A stretch of DNA of 64,000 nucleotides from Tetrahymena thermophila SB210 (Eukaryota; Ciliophora; Oligohymenophorea; Hymenostomatida; Tetrahymenidae): assembly GCF_000189635.1 (NCBI RefSeq), contig NW_002476387.1:682001-746000 (forward strand), read 5' to 3'. The translations under genes were made by a program, and so were the position numbers. Positions 1-64,000 of the stretch are shown one piece after another. The stretch's first letter is position 1. Each line of letters begins with the position of its first letter. The notes under the pieces are model-generated. The model was not told where the DNA came from. It worked only from the letters and a program-made list of their open reading frames with translations, and made no database searches.

Positions 1-606
1 TATATACAGTCTGTTAAGAATCAAATATGTGGCACTATTAAAAATTAATGTCTTCTACTTTCATTTTGATATTTTCAAGCTAATTTTAACATATTTGTTC
101 TTAATTTATTTCATGATTTTTTCTTTGTTTTTTGTTTTCTAATATCGAATTACTCATATTTAATTTCTTCAAAGTAATTATTTTACTTTTTATTTATTTT
201 TAAAATAAAAATTAATTATATTTTATCTATTTTTCAAATTTTTCAAAATGCTTTAATACTCTTGAATAAAAATCATCAATTAACTAATTGAAGATAAAAA
301 ATACTGATTTAAAGCAAATCTAAATTTTGTGTATTTGCTTAACTTTAAAACTCAATCTATTTTTTTTTAAGTAACAAAAAATAAAACTTTATAAATCAAT
401 GTTATAACATCAGAAAATAAACCAATTTCATTGGTAAAAAATCTTAAAATCAATGAAAAAATTAATTGAAATAAAAAAAATTCGTTTAACGTTTTTATAT
501 GAAAATATTTTTTAGCTGGTTAATTTCATAAATATTTTTAAAATAAATTACAATGCTAATTAATAAATGTTAAAAATAAAATAAACAAACACGCGATATT
601 TTTTAA
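1..606. other. AT-rich intergenic spacer at window start
   Basis: Low-complexity A/T sequence downstream of the minus-strand channel gene that ends at 607. I see no open frame with coding character, no RNA gene and no telomeric repeat. It presumably holds the 3' UTR of that gene. Confidence 0.6.
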
Positions 607-3600
607 TCAAATTTTTTATTAATATTTTTTCTAGGTCACATAAATATTTGTATGTTTAATACTGTGCTTACTCTATTCAAAATCAGAGGCAATATCATCT
701 AAATCTTGCTCTTTAATTCTTGAATTATTTTGATTGTATTCTTAAAAGGAATTTTCGAAAAAAGTGATTTGCTGTTAGTCCTAGTTCTTAAACCTTTATT
801 AACTAATACTTAAATTATTAGTCATATTATGATTATCTTATGTAATAAATGTGTTATTTTAGTCAACAAAAATAGAATTGGTTTAAAAAATATCATTGTT
901 TTATTAATTCTCATTTTTTTTATTGTTAAATGATGTTCTAATATGATCCCCAGATTCCCCTTCATCTACATAATTCTAATCCTTTAAATTTATTTCATAA
1001 GAGGATTTTTATTAGCTATGTTCTTTAATCTAGCCTCTTATATTTTTTAACGCTTTGCTATTTTCTTCGTTATCTTCAATTAGAAATTATTTTTAGTTAT
1101 GCGGTATTTATTAATCTGAATCTCTATCTTTATTTTATAAGTGAATAAGTGTTCCTTATTCTTAGTTTTGATGATTATCAATTACAGTGCAAGTAGTTAG
1201 CTTGTGTTGAAGAGAGTTATCCTTAAAATACTCTGTTTATTTTTTACTAATTGAAAATTTATAAGTAAGATTCTTATTTATAGAGCTTATTGATTAACAT
1301 GAACTATTAAATTCTTTGTTAACTTCATTATTTTTCCCTATTTTATCTAACTTTTCAGATGTTTAAGAAGTTCTCTTATTTAGCTGTTGAACCATGAGTG
1401 TTTTTTAGTTAGTGAAGAATTTACTCTTTCTTCTTTCGATAATTTTATTTTGCTTATCTTTTGCTTCTAAATCAATAGCAATATTAGTTTAAGAGATAAG
1501 CTTGGTGTTATTCCTTCCAGTGTATACAATTGATAAATTTCTCTATCTTATACTATTTTGAGTTGCTGAGTTAAATTATTTCATGCAACTCAAATTATCG
1601 TACATTGCCCTAAACATAATTTGCTTTCTTTCTGCTTAACTCATTTGCATCAGCTTTATTTATTATGAGATATTATTTAGAGGAAAGTAAAAATTGAAGT
1701 TGTGCATACAATCAAAATTTTCTTCAAAATAATTATTCTCATCACAATTGTCATCTTAGTCTACTGGAGTCTAAGACGAGACTAGCATTATTTCTTATTT
1801 ATTGTTACTATAGTTGAATTAGTTATTCAACATTTTTACATCATTGCTATTTAACTTAGAAAATCTTCGTTTTTAATCTAATGTTCCTGAACCTGCTAAA
1901 TGAAAACTTGGGATATTTAGAATATTCAAGAATGCTTTGTTATTATTGTCAAGAATTCTAATAGACTTTCTTCTATCAAAGCGTCTAGGTTATTTTGGTA
2001 TATTTTCATCATCGTTTTAATTTCCTCTCTAAATGAATTTCATGAAATTTTCTTAATTTTTTTATGGTAAAAGAGCCGTAATTCTTTTTGTTTACTATCT
2101 AACAACTGGTAATTAGTTAACAATAACTGTTTTTTTCTTTTTGCTATTGCTACTGTTGCTACTATTTAATGTTTCTGTCCTGATGAACTAGTTACTAATA
2201 AATGTAGATTTTTTTTCATTAGTGTTATTCGATAAGTTACTTAAAAAGGTATTTTTCTTTTTGTTATTTGACCTTTCTATGCTATCTGAAGTATTTTATT
2301 TTCTTAAAAAATAATTTTAAAAAAGTTTTACTTTAAATAAAAATATTACTCTAGAATAGAACCAAATCTAGAACCTTTTCTAGCTTTAATAGGTGAATCT
2401 TATCCAGTATCAAGTAGGTAATTTTGACCTCTCTTTTTATTTGCTAAATCTAACTGCAAAGGATAATTACCATTTTCGTTTATTTATAGAGGACTTTCTA
2501 AAAATTACTATTTACCTTTTTAGAATTCAGAGTCTTCATCTTCAGAAGTCTTATTATTAATTTCTTTTTGAGAAGATAATTTTTTTACTTAAACACTATT
2601 ACTAGAAACCTCACTATCAGAGCTATCGCTTTAATCAGTTTTTTCACTTTTTTCTGATATCTAAACCATGGGACTAAGTTCTAAATTTGATTTCCCTTCG
2701 TTTTTTGATTTGACCCTTTAAATATCATCTTCGAATTCTTCTTATTTTTGCATTAACTCCTCATAAAATTAACACAAATATTGGAATTCAATAGAATCTG
2801 ATGAATTGCTGTTATTATTATCATATTCTATTGCTTTTTAGGTTACGACATGTGAGTTTAAAACAGAATTACTTTTTAATATTTTTCTTATATACAGTTT
2901 TCTTTACTCTTAGTTTGGACTCCTCATAAAAGACTATTTAAGGAATGTAAAATTAGGAGTGTAATGAAGGTAGGGACATTAGAGTATTTAGTGTCCTTAA
3001 GATTTGCATGATAAGCATTCAACATTAATAAGTTGATAATTTTCACAGAAAATTAAACTATCTTTGATTGCACAAAATTTTTCATAGTCTTCTTAATGAT
3101 TCACAAGTACTTAAAGAAATTCTGCCCTATTCAGAATTAGAAGAGTAGTAAACTCTCTAGATCTAACACTAGCTCTTCTTGCTTCACCTGTAAAAAAACT
3201 TGTTTCTCCAAACGATTATCCTTTACCTATGGATGAGATAGACTTAACATCTATTTTAAAACACAAAAAAAGATTTTTAAATAGGTTAATTGGGCTTTTT
3301 AAAAATATGACAAAATATTGATTGAAACTTTATTAGAATTTTCTTTAATTATTATATAAAATTAAAAATATTTTTGTTTATTTTAACTTAATTTTTTATT
3401 AAAAGTGGTTTAAAAAAATAAAAACAAAATCAAAAAAATAAAATTTAATAAATTTATTATGAAATATTACTTTATTATGATGTTTCTTTATTTTCGATGT
3501 AAATTTCTACTGACCCTTTTTCAATAAAATATATAGAACAATCGTCTAGCAACCCTTCTAAGCATATTACTTCTTCAGGATAGCACCTGTATTCTTTAAT

Positions 3601-5435
3601 TAAAGGAACTATCTTTTCTTTAATTTCTTCGCTAAAATTGTTCCTAAAAATAGGAGATTTTTTGAGTACTACATTTTTAGACTCCATCAATAAATTCTTT
3701 TTTAAATTATCTGAAAGTATGTTAATAATCTTTTCTTCGCCTTCTTAATCTCTTTCTTTTTCTTCTTTCCAATAATAGTAGAGATATTCTCTGATTTGAT
3801 CCCTGGTCAATTTACCAACATTTTTTCTTTCCATGTAATAATTTATAATTTGCATATTATGTTTTAATTTCACTGAATCCTCGTTAAAGCTTTCTAAAAT
3901 AGCACCAACTGTATTCATAGAATAAGCAAAAACACCACAAGAGATAATCATAATGATGATACATATAGCTTTTTCTATACCTGTAACAGGAATAATATCT
4001 CCGTATCCCACAGTAATCATTGTAACTGTTGTAAAGTAGTATGCATCAATATATAATTAATACCATGAAGATTGATTCCAGACTGGATACTTTGCCCATG
4101 TTTGATATCCATAAAAATCTTCAAATTGAGCTATAATTGCCCAAATGCATGCAATAAAATGCCCTATATATACTATTTTAAAAATGAGCTTCATGAGGGC
4201 AATTATATTTCTTAGCTTTTTAGAAAGTGTTTGGTTTTCTTCTAGTTTATTTACTATGTAACCGATATCAGATAACTTCAAAAAAATGGGGAATAATAAA
4301 AAATCACACCACCTATAAATCCTTGTTACTTCATATTCAGTGTATGTGATTATGAATATATATACCTGTATTTTTAAAAAATTAATAATTTTTGGTAATT
4401 TATGAAATAAATTAAAAAGAAAATAAATTAATTATAAATTTTGAAGGCATATTTAAATAAAAATTTTGAAGGTATTTTTAATTAAAAATATTTGAGTTAT
4501 TTTACTAGAAATGAAAATATTGCAAATAAAGTTGGGATGATTCTGCTTTTAAGGTAGAGATTGATAAGGGTTAGCCTTTTTTTAATTAAAACACCTTTCT
4601 GATAGGTACCAGTATTTAGAGTATATACTAAGTCTATAAACAGGTAAACAGGTACAAAGTAAATCATATATTAGTTGAAGCTTTAGTTTTTATTTTCAGG
4701 AAAAGTAATGTACAAAGGAATTTAAATTGTATAAATGAGTATGAGTATAATATTTATGCAATCCCATATTATTTTATTTAAAGATATTGGATTGATAACT
4801 GGAAATTTTCTATCATAAGATTTAATTAGTCCTTGTAAAAAAGAACACATAACATATTTCAAAAAATGAAATGCTTCTCTTGGTTTTTCTTTTTTTGAAT
4901 TGCGAGAGAGTGTTATTGTCTTTTTCATACCTACATTATTTTAAATTAGGCCAGCTTTTATAAGTACATTTTGAGCTTTTGTAGATATTTTCAAGCTTTC
5001 TTTATCAAAGCTTGAAGACTTATCATCTATCAACTTAAATTGCTTTATGTTTAGATTCTTAAACATAAACGATCTAGTTGAGTTTAAAAGTCGCCTTGCC
5101 ATACTTTTGAACTTAATTTTAAAAAACATATCAGAGAAATTGAGTTTCTAATTTTTTCTTTGCTTTGTTTTACGCATATCGTTTATCATTACTTAATTTA
5201 TTGTCTCTTCTAAGAATAAATTATGAAAGTTAGATTAAGAATCTGATTATTTCATATTTTTGGAGTTGTTTGATAATGAGAGGCGGCTACCTTTCTGATT
5301 ATCGCTCTGCCCAATAATTGGATTCTAACTATCTCCAGACCTTTTTTCCTCATTTTTATTATAAATATTTTCGAGCTAACTTTCATCTCCTCCTTGCAGC
5401 AACAAAATTACTTTTTGCTATTCACTAGATAACAT
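607..5435 (-). CDS. Cyclic-nucleotide-binding-domain K+ channel, copy 1
   Basis: Voltage-gated-type K+ channel of the plasma or ciliary membrane, 1,473 residues in four exons. Introns at 4366-4505, 3251-3470 and 2303-2349 restore one frame from ATG 5435 to TGA 607. In order: polar N-terminus; transmembrane segments from about residue 230; pore with the K+ selectivity filter TVGYGD near residues 428-433; C-linker; and a CNBD from about 536 whose phosphate-binding cassette reads FGETSFFTGEARRAS (about 622-636). The glutamate and arginine that contact the cyclic nucleotide in this family are in place, so ligand binding is plausible. After the CNBD comes a CCHC motif at residues 687-700, then a long Asn/Ser/Gln-rich tail with a conserved YFPLNN element. 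It is a tandem paralogue of the gene at 6030-10386. The gating ligand and voltage dependence cannot be read from sequence. Confidence 0.93.
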
Positions 5436-6029
5436 TTATTTTTGAATGTAAGTTCCTCTGAGTGCTGATTATTATATCTATTTAGATAAAAGTCTAAAAT
5501 TTAGTAATTAAGATTATTAAATTTCAATAATACAAAAATTGATAGGATGTTTAGTTAGTAATATTATCTGCTCAACCATTAAAAAAAAAATTAAAACTAT
5601 AAAACACTAAATAAAAGAGTGTTAAATGGTAAGTCTTACGCATTTATACTGAATTATCTATTTTATTATACTTGAAAAATACTGAATTATAAAAACTTAA
5701 ATATATATAAAAAATATTAGCTAAGCATATTGCATTTGTATTTTATATCTGGAGTAGTTGTTGAATTTAAATTTAAGCTGTACGTTAGTTTAACTATAGT
5801 CATGTATTTCAAAATTATTATCAAAATTATGTTTATTATTCAATATCTGTGGAATTAAAAAAACAAAACACAAATTAATAAATAAAATTAATCCAAAAAA
5901 ATTGGGTTTTAATTAAAATTAAGTTGATTAAGTTATTCTTATTTTGATAATATAATAAAATAAATAAATACATAATTATCAATAGAAAAGATTGTAACAT
6001 AATAATTTAGATACTTTTTAAAACTTCAT
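5436..6029. other. Spacer between the two channel genes
   Basis: AT-rich, no coding frame recognised. It should contain the 3' UTR of the upstream channel (6030-10386) and the promoter of the downstream one (start 5435), since both are read on the minus strand. Confidence 0.55.
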
Positions 6030-9000
6030 TCATAATTTTGTTTTATTTTGCATCCCAATTAATATATCATTTGTATTAATATTTCTTCTGTTTTGCGAGT
6101 ATTCTGTTTGTGACTCAATTTCTAATTCTAAATGTCTTTTGCTATTACTACCTCTTTATTTATCGTCTTGGCTATATTATCTAAAGCCTTTAAGGCTATT
6201 TTTTATCTATTATTTTTGAAAGCTATTTTTTTAACTAAATACTTATTCCTTATTATTGCTTTCATTTAAGTCAGAATTAAAAGATTCCACTCTTTTCATA
6301 ACTTCATCACTTATAATTTTTTTAATATTTATCTACTAATCTTAAATATTCATACTGCCATCGAAAATGTCATTTTCTTTATCTTAAAATGAATCATCAA
6401 AATTATTGTGAATTATATCGTTGTTTTTTTAATTTAATTTAATATGTTAAAATTCTAAATTTGTTTGATTAAGTATGCTCTCCTTGTAATTTTTATTGGA
6501 TTTTTAATTAATTTATGAAATATCAATTTAATTGTTAAAACTCAAGTTATTTAAATTAAATTAAGGTCCCTTCTTCCCTTAGTGCAAACTTAAAGAATCA
6601 TATTTTTTTTAGCTATCACCTAAAAATAAACTTGATTCTCTTTGGGCTTTAAATTTGTATTTGCTTTAATCCTCTTTGTCATCATTATTATTTTGTTATC
6701 TATTCAAAGTATATAAATTTTGAGAAGAACTTAAAGAATTCCTTTTTCCTTTGTGGAAACTAATAGCCAAAGATTTATTTTTTTTAAGAATATTCATGTT
6801 TTCAATGTGGGCTCTAAGCATCTTTTTTCTTCTTTATTCTATATTTAATCTCATAAGTTTCATTTAATGCTCAAAATTATTTAAAGGAAAGTAGTACTCG
6901 AAATTTTTCATAATATCAAAATCAAATTCCTCATAAAATTCTCTTTAAATGTCTTAATTGCTTTAAATATATTAAACATTATTTGTTTCATCTAAATAAA
7001 AATTTGTATCTTTTGTTTAAAATTAGTTAGATTGGTTTATATTTGAAGTTTATTTACTATCCTACTCAGGAACATATCTTCCTATACTCCTCTTTGATAC
7101 TATGGCTTTTGAGTTGCTTATACTACTCTAATTTTTATACATTAAATTTGATTTTGGCTCTTGCTTTCTATTAAAAGAATTCTTTTTTTGTAACTCATTT
7201 TTAGAAGAAACATTATTTTATATCTTATTTGTAGAAAAGTGCTTCTTAATGCTTGGAGATTATAACTCATGCTATTGAGGTAAAGCATTTGGTGCCATAT
7301 CTTAGAATATTTACAAAATCTTATTAAGCATTGTCTAATATTTTTGTAAGGCTAAACTCAATGGATCTTGCAATTTTTATATCTTTAGCTATGAATTTTT
7401 GTAAGCTGGAAGACATTTCTAAGATACAGCAAATGGGATTTAAGCTTGTATATATTGATTCTGATCTGTGTTTTCCCCTTGATGAATATCATCATAATAT
7501 TGCTTTCCTTTTGGTTTAACAAAATTTTCTTCTATGTGCTGTTTCCTGTTTTCACCTAAAGAACTTTCAATTCTGTAAGAGGAGGATCCTAGCCTAGATT
7601 TTTGTAAATTCAGAGAATCTTCGTCCCTTTAAATAAAAATTAATTTGAACTTATTTGATTGCTTAAAATAAAATATGTTTATACTCTTTGTTTACATAGC
7701 TTGCATGCCTAGATTTTCCTTTATTTACCTAAGAACTGGGTGTTCTGTGTATTTAGTTACCAAATAGATCTATTTCCTCAGATTATTTTGTAGGAGATAT
7801 ATCATTGTACATATTTTTTTATTTTACTTCTGCTATTATCATTTTTTAGCTTAGTTAACTAGTTGCTTATTACAAGGACTGAATATTTGAATCTCTTTTT
7901 TATAAATCTTCTATGTTATTAAATTAACTGAATTAGAATTGATTACCATTTTGATCATCAATAAATTATTTTGTTGAGCTATTTTCATGTTCTGATTTGC
8001 TTTCATCTTCACTTCCGCTTTCTCTTTCGAGATAAGTTTAAAAGTAGTATTCAATTTCCGTATCATATTCTATTAATCTATTAATGAATGTTGAGTTTTT
8101 TTTAACAAGCTATATAGATTTTAGCTTTTCTTTTAGTTTTCTATTTTTAAACACTCTTTCTTAAGGAGGGCTACTCATAAATTGTGCTCTTAATTTTGCA
8201 TGATTAGGTAAAAAGTGGACGTATGGGCATTACAACAATTAGTGATTAAGAGATTAACAAGATAAACACTTTAAATCAATTAGCTAGAAGTCTGAATAAA
8301 TTGAAATATTATCTTTAATGTTACAAAATTATTCAAAGTCTTTCTAGAAATTTTATAACTCGTTCATAAATTCTTGTCTTTTTATTATTTATAATGTAGT
8401 GAATTCTTTTGATTTTACATAAGCTGTCCTTGGCTATCCAGTAAAAAAGCTTATTTCCCCAAACGATTACCCTGCAGTAAGAGTTATTATTTATTTAGGA
8501 TCTATTTTTGGAACTTTAATAAAACATAAAATGATATTAAATAATTATTTACTTGAGGGAGTGCCTTCATAAGCATAACTATCTAAGAGAATATTTACAG
8601 AACCTTTTTCAATAAAATAAATATCGCAATCATCTAGCTCTCCTTATTCACAAATCAGTTGTTATGGTATATAATGGCGTTCTTAAATTAAAGGTACTAT
8701 TTTTTGCTTAAAAGCGTCGCTAAAATTATCTCTAAATATAGCAGTCTATTTTAGAACTATTCCCTTACCTTCCATTAAAAGATTTTAGCGCAAATTTTCA
8801 GGTAAAATTTCAAATATCTGTTCCTCCTATTTGTGATTTTTGTCCCTTTGCTCGCTCCAGTAGTATTCTAGGTACTCTCTTATAGCATTTTAGGTTTTTT
8901 TGCTAACTTTAGTTCTATTCATAAATTAATTTATAATTGACATATTTTATCTGATTTGTGCATGATCTTCATTGAGACTTTGAATAATAGAACCAACTGT

Positions 9001-10386
9001 ATTCATTGAATAACCAAATATGCCACATAAAAATAACATAAATAAAATGCTAACAGTTTTTTCTTCATAAGAGATTGGAATAACATCTCCATACCCAACT
9101 GTAACCATAGTAACAACAGTGAAATAATAAGAATTGATGTAAATTTCATGCCAAGGTGTTACATTGACTTCTGAACTCTTTAACCAAGTTTAAATATTAC
9201 GATGCTACAAAGACTCTGCAAGAAAAATCCATAAGCAAGATAAAATGTGAGCAATCATCATCAGGGTAAAAATTAATTTAATTAGAGTGATGATATTCTT
9301 TTACTTTTTGGTAAAAAATGAAATTTCTTCTAATTTACCAAGTGTATATAAATAGTTTTTAATCTTCCATATAAAACTTAAAAGTAATAGATCATAATAT
9401 CTTGAGAAAGACAAAGAGTCCATCATCTAATATATATAAATCTAAAATAATAGTTAAAAATATGAATTAAAGAATAAATATTCTCTTCTAAAAATATAAA
9501 AACTTACTGAAAAACATAGTATAATAAAGACATTTTTGATAAAGTATATCTCCAAACATCTTTTCATGATTGAAGATCTTTTTACGATCATTTTTCCTTT
9601 ATCATAAAATCCTGTATTAAATTTAAAGAGATAATCTATTAAGACTATAAAAGGAAGTAAGATAATCAGTTTTTAATAGAATTATTCTTTTCTAAAACTT
9701 GTAAATGTCATGTAGATAGGAATTAAAATAAAATATAATGATGTAATAATTAAAATTAGAATATCCCAAACTATTTTCATCAGAGAATTAGGATCAAGCA
9801 CTTTAATAATTGAGTCTAATTGCTTTAAACACTCAGAAAAGAACTAAGTATCAACCAACTATTAATAAATATTTTGATTATGAGTATTCTATCTTAAAAA
9901 AGACTTTTTTAATATAGAAGAATCATTGATATTTTAATTTAATAATTTAGATTTTTGAAGTCTTCTTTTTTCTATTTATCTATTTACAATTAAATTTTAG
10001 TCACAAGAAATATCATCAATCAGTTTAAACTACCGCGATGTTAAATTTTAAAACATTCTTGAGCGAGTTTGGTTTAACAATTTCATCGCATAAAATTTGA
10101 GCTTTATATTAAATATGAGTTGTTCAAACTTTCCTCTTTCTTTTATTTGAATATCTTATTTTTCTCCACTAGCAATAAAAGGAGAGCTATTTTCTAAATG
10201 AGAGTTACATCCTCTAATTATGAAAGACTACATATCAGATTAGTTTTAGATCTTCTAAAATTGATGAACTCGGTGAGATTACCCATCTTTAGATTATATT
10301 ATTGAAGAATTAGGCTATTTATCTCCTCCGAATACTGCACTTTTAAAGCTTTTATTTTTACTAAAATCAGTCTATTTTTCGTTCAT
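6030..10386 (-). CDS. Cyclic-nucleotide-binding-domain K+ channel, copy 2
   Basis: Paralogue of the 607-5435 gene, 1,393 residues. Introns are 9442-9507, 8502-8552 and 7627-7684; the first two sit at the same place and phase as in copy 1. The filter is TVGYGD near residue 405, followed by a C-linker and a CNBD with cassette FGEISFFTGQPRTA (about 603-616). That cassette is closer to the classical pattern than copy 1. A CCHC motif (C668, C671, H676, C681) lies exactly as far from the preceding intron as in copy 1. The tail is Gln/Asn/Ser-rich and shares the YFPLNN element. A channel conducting K+ and modulated by a cyclic nucleotide is the likely role; which nucleotide is unknown. The short plus-strand frame at 7331-7519 is antisense to the tail and not a gene. 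Confidence 0.93.
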
Positions 10387-11311
10387 ATTTAAATAATGAT
10401 GGTATATTTATGATTTTTATTAGTAAAATTCAATTATATAATAAGCAAATTATTATTTACAATTAAAAAACAATAACACAATAACTATTGTTAGTCAATT
10501 TGATCAGTATCATTCAAAGTTTTAAATAATACATAATTAAAATTTTATTATTATTTACTTCAAACATTTTTTTTTCTCATCATTAATTTGTTACTTTCTG
10601 AATGAAATTAGCATTGTTTTATATTTAAGCCAAACTATTTTTAGTAAACCATCCAAAATATTTCAAAATAAATATCTACTAGCAATATTATTTTCAATTA
10701 TGAAGAATAAAAAATCGAACAAATTTTATTTTTCCACACCAACATTTTAAAATATTTAATACTTTATCATTTGATAATATGTTTTTGCATAGAAAGAATA
10801 CTATGAAGTATGATTAATTTTATTGTGTATATTTTATTTAAATTTTTATTTACTCTTTAATATATATTTTCAAATATGTTTAAAACATGTTTAATCATTT
10901 AAATTAAATGTAAGCAATTTAGATAAAAGAAAAAAAATTTAATCACTTAAAATTTAAGAGTTATAAAAAAATTTTATATTTTAGAGAATATTTTTTTCTT
11001 AATTTTTGATTTAAAATATTTAGTGAGACATTTGCTTAAAAAATGTTTTTAATATAGTAATCATTTTTTAGCAATTTGTGTACAAAAAAATGTTTTTTTA
11101 AATATTTTATGATAAAATTGATTTTATAAACATGAAAAAAATATTATATAAGTTACTATACAATTTATAAGATTTCAATCAAAAGTGAGATGAAATATTT
11201 CATTCTATTTTTGAATTTGTTATAATTAGTAATTATTATTTAAAGATATTAATTAAATTGGAGAAGTTTTTAATTAAATAGAATTTATTTATACTATCTT
11301 TGTAAATTACA
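10387..11311. other. Divergent spacer, channel copy 2 / OSCP1
   Basis: Very AT-rich 925 bp between two divergently read genes. It must include both promoters, but I recognise no motif or small gene. Confidence 0.5.
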
Positions 11312-12703
11312 ATGCTTGCTAAACTTTTAGTCAATCCTATCCTTCTTATTAATGCAGGAGGAGAAATGATTTACATTCTTTCATAAAGACTTATTGCTTA
11401 AAAAGTTGATCCTGTTAAGACAGTTTAAGTTCTTAATGACATTTTGAGAAGTTTATTTTCTTAGTAACTTTTTACTGAGCTAATGAAACCATAAAAAGTT
11501 ATGCAAATGTCTTTTTTTAAAACTCTTATTACCAAAATGGTGCATTGTTCTATCATGAAATTAAATGAAGCTTCTATGCAAAAGCTAATTGATTTAATAT
11601 TAATGGATTTTAAGGCTCAAATCGTCAATACTATGCATCCAGCTGAGCTGTATGATGTTACTTAAAACCATTTTAATGGAATAATTAATATAATGAAAAA
11701 TGGTCCTGCTGTAGAGTATCTTATTTATGTTCAAAAGAAATTTGAGGAAATTTACTCTCCAATGCTACCATTTGATTTCCTCTAAATTAAAATAGAACTT
11801 CTTACTTTCCTCCAAGACGTTAAGCAAAAAGTGTATGTTTTCATAGAAGATAAAACATAAAATTAGAATGGTGATATAAGGATTGTAAATAGTTAAACAG
11901 CAGGTCCGCATGTTTAAACTCCTGGTCTTATTACAAAATATGACCAAGAAGGACGTGTTGTTAACAAGAATTAAAAATTTTTAGAGTCTACTGATTAATA
12001 TATATCCAATACCTCTAAGAACTACATAAACAATGAAACAGAATGGGGATAAAATATGTTCCTTCCTAGTCGTCAAAAAAGAGTTGTTAAATTAAGTTAA
12101 CATTCTGTAATTACAACTGAGTCTTCTCAAATTCGTAAAGGCTTCAAAAACGACTCCTAGCTACTCTCAGAATTAAAATTAGATTCTCAGACTGCTACTT
12201 AAAATTTACAAAATTTAGCATCTATGATAAAAGGTGGAAGTGTTAGTTAAGTGGAAGACACGTTTACTTACAATATTTTCAGTAAGCCTACTGTTGAAGT
12301 TAACTATACCAAATAAACCATTGATGAAGATTTCTTTAGTGAAATTATCACTATTGGTAATAATTATTCTATCTTTATTTTGTTCTTATAATATTTATAT
12401 TTTTTAAATATATTTAAAATAGAATTTAAGCATACTTAATATATTTATTTATTTATTTTTATATTTTATCTAATTAGATACTTCAGGAAGTAAATAAAAT
12501 ATGGAGAAATAAATTGCTGATATGTTTGGAGATTTAGGTACGATATCATTAATATTTTTATCATTATTTTTCATATTTTAGACTCAATAATTCCTACATA
12601 TTTTTAATGTATAGATATTAAAGAAAATGCAAAAAGTAAGGCTGAAAAAGAAGAAATAGGAGGAGATGATCTTTTAGATATGATGGACTAATTAGATGAC
12701 TGA
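11312..12703 (+). CDS. OSCP1: OSCP1/NOR1 family protein
   Basis: 397 residues in three exons (introns 12357-12477 and 12538-12614), ending at TGA 12701. The N-terminus has the family pattern, an aliphatic run then NAGGEMIYILSQRL, as in animal OSCP1 (LNLGGEMLYILDQRL). Further along are SIMKLNEASMQKLIDL and an FLQDVKQKVYVFIEDKTQN block matching the family's helical core, then a PGLITKYD motif. The C-terminus is acidic (GDDLLDMMDQLDD). OSCP1 was named organic solute carrier partner 1; in ciliated organisms it is linked to cilia and flagella, but its molecular activity is not established. Length is close to the usual size (about 380-430 residues). Start chosen because homology begins almost at this ATG. 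Confidence 0.92.
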
Positions 12704-13147
12704 TGAAATTTAAATAAATAATTATTTTATGTTTCGTTTTTAACTCCTTGTTAAATGTTAACTTAAAATTTTAGAAAAGTTAAAATAAATACTTGAATGA
12801 TTAATTGTTATTTAATAAAAATTAACAATGTTTAATGAAGAATATTATTTTTATTTTGAAAAAAATGAAATATGTGGTTTTAATATAATTGTTTCGTAAG
12901 TAACTGGTTATTGTGAGTTTTAAAATATTTCATGGCTATTATTGGCTTAGTATCATAATAATAGAACTTATGTTAAAAGAGAAAATTGACTGATTATCTA
13001 TCAATCATTGAAATAAAACAATCAATATTAACCTTTCAATAATTTTTAAAATAAAAATCTTAATTTATCTTAATATATTGAATAATTAATTTATATATTT
13101 GCTTAAGTGTGAGAAATAAATTTATAAAAAAGGAACATAATTGAGAT
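12704..13147. other. Intergenic spacer
   Basis: 444 bp of AT-rich sequence between two plus-strand genes. No open frame or RNA recognised. Confidence 0.5.
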
Positions 13148-14380
13148 ATGGCATCAGCTCATAATATTAGAAATAGATCTCCAAAATAATAATTATACAA
13201 TTAGAAAAAGGAAGGATAAAGTATCATTGATGGTAAAATTGTAGTAGATATAGAAATATGCTAAAATTGTAAAGATCATTAATGGTGTACAAGACATGAT
13301 GAATCTAAATACAAATTAATGTTTGAGGAAATCAGTTCTGCAATATTAGCAGAAAATCCCAATGTTATCATCACATAAAATAATTTTGTCAAAGTTCCAA
13401 CTCTTGGAGCATTTGAAATCACTTGCATGAATGCTCTTCTTTATTCTAAAAATAGATCTGGCTGTTTTCCCCACGCAACTGTCATATCTAATTTGGTTAA
13501 AAATTTTTTATATGATAAAGAAAACGGGAAACCTACAAACTAGTATGATCTTAAACTGATAGAATCAAATCCTAACAAGGAAGACCAAAAGTTTTCAAAT
13601 ACAAATTCAAACTTTAGAAAATAAAATAGATCACCATAAAGAATGAGTTCTGGCATCAGAGGGAGAACTTCTCATTACACTGGTAAAGGAAATTGCATAG
13701 AATCATATAACTATGTGGTTTCAAGCACTTTTGCATAGGGTAAAAGATCCCCTGATTAAAAAAACTAATCCAAAGAAAAGTCTGCAAACATGAATTCTAC
13801 TGCATAATCAGCTTTCTATCAAACAAATAATACCGATAACAATTAATAAGATAATGTAAATAGAAGAAATTCAAAATAATCAAATAATTCAAACTAAAAT
13901 TAAAAACAACATCATCAAGAAGCGTATGAGTAAAATGAATAGCAGTAGCATGACTAATATGAAGGTAATCACCACAACAATTAGCATCATGATGAAACTA
14001 ATGAACATCATCATAATGAAAATAAACACTCAGCACAAAGTAATACTCACCAAAATCATGAGCATAACGACGATAACAATCATCATAATCATAACCATGA
14101 TAATACAACTAGCCACTAGTAACATAATCACCCTAATAATTATTAAAATGGTAGTGATCAAGAGTAGTTTCATGAGGACCATACTAATAATTATAATAAT
14201 CATCATGAACAACATAATGCTGAAAATAATCATGGACATAGTTAAGATTATTAAAAAGATAGCATAGATTAAAATGGTTAATAGTAAAATTATGCAAAAC
14301 ATGAATAAGATTAAAACAATCATTAGCATAATTTTGATAATAGCAATGATCATTAAGTTTAACATGAAAATTCTAACTGA
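13148..14380 (+). CDS. CxxC protein (possible SelW/Rdx-like domain) with His/Asn/Gln-rich tail
   Basis: 410 residues, one exon. Residues 30-150 form a compact domain: a beta-strand-like KIVVDIEIC, then CQNC (38-41), then HQWCTRHDE and a helix ending in EISSAI, and later a VPTLGAFEIT strand. The strand-CxxC-helix start and the late 'G.FE.T' strand resemble the thioredoxin-like SelW/Rdx fold, but this is a weak visual match and could be another small redox or metal-binding family. From about residue 150 the protein becomes polar. From about 260 to the end it is almost only His, Asn, Gln, Asp and Glu with many HH and HN pairs, a plausible metal-binding or phase-separating tail. Methionine/isoleucine-rich frames on both strands over this tail (13926-14365) are shadows. 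Confidence 0.75.
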
Positions 14381-15335
14381 TGATACATTTAAAGTATAAA
14401 AATATAAATAAAAACAATTTATATGTTTATTTCATAAATTAATATCAATACTACATTTTTTTTACTTCTAAAACATTTTTTCATCAATCAATTACTTCTT
14501 TCTTATAAGCAGATTTAATAAATAATAAATGAACTAAATACATTTTTTAATTAATATCATGAAAATACTCTACAAATTATTAAATTTTTTTGATAGAAAA
14601 GTTGCAATTTGTTTAAAAAATTAATTTAATGAAAGAATTAATATTGTTGTTATAAAATTATCTAAAATAAAAAAGTTTGGTTCTTTAGTAATTTTTTGAA
14701 AAGATAATCCAATCAAAAATCAATATTCAAATAAAAATCTGTTTTTTGTTAAATTAAAATTGAGAAATTTAAACGAAATAAATAACATTTATTGAAGGTG
14801 AGTGTTATTTCTTAAATTTTCAATTATTTTTAATAATAATATATTTTAATTTTTAAATTTGAGCTCGGTAAATATATTTTAAATAATAAATCTTTGAATA
14901 TTTAATATTAAAATTATTTATTAATTAATAAAATTTAATAATTTAAATGTAATGTAAAATATATTTTTTTAAATCAAACATTTTAGTAATTTGATGATGA
15001 ATTATTGATATTTTTATGACAGTCAGAATGCATAATTAGAGAGATTAAAATTTTTTGGTATAAACTAGAGGTTTTGATATTTTTATTTGTAAAATCAAAT
15101 ATAATGCTTTAATTACATATGCATAAATATATAAACATAGAATTTCGAAGGATTACATTTTAAATTTGTTTGATTTATATTATATACAATTTATAAAGTT
15201 ATTTTAATTGTTCATGTGTTAATCTAAATAATATTTCTATTATTGTAGAAGTTCTCTAGAATAATTTTTTAAAAATATAGAAGTTAATTATTATTTATAT
15301 ATTTTTATTTTTAATTATATCATTTTTATCGCTTA
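14381..15335. other. Convergent AT-rich spacer
   Basis: 955 bp between the convergent ends of the His-rich gene and the MAP kinase gene. Long A/T runs, no coding frame or RNA seen. Confidence 0.5.
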
Positions 15336-17947
<2,612 letters not shown>

Positions 17948-19216
17948 TCTTTTATTTAATATTTGTTAAATATTGAATTTTTTTTCTAATTTTTAATTCT
18001 TTCTTTCTTTTAACTTTATATTATTTATGAATTAAGAAGCAAGTAATGATAATTAAAGCTAATTCAATTTTTCTATGAGATTCACAATAGTTAGTTGTCC
18101 ATAATACTACTAATTTATTTGTTAGTTTAACGAGATAATTAATTATAAAACATAATTAAAATTTTATCATCAACTAATCCTAAAAAAAATTGAATTTATT
18201 TATTTTCAGGTGCTATTTCGAAAAATCATTCGTTAATTTTATAAATTTAATTATCATTTTTCTAACAATATTTAATACTGTTCAAAGTCAATACTTGTGA
18301 TCAAAGCTGCATATTTTGCTTATTTTTAAGTAATTTATTATATAAATAATCATTTTTTCATAAAAATAAAATAAATATTTTATACTTCAAAAAATTATTT
18401 TTCAAGAAATATTAATATCTTATTTTTGATACATCTTAGTAAAATATGTGCTTTAAATTTTACTATCTATTTAAAAATTTTAATGTCTAAATTTTGAATT
18501 TTAGGATTTGGTTCTATTTTTATACGAAACTGTATTTATATTTTGATTAAATTGTTATTTTTGGTTAAAAATTATTCTTTGAATTTAAATAAGGAGTAGG
18601 ATAGACTTTCCTATTAAATTGAATTTTTATTTATTTAAAATGTATTAATTTTTATTGTAAAAATAGGTTAGAGTATATTTTTGTAAATTTTATGACTTAT
18701 TTGTTACATTTTTTTGTTTATATTTATAAAATAAATCGTATTTAAAATAGTATTGGTAGAATTACACCTTTTTATTAGTAAAATCAGTTTGATAGAATAT
18801 TTGAACTATTATTAAATATATTTCATTTTCTTTAAAATAAATTAAATTGTTTAATTATTTTAATATTGTTATATCCAACAAATAAAATATGAATTATTTT
18901 TCATATTTTGGGAAAAATTTAAATATTTAATAAATATACCACAATTTAAAAGTAGATAATATTTATTTAGATTTTAAGAATTATTAATTTACAAATAAAT
19001 AAAGGAAATTCATTATTGCAAACTTAATCCTATAAAATATTTCTTTTATACAAACTTACTAAAAATCTATAAAAAAATTAGATATGATAATTGACAAAAA
19101 TTTATGATAAATAAAGTAGCATTATTATTTGATCAAATTAATAAATTGATTACTTTATAAATTTTAGTGTATTAAGTTTAAGCATTTAAAATATTGCATT
19201 CTGATTAACTTTAATA
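17948..19216. other. Divergent AT-rich spacer
   Basis: 1.27 kb between the divergent MAP kinase and the gene starting near 19217. No coding frame, RNA gene or repeat array recognised. Confidence 0.5.
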
Positions 19217-21898
19217 ATGAGAACTTAGAAAAAAGCAACACAAAACGAAGAAACACAATAAGAAGATTTCATATGCATATAAAAACTGTATAGTTCTTCT
19301 ACAAAAGTGTCCCTTCAAACAATTAGGTAGAAGAAACATTTACTTTACAACTGGAAATCTAATTTAAACAAATAAAATTTAAATAAATGATAGGAAGCTT
19401 ATATCAGAATATTTAGGAGTATAAAAATTTAGAGGATTTAGAATTTGAAAGAAAACAATTTATATTATTAAAAGTTTGATTTAGTATTTGATTCTTTAGT
19501 TGAAATTATGGAGGAAATGGATCTAAATGACTATCTAAATCAAGACTATGAAGTCTCATTCATTGTTGAAATAATCAATTCAACTTATTTTTAAGAAAGA
19601 ATACCTCCTGTAAGTAAATTTGAGTTAATATCCCAAAATTAAGTATTAAAAATGAAATTGATAAAAAATTTAATAGATTTTAGGTAAATTACCTAAAGCG
19701 ATATACCTCAAAACCATAGAATGCGTTCTTTATATAGCGTCACTAAAAATTATAGAGTATATACTACTTCATATATAATAAATTGCAAAATAATATTACA
19801 TTAAACGGATTATAATTAAATAATATTTAGGATGCCACAAATATAAAATTGCATATAAATATTTAATTCATCAGATTAAGAGTGGATGGTAAATGGTATG
19901 CCAATAGATAATGAATTAATTCAGAGTATTCTTTGGGTAAATAAATGAAATCTTAAAATAAATTTCTTGAAACAATTAATTAGAAAATAAATAGATATAT
20001 AAATGAAAGAAAACTCACACAATGGATATTATAAAACAAACAAGATTTTTTAATTCAGCATAAAATTATGCTACACGAGTTTCTCCTTCTTGCTTGTAAT
20101 AGTAGTAAAAAAGAAGAAATGGTATTTAAATTATATTAGTTTTTTCAAATTAAATTTTTGATATTGACTCTTATGTTTATTTATAAACTTATTTATTTTT
20201 TTTTACTGTCCCAAAAAGTAAAAATTATTGGGTACAATGTAGCAAGATTCATACTAAAAATTAATGGTAAATTAACTTTTTATTTATTTTTCAAAAATTA
20301 AATCTCTTACTTTTAAAATAAAATAATAAAGTTGCTAGCTCCCTCATTCATTTAAGGATTACCTATACAGAATAGGTTAAATAGGCCTCAGTCTTCTAGT
20401 CATATTTTACATAAAAATAGCACACAGTAGCATGGTTAAATTTAGCAATACTAAACGCTCAAGATAAATTAAATAAACTAGCTTTTTATTGCAAATAAAA
20501 ATAATTATGTGAGCTCAACTTAAGTTTTAGATGATCCTTAAAAAAAAAGATAGTAGCTCCAACTAAATAAAATTTAGTTGATTTCAAATTAAGATAATAA
20601 AACAGAACAAAAAAAATAAAAAAATTTTAAACTCTCTACTTAAAAACCAGTAAGAATAGAAAACTATAAAAGCCAAATATTTGGATATCATTAACTTGAC
20701 CCTAAGTATAGAGGTGATCTTTTTAATTCTAAAAATTACAAATAATTCTTATTTTTTTTTTTTAATGAAATATGAAAAATAAACTGATATTAAATTTTAT
20801 TTATCACTTCACATAAAAATAAAATAAATATTCTGATCTTAATAATTGAGGAGGAAGATTGATGATATTTTAATTTTAGATTATTATATTTTTCTAAAAA
20901 TTTATATTTATAGATTGATTGGTTGCTAGAATTAATTAGTATTCCTTTATTATAATTTTTAAAAACTACTTTTTAACAAAAAATAATGAGATTTTTGAAA
21001 CAAATTTTGCAATATTTATTTGAAAAAAATAATTTTTGTCAAAGGTAATTGCACTTTTAGTTATAATAGCTCATTCATTCTTCATAGACTTAATATCAAA
21101 TGCAGAATAAATATTTCAAACTATATTTCTTGTTATAAATTATTTTTTTCATTAACAAATATTATATATTTATATAAAAAAGCTAACTTAAAAAAAATAT
21201 TGAATTTAAGATAAGGAGCAGATAATAATACACTTAAAAAACAAAAAAGTGATGAAATTAAATTTATAGACTCAAATAATCTTAGGCTATAAGAAAATAA
21301 TTCGTTTCCACGTCATTTGGAAAATCAATATGTATCAGAAAAAGCTTTAAGCCAAACAAACACCACATATAATTTGAAGAGTAATCCTGAAAACAAAGAA
21401 GAGAGCTAATTGCTAAATTACTTGCTAAAAAGTTAGAATTACGTTTTGCATTAAAGACCTCAAAGTGCCTTAAAAGATCCTCCATAGAATCCCTTTGGAT
21501 TTTGTTACCACCCTGAAAAAGAGTAACCAGGAGTTCCTATTTATGTTCCATCAAGTACAAGCTAAAGCTAATTAGATACAAGCATAGTTATAAATTCTAA
21601 AAAATAAAAAAGCTTTTTAAATGCTTCGAATGACAAAAATTTTTTTACAAGTAAAAGAATGAATCAGAGTGGGAGAAATGTATTTTTTTATTCAAAATTT
21701 ATTATAATATTTAATAAATAAAAATGTATTTTCATATTAACTAAGGTAGCTGAATAAATTCTAGACCAAGAATTACATGTTTGGGAAACTAAGTTAGTAA
21801 ATAAAACAAATAAAGAAAATAATAAATTGTTTGTGCCATATGGAAATATAAAAAAGTAATCCTTTACAATTAATTTGCCATTTGAAAAAAAGATATGA
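19217..21898 (+). CDS. Unrecognised multi-exon gene (exon limits partly unresolved)
   Basis: I do not recognise the family. Coding character is clear in several blocks: an N-terminal block with VEETFTLQLEIQFK and an acidic helix EIMEEMDLNDYL; a helical block around HKIMLHEFLLLACNSSK (about 19970-20120); a polar Gln/Asn/Ser block around 20330-20750; a block around 21218-21678 with FGFCYHPEKEQPGVPIY; and a last exon 21746-21898 ending FTINLPFEKKI. At least four introns are needed. The N-terminal start is uncertain: ATG 19217 and ATG 19273 lie in different frames, and frame changes around 19280-19525 do not correspond to introns of the usual length. A long AT-rich stretch (about 20765-21215) is either an intron or the boundary between two genes. 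Confidence 0.5.
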
Positions 21899-23140
21899 AA
21901 TAAAATTTATTAACTAATTATTCACAAATATAAATATTTGTTGAATTTAGGAAACTTTATTCAAGAAATTTATGTTTTATTGAAAACTTATTTAGTTATT
22001 TATTTATAATTATTGTTTTGAAAAGAAAAATTTGCTTAATTTCGGTTATTTTGGAGATTATCTTCTTTAATTTGTTTTTTAATAATAATTTAATTTTATA
22101 CTGTTGTTCTTATATGAATCTTCTTAAAATTTTCTTAAATTTTACTAGTATAGAATTCTTAATTGCAGTATTTCAATATTCATTTCATCTTAAAAAAAAA
22201 TTTTAAATTATGCTTATTCTTTTAATTATTATCCACAAAATTAAAATCTAATCAAATTTTTATTAAGTAAAAAAAATTAATTATCCTCTAAATTTCTGAT
22301 AGAAAATTTAACAAGCCCTGAATAGATTGCAGTCTTTATTTATATATGTCTATATTAGAAAACATATTTTAAATATTTTCAAATCCTAAAGTGATATTTT
22401 AGAAAAGAAAGCATTTGAAAATGTTAACATTATTTATTAGTAACACATATAATTCAGAAAACGAATTTTGATCTATAAAAACATCTGACTAATGTAAAAT
22501 AAAAAATTTACTTTAGCATTCCTTTCTGAAATGATAATAAAAACACATTAGAGAGAAAGAAGAGTTTTATTTAGAGTAATTAAAAATTAATAAGTAGGAA
22601 GATTTCTCCTGCTATTGTATATAGCAAATTTAGAATAATTTGCTAGAAAATTAAAAATTAAGATGAAAAAATAATTGTATAATAAATAAGCAAAAAATTA
22701 ATTATTAATTAGTGCTACATTATTTAATGTGTAGTAGGTGCATATAATAATTAGATAGATCAAAAATAAAATAATTAACAATATAAAGGTAAAAGAGGTG
22801 GAAAGTAAGTAAGGTAGCGAGAATCAATTCAGATTTGCTTGTATGTATATATATACTTTTCAGAGTATATTATATTGAAGGAAGTAATCAAATAAGAATC
22901 TAATACAAAAAGCTTTTCAATTGATATAAACTTCTCCAAAGAAAAAAAGAAAAAAAACTTAATCTGTAAAACATTAATACTATATTATTGTATTCAAAAA
23001 AGCAAAATAGATTATAGCTTTTAATTTTAAGAGTAATAACATTAAAAATTAAAAGACAAATCGAATAAGGTAACTCAAAAACATAGTAGTATATTATAGC
23101 GAGAAACCTTGCATAAATCCTACCCTAAGAATTTTAAAGA
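21899..23140. other. AT-rich spacer
   Basis: 1.24 kb. Small open frames exist (for example 22018-22206) but they are hydrophobic A/T-driven translations with no recognisable domain. An upstream exon of the RRM gene could hide here, but I cannot support one. Confidence 0.4.
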
Positions 23141-26100
23141 ATGGATTCACAAACAGTATTAAATTTAGAATTAAATTAAGTTATTCCAAATATTTTCAGT
23201 TTTTAAGTCTCATTTAAATGGTTCAAAACATCACATTTATTCAATGAGACAGCGATATTTATGATATCGCAGCTTTTGATTTTTAGAGAAATTTAATATA
23301 CAATAGACTTATTTTGCCATTTATCTTATAATTTCTTTTAATTATCTATAAAGTAGGGTAATAACAAATGTACCACGGGAGTTTTGCTTGTAGTAGTCAA
23401 TAATACCGAAAACAGAACTATCAATCAAGAAACATATCATAAAGTGTTTTCAGCATATGGTGAAGTGTGGAGAGTAAATATTTTTATAGAAAATAATTAT
23501 GATAAGCACTTAATACAAGTGAAAATGAATTCATATAAATCTAGTTATTTGGAGTTATTTGTTTAATTAACCTCCCTCTTTCAATCAACGATTAATGATT
23601 TACTCTTAAAAAAAATATTTTTAGTTTGATATGAAAATCTAATTTATTTGATAAAGTTTAACATAAAGTCCAGCTAATATTAATGAATTAAATTTTGTTT
23701 ATGACTATTGTTGATTATCATCTATTTAATATAAATTAGCTATTGATTTTTGAAAGAACCCCAAAATGCAAAGCTTTTGTTGAAATGGATTCCATAGAAA
23801 ATGCATAAAAGTCGCTAGATGCTCTCAACAATCAAGAATTATTACCAGGGTTTCGTATGAATATCTATGCTGCAATACTGAAAAAAATAGTTTTTTAAGA
23901 AAATAACCCCGGAGGGTTTGGTAATATTTTTAATTTTTGAATAGTCGGTCAATATTTGAGACTGAAATTTCTAAATTTAAATAAATTAAATTTACTTTTT
24001 TATTTTAATAATGTTTTATTTTTATTAAAAATAAATCTAAATAAATAAATTACTTTCTTTACATTTCTCAGTTGTTTATGATTTATTTTATTTCAATATA
24101 ATAGATTATACAGTTATGAGATAAATTATGATGGGCAACAGCTAAAGCAGTGATAAATAAAGCAGTATTTCAGGACTCGAAGGAAAACCTACCTCAAGCC
24201 ATAGGTATCAATCACAATTTTATTTTGTTAGTAAATTGCTAATATTTTTTCCTTTATATTTAAAAGGCTTGAAAATTCAACTAACTCATAGGAAGCAAGT
24301 ATAAATAAATCATTTGGAAATAACAATGAATTAAGAAGTTCTTCTAAGATTTAATAACAATAGTAATAGCAGCAATAATAACAATAGTAATAGCAGTAAT
24401 AACTAAATTTATAAAATTAATACTCAAATCCTTAAAGCAGTTTATATATGAATAATGCAAACCCAATAGCTCCTTATGATTTAATTTAAAACTAAATTCC
24501 ATATGTAAACTAACAGGGGATACCACCAATTGGTAGTAGTCCATAAATTCCTGTCATGCCAGCTTAGCCGCTTAATATTAATTAGCCGTAATAATACCCT
24601 TAAACGTAATGGAATATGATGCCAATTTAATAGTAAAACTAATTTATGTAATAGTATCCTCCAGTAGGAATGAACTATTCTCCTTTCTAGCAAAATATGT
24701 ACCCAGGTATTTAACCACCTATGAATTAATTGCCTCATAGCTATCCTATCTAATAGAATCAAGCTTACTAAAAATGGCCTGTTAATTTGAATATCAAATA
24801 GTAACCTCATTAGATAATCTAGAATAATAATATGTAACCTAATTTCCCTGCAATTAATAGTGGAGGAATGATGTATCCTTAATACAACATGCAATACAAC
24901 TAGATGGGATATAACAATAATATGAACAACAACACTTTTGATTTAACTTAGTAATTCAATTAACTAAATTTAAATGTATAAAATAAGGAACAAATTATAG
25001 ATACTAAAAATTAAGGTTTTACTAACCCATTACTTAATATACCTATTTAGTAATAACAGCAATAATAGCAAATGCATGCTTAACAGATATAAATGAATTA
25101 AAATCCATAGATTTAACAGCAATAATATCAATAGAAATAAGCATAAATTCAAAGTAAAAAATCCAAGAAATCATCAAGCAGTCAAAAAAATTCTTTAATT
25201 GATTCAAAAAAGAATAATGACCCACTCACTATTCTAGGTGTGCTTTAGACTTCTTCAGATTACTCTGAAAAAGAAGAAGACAATACAAACTTATAAAATA
25301 TCTTAGACGATACTTCTGCTATTGAAGAATAAAAAATATCGCATCATTCAAATTAGAACAGCTCAAGCTAAAATAATAATATTGATCCTAATATTAGAAA
25401 AAACTAATCTTTCGAAAAAGCTAATTTTAGTTTTAACAATTCTACTTTGAATTAATAATAGCAGTAGCAATAATAATAGTATAACATGTTTGGATTTCCT
25501 CCTCAAATTAACCCTAAAATAAATCCAAACGATATGAATATGCTATGGATGCAGTAACAATAGCAGTAATAAGTACAATAATAAGGATTTTACTATTAAT
25601 AACCACAATAGTAATAACAACAATAACCTAACTTTATGCCATTTAACAATAATTTCTTACCATAAATGAGTAATCCTAATATGGTAGGGTTTATGGGAAA
25701 CAATGAGTTGTTTAATTAAGGTAATAACTTCTAAAACATGTAAAATACCAATCGCACTATGCCTAATTAACTTGAATGGAATATGATGAATTTCATGAAT
25801 TAGAATAACAATCCTAGTAATTCGTTGAGCAATTTAAATTATTCTTAAAATAATAGCTAAATAAACATCAATAATAACAACAATAATAATAGTTAAGGAA
25901 TGACATTCTAACCTCCTCATATGAATAATTAAAAATCTCATGAGAAGGTTGAAAAATAACCTAACCACAACCATGATAAGAAAGATAAAGATGATGACAA
26001 AAGTAGCTTAAATTCATCGATAGGCATACCGGCTTTCAACTCTTAAAATACTTCTTAAAACATTGAAAGCTAAAGCCTTAATGATGAAACAGGTGGTTCT

Positions 26101-27341
26101 AATGGAAACTCTTTTTTCCTTTTCAATAACTATAATAGCAATAACAATAATAATGCTAATATAAATAACCACATTAATCAAGGAAGTAGCTAGAGCTTAA
26201 ACTCAGTAAATGGAGGTAATGCTATCCACAGAAAGACAAATTCTTCTTCCAACAATCTTAATGGAAACGTTTGTGGCAACAATGTCTCTACCTCTTCAAA
26301 TCAAAACTTACAAATTCTTTCAAATTATCCTTTCTTGGTTAACAATGAAATCAACCCAGGCATGAATATTGGCGACTACGTTAATCCTTAGTTCATTAAA
26401 TGTAATTAATCAATTAATTAAAAATTTATATTTTTTTTATATTAATTTAAAATAAAAAAATGCAGCTTTGAGAAGATCCAAAGTAATTTATGCTAACTGG
26501 TTTGACAAATCTAAAGTAACTCTCAAAATGCTTATCAATATTTTCAGCTATTTTGGACCCATAGAAAAAATAATGTATTTAAAAAATAAATCTTCATGCT
26601 TAGTCGAATACACCAGAATAGAGAGTGCATCTGCAGCTAAAGAAAGTCTAAATGACATGACTTTTATGGATCAAGAAATCAAAGTAATATTAAGTTAAAG
26701 AAAATAGAAATATAATTAAATACTTTTATAATAAGATATTCTATAGCAATTATGATCAAATCTACATAAAGAATTTAAAGAAGGATAGTAATTCATCTTC
26801 TACAACAGGTACAAGCGAAGATAGTGATGAGTATTACGTGAATAACTCATCAAATAAAAAGAATGAGATTAACATTTCTAAAATAATTAACCCACCAAGT
26901 GAATGTATAATTATTACTGGCTTAAACAGATAAGCATGCAATATCGATATACTTTCTAATTTCCTCTAAAGAGTTGGCCCTATTTTGAGATCAAAGTAAT
27001 TAATTTATTAGAGTTTTCTATACTAATTTTTTGAAAATTTTTTCTAAAATAAAAAAGGTTCATCATTGAAGAAGCTTAAAATATTTGCATCCTTAAGCTT
27101 CCTAATAAAGAAAAGGCCTTGCTTGCTATTTCACTCTACAACGGTGAAGAAATTTGTGGAAAGTAATTAAAACATAATACTAATTATTTAAATATCCTTA
27201 AATAAAAATAAATATAAATAAAATAGGAAAGTTTATATTGGCTTTTCAAAGTCAAAACTGTAAGAAACAGCTGCCCAAAATTTAAATGAAATAAATGACA
27301 ATAATGAGAGTACAATTGCTTCAATATCAAATATTTCTTGA
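23141..27341 (+). CDS. PTB/hnRNP-L-like RNA-binding protein with long Gln/Asn-rich linker
   Basis: About 1,148 residues if ATG 23141 is the start; that frame is open, but the first ~75 codons look atypical. Introns: 23474-23739, 23921-24104, 24205-24266, 26402-26465, 26684-26735, 26996-27057, 27163-27226. Splicing the first gives an RRM: HKVFSAYGEVWR joins LLIFERTPKCKAFVEM, the PTB-type layout where strand 2 has IFE and strand 3 has A.VEM. A second RRM begins near residue 917 (SKVIYANWF, then IFSYFGPIEKI). A third lies at about 1030-1130 (ECIIITGLNRQ, FLQRVGPILRSK, then KVYIGFSKS). Between the first and second RRM, about 700 residues are Gln/Asn/Pro/Met/Ser-rich with several polyQ runs. Role by family: binding pyrimidine-rich RNA in splicing, stability or translation. 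The linker suggests condensate or RNP-granule behaviour (inference). Confidence 0.83.
24352..24402 (+). repeat. Uninterrupted polyglutamine run of 17 codons
   Basis: Seventeen consecutive Gln codons in the RRM protein, written with a mixture of TAA, TAG, CAA and CAG. The mix shows the run is not a simple DNA microsatellite. Shorter Gln runs follow near 25050, 25130, 25450, 25550 and 25600. Confidence 0.85.
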
Positions 27342-28302
27342 CTAATTTGAATACAAATAATTAAAACACATAATCTTCTTCTTATATATAAATTCAACAG
27401 AAATCTTTTTATAGATCTTTTTTATTACTTACTCATAATAACTCTTCTTTTTCTTATATCTCTAATATATATCACAAACTCAAGAGATAAATATAAATAT
27501 CATCTTACTCTCATAAAAAACAAGCATATGATTGCTATAATATGTTGAAATCGCTCTCAAAAATCTATTTTAATTTTTATGACTTACATTGAGTGATTGC
27601 TGTAAAACACATGTTCTTAGTGTTTCGAAAAAGTAAAGGAAATATCAAACAAAATAATTAAACTACAATAGAACAATAGAACAGAATGTTTTATTAGTCA
27701 TAAAAGGAAAAAATAAATCTCTATATATAAAAATAACTAATTGTATTGCTTTTTTATTATGAAAGTTGTATTTTATTATCATAAATACTTTAACTGAATG
27801 AGGTATACTTTTATTACTATATCAAATAAATTTGAAGAAATTATGTATTTTTTATTTTACAAATATATGAATGATCATCAAATTTTAATTTTTGAAATTA
27901 TTTTTGTTAAAGTTTATTAATTTCAGTCTTTTGATGAATTAAAAAATTAATCTCCAAATTTATTAAATTCTTCAAAATACTTCATTGTTTGTGTTAAATT
28001 GAAATTTAAATATTTGTCTATTATCAGATTAAAGTTTATTTAAATAAATGAAATATGTGTTTTTGATGAGCTGAAAAAATAAACTTAAATTATAAAAAAG
28101 AATTAATTAAAAATTTTAAATTTATCATAATAAATGAGAATAAATTTTAAAAAACTTAATTAAAATAATCGTTTGAATTATAAAATAAATAATGATCAAA
28201 GATACGTGAACTTAAAATGAAAGTTTATATTTATTTATTTATTTTTTACAAAAATTTAATGATATGTTAAAAATATTATTAAAAACTCTGTTATTAAATT
28301 CT
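27342..28302. other. Convergent AT-rich spacer
   Basis: 961 bp between the 3' ends of the RRM gene and the PP4R3 gene. Nothing recognised. Confidence 0.5.
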
Positions 28303-31300
28303 TCATTGTGAACTACTCTTGAAACGCTTTTGTACAATGTCTTACACTTTTTGTAATTTTTTTTTAATAGAATTTAAAAAAGAAATAAATAATTTACCTT
28401 CATGATCATCATCTTCATAATTATTAAAATTTTAACTCTGTTTTATTGGACTTGATGAGTTAGAGCCAACTGGGGATTTTGGACTTGAATTTTAAGAACT
28501 TTTTCTAATAAAATCTATATCGATTTCGTCTTTTCCTAAAATATTATCAAATCTTTTGTGACTATCCAAACTGATTTTGACATTTGTGATATTAAACAAA
28601 CTGTTTGTAGCTTAGCTGGAATTGTTTTCTTCTGGTGGAATACTCTTCCTAATGTCATTTAAGAAATGTTGATATACTATGTTCTTTTCAAACTGTAAAT
28701 GGATTTGTTGCTGTTTTTAGTAAATTTAATTAGATCATTTTAATAATTTAAATATTTTATATTTACTAATCCACTAATTAAAATCTAACTTGTTTAAGCA
28801 AGTTTGAACAGTTTAATAATTTCTGAGTAGATGAGATTGTTTTTGTTTTTAATTTTTTTAACTAGATATGTTGTAAGTGGAACTAGTACATCATATAATA
28901 CTTAGTGGAATTCAGGTTTCTTAATTATTTAAAAAAATATTTAATTCAATAGGATTTCAAAAGAATTTTATTTACATTTATTTCGATGTAGGATATGTAA
29001 AGACTAATTATTTAAGAGTGCAAATGCTTTAGGTTTTTGTGAAATAATGGAAGCATTTTTTATGGAATAGAGAAAAATACTTCATATGTCAGATTTGGTA
29101 TACACATGCAAATATTGTCTAAGTTTTTAAGTATATTAACAATAATATCTATAAGCAATATCCTACCAAAGATCTTTTCTTCACTATAATCTGCAGTGTA
29201 GAAAATATCAAGCATTTTTCCTAAATGTATTTGCAAGAATTATTCAATGAAAACATAATCTTCATCATTCTTGACAGAATTTTCCAAAATTAGCTTAAGA
29301 AGATCGCTAAACTAATTGATTTAAATATATTTTTTTGAATTAATTTTGAAATTGTATAAATTTTACATATAATTAGTTATTTGTATATTTCTGATTCATA
29401 ACTGATTCACAGATCAATTAGAAAAATTTGTATTTTTGGACTTTCTCTTCCATGCTTCTCATGTATTTTAATAATAACTGTGGTTTATTGTTCATGTATT
29501 GAATCAATATTGAAACAATCATTTAAGGGATCATTTCTAACTAATTTTCATCTAATATTTACTATTTTTTTCTTTGAATACCAAACGATTGCATTTAATT
29601 TCCTTAATTAGGCTTCTCATAATTTCTTAAAAATGAATCTAGCATTTCGAATATTGTTCTCTCATAGAAAGCATCATAAATACTAATAGAAGTTTCTAAC
29701 TATATATTAAATAAAATAGGGAATGAATGAAATACTTTTTTTCTTAATTTGGATATTCGAATTCTAAATCTTTATCAAATAATATTATTTATTTATTACG
29801 AAATTATCCATATTTTTCATAGACTAAAACATATCATAAACCATACAAAGAGACTGATAATCTTTTAGATTCAAAGCATTCAAAATCTGAGAAATCATTT
29901 CTCTGCTTGTGATAATGTACTGAATCAAGTTTTTATATATTCTTTGACTTATCTGAAGTTTATTAAAAAGTAAATGAGGATTATTTAATAAAAGGAAGGT
30001 TAATTTATAAATACCAAGTTCATTAGATTTAGAGTAGACTCGTCTAAAATGTGAGCAAGTGCTGAGTCTCTTAAATACTAAAGTCTGAAATTGAAGTGAA
30101 TATCATCTAACTTTGATTGGTCTTTGAATTAAACAACTGATAAGAACTTTGCTCTCTTCTGAAAGAACTATCTGTGAGTCTCCTTCTGTTTGTTGTACAT
30201 TTACTCATCGTCTATTATACGTAGTGTGATTTTGCAAATAAATTTGAATATTTGATCTATAAATAGTTTTGTTATTGCATTAAAAGAAACTGTCTCTCTT
30301 ACACTCAAGGATTCCAAATGTTAAGATGTAGTTTTCTTCATTCAATAAGACTTAGAGTAATTCATGCTCTGAGTAAAATATCAGTGACTTAAATATTTAA
30401 CAGAGGGTATTCAATGCGTCTAAATTATTCTCCTTTTCACACTTGTTGAAGACTTCTCTAAAATTTCTAAACAAGACAGATTGCTTTTATAGAGAAAAGA
30501 TTTAATTATCCTAAAAAATATTTTTTAGTGATTTACTCTAACCATCATTTCTGAAGAAATAACATTTCTGTCTTCTGCTGGAGTGTCCTAATATGTTAAT
30601 ATAATAAATGATAAGTAATCAAAAAATAGGAAACAATTAACAAATATTACCATTAAAATCTTCAAAAAGGCCTCTAAATTATTTATATTAGGAATAGGAA
30701 GAATAAATTATCCTTCTTCCTCAGCCTCTTCAAATTACTTTTTGTATGATCTAAATTCGTCTTCTTGTTTTTGATAGCTTATATTTGATTTAACTTCCTT
30801 GATCTATTTCCTTTGTTAATTGGTAAATAATAATCTTTTCTTACTGTTTGAACAGTTTTATTAAAATAGCTAAAAAACTTACCAAAGAGCGAGTCTACCT
30901 GCTTCATTTTAAAAGCTGATAGCAATATCGTCTTCTGTCAAATCATTTGAAATAGTTATTTATTTTTCTATTGAATATATTATATATTATCTATTAAAAA
31001 TTGATAAAATGGAGATTCATAATCAGGCTAAATTAATTCTAATAGCTTTAATTTATTAATAAGTAAAAGCAAATTGTGCTTATTCAAATAAATTATTTCT
31101 ATAAAATTTAAACATTCAGATATATTATCATCAAACACTCGTTAACAATATGGAAAATCATTGTTCATAAGCTATAACATTTAAAATCTAATTAACTTAT
31201 CTTGTTATTTATATACTTGCTTGTTGCCTTTATAAAATTATAATCAATCTTGAATTCTACATAAATGAGTTAAAAACAATTATTTTTAAATACCTTTAGG

Positions 31301-31636
31301 ATTTTCTATTATTAGATCGTTAGACAAGTTTTCTGAAAATACTTCAGATTTATTCTTTTCCAAATAGAATTTCAACAAATAACCCTCGCTCTAATTGAAA
31401 ATTTTTTTACAAATAAGTTTAGATTAACAAAATGTTTTCTAAATGACCAAATAAGAGACTAAATTGTAAATAAAATTAATCATTTAAACTTAATTTACGC
31501 TGCTTGTTTAAATAATTTTTGGATATCCAAGCCCTATATCTCTCCATGTATTAGACTATTAATCTAATTTAAATAACTTGGCCCTAAATATTTCTGGAAT
31601 ACCTTCAATCGGATTATAAGGAGCGGGATAGCTCAT
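28303..31636 (-). CDS. Protein phosphatase 4 regulatory subunit 3 (SMEK) homologue
   Basis: The N-terminus is a PH/EVH1-like domain: RAKLFKLDQQSNTWRDIGLG, then EGYLLKFYLEKN, then DDIAISFQNEAGRLALW, which parallels the family's LALSFQE..GC..IW signature. After it come helical repeats with matches to the SMEK core, such as LPIPNINNLEAFLKIL and a KRETVSFNAITKLFIDQI-like segment, and a YLRDSALAHILDE block. The tail is Ser-rich and acidic (EDDDHEG) and ends in KRFKSS after a final intron 28347-28397. Other checked introns: 31391-31498, 30968-31293, and one beginning at 30882. PP4R3 is the substrate-targeting subunit of nuclear PP4, acting through short motif recognition by the EVH1-like domain. 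Middle exon borders were not all resolved. Confidence 0.88.
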
Positions 31637-32643
31637 TTTATAATTTAATATCTTGAAAGAATAAAATATGTAAAAAGATATTAAAATTTATATTTTAATA
31701 ATTTGTTTTTAAATTAATTTTTGATAAATCATTAATGATAAAAATTGCAGAAATATATAAATAAATATCGTCTACTTATCAAATTAATATTTTAATTGAA
31801 AAAGTGATTAGAGATTCATAATAAACTAATAAAAACAAACAAATCTAAATTCTATTTCCAAATTTTTTACACATATAACAAAATTTTACTAATTTTATTT
31901 TAAAATTTAATGAAAAGCATTAAATATAAAAATATTTAGATTAGTTAGTTAGTTAGTTAATTGATTAAGTAAATTCTTGCAATAAATTAAATTTCTAGTA
32001 ATTTTATTAAAAGAAATAGCTAGATAAACAAATTTTTGTTTCATGATAACTTATTTAGCTTAAATTTCTTTTAATCTTATAAACTGTGGAAGGAAAATGT
32101 ATTTAAGATTGATAAACTATAATTAGTCTAAAACATTAAAAGTTAGTAAACTTATTTTTTACTTAGATTTTATTTTTAATAAAATATATTTTATAAAAAT
32201 TCAACTTATTATCATTTTAAAAATTAATAAAACGAATAATTTTATAAATAATTATACAAACAATAAATTTTTTGATAAATTAAAAAAATGTAGAAAAAAA
32301 TAAAAAAATAACCAAAAAATTTAGAAATTATTTTTAAAAAGAGTTTAAAAAATAACAAGCCTTTATTTATTTATGACATAAAATTAAAGAATTAATTTGA
32401 AAATAAATAATGAATTTAATAATTTTATAAATAATTTCTTTCTTAGTCTTTTTTAATGAGACACTTGACTCAAATACATCAGTAAAATATAATAAGGATC
32501 CTAGTGCTACTTTGATTCTACATATTTTTTCAAGTAATATTGCAAATTAAAAAAAATAAATTTTGTATTTATAAATTTAGGGAGAAAAAACAGTTAAATA
32601 ATAAATATTACAAGGTAAATTATCATAAATAGTCAGCCTATTA
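31637..32643. other. AT-rich spacer with a TTAG microsatellite
   Basis: About 1 kb upstream of the PP4R3 gene and downstream of the next minus-strand gene. It contains a short TTAG repeat run near 31938-31960. No gene recognised. Confidence 0.5.
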
Positions 32644-35600
32644 TCAATTTTTACTATATAATTTAGGAATTAAAGATATATTTGAATAGGTAACAGGATT
32701 AGTTGGTAACATAGCATAGGCTGTTGCAGAGTAATATAACGATCTAATAATATCAACTGATTTTTATGATTTCCAATTGAAGGGGAGATGCAGGATCTCT
32801 TCAATGCAGCTACATCTGTTTAAGTCAAAAGTTAATTCATGGTTTGCAATTGTTTCTTTTTTTTTAATGGAAAATTTAGTGTTGATAGCAAATAACTTAT
32901 TATCTTAATTTCCCAATAAAAAGGTAAAATTTAAGAATTTATTATTAATTTCTTTGCACTAAGATAATCTTATTACTTTCCATACTTTTTATTTCTTATC
33001 AAAAATTTACACAATCAATTTTTCAGATTATCCATCATCTTCATCTTCGCTTTCTTCACTTTGTTCTTCTTTTTCAGATTCTATTTTTTCATCCTCAGTT
33101 CCGAAATCTTCTTAATTTTCATATAATCCTATGTAAAATATATAGCTATTATTTTAGAGAATATAAGACTTTTTACAATCTAAATAAATGCAATCATCAA
33201 TTTTTTCAGCTATTTTTGTTTTTATATTGACACGCTCGCATGGAGATAGTTTATTGTATGGAATATTAGGATCTTTGTAGTCTGTTCCGTTGATTAAATA
33301 AATATATTCCTAATCACATATAATATATCTATTAACTAAATTTTCGTTTATAGTCTCTATTCCTTCATCTTATAAATTGAGCATACTCAACTTATTTTAA
33401 TCAAATCTAACTTAACATTTAAAGACAGAATTATAGAACCTGAAATTAGGATAAGATTACGAGAGTTCTGTGTACTCTTCAAGTGATAGAGATTTGTAAA
33501 ATATGCATACCTTCCTATCCATATTGAAATGGAATGTAAGAAAATGCATTTAATTAGATAGCAGGGAGTCCTTAAAGTCTTCATCGTTAAATCTGATAGT
33601 CAGTTAAAATTTTTGTACAATTTAAAACTGATTTTAAGTGTTATCCCCAGTTAGAATGTTAATTAATTTACTAAAATAATTTTAAACAAGGAAGTATTTT
33701 GGGATTTATTTATCATCTTAAATAAAGTAGTATTCCTATTAAACTGGATTTAAATATGAAGCTTTTCCTGTGTTTTCATGACATCCAGCTAGATTAATTT
33801 AAGATTCAAACTGTAAACCTTTTGATTTAAAATTAATTTTATCAACTAAATCTTTAAAATTCTTGTGTTTAGTATCTTTAACATTTTAGACATCCTATTA
33901 TTCTAACTTATTAATAGGATCTTCCTTATTTTTTATAGATGAGCTTTCATCTAACATTTTTTAACTATCTTCAAGTTAAACTTTTTCTTATTATTTCTCT
34001 TTTTAATGTGCCTTCTAAATTAATGTTTTATCTTCTTATTAAGCAAGAATATTTTTATTTATTTTTGTTTTTTGTTCAATATCCTTAGTCAAGCTATCTT
34101 TTTTTGTTTAATCATCACTTTTAATATTTGAAGCTGTTGATTAGCTATTTTTATTAGTAGGTTAATTCTAATGTTAATTTGAACCTTCGGCAGGCTAAGA
34201 ATTAGCTTATGGCTACTTTTACTATTCATTTGTTTTATTTTAAGTGGCTAAAAATGAAGATTAGTCAGCTTAAAAAGATGACAAAAAGAAAGTTTTAGAG
34301 CTATTGTATTCATTTAGTCTAAGTTCCTGTTGCGTTTCATCTTCTAAGGTAGTTTCAATTCTTATATTCTTTTCTATCATTAATTTTTTGTTTGGATCAA
34401 GAGATTCTACCAAATTTTGAAGCTGTATTTCTATCGTAGTTGTTTTTTCTAAAATTTACTCTATAGCAGAATTGCATTTTCCCAACAAAGCAAACCATTA
34501 AATTTGATTATTTTCGTCATAAAATGCATTTAAATTAACTGCTTAGAAAGGAATGATCTCTGCAAATTTCAAAAATTCTTTTTAGTGCAGTTTCTAATCC
34601 ATATTTGTTAAATTTAATTTTGATGGTATTTCTTTTCTTTTAAGTGTTTAAACTAATTTGAATTGAGATTCTTTAAAGCTGTATTGCTGGAGGTATACTT
34701 AATTAAATCCTCTTAGTATGAGATTTTTATCAATTTCACCTCCTAAAAAGTAAACGTGCTGCTTATAAGTAAAAGTAAAAGGAGAAAAGAGAGGACGGAA
34801 AGTCTTTTAAGATAATTTTTTATAGTTAACTTTTAAAAACAATAACTATTATTATCTATTATCCACAGCATATTCTTCAATAAAATTGCATAAATAGCCG
34901 TTATATGAAATACCACCAAACACATATATTTTTTCAATTTTATCCTCTTTTTAGTAGACGCATACACATCCAGATCTCGGAAGTGAATTAAAAATGAAAT
35001 TTTCTTATGAGTAAGGTTCAAGCAGCTTCAATTACAATTATTAATCGTTTTGATCAGGATAATTACTTATTTGCTTACGTGGTACAATAAATATCATCTT
35101 TGAAAACTCTTTTTACTTCCATGTAGTAGGATTGATAACCTCTCCAAACATTTTAACAATAAATTAATCAGTAATACATAGAGATGAATTGAAAATTTCT
35201 AAATCTAATAAACTCTCTTAATGAATGTATCCTTCAAACTAGCCATTTTAAATAAAGTTACCTACTTAAAACTTATCTGTAACTCCATCTTATGATGATA
35301 ACTAATTTTATAAATTGATTATTGGTCTAGTTGTATCACCTTATTAAGATTTGCCAGTTATTAAATGAAGTGTGTTTTATGATGATACACTACTTAAAGG
35401 CTGGGTGCTCTTCCAATTTACATCTAAAACTTTTTGCACAGAGTATTTAATTTCTTCTTAAATAAATTAATTTTCTCTATACTCTGTCAGAACATAATTT
35501 TTAAAGTGCTTACCTCTCTAAACATTAAAAAAGTAAATTGCTATTTTACTACTACTTTGATCTCTATTTTAGCTGTCGTAGTCATAATCAATCACATATT

Positions 35601-38524
35601 AACTATGTTCTGTGTAGAAGAATTTCAACTCTTAATCTACTCTATCTTATAGATTTAAGATATGGAGGTAAATTTTTTTTTTACGTCTCAAATCATAAAC
35701 CCAATTATTTAGGAGGGCTTGAGTGTACCTTTTAAGCATAATTTTTACTTTTAATTGGTCACTATAGAGCTTATCGAATTCATTTCGTTTTAACTCACTT
35801 ACCAACGTTTAAGCATACATTTCAGAATTTTAAGGATATTTTTGCATAACATTTATTATCATAGATTCAGAATTAGCCTTTATTTCTTCTTCTATCCCTT
35901 CGCCTTTTGGAACCTCAGTGTATTTATTTTGTTTTGAAAATTTCTATAGGAGATTCACTTTTTCACCGTTTGAGTGAGATACAAAATCAATAATGTGCTT
36001 AATTTGTTTAATCTTATTCATATAATCATGAATTTTTATTTGCTGAAGGGTCCATTTTACCTTTTAAACTCCTTTCAGCTATTCTTAGTTGGAATATGAT
36101 CTTCTAGGCATAACTGATCTTCTTATTTATTCTGTAATACTACTCATAAATTAGACTTATACATGGATAGCTGTTTTTAAATTTTACTTCAATATAATCT
36201 TTCTATAATTAATAGTTTCGAATAGACTAAAAAATATTGAATTTAACTGTTCTTGTATATTTTGGTATAAATTTTTGTTTATTAAAAGAAGTTTTTGAAC
36301 TAAATACTTTCTTTTTTCATCTTAACTAAAATTATTACAATAGAATTTATCATAACAATATGTTAAATATTTTTAATACGCAGTTTGTGATGGCTCCGTT
36401 TTCATCCAACTTGCTAATTTATTTATACTAGTTACTGTTTACTATGTAGAGTCACTTGTATAAAAAACAAATTTTTTTTTTTATTAATTTTTGAATGGAA
36501 TAGTTATATTATCAGTTTGAGATTCTTAAATAATATTATTATTATTTTAAACTAAAACCTCACTTTTATCAAATAAATTAGCTTTCTAATTTTAATTATA
36601 TGAGCTTGTCTTATCAATATCTTTTGCGTCTTCACTAGAATTTTAATATACGCCATCTTTTTCTTCAATTTTTGATAGATCTTTTACTTTTGAAATAGAA
36701 AGGTAATTGGTTGTATTATCAAAGGAATCAAGCCCTTCAAATTTTTATTAAGTTACACCTACTTCTTATTAAGAGCTAAGCTACTCTAATTGTTTTGGGA
36801 AAAGGTGATTTTCGTCTTTAGTATTTGCTACAAATAATACATGATTATTAGAAATTTAAGAAAGCATGTAACTGAAATATCCTAAAACATCTGGTTTTAA
36901 ATTATAATAGTGGTTATGAGATTTTGTTAAAGAAAAATCATATGAAAAAATTATATAATTTGGTTTGTGATGTCTTACAAGCCTCAAAACCTATTCAAAA
37001 AGGTACAAAAACTCGCTTTAACCAATAATTTTAGGGCATTTTTACTCATTTTTAATGAAAAGATCATCAAGTTGAGCATTTGATCCATCTTATTTGTTAA
37101 GATACTCATTAATTGCAATCTCAAAACAATTTGAGTTTGGCTCAAGTGTTTCATTACCTTCCATTTTTAGAGAAGTATCAGAGGATTATTAATTATCTTC
37201 ACTCTTAGTATTTTCTTAATGGTACATACTAATATACTAAATGTTGGTTAATTAATCTTTTTTTTGATTAAATTATGAATTCTAGAAAGCATTATAAAAA
37301 ATTAAATGTTTATTTAATTCTTATTTTTATAAGCCTAATTAAATAAAAGACAATTTAGGAACATCATTCACAGTTCCTCCATTCTTTTCTAAAACTCTCA
37401 TATTTGCATAGCATACACTTAGCACAGCAGGATTAAGGTTTCTTAAATTATAGTAATCCAAAACTTAAATTATATTTTAAAAAGAGCTATCAGTAACCTC
37501 ATCTATTATTTCACCAATAGAAAAAATCTATTTTTTAATTGGATGCTTTAAAATGTATTCTTAAGTATTGGCATTTATATTTTTTAAAGATGGGTTCTCA
37601 TCAAAAAGATTTTCTTTTAATTCATCAAAGATTTTTGGAGCATTTGCAATGTGATCCTATAAAGCTTTCATGAAAGCTCCCATTCTTTCATTATACTTGG
37701 TATATTAATATGGAGTCCTTCTAAATTATGTTCCTAATCTATATTATTATTTGTACAAATTATTTATTTATTTGTTATTAAAGAGAAAAACTATTTTGTA
37801 AAGATTTAATTTGAATCTACTCAAACTAAGATTAAAAGATGATAATTAATTAATTTGTCTCTAATTTTATTAAATAATTAATTAATTAAATGATTTGATT
37901 TTCATTTCAAATAAAATAAAAATTTCTCTATTTATATTTCTTTCTCTAATATTTGTAATTTATGTACTAGACAAAATCATTGAATTCTATTTTAAAAAAT
38001 ATTTTTTATACGATGTATTTTCTACTTTTCTTCTCACTAACAAATTATATTTCTAAAACTATGTTTCTGTTTATTTATATGAAATTTCTAATTATTTATT
38101 TGAATAAAACAAAGGGAATTTATCGTTTTCATTTATTATGATGTGATAATTATTTTTTTTAAATAAATAAATAAATTATTTTTATGTTATGTTTATATTA
38201 AATATTAGCTTACGAAGGAAATAATTCTAGCTATTATATAATTATATGATTTATATAATGTTTAATTAATGTACTGTCTTCTCTTTTAGCTAAATAGTCA
38301 TTACATACTAGTAATTTCGGCTTCTTCTAATACACTTATGTTTTATTTTAATTATTTTATTAATTGCTTTTTCTTTCTTCAGAAGTTCCGTTTGCACTTC
38401 CTGCACCTAAGCCCTGATTATTTGTATTTGCTTGAGGATTATATGCGGATTTGATAATTTCTGTCCTTTTTGATTCACGAAACGGCAACAGAATTTAAGT
38501 ATAATTTTACAGACTAATACTCAT
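32644..38524 (-). CDS. Large protein: degenerate class-II HDAC-like domain plus kelch-like repeats
   Basis: 1,798 residues, one intron (37791-38274), so the second exon is an open frame over 5 kb. Residues about 70-400 follow the order of a class-II histone deacetylase: a KPKLLVCNDYLA strand, FRRTPYQYTKYNERMGAFM, LNKHLIFYNAFQNSQFNQ where active enzymes have LIVDWDVHHGNGTQ, NIQYISMYHQEN, EFLYLFEQVLRLVRHHKPNY, then IIFSYDFS where active enzymes have VSAGFDA, and a closing NNHVLFVANT strand. The zinc-binding Asp and His and the HH charge-relay pair appear lost, so catalysis is unlikely. After a long coiled linker come kelch-like blades at about 1035-1130 (KIYVFGGIS, HVYFLGGEID) and again near the C-terminus. 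An acidic run lies near 1660. Scaffold or reader role is inference. Confidence 0.8.
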
Positions 38525-39053
38525 CTTAAAAAAGTATACTTTTTGATTTATTTCTAAATTTTGCTTCTTGAATTATTATTATTAAGAATTAATAAAAACA
38601 TAATAAGCAATTATTTAGATATACTAAGAAATTTATTTATTTCAGTATACAAAGAAATTAATAATATTAGAAAAATAAGCCATCGCAATAATTTATATTT
38701 ATGAATTCATAATAATATTTGTATCTTAAAAATAAACTAGTTTTTAAAAATAGAGAAATAGAAAGTTTTTTATTATTTTTAAGATAAATTAAAATATTTC
38801 TATTTCAATTAAAAAAAAAATAAATATTTTACTTATTTAAACAATAAAGTGATATTATAATTTATTATGATTTATTTATTGATATATTTTTTTATTTAAC
38901 AATGTTAGTCATCGTTGTTACTTTTATTAAAAGAAATTGAATCTTTAAATTATTTAACTTCTAATTTATTACTTTTTATCAAATAATCTTTTTTGAAAAA
39001 AACTTTATTAATTTATTATTTGTTTAGATCAAAGCCAGAATAAGTTAGAGTAA
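38525..39053. other. Divergent spacer, HDAC-like/kelch gene and RSP1
   Basis: 529 bp shared upstream region of two divergent genes. A TTTAG splice-acceptor-like site at about 39023-39027, followed by an open in-frame stretch up to ATG 39054, leaves room for an extra 5' exon of RSP1. Confidence 0.45.
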
Positions 39054-40016
39054 ATGGAAGAGGAACAAAAGCCATTTGTTTTTACACCTGCAGAAGGAGG
39101 AGAAGCTTCAATTAGAGGATTCAAAGGAAAAGCCAGGGCTGAATTCAGTAATGGTGACGTTTATGACGGAGAGTATGAAAATGGATTAAAGCATGGAAAA
39201 GGTGTTTATGAATATGTATCAAAGCAAGAAGGTGTACCCAATAATGTTTATAAGGGAACATTTGAAAATAATCTTAAAAACGGTATTGGTGTTATGACAT
39301 ACTACCTTCCAGAAGAGAAAAAGGAAGAATATTATGGTAAAAATCTTAATTATTTTGATAAATTACTACGTTTCAAAACAATTTTTTACTTTTTTGAAAA
39401 TTATGAAACTTAATTTGCTATCTATTTAGGTTAGTGGAAGAATGATAAAAAACATGGCGAAGGAAGATATACCTATGCTAACGGAGACGTTTACAGTGGG
39501 TAATGGTAAAATGGAAAAAAGCACGGAGAAGGTACTTATGTCTTTGCAAAAACTTAAATGAGAGTATAATAATTATTTAAGAAGTAATAAAAAAAAGCTC
39601 ATATTTTCTTTATAAATTAGTTTAAAGGTGAATTCCATGAAAATAAGTTATTAAATGGATAGTGGATTTATCCAAATGGTACAATTTATCGTGGTAAATT
39701 CGAAAACAATAAACCTATTGGAGAGGGTAAAATAAATAACTATAATTTTTTTATTAAAATAAATTTAAAAAATGAAAGTATGCATAACTATTATAAAATA
39801 ATTAATAGGTCTTTGGACTTTTGCAAATCACAATGAAGTCTTTGGCCAATATACTCAAACTAAAATTCCTCTTAAAGATGATGAAGTAAATAATATATTT
39901 AAATATATAAACATAACTGTTCTAATTTAAAATACAAATTTCATTTTTAGAAAAACAGAAATTTACTCAATATAAAACTCGAATGGACCTCAGAGATTCC
40001 AGAACAAATTGTTTGA
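39054..40016 (+). CDS. RSPH1: Radial spoke head MORN protein, RSP1/RSPH1 homologue
   Basis: 221 residues, five exons; introns 39337-39429, 39564-39620, 39727-39808 and 39886-39950. It is a chain of MORN repeats: KARAEFSNGDVYDGEYENG, KHGKGVYEY, KHGEGRYTYANGDVYSGQW, KHGEGTYVF, YPNGTIYRGKFENNKPIGEG. The first repeat matches RSPH1 (RARLPNGDTYEGSYEFG). The C-terminal order of a KFENNKPIGEG repeat, a GQYTQT segment and a final LEWTSEIP also parallels RSPH1 (GKFLNKNPVGPG, HGEYRLT, PKWKATQI). It would sit in the radial spoke head of the axoneme and help transmit mechanochemical signals to dynein. Another axonemal MORN protein is possible. The start is the first ATG of the frame; a 5' exon cannot be excluded. 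Confidence 0.87.
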
Positions 40017-40461
40017 AATAGCTTTTAATTAAAAAAAATTATTATAAATAAATATTTTATTGTATGATATAAATATAAACATATACTCCTTTTGTAATCA
40101 ATATTTATTTGCTTTTTTAACACTTTCGCTATTGAATATTCAAACAAAAATTAAATTGCTCTCTTATTTTTAATTAAATCATTTAAACTCTATAAATAAA
40201 TAAAATGATATACTTGTTTACTTAGCTTTAGTATTATCTTTTAAGTAAACATTTGGTTATTTTTATATTTTTACCATTTTTATTGTTAATAAAATATTTG
40301 TTATAATCATAAAAGTTGTATTAAAATTATTAATGTAGAGTAAATATTTGAAAACAGTAAAATAATTCAAAAAAAAAAATACTTAATTTAAAAAGTTATT
40401 CATTACTTTATATTAAAAAAATCAGTAAAATATCTATTTATTTGTATAAAAGAAAAATAAT
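40017..40461. other. Intergenic spacer
   Basis: 445 bp of AT-rich sequence between two plus-strand genes; nothing recognised. Confidence 0.5.
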
Positions 40462-42916
40462 ATGGACTAAGGTTTATATCAAAGCTAACTATTACAGCCA
40501 GATCAAATAAAATATTGGGAAATAGCTAAATCTTAAGATTAGTAGAACTTTGTAATGATTATTTTTCTAGTGGAAATCAAAAATAATAATTTCTTTTTGA
40601 ATTTGACATTAAGATTGATAATTTAGAGAGACAGCTGCTTGATTTGCAATTTTAAAAAAAGGAGCAGGAAGATTAGGCGTATTTTTTAGCATTTTAATAT
40701 TGTTTCTTATTTTTTAAATAATTTTAGGGTTAAGACTATAGAATTTTACTAAAAGACTATAGAAGAAAAGTAATTTATTACTCATTTTAACATTTTTAAC
40801 TTGTACTATTTAAGAAATAATTTACTAGATTAATACTAAGTTGAGAAAAACCAAATCAAAAGTAGATAGATCAATGTCTAGGGTCATGTGGATAATATTA
40901 ATAGTTTAAGCTTGGAAGTTAAAAGATTAAAATCGGAGTTGAGATAAAAGAATGATCGAATTTTTTAGTTAGAAGTATAATTAAATAAATTAAAATGTTT
41001 ATATGAAATTTATCTTCTATTGAATATTTAATTCAAAAATTAATTTTAATTTATTAATAAATAGCAAATTATAAATATTTTTATAAAATATATTTTATTC
41101 TTCTATCTTAAGAAAAAGGTACAATAACTTGAAGATGATTATAATTTTGATATAAAACTGCTAAACAACAAAAGAAATTATGAAAAAGCTCTAACATATA
41201 AATTAATGCAGTCATAAGTAGTTGTAGAAGTAAGTTCAAATTAAATTTAAAACTCAAAAAAAATGCTAATTTTTAAATAGAATACATCACTTAAGTTAAT
41301 AAATTAAGGACTAGAAAAGTAGATATCTGAATTAAATGTAATTTTTAAACATTTTATTTATTTTAAAAACACTTTATAAATAAAGAGAAGATTATTGATG
41401 ATTGAAAATGAATCTAAAGCTAATAAATAATCTTTGAGAAACCTTCAAGTTGATGCTGCTGCTAGAAAGTAATAAGAATAACTTAATTATGTAAAAATCT
41501 TTATAAATTAATAATCTTTTTTTATATAAATTTGAAATTTATCCATGAATTGTTGTATCTTAAGGTACAAAATCCTATAGGATTTTATGATTAGTAGTTT
41601 TTAATAACCCATTTATTTATTCATCTATACATCTATAAATTTATCTTTAATTCTAGCAATAAACATTAATTACAAAAAGGAAGATAGGATAAGAATTGAA
41701 AAGTTATTAAAGGGCTTAGATGATGAAGAAACAAATAATGAAAAAATAGTTGAAGTTTTTAAAGATGAAATGCTGTTATGTAAATATAATCTAATCAAAT
41801 GATAAATTAAACAAATTTAACTATTTTTAGAAGGAGTTGTGGAGATTTTTACAAGAATGAGAAAAATGATAGTAAGAAATCTAAATAAATAATTTGTAAA
41901 AAGTAATAGATTATCTCAAAAAGGGGAGCTGTATGTATTTTAATTTTATATTTTAATAAATAAATTTAATATTTTAAAAAAAGTAATTCAGTCATAGCCT
42001 TTAAAGATATTATTTATGCCCACGTCAGCAATAAAAAAGATGAAGAAATATCAAGCTACCTATTGCTATATAGATAGTATATAACAATTATCAATTATTT
42101 GTCTTTGATTTGATTGGATTTTCTTTACTAAAAAGTTTGATATCATTTAGAAATTTTAGAAAGCATTTCATTTCTTATCTATTTTTATTTGGTAAAATAA
42201 GTATTTCTCTTTTTTAGAGAAACTAAGATCAAATTTAACTCCAGTTATAAATCCCTAAAATCAAACAATTTATTTCTTATCCTAATTTATTAGAATTTAT
42301 TTGTTCAAAAATTTAAAAATACTGTTTTTATTATTTTCTTAGTTTTTAATTAAAGAGCTAAATCAGTGTGTAATTTTATTCTAATTAGTTTTATGAATGT
42401 TAAAAAAATAGATTTAAAGAGCTTATTTAGCACTATTATCCATAATATGGTAAAATTATATTCTACCGATAACAGTAATAACAAAGTGAAGAAGAGCTGA
42501 AAAGTCTATAGTCTACAGATTAAGTAAATGATAAAATTAATTAAAGTATTTAGATTATTTAGGAGAGAGATGAAATCAATAATTGGCTTCTTACCAACTT
42601 AGTGCTTTTAAAATCAAAGAGAAAATAAGAAAAATATAATTTAAAGAGAGATGAAAAGTAATAAAATAAAAAAAACGAGGCTGATTAAATTTTATTTTAG
42701 TCAAGGCATCTCTTTTAATATTTGGCTCTATATTTAAGACTACAACATATTAACTAAAAAAAATCTGATTAAGATGATAAAGTATCAGAAGGATAAAGTG
42801 TTGATAGTGATGATTAAAATACCAAATTTGATATAGATTAAGACTTACAAATAAATTTAGAGGAATAAATAGTTATTTAGTATTACAGATTGCTTTAGAT
42901 TTTAATAAAACTTTGA
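40462..42916 (+). CDS. Coiled-coil protein, many small exons, family not recognised
   Basis: Starts MDQGLYQSQLLQPDQIKYWE and ends at TGA 42914 after LEEQIVIQYYRLLQILIKL. The gene is split into many short exons (roughly ten) by short AT-rich introns, and I did not fix every boundary. Exons encode charged heptad-like helices, for example VKRLKSELRQKNDRIFQLE, KLLNNKRNYEKALTYKLMQ, NESKANKQSLRNLQVDAAA and KLLKGLDDEETNNEKIVE. The last exons carry acidic/Ser stretches (SEGQSVDSDDQ). No enzymatic motif is visible. Its position between RSP1 and the TTLL3 gene makes a ciliary or basal-body role tempting, but that is only inference from neighbours. Confidence 0.65.
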
Positions 42917-43177
42917 AACACAGTAAAACAAAATAGATAAATATATAAAATTTGAGTTATTTTACTTGTTTTTTTGTAAATAAATTATTGTTGTTCCAAA
43001 TTAAATTAAATTTCAAACAGTAAATAAATAGCCATATAAATTTTTAATTCTCTTTTGTATAAATAAATTAATTAAAACTATTCTACATCTATTTTTAACT
43101 TGTACGAGCTAAATCAAATATAGATTAGACACAGATCGATAGATAGATAAATTTATGATCAAATGACTCGACATCTA

Positions 43178-44942
43178 TCAAAAAATTTAATTAGCTTTTG
43201 GTGTCATAATATTTGAGGAAGCTAAATTCGCATAATTCACCCTTCCAGCTGTTAATTTTTATAAACTAGTAACACCTCCTAATTATTTTAATAAATATGG
43301 ATTTTGGATGTTATTTGGGATAGGATTTAGGAGAGGATTATGAACAAGAGAAGTAGCACTTTTAGATTGTTACAAGTAACTTGGAGTTTCATATCTGTTT
43401 ATTTGCTTTAATTTTAAAAATTGATTTAAAATACCTTGCACTAATTACTATATTTAAAGAATACTTGTTTTTAGGGTGGAATAATCGGTGATTGTGCATT
43501 GATTGGGCTTTGATTTCTTTAAGAAAAGTTTTCAGTTTTCTAGTTTTATGAGTTTTAAAATGTTAATTAATATAAACAGCTTGATTATATATTTTAAATT
43601 GCTTTATAAATAAAAAATATTACAACAACTTTATTTTCAGTTTAATTTTAGTATCCTAGTTGTTGTTAAGATGGCTGCAAAGATTAGTATTAAGCAGGAG
43701 ATCTTTGCTCTAAACTTTTTGATAAGATATCTTCTTAATTATAAAGATATCCTTTTTTCTAATATCCATTTTTTTCTTTTTATGCTAGCTATTCTTGTAG
43801 ACCTGTTTTTAAGTCTACTCTTCTCTATATAAAATAAAATTTATTTTAATTTAAGAAAAAAACTTCAATAATAAACGAATCAAATATTTACACTTATTTA
43901 ATTTTGCTTTCTGTTTTCTTCTTCCCTCAATTACCTTTGCTAGTCTTACTAAATACCTTTATCAATCATATCTTGTATTCTTTTTTCTTTGTTATGGTCA
44001 AACGGTATGAAATTCTTAGCTACATTTGATTAGAATTAGTCAAACTATTGATAATACTATACAAAAATGTTTATTAAATTGCAAAGAGAGCGTTTTGCTG
44101 ATAATTAAATTAAACTTAATTTAATAAAAAATAAACAAAACCACGCAAATAATATAAAATATAACTAAGCTTTACTTTGCGGTAGTTATCTTCTTTAATT
44201 TACTATATTTAAGCCTGTTACTAAATCATTTATCGATATTCTTCCCTTTGCTGATTTCTATCAGCTATTTACTCAGTTTATAGCTTTTTCTTGTTGTTGT
44301 AGAAATTTAACATTTCTTATTTAGCTTGCTATCTCTACTAAAATTTTAATTATTACTCTTATTACAAAGATTATTATGCCCTTTGGATATTAAGTTGTTC
44401 TTCTTAAATTTTATCTTTTTTCTTATTAAAATTTGTGATTAATAAAATAAATCCATATTTATTTAAATATTACGAATTATTCATCAGCCTATTTTTTATT
44501 TGCAATCTAGTCCTTGTAGTTGTTAGATAGAAAAGATCTTAATTCTTTCTAAAAATTTTGTCTACTTTACTCGTCTTAGCGAAATTGTTGTATCTTTTAA
44601 TCCATCTCAGTTTGTTCTTAAATTCTTTTCGAAACGTTATCCTAAATTTTTTTTTGATTTTCTTGTTAAAACTGCTGATATTGTTATCTTTTGAATAAAA
44701 ATACATCTTAAAATAGCCAAAATAAGGATGATAATTATTTAAACAAATGAATTAATTTTGTTAGATATATATATTTAAAAATGTTAATAGGAATGAATAA
44801 TATAGTCTGCAATTAATTACATTAGTAAGTCTTTTTTAGCTTTCTCTAATATTTTCTCTTCTTCCATAATTTATCTATTATACTCCTATTGCTAAGTCAT
44901 CATCTATTTCCAATCCTCTTCTTCTTAAATTTATTTCTTCAT
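43178..44942 (-). CDS. Gln/Glu/Lys-rich coiled-coil protein, family not recognised
   Basis: Read from ATG 44942 to TGA 43178 with several introns. It opens MKKQIQEEEDWKQMMTQQ and continues as dense coiled coil: ERQKILEKAKKDLL-like helices, then KRIQEQTEMDQKIQQFRQ, then KKKLQTEQIADRNQQREE and DMIDKGIQQDQQRQLREEE. Toward the C-terminus it becomes Ser/Gln/Tyr-rich and ends RVNYANLASSNIM then TPKANQIF. No catalytic motif or membrane segment. It is divergent from the tubulin glycylase gene and shares a 402-bp upstream region with it, so co-expression during ciliogenesis is possible (inference). Start chosen because upstream sequence in this frame loses coding character. Confidence 0.65.
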
Positions 44943-45344
44943 TTTATACTTTAACTCCTTTTGATATAAGTTTTTTGAAATCGCTTTGTAAATTACTTAT
45001 TTTTTATAAATTTATAAAAAGTTTTTTTTTGTTAATTAGATATATGAATATATATCACTTATGCAATATCTATCTCTATATATTCAATTAAAAAACTAAC
45101 AATTATATTTCAAACTAACAAATATTTTTTAATAAATCAAAATTTGTTTTTTTGATTAATTCACTTTTTAAACACAACACTAAAATTAGGTAGTAAAAAG
45201 TTAAAAAAATTCTGATTTAAAATGATAAATAGTCATCATACTAGCTAGTAAACACTAAATAAGGAAAGCAAAGTAAATAAATAATCACATTTTAATTTGA
45301 ATTTTTCAATTTTTTTCAATTATTAAAATCATTATTAGAGCTAG
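44943..45344. other. Short divergent spacer (candidate bidirectional promoter)
   Basis: 402 bp between the start codons of the coiled-coil gene (minus) and the TTLL3-type gene (plus). AT-rich with no recognised element. It must hold both 5' UTRs and both promoters. Confidence 0.5.
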
Positions 45345-48300
45345 ATGGATAAAAGTTACAATATAGATGACAGTATTGTTGATGCTAAATTTGAAAATTA
45401 CACAAAAAAATATCAAGATGATAAATTAAACAAAATTCTACATACTTACATCAAAAATCCATAAATTTTAATGGATGAAGAAAAAGAAATAAAGGAAAGA
45501 TTTTTAGCTAAACAAATGAAAGATGTAGCTGCCACCAAGTAAAAATTTGACACTAAAAATAAACTTCAACAATTAGAATTAGAAAACGAAAATTCACAAA
45601 ACAACTCGTACAAAACCTCTAACAACTTATCTAAAGAAGAGGTCATTGCAGTTTTATAAAAACAAAATAGAAAGAGTCAAGTCAATTCAGTGCTCGCTGA
45701 TAACTCAAATATTCAAAATGATTTTTATCCTTAGTATAGAAAGCCAAAGAATCCTACCACAAAAAAACGATAAAGCACAGATTACACAAAAAGAAACACA
45801 TTTTAATTAGAGAATTTGAATATTTAATAACAATTAAATAATAAAGATTCACTAAATTAACAAAATTAATAGTAACAAGATTTGGCTAAAAATAGAGTAG
45901 ATAATTCATAAAACTAAGACATTTAAGCTAGACTTTATGAAAGAACAGAATTGTAAAAGTTAAGAATCAAGTAAAAAGAAGAAGAATAAGCAGCCCTGAA
46001 AAATAAGAGATAAACAAATAGAAGCTAATCTATTGAATGTATAGAAATTAATTTCATAAGAATTTATTAGTTTATTTTTTAATTTTAACGTTTAAAAAAG
46101 AAAATGTTAATTTCGTGCAGAATGATAATTAAAAGCTCATAGATAGACATAAAGAATATTTAAAGCAGCTTAAACAGTAAGTAACAATAGAAAAAGAAAC
46201 ATAAAAGCAGCTTAAGAAGAAAGATGAAGAAAACAAAATTAGATTAAGAAACTCTGTCTTAGCTTCAATCAAAAACGATTTAACCGAACAAAGAAAATTA
46301 ATATAGGAAAATCATAATTTATTTTTATCAAAGAGCACAGTATCATAAAGTGCAAAGCAAAGTAATTGGTTGATTATTTATGTTTTAAAATAATTTTAAA
46401 GATTTAAAGATATTTAATAGTTTTATAAATAAATTTATGAAAAAAAAAGAAAGATTTTATATTTACTATCAATTTGATTAATTTATTTAAATTAAAATAA
46501 TTAGTATCCCTTCCTGAAATAAACTAGTCTTTAACTATTTGTTTGGAAAAGCAAAAGAGTGAAGTTGAGCAGGAAAAGAAGGCCGTTTTGACTAGTTAAG
46601 CTTTTTTCAGATAAAGCTCTTTGAGGGAAATAGAAGAAACAAATGAAAAAATAGAATCAAAGACTAATTTGTCTAAAGTAAAAAAACTTAGACCTTTGCC
46701 ATTTATAAGCTCTATGGTTGAATGGAAAAAAAAGCAAAGAATTCCTGCTGATTCTAAAATATTTATAGTTATGGGAGGATACAAAGATTTTAAGAAAGCT
46801 CTTTTAAAGAGAGGGTGGATAGAAAACCCATAAACTAATAGTCCTTGTTTTGATCTGAAATGGACTTTGTTAGGAAAAGATATTGACTATGATAATATTT
46901 TACCTAATTAAATAGTAAATCATTTTGAAAATAATTCGAAAATATGCTCAAAAATAGGATTGCTAAATAGTCTTAAAAATTTATATTGGTTTGACAATGC
47001 AGACCTAAATTGTTTTTTTCCTTAATGTTTCGATATGAATGATCCTGATGAATTTAATGACTTCGTCAAAAATTTTAAGCTCAGCAAAGTAATTTAAATT
47101 ATATTCTAAAAGAAATTAAAATTATGCTTTTTCGATTAATAGGCTGTTTCAGTTTTGAAAAAGTATTTAAGATTATATCTTGAAAAAGATGAAAAATATA
47201 ACAACTGTAAAATACAGGCTTAAGTAGCTCTTTAGGTTCTTACACGTTATTATAATGATATTAATAATGTAATAGATGACGAAGTAATTTTTTCTTTTGT
47301 TTTTATCTTTTACATAGTTTACATAAAAAGAAATAAGCATCCGAATATTTTAAAAGTATTCCAGATGACGAATGGGAAATCCTTGCTTCAGACGAAATGA
47401 GTAATGAGGATTTAGCAAAAAAAAAACATTTCGAATGGATAAAAAAAATAAAATTGGCTTATTAGGGAATTAAGGTCAAAGCTTAAGTCAAAAAGAAAAA
47501 GAAAAAATCACTAGCTATGATTAAAAAAATGATTTCAAACGAGGCAATAAAAAGTAGCTATAATTTAAACTTGTGCAATATTTATAATAATTCTTTATTT
47601 TTAAGGAAAACAAGATGGAGAAAAGTAATAAATTGATAGCAGCGACAGTGAAGATGAAGAAGTTGAAATGGATGATTTTACATCAGCAGTTAATTAATTT
47701 TTAAATCAAAGAGAAAAATGTGATCCATAGTTTAATCTAAAAGGAGAGGATAATATTTGGATAGTAAAACCTGCAGGTTTTTTATTAATTTATTTATTTT
47801 GAAAAATATAACTTATTAAATAATTAGGATTATCAAGGGGAAGAGGAATAACTTGCTATAAAAATTTAGTTGAGATAATTGATCATGCAAAATCAATGGA
47901 ACTCTAAATGATAGTCCAAAAATACATTGAAAATCCTGTTTTAATAAAATAAAGAAAAGTAAAATTAAATTTATTTATAAATGCCTTTTAAATAATATTT
48001 TATTAGTTCGATATTAGAATATGGGTCCTTGTTACAGATTGGAATCCTTTAGCAATATGGTATTTTGATGAATGTTACGTTCGCTTTAGTGCTGATAGCT
48101 ACTCAACAAAAAATCTAAGCAATAAATTCTAGCATCTCACAAATAATGCTATCAGTAAAAAGAAGGCTTAATAAGGATAAGATGAAATAACTTTATAAGG
48201 GAATATGTATACTTAAGAGTAGCTTGAGAACTTTTTTATAGTAAAAATATCATTTAATTTTTTCTGTATTTAATTAAAGATTTTTTATAGGAAACTGAAG

Positions 48301-48959
48301 GATATAATGTATTCTAATAGAAAATAAAACCTCAAATTATAAATATAATAAAATGGTCAATTTTATCTTGTTCTGACACAGTTGAATCAAGGAAAAATAG
48401 TATGGAATTGTTTGGGTATGACATTATGATTGATACAAACTTTAATCCTTGGCTGTTAGAAGTTAATACATCTCCTTCTTTAGAATATTCCACAGTAAAA
48501 TGAACTTAATTTTTATTTAAAATTAAAATAATCTAATTTAATTTAAATTTACAGGAAATTACTAAAAAACTTGTTAAATAAGTTTTAGAAGATGTTGCTA
48601 AAGTAGTTGTGGATTATGGTATGGCTCAAAAAAGTGGAATCAAAAAATCAGAATTATAGAAAATTGGCACAGGAAAATTCATAAAAATTTATTAGGGATT
48701 AGAGATTTAAGATAAAGGAATCAACTCTATATAAAAAAACTTTATCTGTGAAGGATCTAAAATGAAGATAAGAAAACCAAAAAAGCAAAAGAAAAATACT
48801 AAATTAGATAAAAAACAAAATTTACAACAAGATTTAACAATAAATAATTAAATAAACCATGATTAAAAATAATTTTCTTCTTAATAAGCCAACAATATAG
48901 AAACATATTCTAGACCATAAACTGCAAAATCATAAACTTAAAGTAGTAAAAAATTGTGA
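45345..48959 (+). CDS. TTLL3: Tubulin glycylase of the TTLL3/TTLL8 type
   Basis: A polar, Asn/Gln-rich N-terminus (about 250 residues) precedes the TTLL3/8 extension: [55 protein letters not shown] and DLNCFFPQCFDM, the standard signature of this subgroup. The ATP-grasp core follows: [50 protein letters not shown] and [20 protein letters not shown] with the metal-binding Glu and Asn. The tail is basic (KKQKKN) and Gln-rich, ending at TGA 48957. The enzyme links glycine to glutamate side chains of tubulin C-terminal tails in axonemes. Several introns interrupt the gene, for example around 46050-46100, 46370-46510, 47095-47145 and 48505-48555. Initiating versus elongating activity cannot be judged. 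Confidence 0.92.
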
Positions 48960-49816
48960 ATTAATTCAGATAATTTGAATAGAAATTTATTTAAAAAAAT
49001 GTAAATACATAAAAATTCTTATTTAAAATTACATATTTAAATGTATCATTTGTTTATAGTATAATTTGAGTTTTACTTTCCTTAAGAATTTTATTTTTTG
49101 ATAATTTCCTTTGATAAAATATCTTTTGAAAACAAAAATTGTAGTTTTTATTTATATATACAAATATAGAAACATAAAATTTTTTATCTTTCCAAGCTCT
49201 TTATGGGATAAAATTCAAAATAATACATTTTCTGATTATTTTTTTAAAACAATCATTTTTAAAATGTAAAAAAACCTTTCTATGATAAATATTATAAAAC
49301 ATTAACAATAAAACCATAAACTTAAAGAATTAAAAATAATGAATTTAAAAAATATTTAAATACTTAAAAATTCTTTTTTAACATTTACTATTTAAAATCA
49401 TTTGTTTGCTATTTTTGTTATAATCTATTTTTATTTTAAACTTAAAAATTCTTTTTTAACATTTACTATTTAAAATCATTTGTTTGCTATTTTTGTTATA
49501 ATCTATTTTTATTTTAGAAATTTGATAAATTTCCTTTTATTTATCATTCATTAAAATATTTTTTGAATTTTTAAATAGAATATAAATCTTTTATGATAAT
49601 TTATTGATAATTAATTCTTCAAATATAAAATATAAAATCTATTTTTGACAAAAATTAATTTAATTTATTTATTACTGATCCAAACAATTATCAAAATAAA
49701 TATCCTCCAAATTTTCAAATTTTTAAACATATTTTTTAAACTGAAAAATAAACTTAATTTAATTTAATAATTTTTTATATTGTATCAATTTATTATAATT
49801 CATCACAAAAATAAAT
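48960..49816. other. Spacer with duplicated segments
   Basis: 857 bp, non-coding. It contains a 78-bp direct tandem duplication (49363-49518). Diverged similarity also links about 48915-49140 with about 49310-49580, suggesting the 3' end of the glycylase gene and its flank were once duplicated. Confidence 0.6.
49363..49518. repeat. Direct tandem duplication, 2 x 78 bp
   Basis: Two adjacent 78-bp copies beginning cttaaaaattctttttt and ending tctatttttattttaaa (49363-49440) or ...tttaga (49441-49518). Only one difference is seen, near the end, which implies a recent event. Confidence 0.9.
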
Positions 49817-51187
49817 ATGTGTGGTAGATTATTTATGAGATTAAATCTTCAACAGCTACAGTAAATTTCAAGATGTGCAGCAATTAGGAATGTTTCGAGA
49901 TATCGTTCTAGTTATAATGTAGGACCTACTAATTATATTCCATGCATAAGAAAAAATAGTGTAAAAAATAATAAACAAGATATTTCAGATGAGTAAAAAG
50001 TTGAGTAGCTTGCTAAATAACAAATTAATAATTCTAATAAATAAAATATTGTGTTCATTTCTGATCCTATTATTTAAGAAGAAGGATGTGAAGCGAGTAA
50101 TCTATTTATTACTGCTAAGCATTTATTTTATAAAGAAAATTAGAATGAGCAAATCTAAATGTAAGAATAAGTCAACGTAGATAATCAATATGATTAGCCC
50201 TAGATAAGCAATGAAAGTTAGCAAACAGATAGAATGTTGGATTTTTTGTATTGGGGTTTTTAGACAGAATTTTAAAATATAATTAATATAAGAAGTGAAG
50301 AGGCTGAAATGAAAAAAACATTTAAACCTTTGCTTAATAAAAATAGATGTGTATGCATCACTTAAGGCTACTACGAATGGACTCCAGATAAAATTCCTTA
50401 TGTATTTTACAACAATTAAAAAGACTATATGCTTATTTGTGGAATTTATAGTGAAGAAAGTGAATAAGTAATGCTTTTAACTAGAGAATCTTTTGGAAAG
50501 TTTGATTAAGTTCATCATAGAATGCCTGTATTCATTGAAGAGGAAGAAGTAGAATAATGGCTAAATCCTAATATAGAATATAAAGAAGTATTATTTAAAT
50601 AGCTTTTAAAAAGAGATAGAAAAGTTTATGATGAAATATCATCATACAGATGCTCAAACAATGTTAATAATATAAGAGAGTAAAGTGTAAAATGCTTAAT
50701 GAGTTATGAAGAACATAAGAAGTACTTAGAAAAGAATGGCATAGGAAAATTTTTCAAAACAAACAAAGTAGTAGAAGATAAAAAAGATGAAGAGACTCAA
50801 GCATAAAGTTACTACAAAAAAGAAATAAATAAATAGTTAACATAAGAAACTAATGATTTAGCTACTTAATTTGAAAATACCTTTTTAAATGACTCTAAAA
50901 AGGAAGGAGAAGAAGAAAATAAACTTTATATTTCACAATCTGAAGTAGAAAATGTTCATAATAACATAAATAGTGATATCTAAGAAAGTAAATAAAAAAC
51001 TTAATAGCAAAATAAGAAAAGTAATTAAATTAATTCAATAAAAAAAGAAAGATAAATATAAGAAAAACAGGAGCAAATACAATAAAGCTCAACAAAAAAA
51101 AGTAATAAATTGGTCAAACCTTCAGCGAATACATTTTTAGAAGGTTTAGAATAATTTTTTCAAAATAAAAACAACGAAAAAAAATGA
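49817..51187 (+). CDS. HMCES: SRAP-domain protein (HMCES/YedK family)
   Basis: 456 residues, intronless. The Met is followed directly by the catalytic Cys (MCGRLF); Cys2 becomes N-terminal after Met removal and forms a thiazolidine link to abasic sites in single-stranded DNA. Other family landmarks: YNVGPTNY, LYWGFQTEF, NIRSEE with the conserved Asn157, VCITQGYYEW with catalytic Glu187, and HHRMPVFIEEEE with the active-site His (233/234), then WLNP. All catalytic positions are present. Two oddities: an Asn/Gln-rich insertion of roughly 75 residues between YNVGPTNY and the WGF strand, and a C-terminal Lys/Gln/Glu-rich tail (about 300-456). A role in shielding abasic sites at replication forks is expected from the family. 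The tail may carry partner-binding motifs (inference). Confidence 0.94.
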
Positions 51188-51737
51188 ATAATATATTTAC
51201 AATAAGCTTTATTGCTTGAACTTATTATCTTTTAAATTTATTTATTTATTTTATTCAGTTTTCATGCACCCTTTATGTATTTAATTGTTACTCTTCTATA
51301 AAAAATTTGTATCAAAATTTTATTTATTTTATAATAGAAAAAAAATAATTAAAACGAATTAATTTTCATTCAAAATTTATTTAAAATACGCTTGTTTAAT
51401 TTTTTTTGAAAAATTGTAAAAAATCTTTAATTAAGAGCTTTTAATTAAATTCTGAGGCTTTATTAGTAAATTATTAATTGATATTTTATTGATTTTTTTT
51501 CAAATAAATTTATGATTAAAAGAAAGTTTATTGTTTTCTAAACAAAAGTAGTTAATAATATAAATTATTTGAAAAATTACTGATTATATTTGAACAGGAA
51601 AAACTCTTAAAAAATAATTTCTTAAATTTAGTAATAAATTAAAAACAAATTACTCAACAGAAATGGGATACTTTTAATAGATTATTATTTTAACGTCTAA
51701 TTAATTTAAGAATATTACTTAAAGCTTATCAAAAATT
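51188..51737. other. Convergent AT-rich spacer
   Basis: 550 bp between the 3' ends of the SRAP gene and the pseudokinase gene. Nothing recognised. Confidence 0.5.
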
Positions 51738-54700
51738 TCACTCAAATGTTTTTCTTATTGCTTGACTACGTGCTATAACTTATTTTACTCTTTCATTGAG
51801 ATCTATGCTAGGTTGATAAGATTAAAGTTAATTAGTTTGTGGTTCTTAGTTAGTTTGATTTACAATTTTAGAATTATTTTATTAATTACCATTTAGTAAG
51901 ATATTTAATTTAATAGATGAAGGTTTTGATTAACTATTTGGAGATAAGTTTGTTTTACTCCTATCTATTTATATTTCTAATTTATTTTGGTTTTATTATT
52001 GAGAAGTATCTAATAAACAATTTTGTTGGAGACTTTATCTATTTTCATTTTAATTAAATTATAAGGATATTTACTAAGATTATTATTGCTATTGCTTTTG
52101 TTGAGAAAGAGGTTTATTTATTAATCCAATTTGTTAATTTTCTTAAAAGTTAGACAAATTTGAACTTTGTAAGACTCTCTTATTATTAATTAACTCGGTA
52201 TCAGCATTAATTTACTATTAAATTTCATTTTAAGAAGTGTCTATTACAACAGACTAAGATTAAATATTAGAATTACCTAACAAACTCACTCTATTTATTA
52301 TTGCTTATTTAGCTGCTGTACTAAAAATCTAACTATTAGAAGTTTGTACCTCTGAATATCTTGCATTGTTATTTGTTGGTACTGGAGAAAGAAAATATTA
52401 ATTTTATTGATTTGGCATTTGAGAGTAAGAAACATTAGCTCTTTTAGGCTATTCGAAAAATTCAATATCTTTATCTTAGTTTTGCTAATTAGGAGTTTTA
52501 AATGCTGTAGGGCTAATTACTTGAGTTTTAACTAAATTATTTTCTAGTTAATCAGGAGATTATTATTCATTTAGATTAAAATTTGTGTTAGATTAAATTT
52601 AATTAATATATTCTTTACCACTTTAGTTTTATTAATTAGGTAATTGTAATGGTATTCTTTACTAACTATATGAGCTCTGTTTATTTTGATAAATTCCCTA
52701 ATTAATTAAGCCACTATGATTAGGTAAAATTTAATTTTAATATTCTGCTTATTGTTCTTAAATTTATGCAGTGCTTATTAACTCAAAAGGACTTCTTTCA
52801 ATGCTATTCTAAAGCAAGTGCTCATTATTTTAATTTATCATGGGATTAGCAGTATTAGGTGCTTACTAAAGGATAATGTGAGGATGTTGTTATTTTTGAA
52901 TATAGATTTTCTTTTAGTTATTGTTTTCTTCCAAGAAATTTTAAGAACTTCTATTTATATTATCAAGTAGCTACTAGTTAGATGTATATTATACAAAGGA
53001 TTAGCTTCTTTGAGGATGACTTCTATTACTCTATGCTTATGATGGCTGAATGAGCTAATTATTTCCTATGTTAAGAGATTGAATTGCATGGTTATCATTA
53101 TCTGATCTTTATCCATTAAATAAATAAGGTTTTGATTGAGCATTAAGTAATAAAATTTTTCCATTATTTTCCCTTTAAGGAGAGGCCTAGGCTGAAGCAA
53201 CAAACTAAGGTTAAGGTAATAGTGCCTATGGTTGATTTAAAATTTTTATATAACTAGAATATGAATTATTAGTATTGGATGAGTTTTGATTAAAACTTTA
53301 TATCTAGCTTTGTTACCTTGGGTGCTTAAATTTTAACACATTTTAACTCTGAAGTATCATACTCGTAGAAGTGTTAGGATCATTTTCAGGAGCAACTATC
53401 TCGATGTCTTAGGTATCGAAATTAGAAGTGTTTGGTTAATTATATTAGTATTGGTAAGGGTGTTATTTTTATAAAATTTACATATTTTTTTAACCTGTAA
53501 ATTCTTTTTAATTTTACTATTTTGCATCAATTAGCTGATTTTAGTTTGCTTCACTTCCAAATTATTTTTAATACAAAGCCTATATTTCTTACTGCTATTC
53601 TTAAAGATTTCTGAGAATTTGAGATGGATTATGTTCAAGTTTTGGTGTTGATTCTCTTGGGTTAGATCCATTTAATAGACTGACTGAATGTTATCTAGAC
53701 TGATTTGCAATCATAGACTTATGTAGCTACTATTTTTGAGATTCTTATGGCTTATTAGGTTATTCTTATTCTGTTTCTGACTACTCGTAATTTGGATTAC
53801 TTGTTAAAATTAATTAACTTTAGCCTGTTTCTTTTGTTGTAGTTCTTTCTTTTGAATTAACTCTCTCTTATGAGTATAAACTTGTAGACCTTTCTTTTGA
53901 TTAAATTTAGTTAAGATTCAAAGGAAGGTTCAGTCTTTAGTTTTATAGATTTGATAATTGCTATTGCTATATGCTTTAATTTTAGATTATTTTAGATTAG
54001 TTTTATAATTAATTAGTCTCTTATTATGATTATTATTATAATAATTATTTTTAATAAGTTGTCCTTTAATCAGCATTTGGCTACTAAAATCTTTATTAAA
54101 TCATTTGACTCTAAAACTGCGGTTGTGATTATCCATTAGTTTTACCAACTCTATTCTACATACTTTACTATTAATATTGTTATTATTATTGTTAATCGCC
54201 AGGTAAATTATTTTATGAGTAGACTTGTTAGTACATGTTATTTAGTTATACTCTACTTTGTTATGCAGGAGCTTATTACTAAACCTAAGAGTTTTTCATA
54301 GAATAACTATATAATTATGATTATTGTTATTATTGCTACTAGAAAGGTTGTTAAACCTAAATTTGATAGCTATTCTAAATATTGCTTTATTTTAATACGT
54401 TGCTTTAAGGAACTTAGATTATTTGGGAATTATTTTGATTAGGATTTTATTATACTTAGTTCTAATTTAAAGATGTCCTAAAATGAGCACTGTCTTATAC
54501 ATCGATGCTGTTAGGAAATTGCAAGCTCAAATCATTGTCTTTAACTTGAAGCTGAGATATTTTTTAAAAGATTTGCCACTCTTAATCTTATTGATCATCA
54601 ATTATGTATTGATTTTAAGACTATATATGAAGATCCTACTAATACATTTTTTAATTCTAATTATTCGTTTAAAGCTATTTCTAATTTATGTTATTCATAG

Positions 54701-55820
54701 CTCTTGGCTCTCCTCCAAATTAAGGAACTGCATTCTTTTGGTTATTCTTAACATTTGATTATTATTAATTTGCTATAGTAGTGTTTTGTAAATGTGCAGG
54801 TAAAGTAATAGTGTTATCATTTTGTAGTTTATTCCAAAGAGAGAGAGGATCTAAGCGTTTTCTGACATCGTAATCAAGCATAAGCTTCAAGTAGTAGTAA
54901 AATTAAGGACTATAGTAATTCTATATGAATTAGAGTCTTTCATTTATTACAGGAGCTAATATTGAATAATTTTCATCGTAACACTCTTAAGATAGTCTTA
55001 AGCTAGCAGCTTCAAGTAGAGTCATGCCCAAACAGAATATATCAGCCTTGTATATCATTTCATTTGAAGTAAAAACGTTTGAACCAGACCTCATTAAGGT
55101 AATTTACTCAGGAGAAAGATAGCTGAACTTTTTACCACTTTCTGCTAATCTCATTCCAATACATCTACCGCACAAAAAATCTCTATCATAAATAGCAAAA
55201 TTGTTTCCAGCTGTATTAAAATAAATGCTTGAAGGGTGTATATCCCCATGAGGTATATTTTATCTCTACAAAAAGTTAAGAATGTTTAAGACACTCTTCG
55301 CTAAATTGAGTAAATCATCTTCTGGAAAGAGTCTGTTGGAATCCAATCTTTCACTTATAAGGGCCTCTAAAGAAAAGGTATTATACTCATACATTAAATG
55401 TAAAGTACTTTCATTAATTTGAGCTTCAGTATGTGCTTGAAGTAAACTGCTGTTGTTATTTCCACTGCTTAAACTCTTCTCTTATAATTGAGATTGCTAT
55501 TATGGAGGTGGAGGTAAAGTATCTATTCCTAAACAACTAATCAAATTTATATGCTAAAGTTTGACTCTTTCATTAAATTATATTTTGCTTTCTTAATTAT
55601 AGAATTAAGAAGCTTGATAATCACTCTTGCTAACTGGAACTGAAAACCAAATTTCATTATTCTTTTTTTAGTAAAGACGACAATTAGCTTGAATACCTTC
55701 TATATTCTGAAATTAAATGAAAGTTAGTCCGTCGCTTGAGGTAAATTTTTACAAAGATCTGTGAGGATCTTTTTAAATATTATTGGTATTTGTTGCTTAA
55801 CTAGCAGTTACGTTACCCAT
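51738..55820 (-). CDS. Protein pseudokinase with ~1,000-residue Gln/Asn-rich tail
   Basis: 1,360 residues without introns, ATG 55820 to TGA 51738. The kinase-like domain spans about residues 30-350. Its N-lobe lacks a recognisable glycine loop and a VAIK lysine (strand 3 reads EIWFSVPVS). The catalytic loop is HGDIHPSSI (191-199) instead of HRDLKPENI: Asp193 is kept, but the Lys and Asn are replaced. DFG becomes DRD (212-214). SPEQ in the APE position, KADIFCLGMTLLEAA (helix F Asp) and DVRKRLD (final Arg) are retained, so the fold is probably intact but catalysis doubtful. From about 360 to the end it is Gln/Asn/Ser/Pro-rich with polyQ runs and no domain. The N-terminus MGNVTAS has Gly2 but not the usual Ser/Thr at position 6, so myristoylation is possible but weak. 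Pseudo-enzymatic scaffold is inferred. Confidence 0.82.
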
Positions 55821-56912
55821 TATTATATTTTCCTAATAAAATTAAAAAATTTTAACCCTATTTACACTGCTCTCTTTCTAATTTATTTATGTTTTGTTTT
55901 AAAAATATTGGATCTTTAAACCTAAAAAAAATTTCTGTTTATTTGAACCTCTTAAGATTTCCTTAAATTTTTTCTAAATTATGCAAATTTTTGTTTGTTC
56001 GTTAATAATAAACCTCATCCGAAGCAATCAAACATTTTAAATTACATAACAATAAAAAAAAAATTCAGATTAGTTGTAAAGACCTTTTAATTTTGTTCAT
56101 CCATTTCCTTTTTGATGTTAATGATCGTTACTTATTGTTATTTACCAAGTTAAAAATAACTATCTTATTTAACTTTAAACTAAAAAAGAAAAACTTTCAA
56201 ATATTATGAAAACAAACAAACATAAACAACAAACACATCGATTTTAAATTTATTTTTTTAAAATAAAAAAATATTTAGAATTTTTGAAATCATTTTATTT
56301 TATTTTTTGAATAAATAAATTTATAAAAATTTATATAAAAGTAAATTAAAAAATGTTGTAATATTTATTTAATTTGAATTAACTACAATAATCAAACTAA
56401 TTTCAGTAGAATATTTATGAAAGCCTTAGAACAAATTATTGTAAGAGAATCTATGATATAATTTGTTTAATAGTAAATAATATACAAATAGAAATTTACA
56501 TGTAATTGATTAGATAGATTATATGTTAATTATTAGTAAAATATTTTTCTACATTAATATTAAATTTTATATTCTTTTTTAATGTTTCTTCTAGCTTTAT
56601 TAAGAAAGATTGAGAAAGAGAGATAGATAGATAAAGATGGGTAAGTAGTTAAGATAAATAGATATTTGATTAGTTAACTAGCTAGCTAGCTATTTAGATG
56701 CTTTAGTATTTCTCTAAAAAACTGAGATTAATATATTTTGATTGATTGATTGATATAATTACTATTTCATTTTATATACTAGTAACTTAATGAAAAGTAC
56801 TTTTAATTATTTGACTTAGATTACTTCTAGATAAAAGTAAAATCAGTAAGCAAAAGCAAATTGCTAATTTTATTATTTTTATGTGATTTATAGTTTAATT
56901 TCATATTTTATC
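55821..56912. other. AT-rich spacer with tetranucleotide repeats
   Basis: 1.09 kb between two minus-strand genes. It contains GATA-type and GCTA/GATT-type tetranucleotide runs at about 56620-56755. No gene recognised. Confidence 0.5.
56620..56755. repeat. Cluster of degenerate tetranucleotide microsatellites
   Basis: Short runs of agat/gata, then gctagctagcta, then gattgattgatt within about 135 bp. Simple-sequence DNA with no coding meaning seen. Confidence 0.6.
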
Positions 56913-58838
56913 TCAATCCTCTTTTTTGTCAATAGCAGCCCCGTTCTTTATGTCTAAATCAGTTTCATTTTCTAGCCATTTAATTCTTTTACCGTCTTCC
57001 CAATAACCAATTTTAATTGATCCATCAGGGAGTATGTATTTTCCTTTACCATGTTACCTTTTTTATTATTAAATTACATTAATTCATATTATTAATTATT
57101 AGATATTTATTACTTTCCATAACCCCAGAAACCTTCATATCTTCTTCCGTCTGCCCAAGTGTAAATACCATATCCATGTTTCTTATCGTATTGATACTCT
57201 CCTTCGTATTTTCTACCATCTTTCCAAGTGTAAATACCTTTACCATGCATGTTATTATTTAACCATTCTCCCTTTTATTTACAAGTACATTATTATAACA
57301 AAATATATTGAACAAATTGTTTACTTCGTATTTACGGCCATCAAGCCATGTATAGGTGCCCTTTCCAGATATTCTAAATTTTTAAAATAGGACAGTTTAT
57401 TTAATAATGACAAATAAATAAAAAGTTTATTTATACCTGTTTTCAATCCATTCACCTACATATTTAGAGCAATCACTCCATGTATAGGTACCTTAGCCAT
57501 GTTTTTTACCTTCTTTATAATATCCTTCATATTTTGAGCCATCAGCCCAGGTTTCAACTCCATAACCATCTTATAAATCATCCTTCCATTGACCTTTTGT
57601 TAAAAATGAGTGTTTATGTATATATATTAAATTTAATAGATTTTTACCTTCATATTTAGCTCCATTTACATGTACATATGTTCCATATCCGTTTGCCTTA
57701 TCATCTTACCACTAACCTTCAAATATGTCACCATCAACATGCCAAAATTTACCATTTCCATGAGCTTTATTATCTTTCCATTCACCTTAATTATGGAAGA
57801 AGAAAAAAAAATTGAAAATAAATACAATTAATAAATCAATCTATTAAATGTTTTTTTAAGTTTAAGAAAAATAAAGAGCAATCTATCAATCTATCCTTTT
57901 TAAGAAATTACTGATTAAAATTTTTTGCAGCTTTTATTTTTATTTTTCGATTTTTAAGAAAGAAGTAAGAATTAAAAAATTTTTAATGGCACATATTTAA
58001 AAATAAATACCTTCGTAGCGGGCACCATCAGGCCATGTTTAGATACCATATCCATCTCTCATGTTTCCTAATTATTAATTAAAAAGAAAAATCGTTAGTA
58101 TGTATCATAATAAAAATCATTTAAAAAATAATAATGTATTATTTATTTTTTTTCTTCTAGTTCTCTGCATAATTTTCAAATTAATTAATAAGAAGAGCTA
58201 TACAACAAATATTGTTAAAAAATTCTCTTTAACTGAATAAAAAACATACCTATCCACTCTCCTTCATAAATGGCTCCACTTTTAAATTAATAAGGTGAAC
58301 GTTTTTCTCTTTTTTATGGTTAATCACTATTTTGATTTGGAATTGCTTCTTCTATCGGCTATTCCTTGTACATATTATGCTTGGAGTGATCTCCACTTTA
58401 ATTCATCTTATTATCGTTAGTATCTAATCTCACAGCTTCTTAGTTAACTTCTTCATTTTTCTTTTCTTGCTAGTATTAATTGGATTAGGAACTCATAGAT
58501 TGTTGTTAAGCCACATTTCCACCACTAGACTACTATTTAGAAATTATAGGAGCCTTTTGATTCTTATCATTTTTATAATCAGGCATATCTTGATAGTTAT
58601 TCCCATGGCTGCTATTTTACTTATCAAGAGAATGACTTGACCCTGCAGCATTTTTGTAATTTTCTTTTGATTATCCGTTTTGTGCCATAGTACTTTTTGC
58701 ATTTATTGCTGAACTTGATTCATTTTCTTGGTAGAGAGCTGCAGTTCCAGCACCACTTTACATTTCATCTTATTAAGTCTTTATTTCAATTTAATTATTA
58801 CCCTTACAATTAGAGCAGGCAGAACAATCCTATCCCAT
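56913..58838 (-). CDS. MORN-repeat protein with acylation-type N-terminus
   Basis: Starts [15 protein letters not shown]: Gly2 with Ser6 fits the N-myristoylation consensus, and the nearby Cys5, Cys8 and Cys11 could be palmitoylated, so membrane attachment is likely. A polar Ser/Gln/Asn linker of about 170 residues follows. Then come about nine MORN repeats spread over several exons, such as [89 protein letters not shown] and [17 protein letters not shown]. The end is charged (IDKKED). MORN arrays bind membranes, phospholipids or partner proteins. No kinase or other catalytic domain is attached here, unlike ciliate MORN-PIP kinases. Introns fall mostly between repeats, for example about 57055-57110, 57265-57325, 57375-57440, 57600-57650, 57790-58010 and 58070-58250. 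Confidence 0.87.
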
Positions 58839-60494
58839 ATTTACTAAAATTAGTCCTTACTTTTGCTGTAAAATACTTATTATATTGATACTATCTAAAC
58901 TTGTGTAATAAATGATATTTAAATTTTATTATAGCAGTATCTGCAAAAACTTTTTTGTTGATATATTTCCTCTCTCTTTATCAGCTTTTGTTAATTTTTG
59001 AAGTAACAATTTTTAATAAATATAGTAAAATGATCAGAATTATTTGTTATTTTTTGTTTAACTCTTTATTTAATAGTTTTTATTCAATAAATCAACCAAT
59101 AGTCTTAGTACTTCTTAAAGTAAATTAAATAAATAATGTTAATATATATATTAAATTAATTAAATATATTGTTTTACTACTAATTAGGGTCATAAAATAA
59201 GATCAACCAAGAAACCACTATCTGTTTAGATTCAATTTTTATTGATTTTTATTGCCAAAAAGATAAAATCAAATAAAAAGCCAAAAAAATATTTTTTTTA
59301 AATTAGCAATAATTAAATTGTTTTTACGTTCAAATTAAAAAGAAAAATTAAAAATTTTAATAAAAAGTATTAATAAATAAATAAATTATTATCAACCATT
59401 TAATTTGAAATTATTATTGTTAAGGAAGAAAATTCTATTTAATATTTTTATTAAAAAAAATAATTTAATCATAAAAACTTTAAAATATTAACAATCGGTC
59501 AATATGAAAAGCAGCTTGTGAATAAAATGATGATACATTTTGTAAATAACTTGGAAGAAAAAACTAGATTAAAAATATATAAATCTACATTTGTAAACTT
59601 TAAATAATTATTGATGTTTATGAGATTATATTTAAATTTAATTATTGCTTTTGAATATTAAAAAGAAAAAAAAACGCTGGTTATTATTTTGAAGAAGCTG
59701 AGGCATTTTAAAATCAAAAGAACATAATTAGGTTTCAAAAATTTAACTTATTTCATAAATCGTTTTTTAGATTTCAATAATATATTTAGCATTTTTCAAA
59801 TATTCAATTTGAAGCAGTACTCAAAAACATAAATTGTATTGAATTAAATACCAAAATTATTAATTAAAATATTTGATGAATGTATTTATTTATTTATTTA
59901 TTTATTAATTACATCTATAAATCAAATATTTACAATAGTAATTAAATATATCAAATATTAATATCCAATTAATGATAAATTAATTTCATGCTTCACTGAT
60001 GAATGATTTAAATATTTAAAGGATCTCATTCATAGCTATTATTTAATTTTTAATCCACTCACATTTTATTTTTCTTTTATTCATCACTTTATATAATCAA
60101 AACATGTTTATTTCTTTTCACATTTAATATTATCAAAATTTTTTGTAAAATTTCTTCAAAATTTGGGATTAAATTCTTGTTTTTTGTATTATAATTTAAA
60201 ACAATTTAAATAATTAAGTAAGAACTATTTATTGTTATTATAATTTAATAATTAAAATTATTATTTTTTATAAAAATTAAGTTTTCGATATTAAGTAAAT
60301 TAGAGTATTTATTTATTTTTATATTTATTATTCACATTTTTATGATTTTTACTAATTATTTATTTGATCCAGATATATTTTTGATTAAATTTTTTATATT
60401 AAAAATGCAAAGCCAGTACTTTTATTTTTCTGTGGAATTCCTTTTAAAACAAAATTTCTAGCTATCTTAAATAATTTAATAATATATCAATCAT
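58839..60494. other. Long AT-rich spacer
   Basis: 1.66 kb with long A/T runs and a TTTA repeat at about 59882-59907. I find no coding frame, RNA gene or repeat family. Confidence 0.5.
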
Positions 60495-60860
60495 TCAAGA
60501 CTATTACCAACTTTATTTCTTTATATCTGCATAAGTAGATAGAGAGTTTGTTCTCTATTTTTGGATACTCACTCTATGAGCCATCAACGAGCTTTATTCC
60601 ACTGGTTACAATACTGGTACTTATACATTCTATTTTAAAAAGTGGTCTTTTAGTGTGATTACTTATTTATTTTCCAAGGAAGGGATGATTGCTCTGTCAT
60701 GAAATTTTGCGGCTGTTGATGTGGTATTCCTTGTTACTTCACTTGGAGAAATATTCTCATTTTTAGTATTGTTTTTGACATCAATGTCTTGTTATTGTTT
60801 TTCTTAGATATTATCATTGTTGGTTTAGTATCTTTTAGATTTAGTTTAAATGCAGCCCAT
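60495..60860 (-). CDS. Small protein with myristoylation/palmitoylation-type N-terminus
   Basis: 121 residues, one exon, ATG 60860 to TGA 60495, with six in-frame TAA/TAG glutamine codons among its first 25. It begins MGCIQTKSK: Gly2 with Thr6 matches the N-myristoylation consensus and Cys3 is a natural palmitoylation site, as in dually acylated signalling proteins. The rest is polar, with no membrane segment or known domain. HRVSIQ and QRTNSLS resemble basic-directed phosphorylation sites. Base composition rises sharply above the flanking A/T sequence exactly over the frame, which supports a real gene. Function unknown; a membrane-tethered signalling adaptor is the most natural guess. Confidence 0.7.
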
Positions 60861-61440
60861 TTTTTTTCTTAATATATTATTTTTATAAGTTTTACTTGTT
60901 ATGATTATGATTTTTTATTTTTTTTGTATTACTAATAACTAATTTGTTTATTTTTTAATTTGTTGTTTGATATAAGTCTTCATACAAACTATTATAAACT
61001 GGAATAGAAAGAAAGGATTGTCGTAATTTGTTTAGTGCTTGAAATAACTGTCAGTAATCTAATATAATATAATTTTTTATTTAATTTCTATCAATATCAA
61101 TAAATGCAGTTAATTATTTAAAAATACAATACATTCTTTCTTTTTTTTTTTAAATTAATAACAAAAAGAATTTGGGTAATTTTTTTTCAATTGAAAGATA
61201 CGAAGTTAAAAGAGTAAAGTTTTGGTAAGCCAGTTTTATATAAAAATATCTAAATATAAACAATTATATAGTGAATAATGAATATACAATAATTTTTTAT
61301 TTATTACTTTTATTTTTCTAAATAAATAATTTGAATAAGTAGGTAGAGCTCTCTCTATTTAGCTTTTATAGATGTTATGATGAACACTATCTATTGCTTA
61401 TATTTTATTTAATCACTTTCAAATTTAATTTTATCTTTTC
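60861..61440. other. AT-rich spacer
   Basis: 580 bp between two minus-strand genes; nothing recognised. Confidence 0.5.
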
Positions 61441-62865
61441 TCATTATGGAAGCCTCTTTTTATAGTGCCATAAAAGAAGTCCTACAGAACCAAGTATAGC
61501 AACAGATCCTCCTACAAGATGACTTACAACTAACATTAAATTTTTTCCTCCTGTGGAGTTAACGTTAGAAAGGATCAATGCTTTCTATGAGTCGTAAATT
61601 GAAAGATTATATGCTAATTAATTTTAGTTAATTAAAAATACTTTTCTTGCATGAATGTGAATTTTAATAAATATTACTATTTGTTGTGCAGATATTATAT
61701 GTTCCAGATTATAAATCAGATTAGATTTTACCAAGAGTTTTACGAAATTTTGAAAGCCCTGATGGTCTCATCCAAATTTAATAAGGTTCTAAATTGATAA
61801 AATAAATATTTTAACCAGGCTTGCTCAATTTATTATTTAATAGTTCACTCGTTGAATAGGTATTTAATTAATTAATAAAAATTAATGTTCAAAAGGCTTA
61901 CCAAACTCCAAATCAAGCCATTGCTAACTAGGTTATTGATTTTTCATATTATCTACATCGTATTACCAAGATATTCCAGTATAACTTAATTCATAACTTT
62001 AACCAGATGTTTAATGCCTAATATCACTAAATTTTTCTTATTATTTTATAAAAATAATTTTAATGAAATTGCTATATTTGTTATTAATTACAATTAAGTA
62101 ATAAAATAAATAAATAATTAACTTAATTAGAAACTAAATACTTAATTAACTTAATGAAAATATAAAATACCTTAAAATACATCATATGCTCTAATACCAC
62201 AAGGATAAGCAATATTTGAAGGATTTAAATCAGTTTTACCATCAATACTTTTGAAACCAATATAAGGCTTATTACCAAGTATATCTTAATTTGTTGTAAA
62301 TGGGTTGCAATCGCCTGTGTCCTCACCATTAATATTAGAATATAATTATGAAGCATCATATTTTTTGAAGTATGTATCAGTATTTTAATTATAATTTTTC
62401 ATTTCTACAAAAAGGTAAACTGGCCCTGACATAAGATTAGGCACATTAAAAGTAAAGCAGCATTTTGTACCATAATTAGAGCAATCTGGTAAAGAATAAT
62501 AATCTACTCTTATCTCAGTTATATCATTATTTTTTACTTCAAAAACAATACCTGCAATTAATAGGTACAATCCTAATTATACAAAAATTTTAAGAAAATA
62601 TTTTACAAAATATTTTTTATCAGTTTAGCTTTTTAAATATTTCAGGAAAGTAAATTAAGAAAGTAATACTTCAAACCAAATATTTACCTCCTATAAAATA
62701 AAAAATTGCTCCCTTTAATTTATTAGAACCTTTCCATTGGCTCATAGCTAACTCTTATTCTTTAATTGCTTCATTTTTATTTAAACTATAATTTATAAAA
62801 TTATTTATTGAATCGTGATTTCTTGGTACATGATTCAAATCAGAATTATCTCCTTATTCTTTCAT
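61441..62865 (-). CDS. CDC50/LEM3 family P4-ATPase beta subunit
   Basis: ATG 62865 opens a polar cytosolic leader (EAIKEQELAMSQWKG), then the first membrane segment built across an intron (KLKGAIFYFIGG ... LYLLIAGIVFEV). The ectodomain follows: NDITEIRVDYYSLPDC with paired cysteines (DCSNYG, KCC), GPVYLFVEMKNYNQN, DASQLY, CNPF and NIAYPCGI, the disulphide-rich CDC50 layout. Then come ISWQYDV and the family hallmark WMRPSGLSKFRKTLGKI before the second membrane segment LVGGSVAILGSVGLLL near the stop. CDC50 proteins chaperone and are part of P4-ATPase lipid flippases, moving phospholipids to the cytosolic leaflet. Introns interrupt the gene at about 62580-62690, 62055-62175, 61840-61900 and 61580-61670. 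The P4-ATPase partner is not in this window. Confidence 0.92.
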
Positions 62866-63893
62866 AAGTAATACTAACTTTATTATTTTATTTTAAATAT
62901 TCTACTTGCCTGAAAAGCTTTTTTTTCAAGTTCACCAGTTGACTTTAAAATTAAACGTATTTACTTTGTTTTTATCACTAAATAGGATTTTTTTTATAGT
63001 TGAAAAGTGAAAATTAATTAATTTTTTTCTTTATTTATTATTCCAGCTATTTAATTTAATCGTAGATATAATTTTTAATATACAACAAATAATCAAGCAA
63101 GCAAACAAATAAACAAACAAATAAATTATTCCGATTAATAATAATTGTATAAATTTTTTTTAGTTTGTTTGTTTTATTTTTTGAATCTTAACTAATAGTA
63201 TTAAATCATTTACGTTTTGATAATTTGCATTTTAATTACTTTTTTTGTATTAAACACTAGCAAAATATTTTTTATGGACAATTACCAGTAATACATATAG
63301 AGTTTTGCTATAATAATCATAATTTGTTAAATATTTTTATTATTAAATTCTTTTTAAAGCTATGCTATATGAAAGTATATAATGTAAAGACTACTAAATT
63401 TAAAAATGCAAATAAAAATATTATTAATCTCAACAAAAAAATAAAGGTAGTTAAATATTTTTAATTAAATTATTTTTTTGATAGATTAAGTAATGAAGTG
63501 AGTAAATTTTGATAATAGTTTATGATTAAAAATTAGTAAAATTAATGTATTTAATAAATTGTTACTATTAATAACCTTTAGTGCTAGTATTTTTAAAAAT
63601 CAAATATAAATTAATTATTAAACTCTGGGATAATGTAAATTAGAACTTAATTTTATACCCTATTTATTGTAAATTTAATGTTAAATTTTATTTTTCAAAT
63701 TTGTAACCTTTTAAAAAGAGAATTTATTAACCATTAAATAAACTTAAAAGAAAATATAAAAATGAATTTATTAATAGATTTTTTATTAAAAATTAATATT
63801 ATTAAATGCTTAATAGTAATATTTAGTTATTCTCTCATTTTTTTTTTTAAACTAATAATTTAAGATAATTTTATACTTATTTAGATTAATTAA
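62866..63893. other. AT-rich spacer
   Basis: About 1 kb of A/T-rich sequence with an AAAC/AAAT repeat run near 63091-63122. No gene recognised. Confidence 0.5.
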
Positions 63894-64000
63894 ATGAAAA
63901 TAACAATAGGTTTTGCCTTTTTACCAGTTTTAGTTTATTCTTTAATAATAATTGATACTTTAAAAGATATAATATATTTACTTTTAAAAAAGTGAGTTGA
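63894..64000 (+). CDS. Possible first exon of a gene with a hydrophobic N-terminus (partial)
   Basis: ATG 63894 opens MKITIGFAFLPVLVYSL, a signal-peptide or signal-anchor-like stretch. It reaches GTGAGT, a canonical splice donor, at about 63992 just before the window ends; otherwise the frame stops at once. AT-rich chance translation is a real alternative. Confidence 0.25.

Follow-up and report, generated by a model that had tools for sequence, protein, structure and literature searches.

A kelch-like Tetrahymena protein carrying a short stretch reminiscent of class II histone deacetylases

Inactive deacetylase-type domains are known from HDAC10, whose C-terminal pseudo-deacetylase (PsiDAC) domain is described as inactive (PMC5454378, PMC11532494). 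In ciliates, histone deacetylation differs between the germline and the somatic nucleus, with Thd2 found in the Tetrahymena micronucleus (PMC7339932). No fusion of an HDAC with kelch repeats is described in the accessible portions of the literature searched (HDAC/kelch in ciliates, pseudo-deacetylases, Tetrahymena HDACs). We analysed a window of 64,000 nucleotides from Tetrahymena thermophila SB210 (the whole stretch of DNA considered here), for which a first-pass annotation had proposed such a fusion, the degenerate domain being said to keep the class II order of strands and helices over residues 70-400 and to serve perhaps as an acyl-lysine reader, a scaffold or a regulator of a true HDAC. 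The gene, the letters of the motifs, the GG blades, the charged linker and the acidic run of that proposal all stand, but the HDAC order over residues 70-400 is not confirmed: only residues 320-386 align significantly. Our main reading, a tentative one, is that of a large ciliate scaffold in which a divergent kelch-type propeller is combined with an N-terminal alpha/beta domain possibly derived from a class II HDAC.

The candidate gene is real. It lies on the minus strand (32644..38524), from an ATG at 38524-38522 to a TGA at 32646-32644, and the ciliate code (table 6, in which TAA and TAG encode Gln) gives a protein of 1,779 amino acids in two exons as modelled. Exon 1 (38275..38524, minus strand), which reads MSISLQNY...KPKLLVCNDYLAKRED, encodes an N/Q/S-rich leader and a possible first strand, and has 30% GC versus 15% in the modelled intron 1 (37734..38274, minus strand; 541 nt, GTACAT...GATTAG, of the GT..AG type). 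The long frame is restored by two of the six AG acceptors located between 37800 and 37690; the downstream one was chosen because the upstream one adds 19 AT-rich residues. Exon 2 (32644..37733, minus strand) is open by table 6 down to the TGA, i.e. approximately 1,700 codons without TGA versus about 30 TGA expected. The frame is open as observed and coding-like in composition, and the exact introns we infer; exon 2 may hide further in-frame introns at 37371/37362-37282 and at 36379. In its own genome the gene matched only itself, in a search that scores best candidates only, and a scan of viral_contigs for relatives returned no match.

Searched by pattern over its 1,779 residues, the protein yields none of the motifs PGHH, GFC, FNN, DxDxH, HHG, AGFD, GGY and LEGG; the sole HH of the chain stands at residue 338, and the RPPGHH/GFCFFNN segment of HDACs has no counterpart in the protein. 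Since the chain as read displays no HDAC catalytic motif, the protein, if an HDAC, would be catalytically dead, and an active HDAC was rejected on the same ground. The DWDVHHG site had been proposed to read YNAFQNS. These letters are indeed in frame (residues 230-236; 37276..37296, minus strand), but their pairing with DWDVHHG scores -4.2 bits over a ten-column diagonal, and YNAFQ might belong to an intron. The gene model would then be wrong at this critical stretch, and the first ‘degenerate catalytic site’ would not be protein at all, an alternative that we regard as rather unlikely. Residues 216-246 do show 13-17% GC and a negative coding score, and introns that keep the frame, 90 or 81 nt long, can be drawn from GTGAAT (37371) or GTTCCT (37362) to CTAG (37282), the 90-nt candidate having 18.9% GC. 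Such donors would depart from GTA, as two of ten introns inspected by eye in the HDAC genes of this genome (L014, L012) also seem to do at their start. However, the other eight are compatible with a GTA donor (two of them unclearly so), none of the in-frame GTA..YAG segments with 17% GC or less extends over YNAFQ (the three found all start from 36379), and the GTATGC donor at 37416 would cut out coding-like sequence (24% GC). An intron at YNAFQ could coexist with each of the other readings of the protein.

The domain as claimed (residues 68-400) spans 36784..38323 on the minus strand, intron 1 included, and contains a single stretch similar to the HDAC profile, namely residues 320-386 (67 residues; 36826..37026, minus strand). 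With hhalign, this stretch aligns to profile columns 216-288 in the register of the AGFD strand, the following helix and the LEGGY strand of HDACs, with a score of 32.7 (P 0.00088) against a profile built from 34 bacterial and two own-genome sequences (L019/L023 and L020/L022 being near-duplicates). None of 400 shuffles reached this score (maximum 26.6), nor did any of 198 ORF pieces of the window (maximum 22.5), these being table-6 ORF pieces, mostly not genes, from which the ORFs holding the query were excluded. Among 220 bacterial ORFs, drawn at random from a longer list after removal of those with a D.D.H[HQ]G motif, three attained it, each from a locus retrieved as HDAC (L026, L027, L051); the remaining 217 scored at most 27.7, the top one lying in a DUF815 locus (L058). 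Six class II profiles placed residues 320-386 in the same register with scores of 25.9-32.7, and for each of three re-aligned class II profiles no shuffle out of 150 reached the score. Six further 407-residue segments taken from the chain scored no more than 18.2. The AGFD site had been said to read SYDFS, and the weak HDAC-profile signal falls exactly there (residues 347-351; 36931..36945, minus strand), the position of the Asp ligand reading Ser in the alignment.

The rest of the claimed domain behaves otherwise. Residues 61-318 matched the HDAC profile at chance level (35/150 shuffles), as did the separate N-terminal (29/400), middle (219/400), DWD (112/400) and next (367/400) regions, while shuffles of the C-terminal piece reached its score twice in 200 in one set-up and never in 400 in another, restricted to columns 210-310. 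It is therefore about as likely as our main reading that the protein is a divergent kelch-type protein whose N-terminal domain has nothing to do with HDACs, the 67-residue match being a generic helix-strand-helix-strand resemblance and the rest of the approximately 330 residues having been filled in by eye. Pfam gave no Hist_deacetyl (PF00850) match at E<=10, and the hhalign probability is just 23% for the whole query and 54% for the sub-piece. Moreover, the bacteria-only and own-genome-only HDAC profiles, neither with controls of its own, scored 25.9 and 26.5, which is not above the maxima of the full-profile controls (26.6 for shuffles, 27.7 for real ORFs). A single class I HDAC sequence gave no match in the class II register, a phmmer search of PDB sequences returned no HDAC (best E 0.48, the unrelated TM1410), and an NCBIfam search yielded nothing below 0.049. 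Against a merely generic resemblance, however, stand the full-profile score, which no shuffle and no non-HDAC protein attained, and a panel of 17 family profiles, 15 of which scored 20 or less on the segment while HDAC ranked first (27.6). Deacetylase ancestry of the N-terminal domain is thus suggestive, as judged from sequence, and not proven. The degeneracy proposed earlier agrees with the missing catalytic motifs and with the signal at the AGFD site, but this signal extends over 67 of some 330 residues only, and the HH segment has no counterpart.

Two further affiliations were rejected. In a genome scan with PF00850 at E<=1, the gene was not among the 16 places detected on six contigs (C188, C247, C162, C271, C78, C428), in a genome with roughly seven classical HDAC genes, and a recognisable paralogue of these HDACs was dismissed accordingly. 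Arginase was dismissed as the N-terminal family, the arginase-led cluster of the panel scoring only 13.8 on the segment.

The closest competitor in this panel was DUF815 (PF05673; 25.5), a family that we take to be AAA-type, and the N-terminal domain could in principle be a degenerate P-loop ATPase of this kind, in which case YIIFSYDFS would correspond to Walker B, and VLFVANTKDEN would be sensor 1. For two pieces that include the stretch, Pfam ranks DUF815 highest (HMMER E 0.023 and 0.0041), and the hhalign score of this family amounts to 25.1-25.5. Yet this match remains at 16.7 bits for a Pfam cut-off of 23.8, is missing from the results at E<=10 when the long chain or the 407 joined residues are queried, and was exceeded by one of 300 shuffles (28.5); in the matched profile tests, HDAC obtained the higher scores. 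Furthermore, the chain contains no GxxxxGK[ST], the Walker A motif. The likeness to DUF815 therefore comes down to a sub-threshold local match on the same stretch, weaker than that to HDACs and without Walker A, and we consider this affiliation very improbable.

The fold check suggested in the first-pass annotation supports neither an HDAC-like nor another fold. Indeed, single-sequence AlphaFold modelling of the N-terminal domain reached a pLDDT of 40.2 and a pTM of 0.31. In this low-confidence model, NIQYIS, FEIAINE, YIIFSYD and HVLFVAN are covered by a strand-strand-helix-strand-helix-strand-helix succession, an order that we take to be that of the C-terminal half of HDACs, and strands upstream of residue 320 have a pLDDT of about 28-38. 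Foldseek, queried with the same low-confidence model, retrieved no HDAC among the best 50 of 1,231 rows; the matches listed were mixed alpha/beta proteins (best E 0.005, RsbS), as a domain unrelated to HDACs would also predict. From residue 916 to the end, i.e. the kelch region, the pLDDT was 31.8.

Kelch repeats are likely present in this second part, by sub-threshold sequence similarity. The best blade (34855..34980, minus strand), aligned to positions 1-39 of Kelch_4, contains the IYVFGG (residue 1019) and scores 21.4 bits for a cut-off of 21.6 (E 0.00024) as a sub-piece, and 16.4 bits on the long chain. A second GG blade, VYFLGG (residues 1077-1082; 34738..34755, minus strand), is spanned by a weak PF24681 match. 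Accordingly, the GG blades announced for this chain are there, at least two of them with the surrounding strand pattern, but no Kelch profile of Pfam (Kelch_4, PF24681) exceeds its curated cut-off and further blades are hard to recognise. Listings for the genome give 83 Kelch_4 and 104 PF24681 places, none of them on the contig of the window. A charged Gln/Asn/Lys-rich linker of about 150 residues (approximately 1235-1386; 33826..34281, minus strand) interrupts the kelch-like region, and an acidic run follows (approximately residues 1624-1652; 33028..33114, minus strand); both had been noticed before and are present in the reading frame.

Taken as our main reading has it, the protein would be a non-enzymatic scaffold with no detectable paralogue in its own genome. 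We infer a scaffold function, a propeller fold and an HDAC ancestry of the whole domain. The C-terminal half would most likely form a divergent kelch-type beta-propeller, broken by the long charged linker and predicted to bind partner proteins. The N-terminal third would be a domain of the alpha/beta type, with one part resembling the C-terminal half of the class II HDAC core; this HDAC-type domain would have lost the whole HH-bearing segment together with the metal ligands, and may have been retained as a structural or interaction module. The more specific proposal of a ciliate pseudo-deacetylase devoid of the HH-bearing segment and fused to a kelch-type propeller, which would work next to some seven classical HDACs as a scaffold or a reader of acylated lysines, appears somewhat less likely. 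Were the HDAC ancestry true, a deacetylase core minus its catalytic segment would have been reused in ciliates beside a kelch-type interaction module, a fusion new relative to the accessible portions of the literature searched; were it false, this would be one more fast-evolving kelch-like ciliate protein.

The protein shares with kelch-repeat proteins (Kelch_4, PF24681) at least two GG blades and their strand pattern, but differs from them by scores below the curated cut-offs and by the linker of approximately 150 residues. As to class II HDACs encoded elsewhere in this genome (C162, C271), a profile made of these two sequences alone matches residues 320-386, again in the class II register (26.5), whereas RPPGHH, GFCFFNN, DxDxHHG and AGFD, all kept in them, are absent from the kelch-like protein. 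Finally, the HDAC10 PsiDAC is a deacetylase-type domain without activity, as is proposed for the ciliate protein, whose N-terminal domain is likened to it from sequence, with a putative HDAC fold. In HDAC10 this domain follows an active one in the same chain, whereas in the ciliate protein, where no active domain was found, the putative counterpart comes first and is followed by the kelch-like region.

The gene under study lies on the minus strand in a window of approximately 22% GC, in which no ORF of 150 amino acids is read with table 11 and 96 of at least 150 with table 6, the ciliate code (TAA and TAG read as Gln); the source is probably a Tetrahymena-like ciliate. Exon 1 (38524-38275) opens at ATG 38524; an intron of 541 nt (38274-37734; 15% GC) follows, for which two of the six acceptors tested restore the frame, the one adding no AT-rich residues being taken; and exon 2 (37733-32644) ends at TGA; both ends of the gene are as the first-pass annotation had placed them. 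The modelled product counts 1,779 amino acids. Exon 2 has no TGA before the terminal one, where chance would give approximately 30. When searched against its own genome (assembly G000; 101 Mb, 445 contigs), the gene matched only itself (domain, E<=0.001; long chain, E<=1). It encodes a real, fast-evolving ciliate protein without detected relatives, the second half of which is kelch-like.

Other genes were seen in the window. A MORN-repeat gene (39054-39836; four stretches, E 1.7e-26) adjoins this one in divergent orientation; an ion-channel ORF with Ion_trans_2 and cNMP_binding (7567-10386) has a second cNMP_binding ORF near it on the same strand (2040-3674); an OSCP1-family gene occupies 11312-12520 (PF10188, E 3.8e-57); and a table-6 ORF of 1,426 residues with 199 reassigned stop codons (51738-56018) has no Pfam match at E<=0.01.

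The N-terminal 407 residues were compared by hhalign with a profile built from 36 HDAC sequences, of which 34 are bacterial and two are class II members from the same genome. In the best alignment (score 32.7, P 0.00088, probability 23%), residues 320-386 pair with columns 216-288; residues 301-407 alone gave P 0.00013 and probability 54%. A score of 32.7 was reached by none of 400 shuffles (maximum 26.6), by none of 198 ORF pieces from the window (maximum 22.5) and by three of 220 bacterial ORFs, all from loci fetched as HDAC (maximum of the other 217, 27.7); six further segments of the chain scored 18.2 at most. The same register was recovered with re-aligned (31.9), HDAC6-added (31.2) and eukaryotic-only (28.5) profiles, each unmatched by 150 shuffles, and with bacteria-only (25.9) and own-genome-only (26.5) profiles, whose scores are not above the full-profile control maxima; a single own class I sequence gave no in-register match. 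In this register, HVLFVA falls on the strand preceding LEGGY and IIFSYDFS on the LVLVSAGFD strand, and the Asp ligand position is therefore Ser. SYDFS (residues 347-351; 36931-36945) is thereby aligned with the AGFD site, as had been proposed.

Of the longer stretch claimed as an HDAC-like domain, residues 320-386 show significant profile similarity, whereas residues 61-318 are at chance level (35 of 150 shuffles as good). By region, shuffles did as well in 29 of 400 cases at the N-terminus, 219 in the next region, 112 in the DWD region, 367 in the stretch after it and none in the AGFD region. The N-terminal best match ends as expected, the helical NERMGAFMKAL being aligned to the PERL helix, and is not significant. 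The HDAC stretch with RPPGHH and GFCFFNN has no counterpart in this protein; 21 residues separate KNGGT from HLIFY. Since HLIFYNAFQN on VLIVDWDLHH scores -4.2 bits, the pairing of YNAFQNS (residues 230-236; 37276-37296) with DWDVHHG was a guess by position. An HDAC ancestry of the N-terminal domain is suggested by one sequence segment, the rest lacking such support. The domain may instead be an alpha/beta domain unrelated to HDAC, a possible reading short of probable and about as likely as that of an HDAC-derived scaffold.

Around YNAFQNS, residues 216-246 have low GC and a negative coding score. No low-GC in-frame GTA..YAG segment spans this stretch, each of the three candidates starting at 36379; in-frame segments from GTGAAT (37371) and GTTCCT (37362) to CTAG (37282) are present. 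Among ten introns inspected in the genome's HDAC genes, eight are GTA-compatible (two of them unclear) and two seemingly start otherwise. We keep YNAFQNS as protein, an intron there being rather unlikely; this question cuts across the HDAC-derived, unrelated-domain and AAA-like readings. Elsewhere in exon 2, 36203-36379 (residues ~536-600; low GC, negative coding score) is a possible unrecognised intron, because GTA..YAG segments of 54, 153 and 177 nt lie there in frame.

By hmmscan against Pfam, neither the long chain nor the joined 407 residues matched Hist_deacetyl (PF00850) or DUF815 at E<=10; phmmer against PDB retrieved no HDAC. DUF815 matched below cut-off two pieces holding the 320-386 stretch (E 0.023 and 0.0041), and when 17 family profiles were compared it came second (25.5) to HDAC (27.6), the remainder scoring at most 19.9. 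An AAA-like origin of the domain seems improbable. PGHH, GFC, FNN, DxDxH, HHG, AGFD, GGY and LEGG are all absent from the chain; judged by its sequence, an HDAC-derived protein would be catalytically dead.

For the exon-2 part, modelled by AlphaFold2 from the single sequence, pLDDT was 40.2 and pTM 0.31. Over residues ~248-403 the secondary structure of this model has the order of the HDAC C-terminal half; support is weak because pLDDT is about 28-38 in the first two strands and 43-56 in the rest. Foldseek with this low-confidence model returned no HDAC among the 50 matches listed of 1,231. A separate AlphaFold model from residue 916 to the C-terminal end had pLDDT 31.8.

Of the kelch-like repeats announced for the same chain, two GG blades, IYVFGG and VYFLGG, are recognisable, but Kelch_4 stays under its cut-off of 21.6 bits (21.4 bits, E 0.00024, on sub-piece 34344-35241; 16.4 bits on the long chain); PF24681 and PF24981 match weakly at the same place. 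The genome holds clearer kelch places, at least 83 for Kelch_4 (E<=0.01) and at least 104 for PF24681 (E<=0.001), and the window's contig is absent among the matches listed for either. That the protein is an HDAC-derived scaffold is proposed tentatively. The open-access literature searched, in the portions available, yielded no HDAC-kelch fusion, which does not prove its absence from print.

A Hist_deacetyl scan of the genome found 16 places on six contigs, none at this gene, which we read as about seven HDAC genes. Two class I genes with catalytic cores very alike by eye (L003 and L002) lie in tandem on contig C188 (~87760-91158); of their corresponding introns, one seemingly starts with GTA and the other does not. 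A divergent HDAC, L007 (contig C78, 123204-123710), reads DLDAHQGNG where DxDxHHGxG is usual and may correspond to the HDAC11-like gene described from Tetrahymena. Our count is close to the set that PMC7339932 gives for Tetrahymena thermophila: three class I, two class II and two HDAC-like genes.
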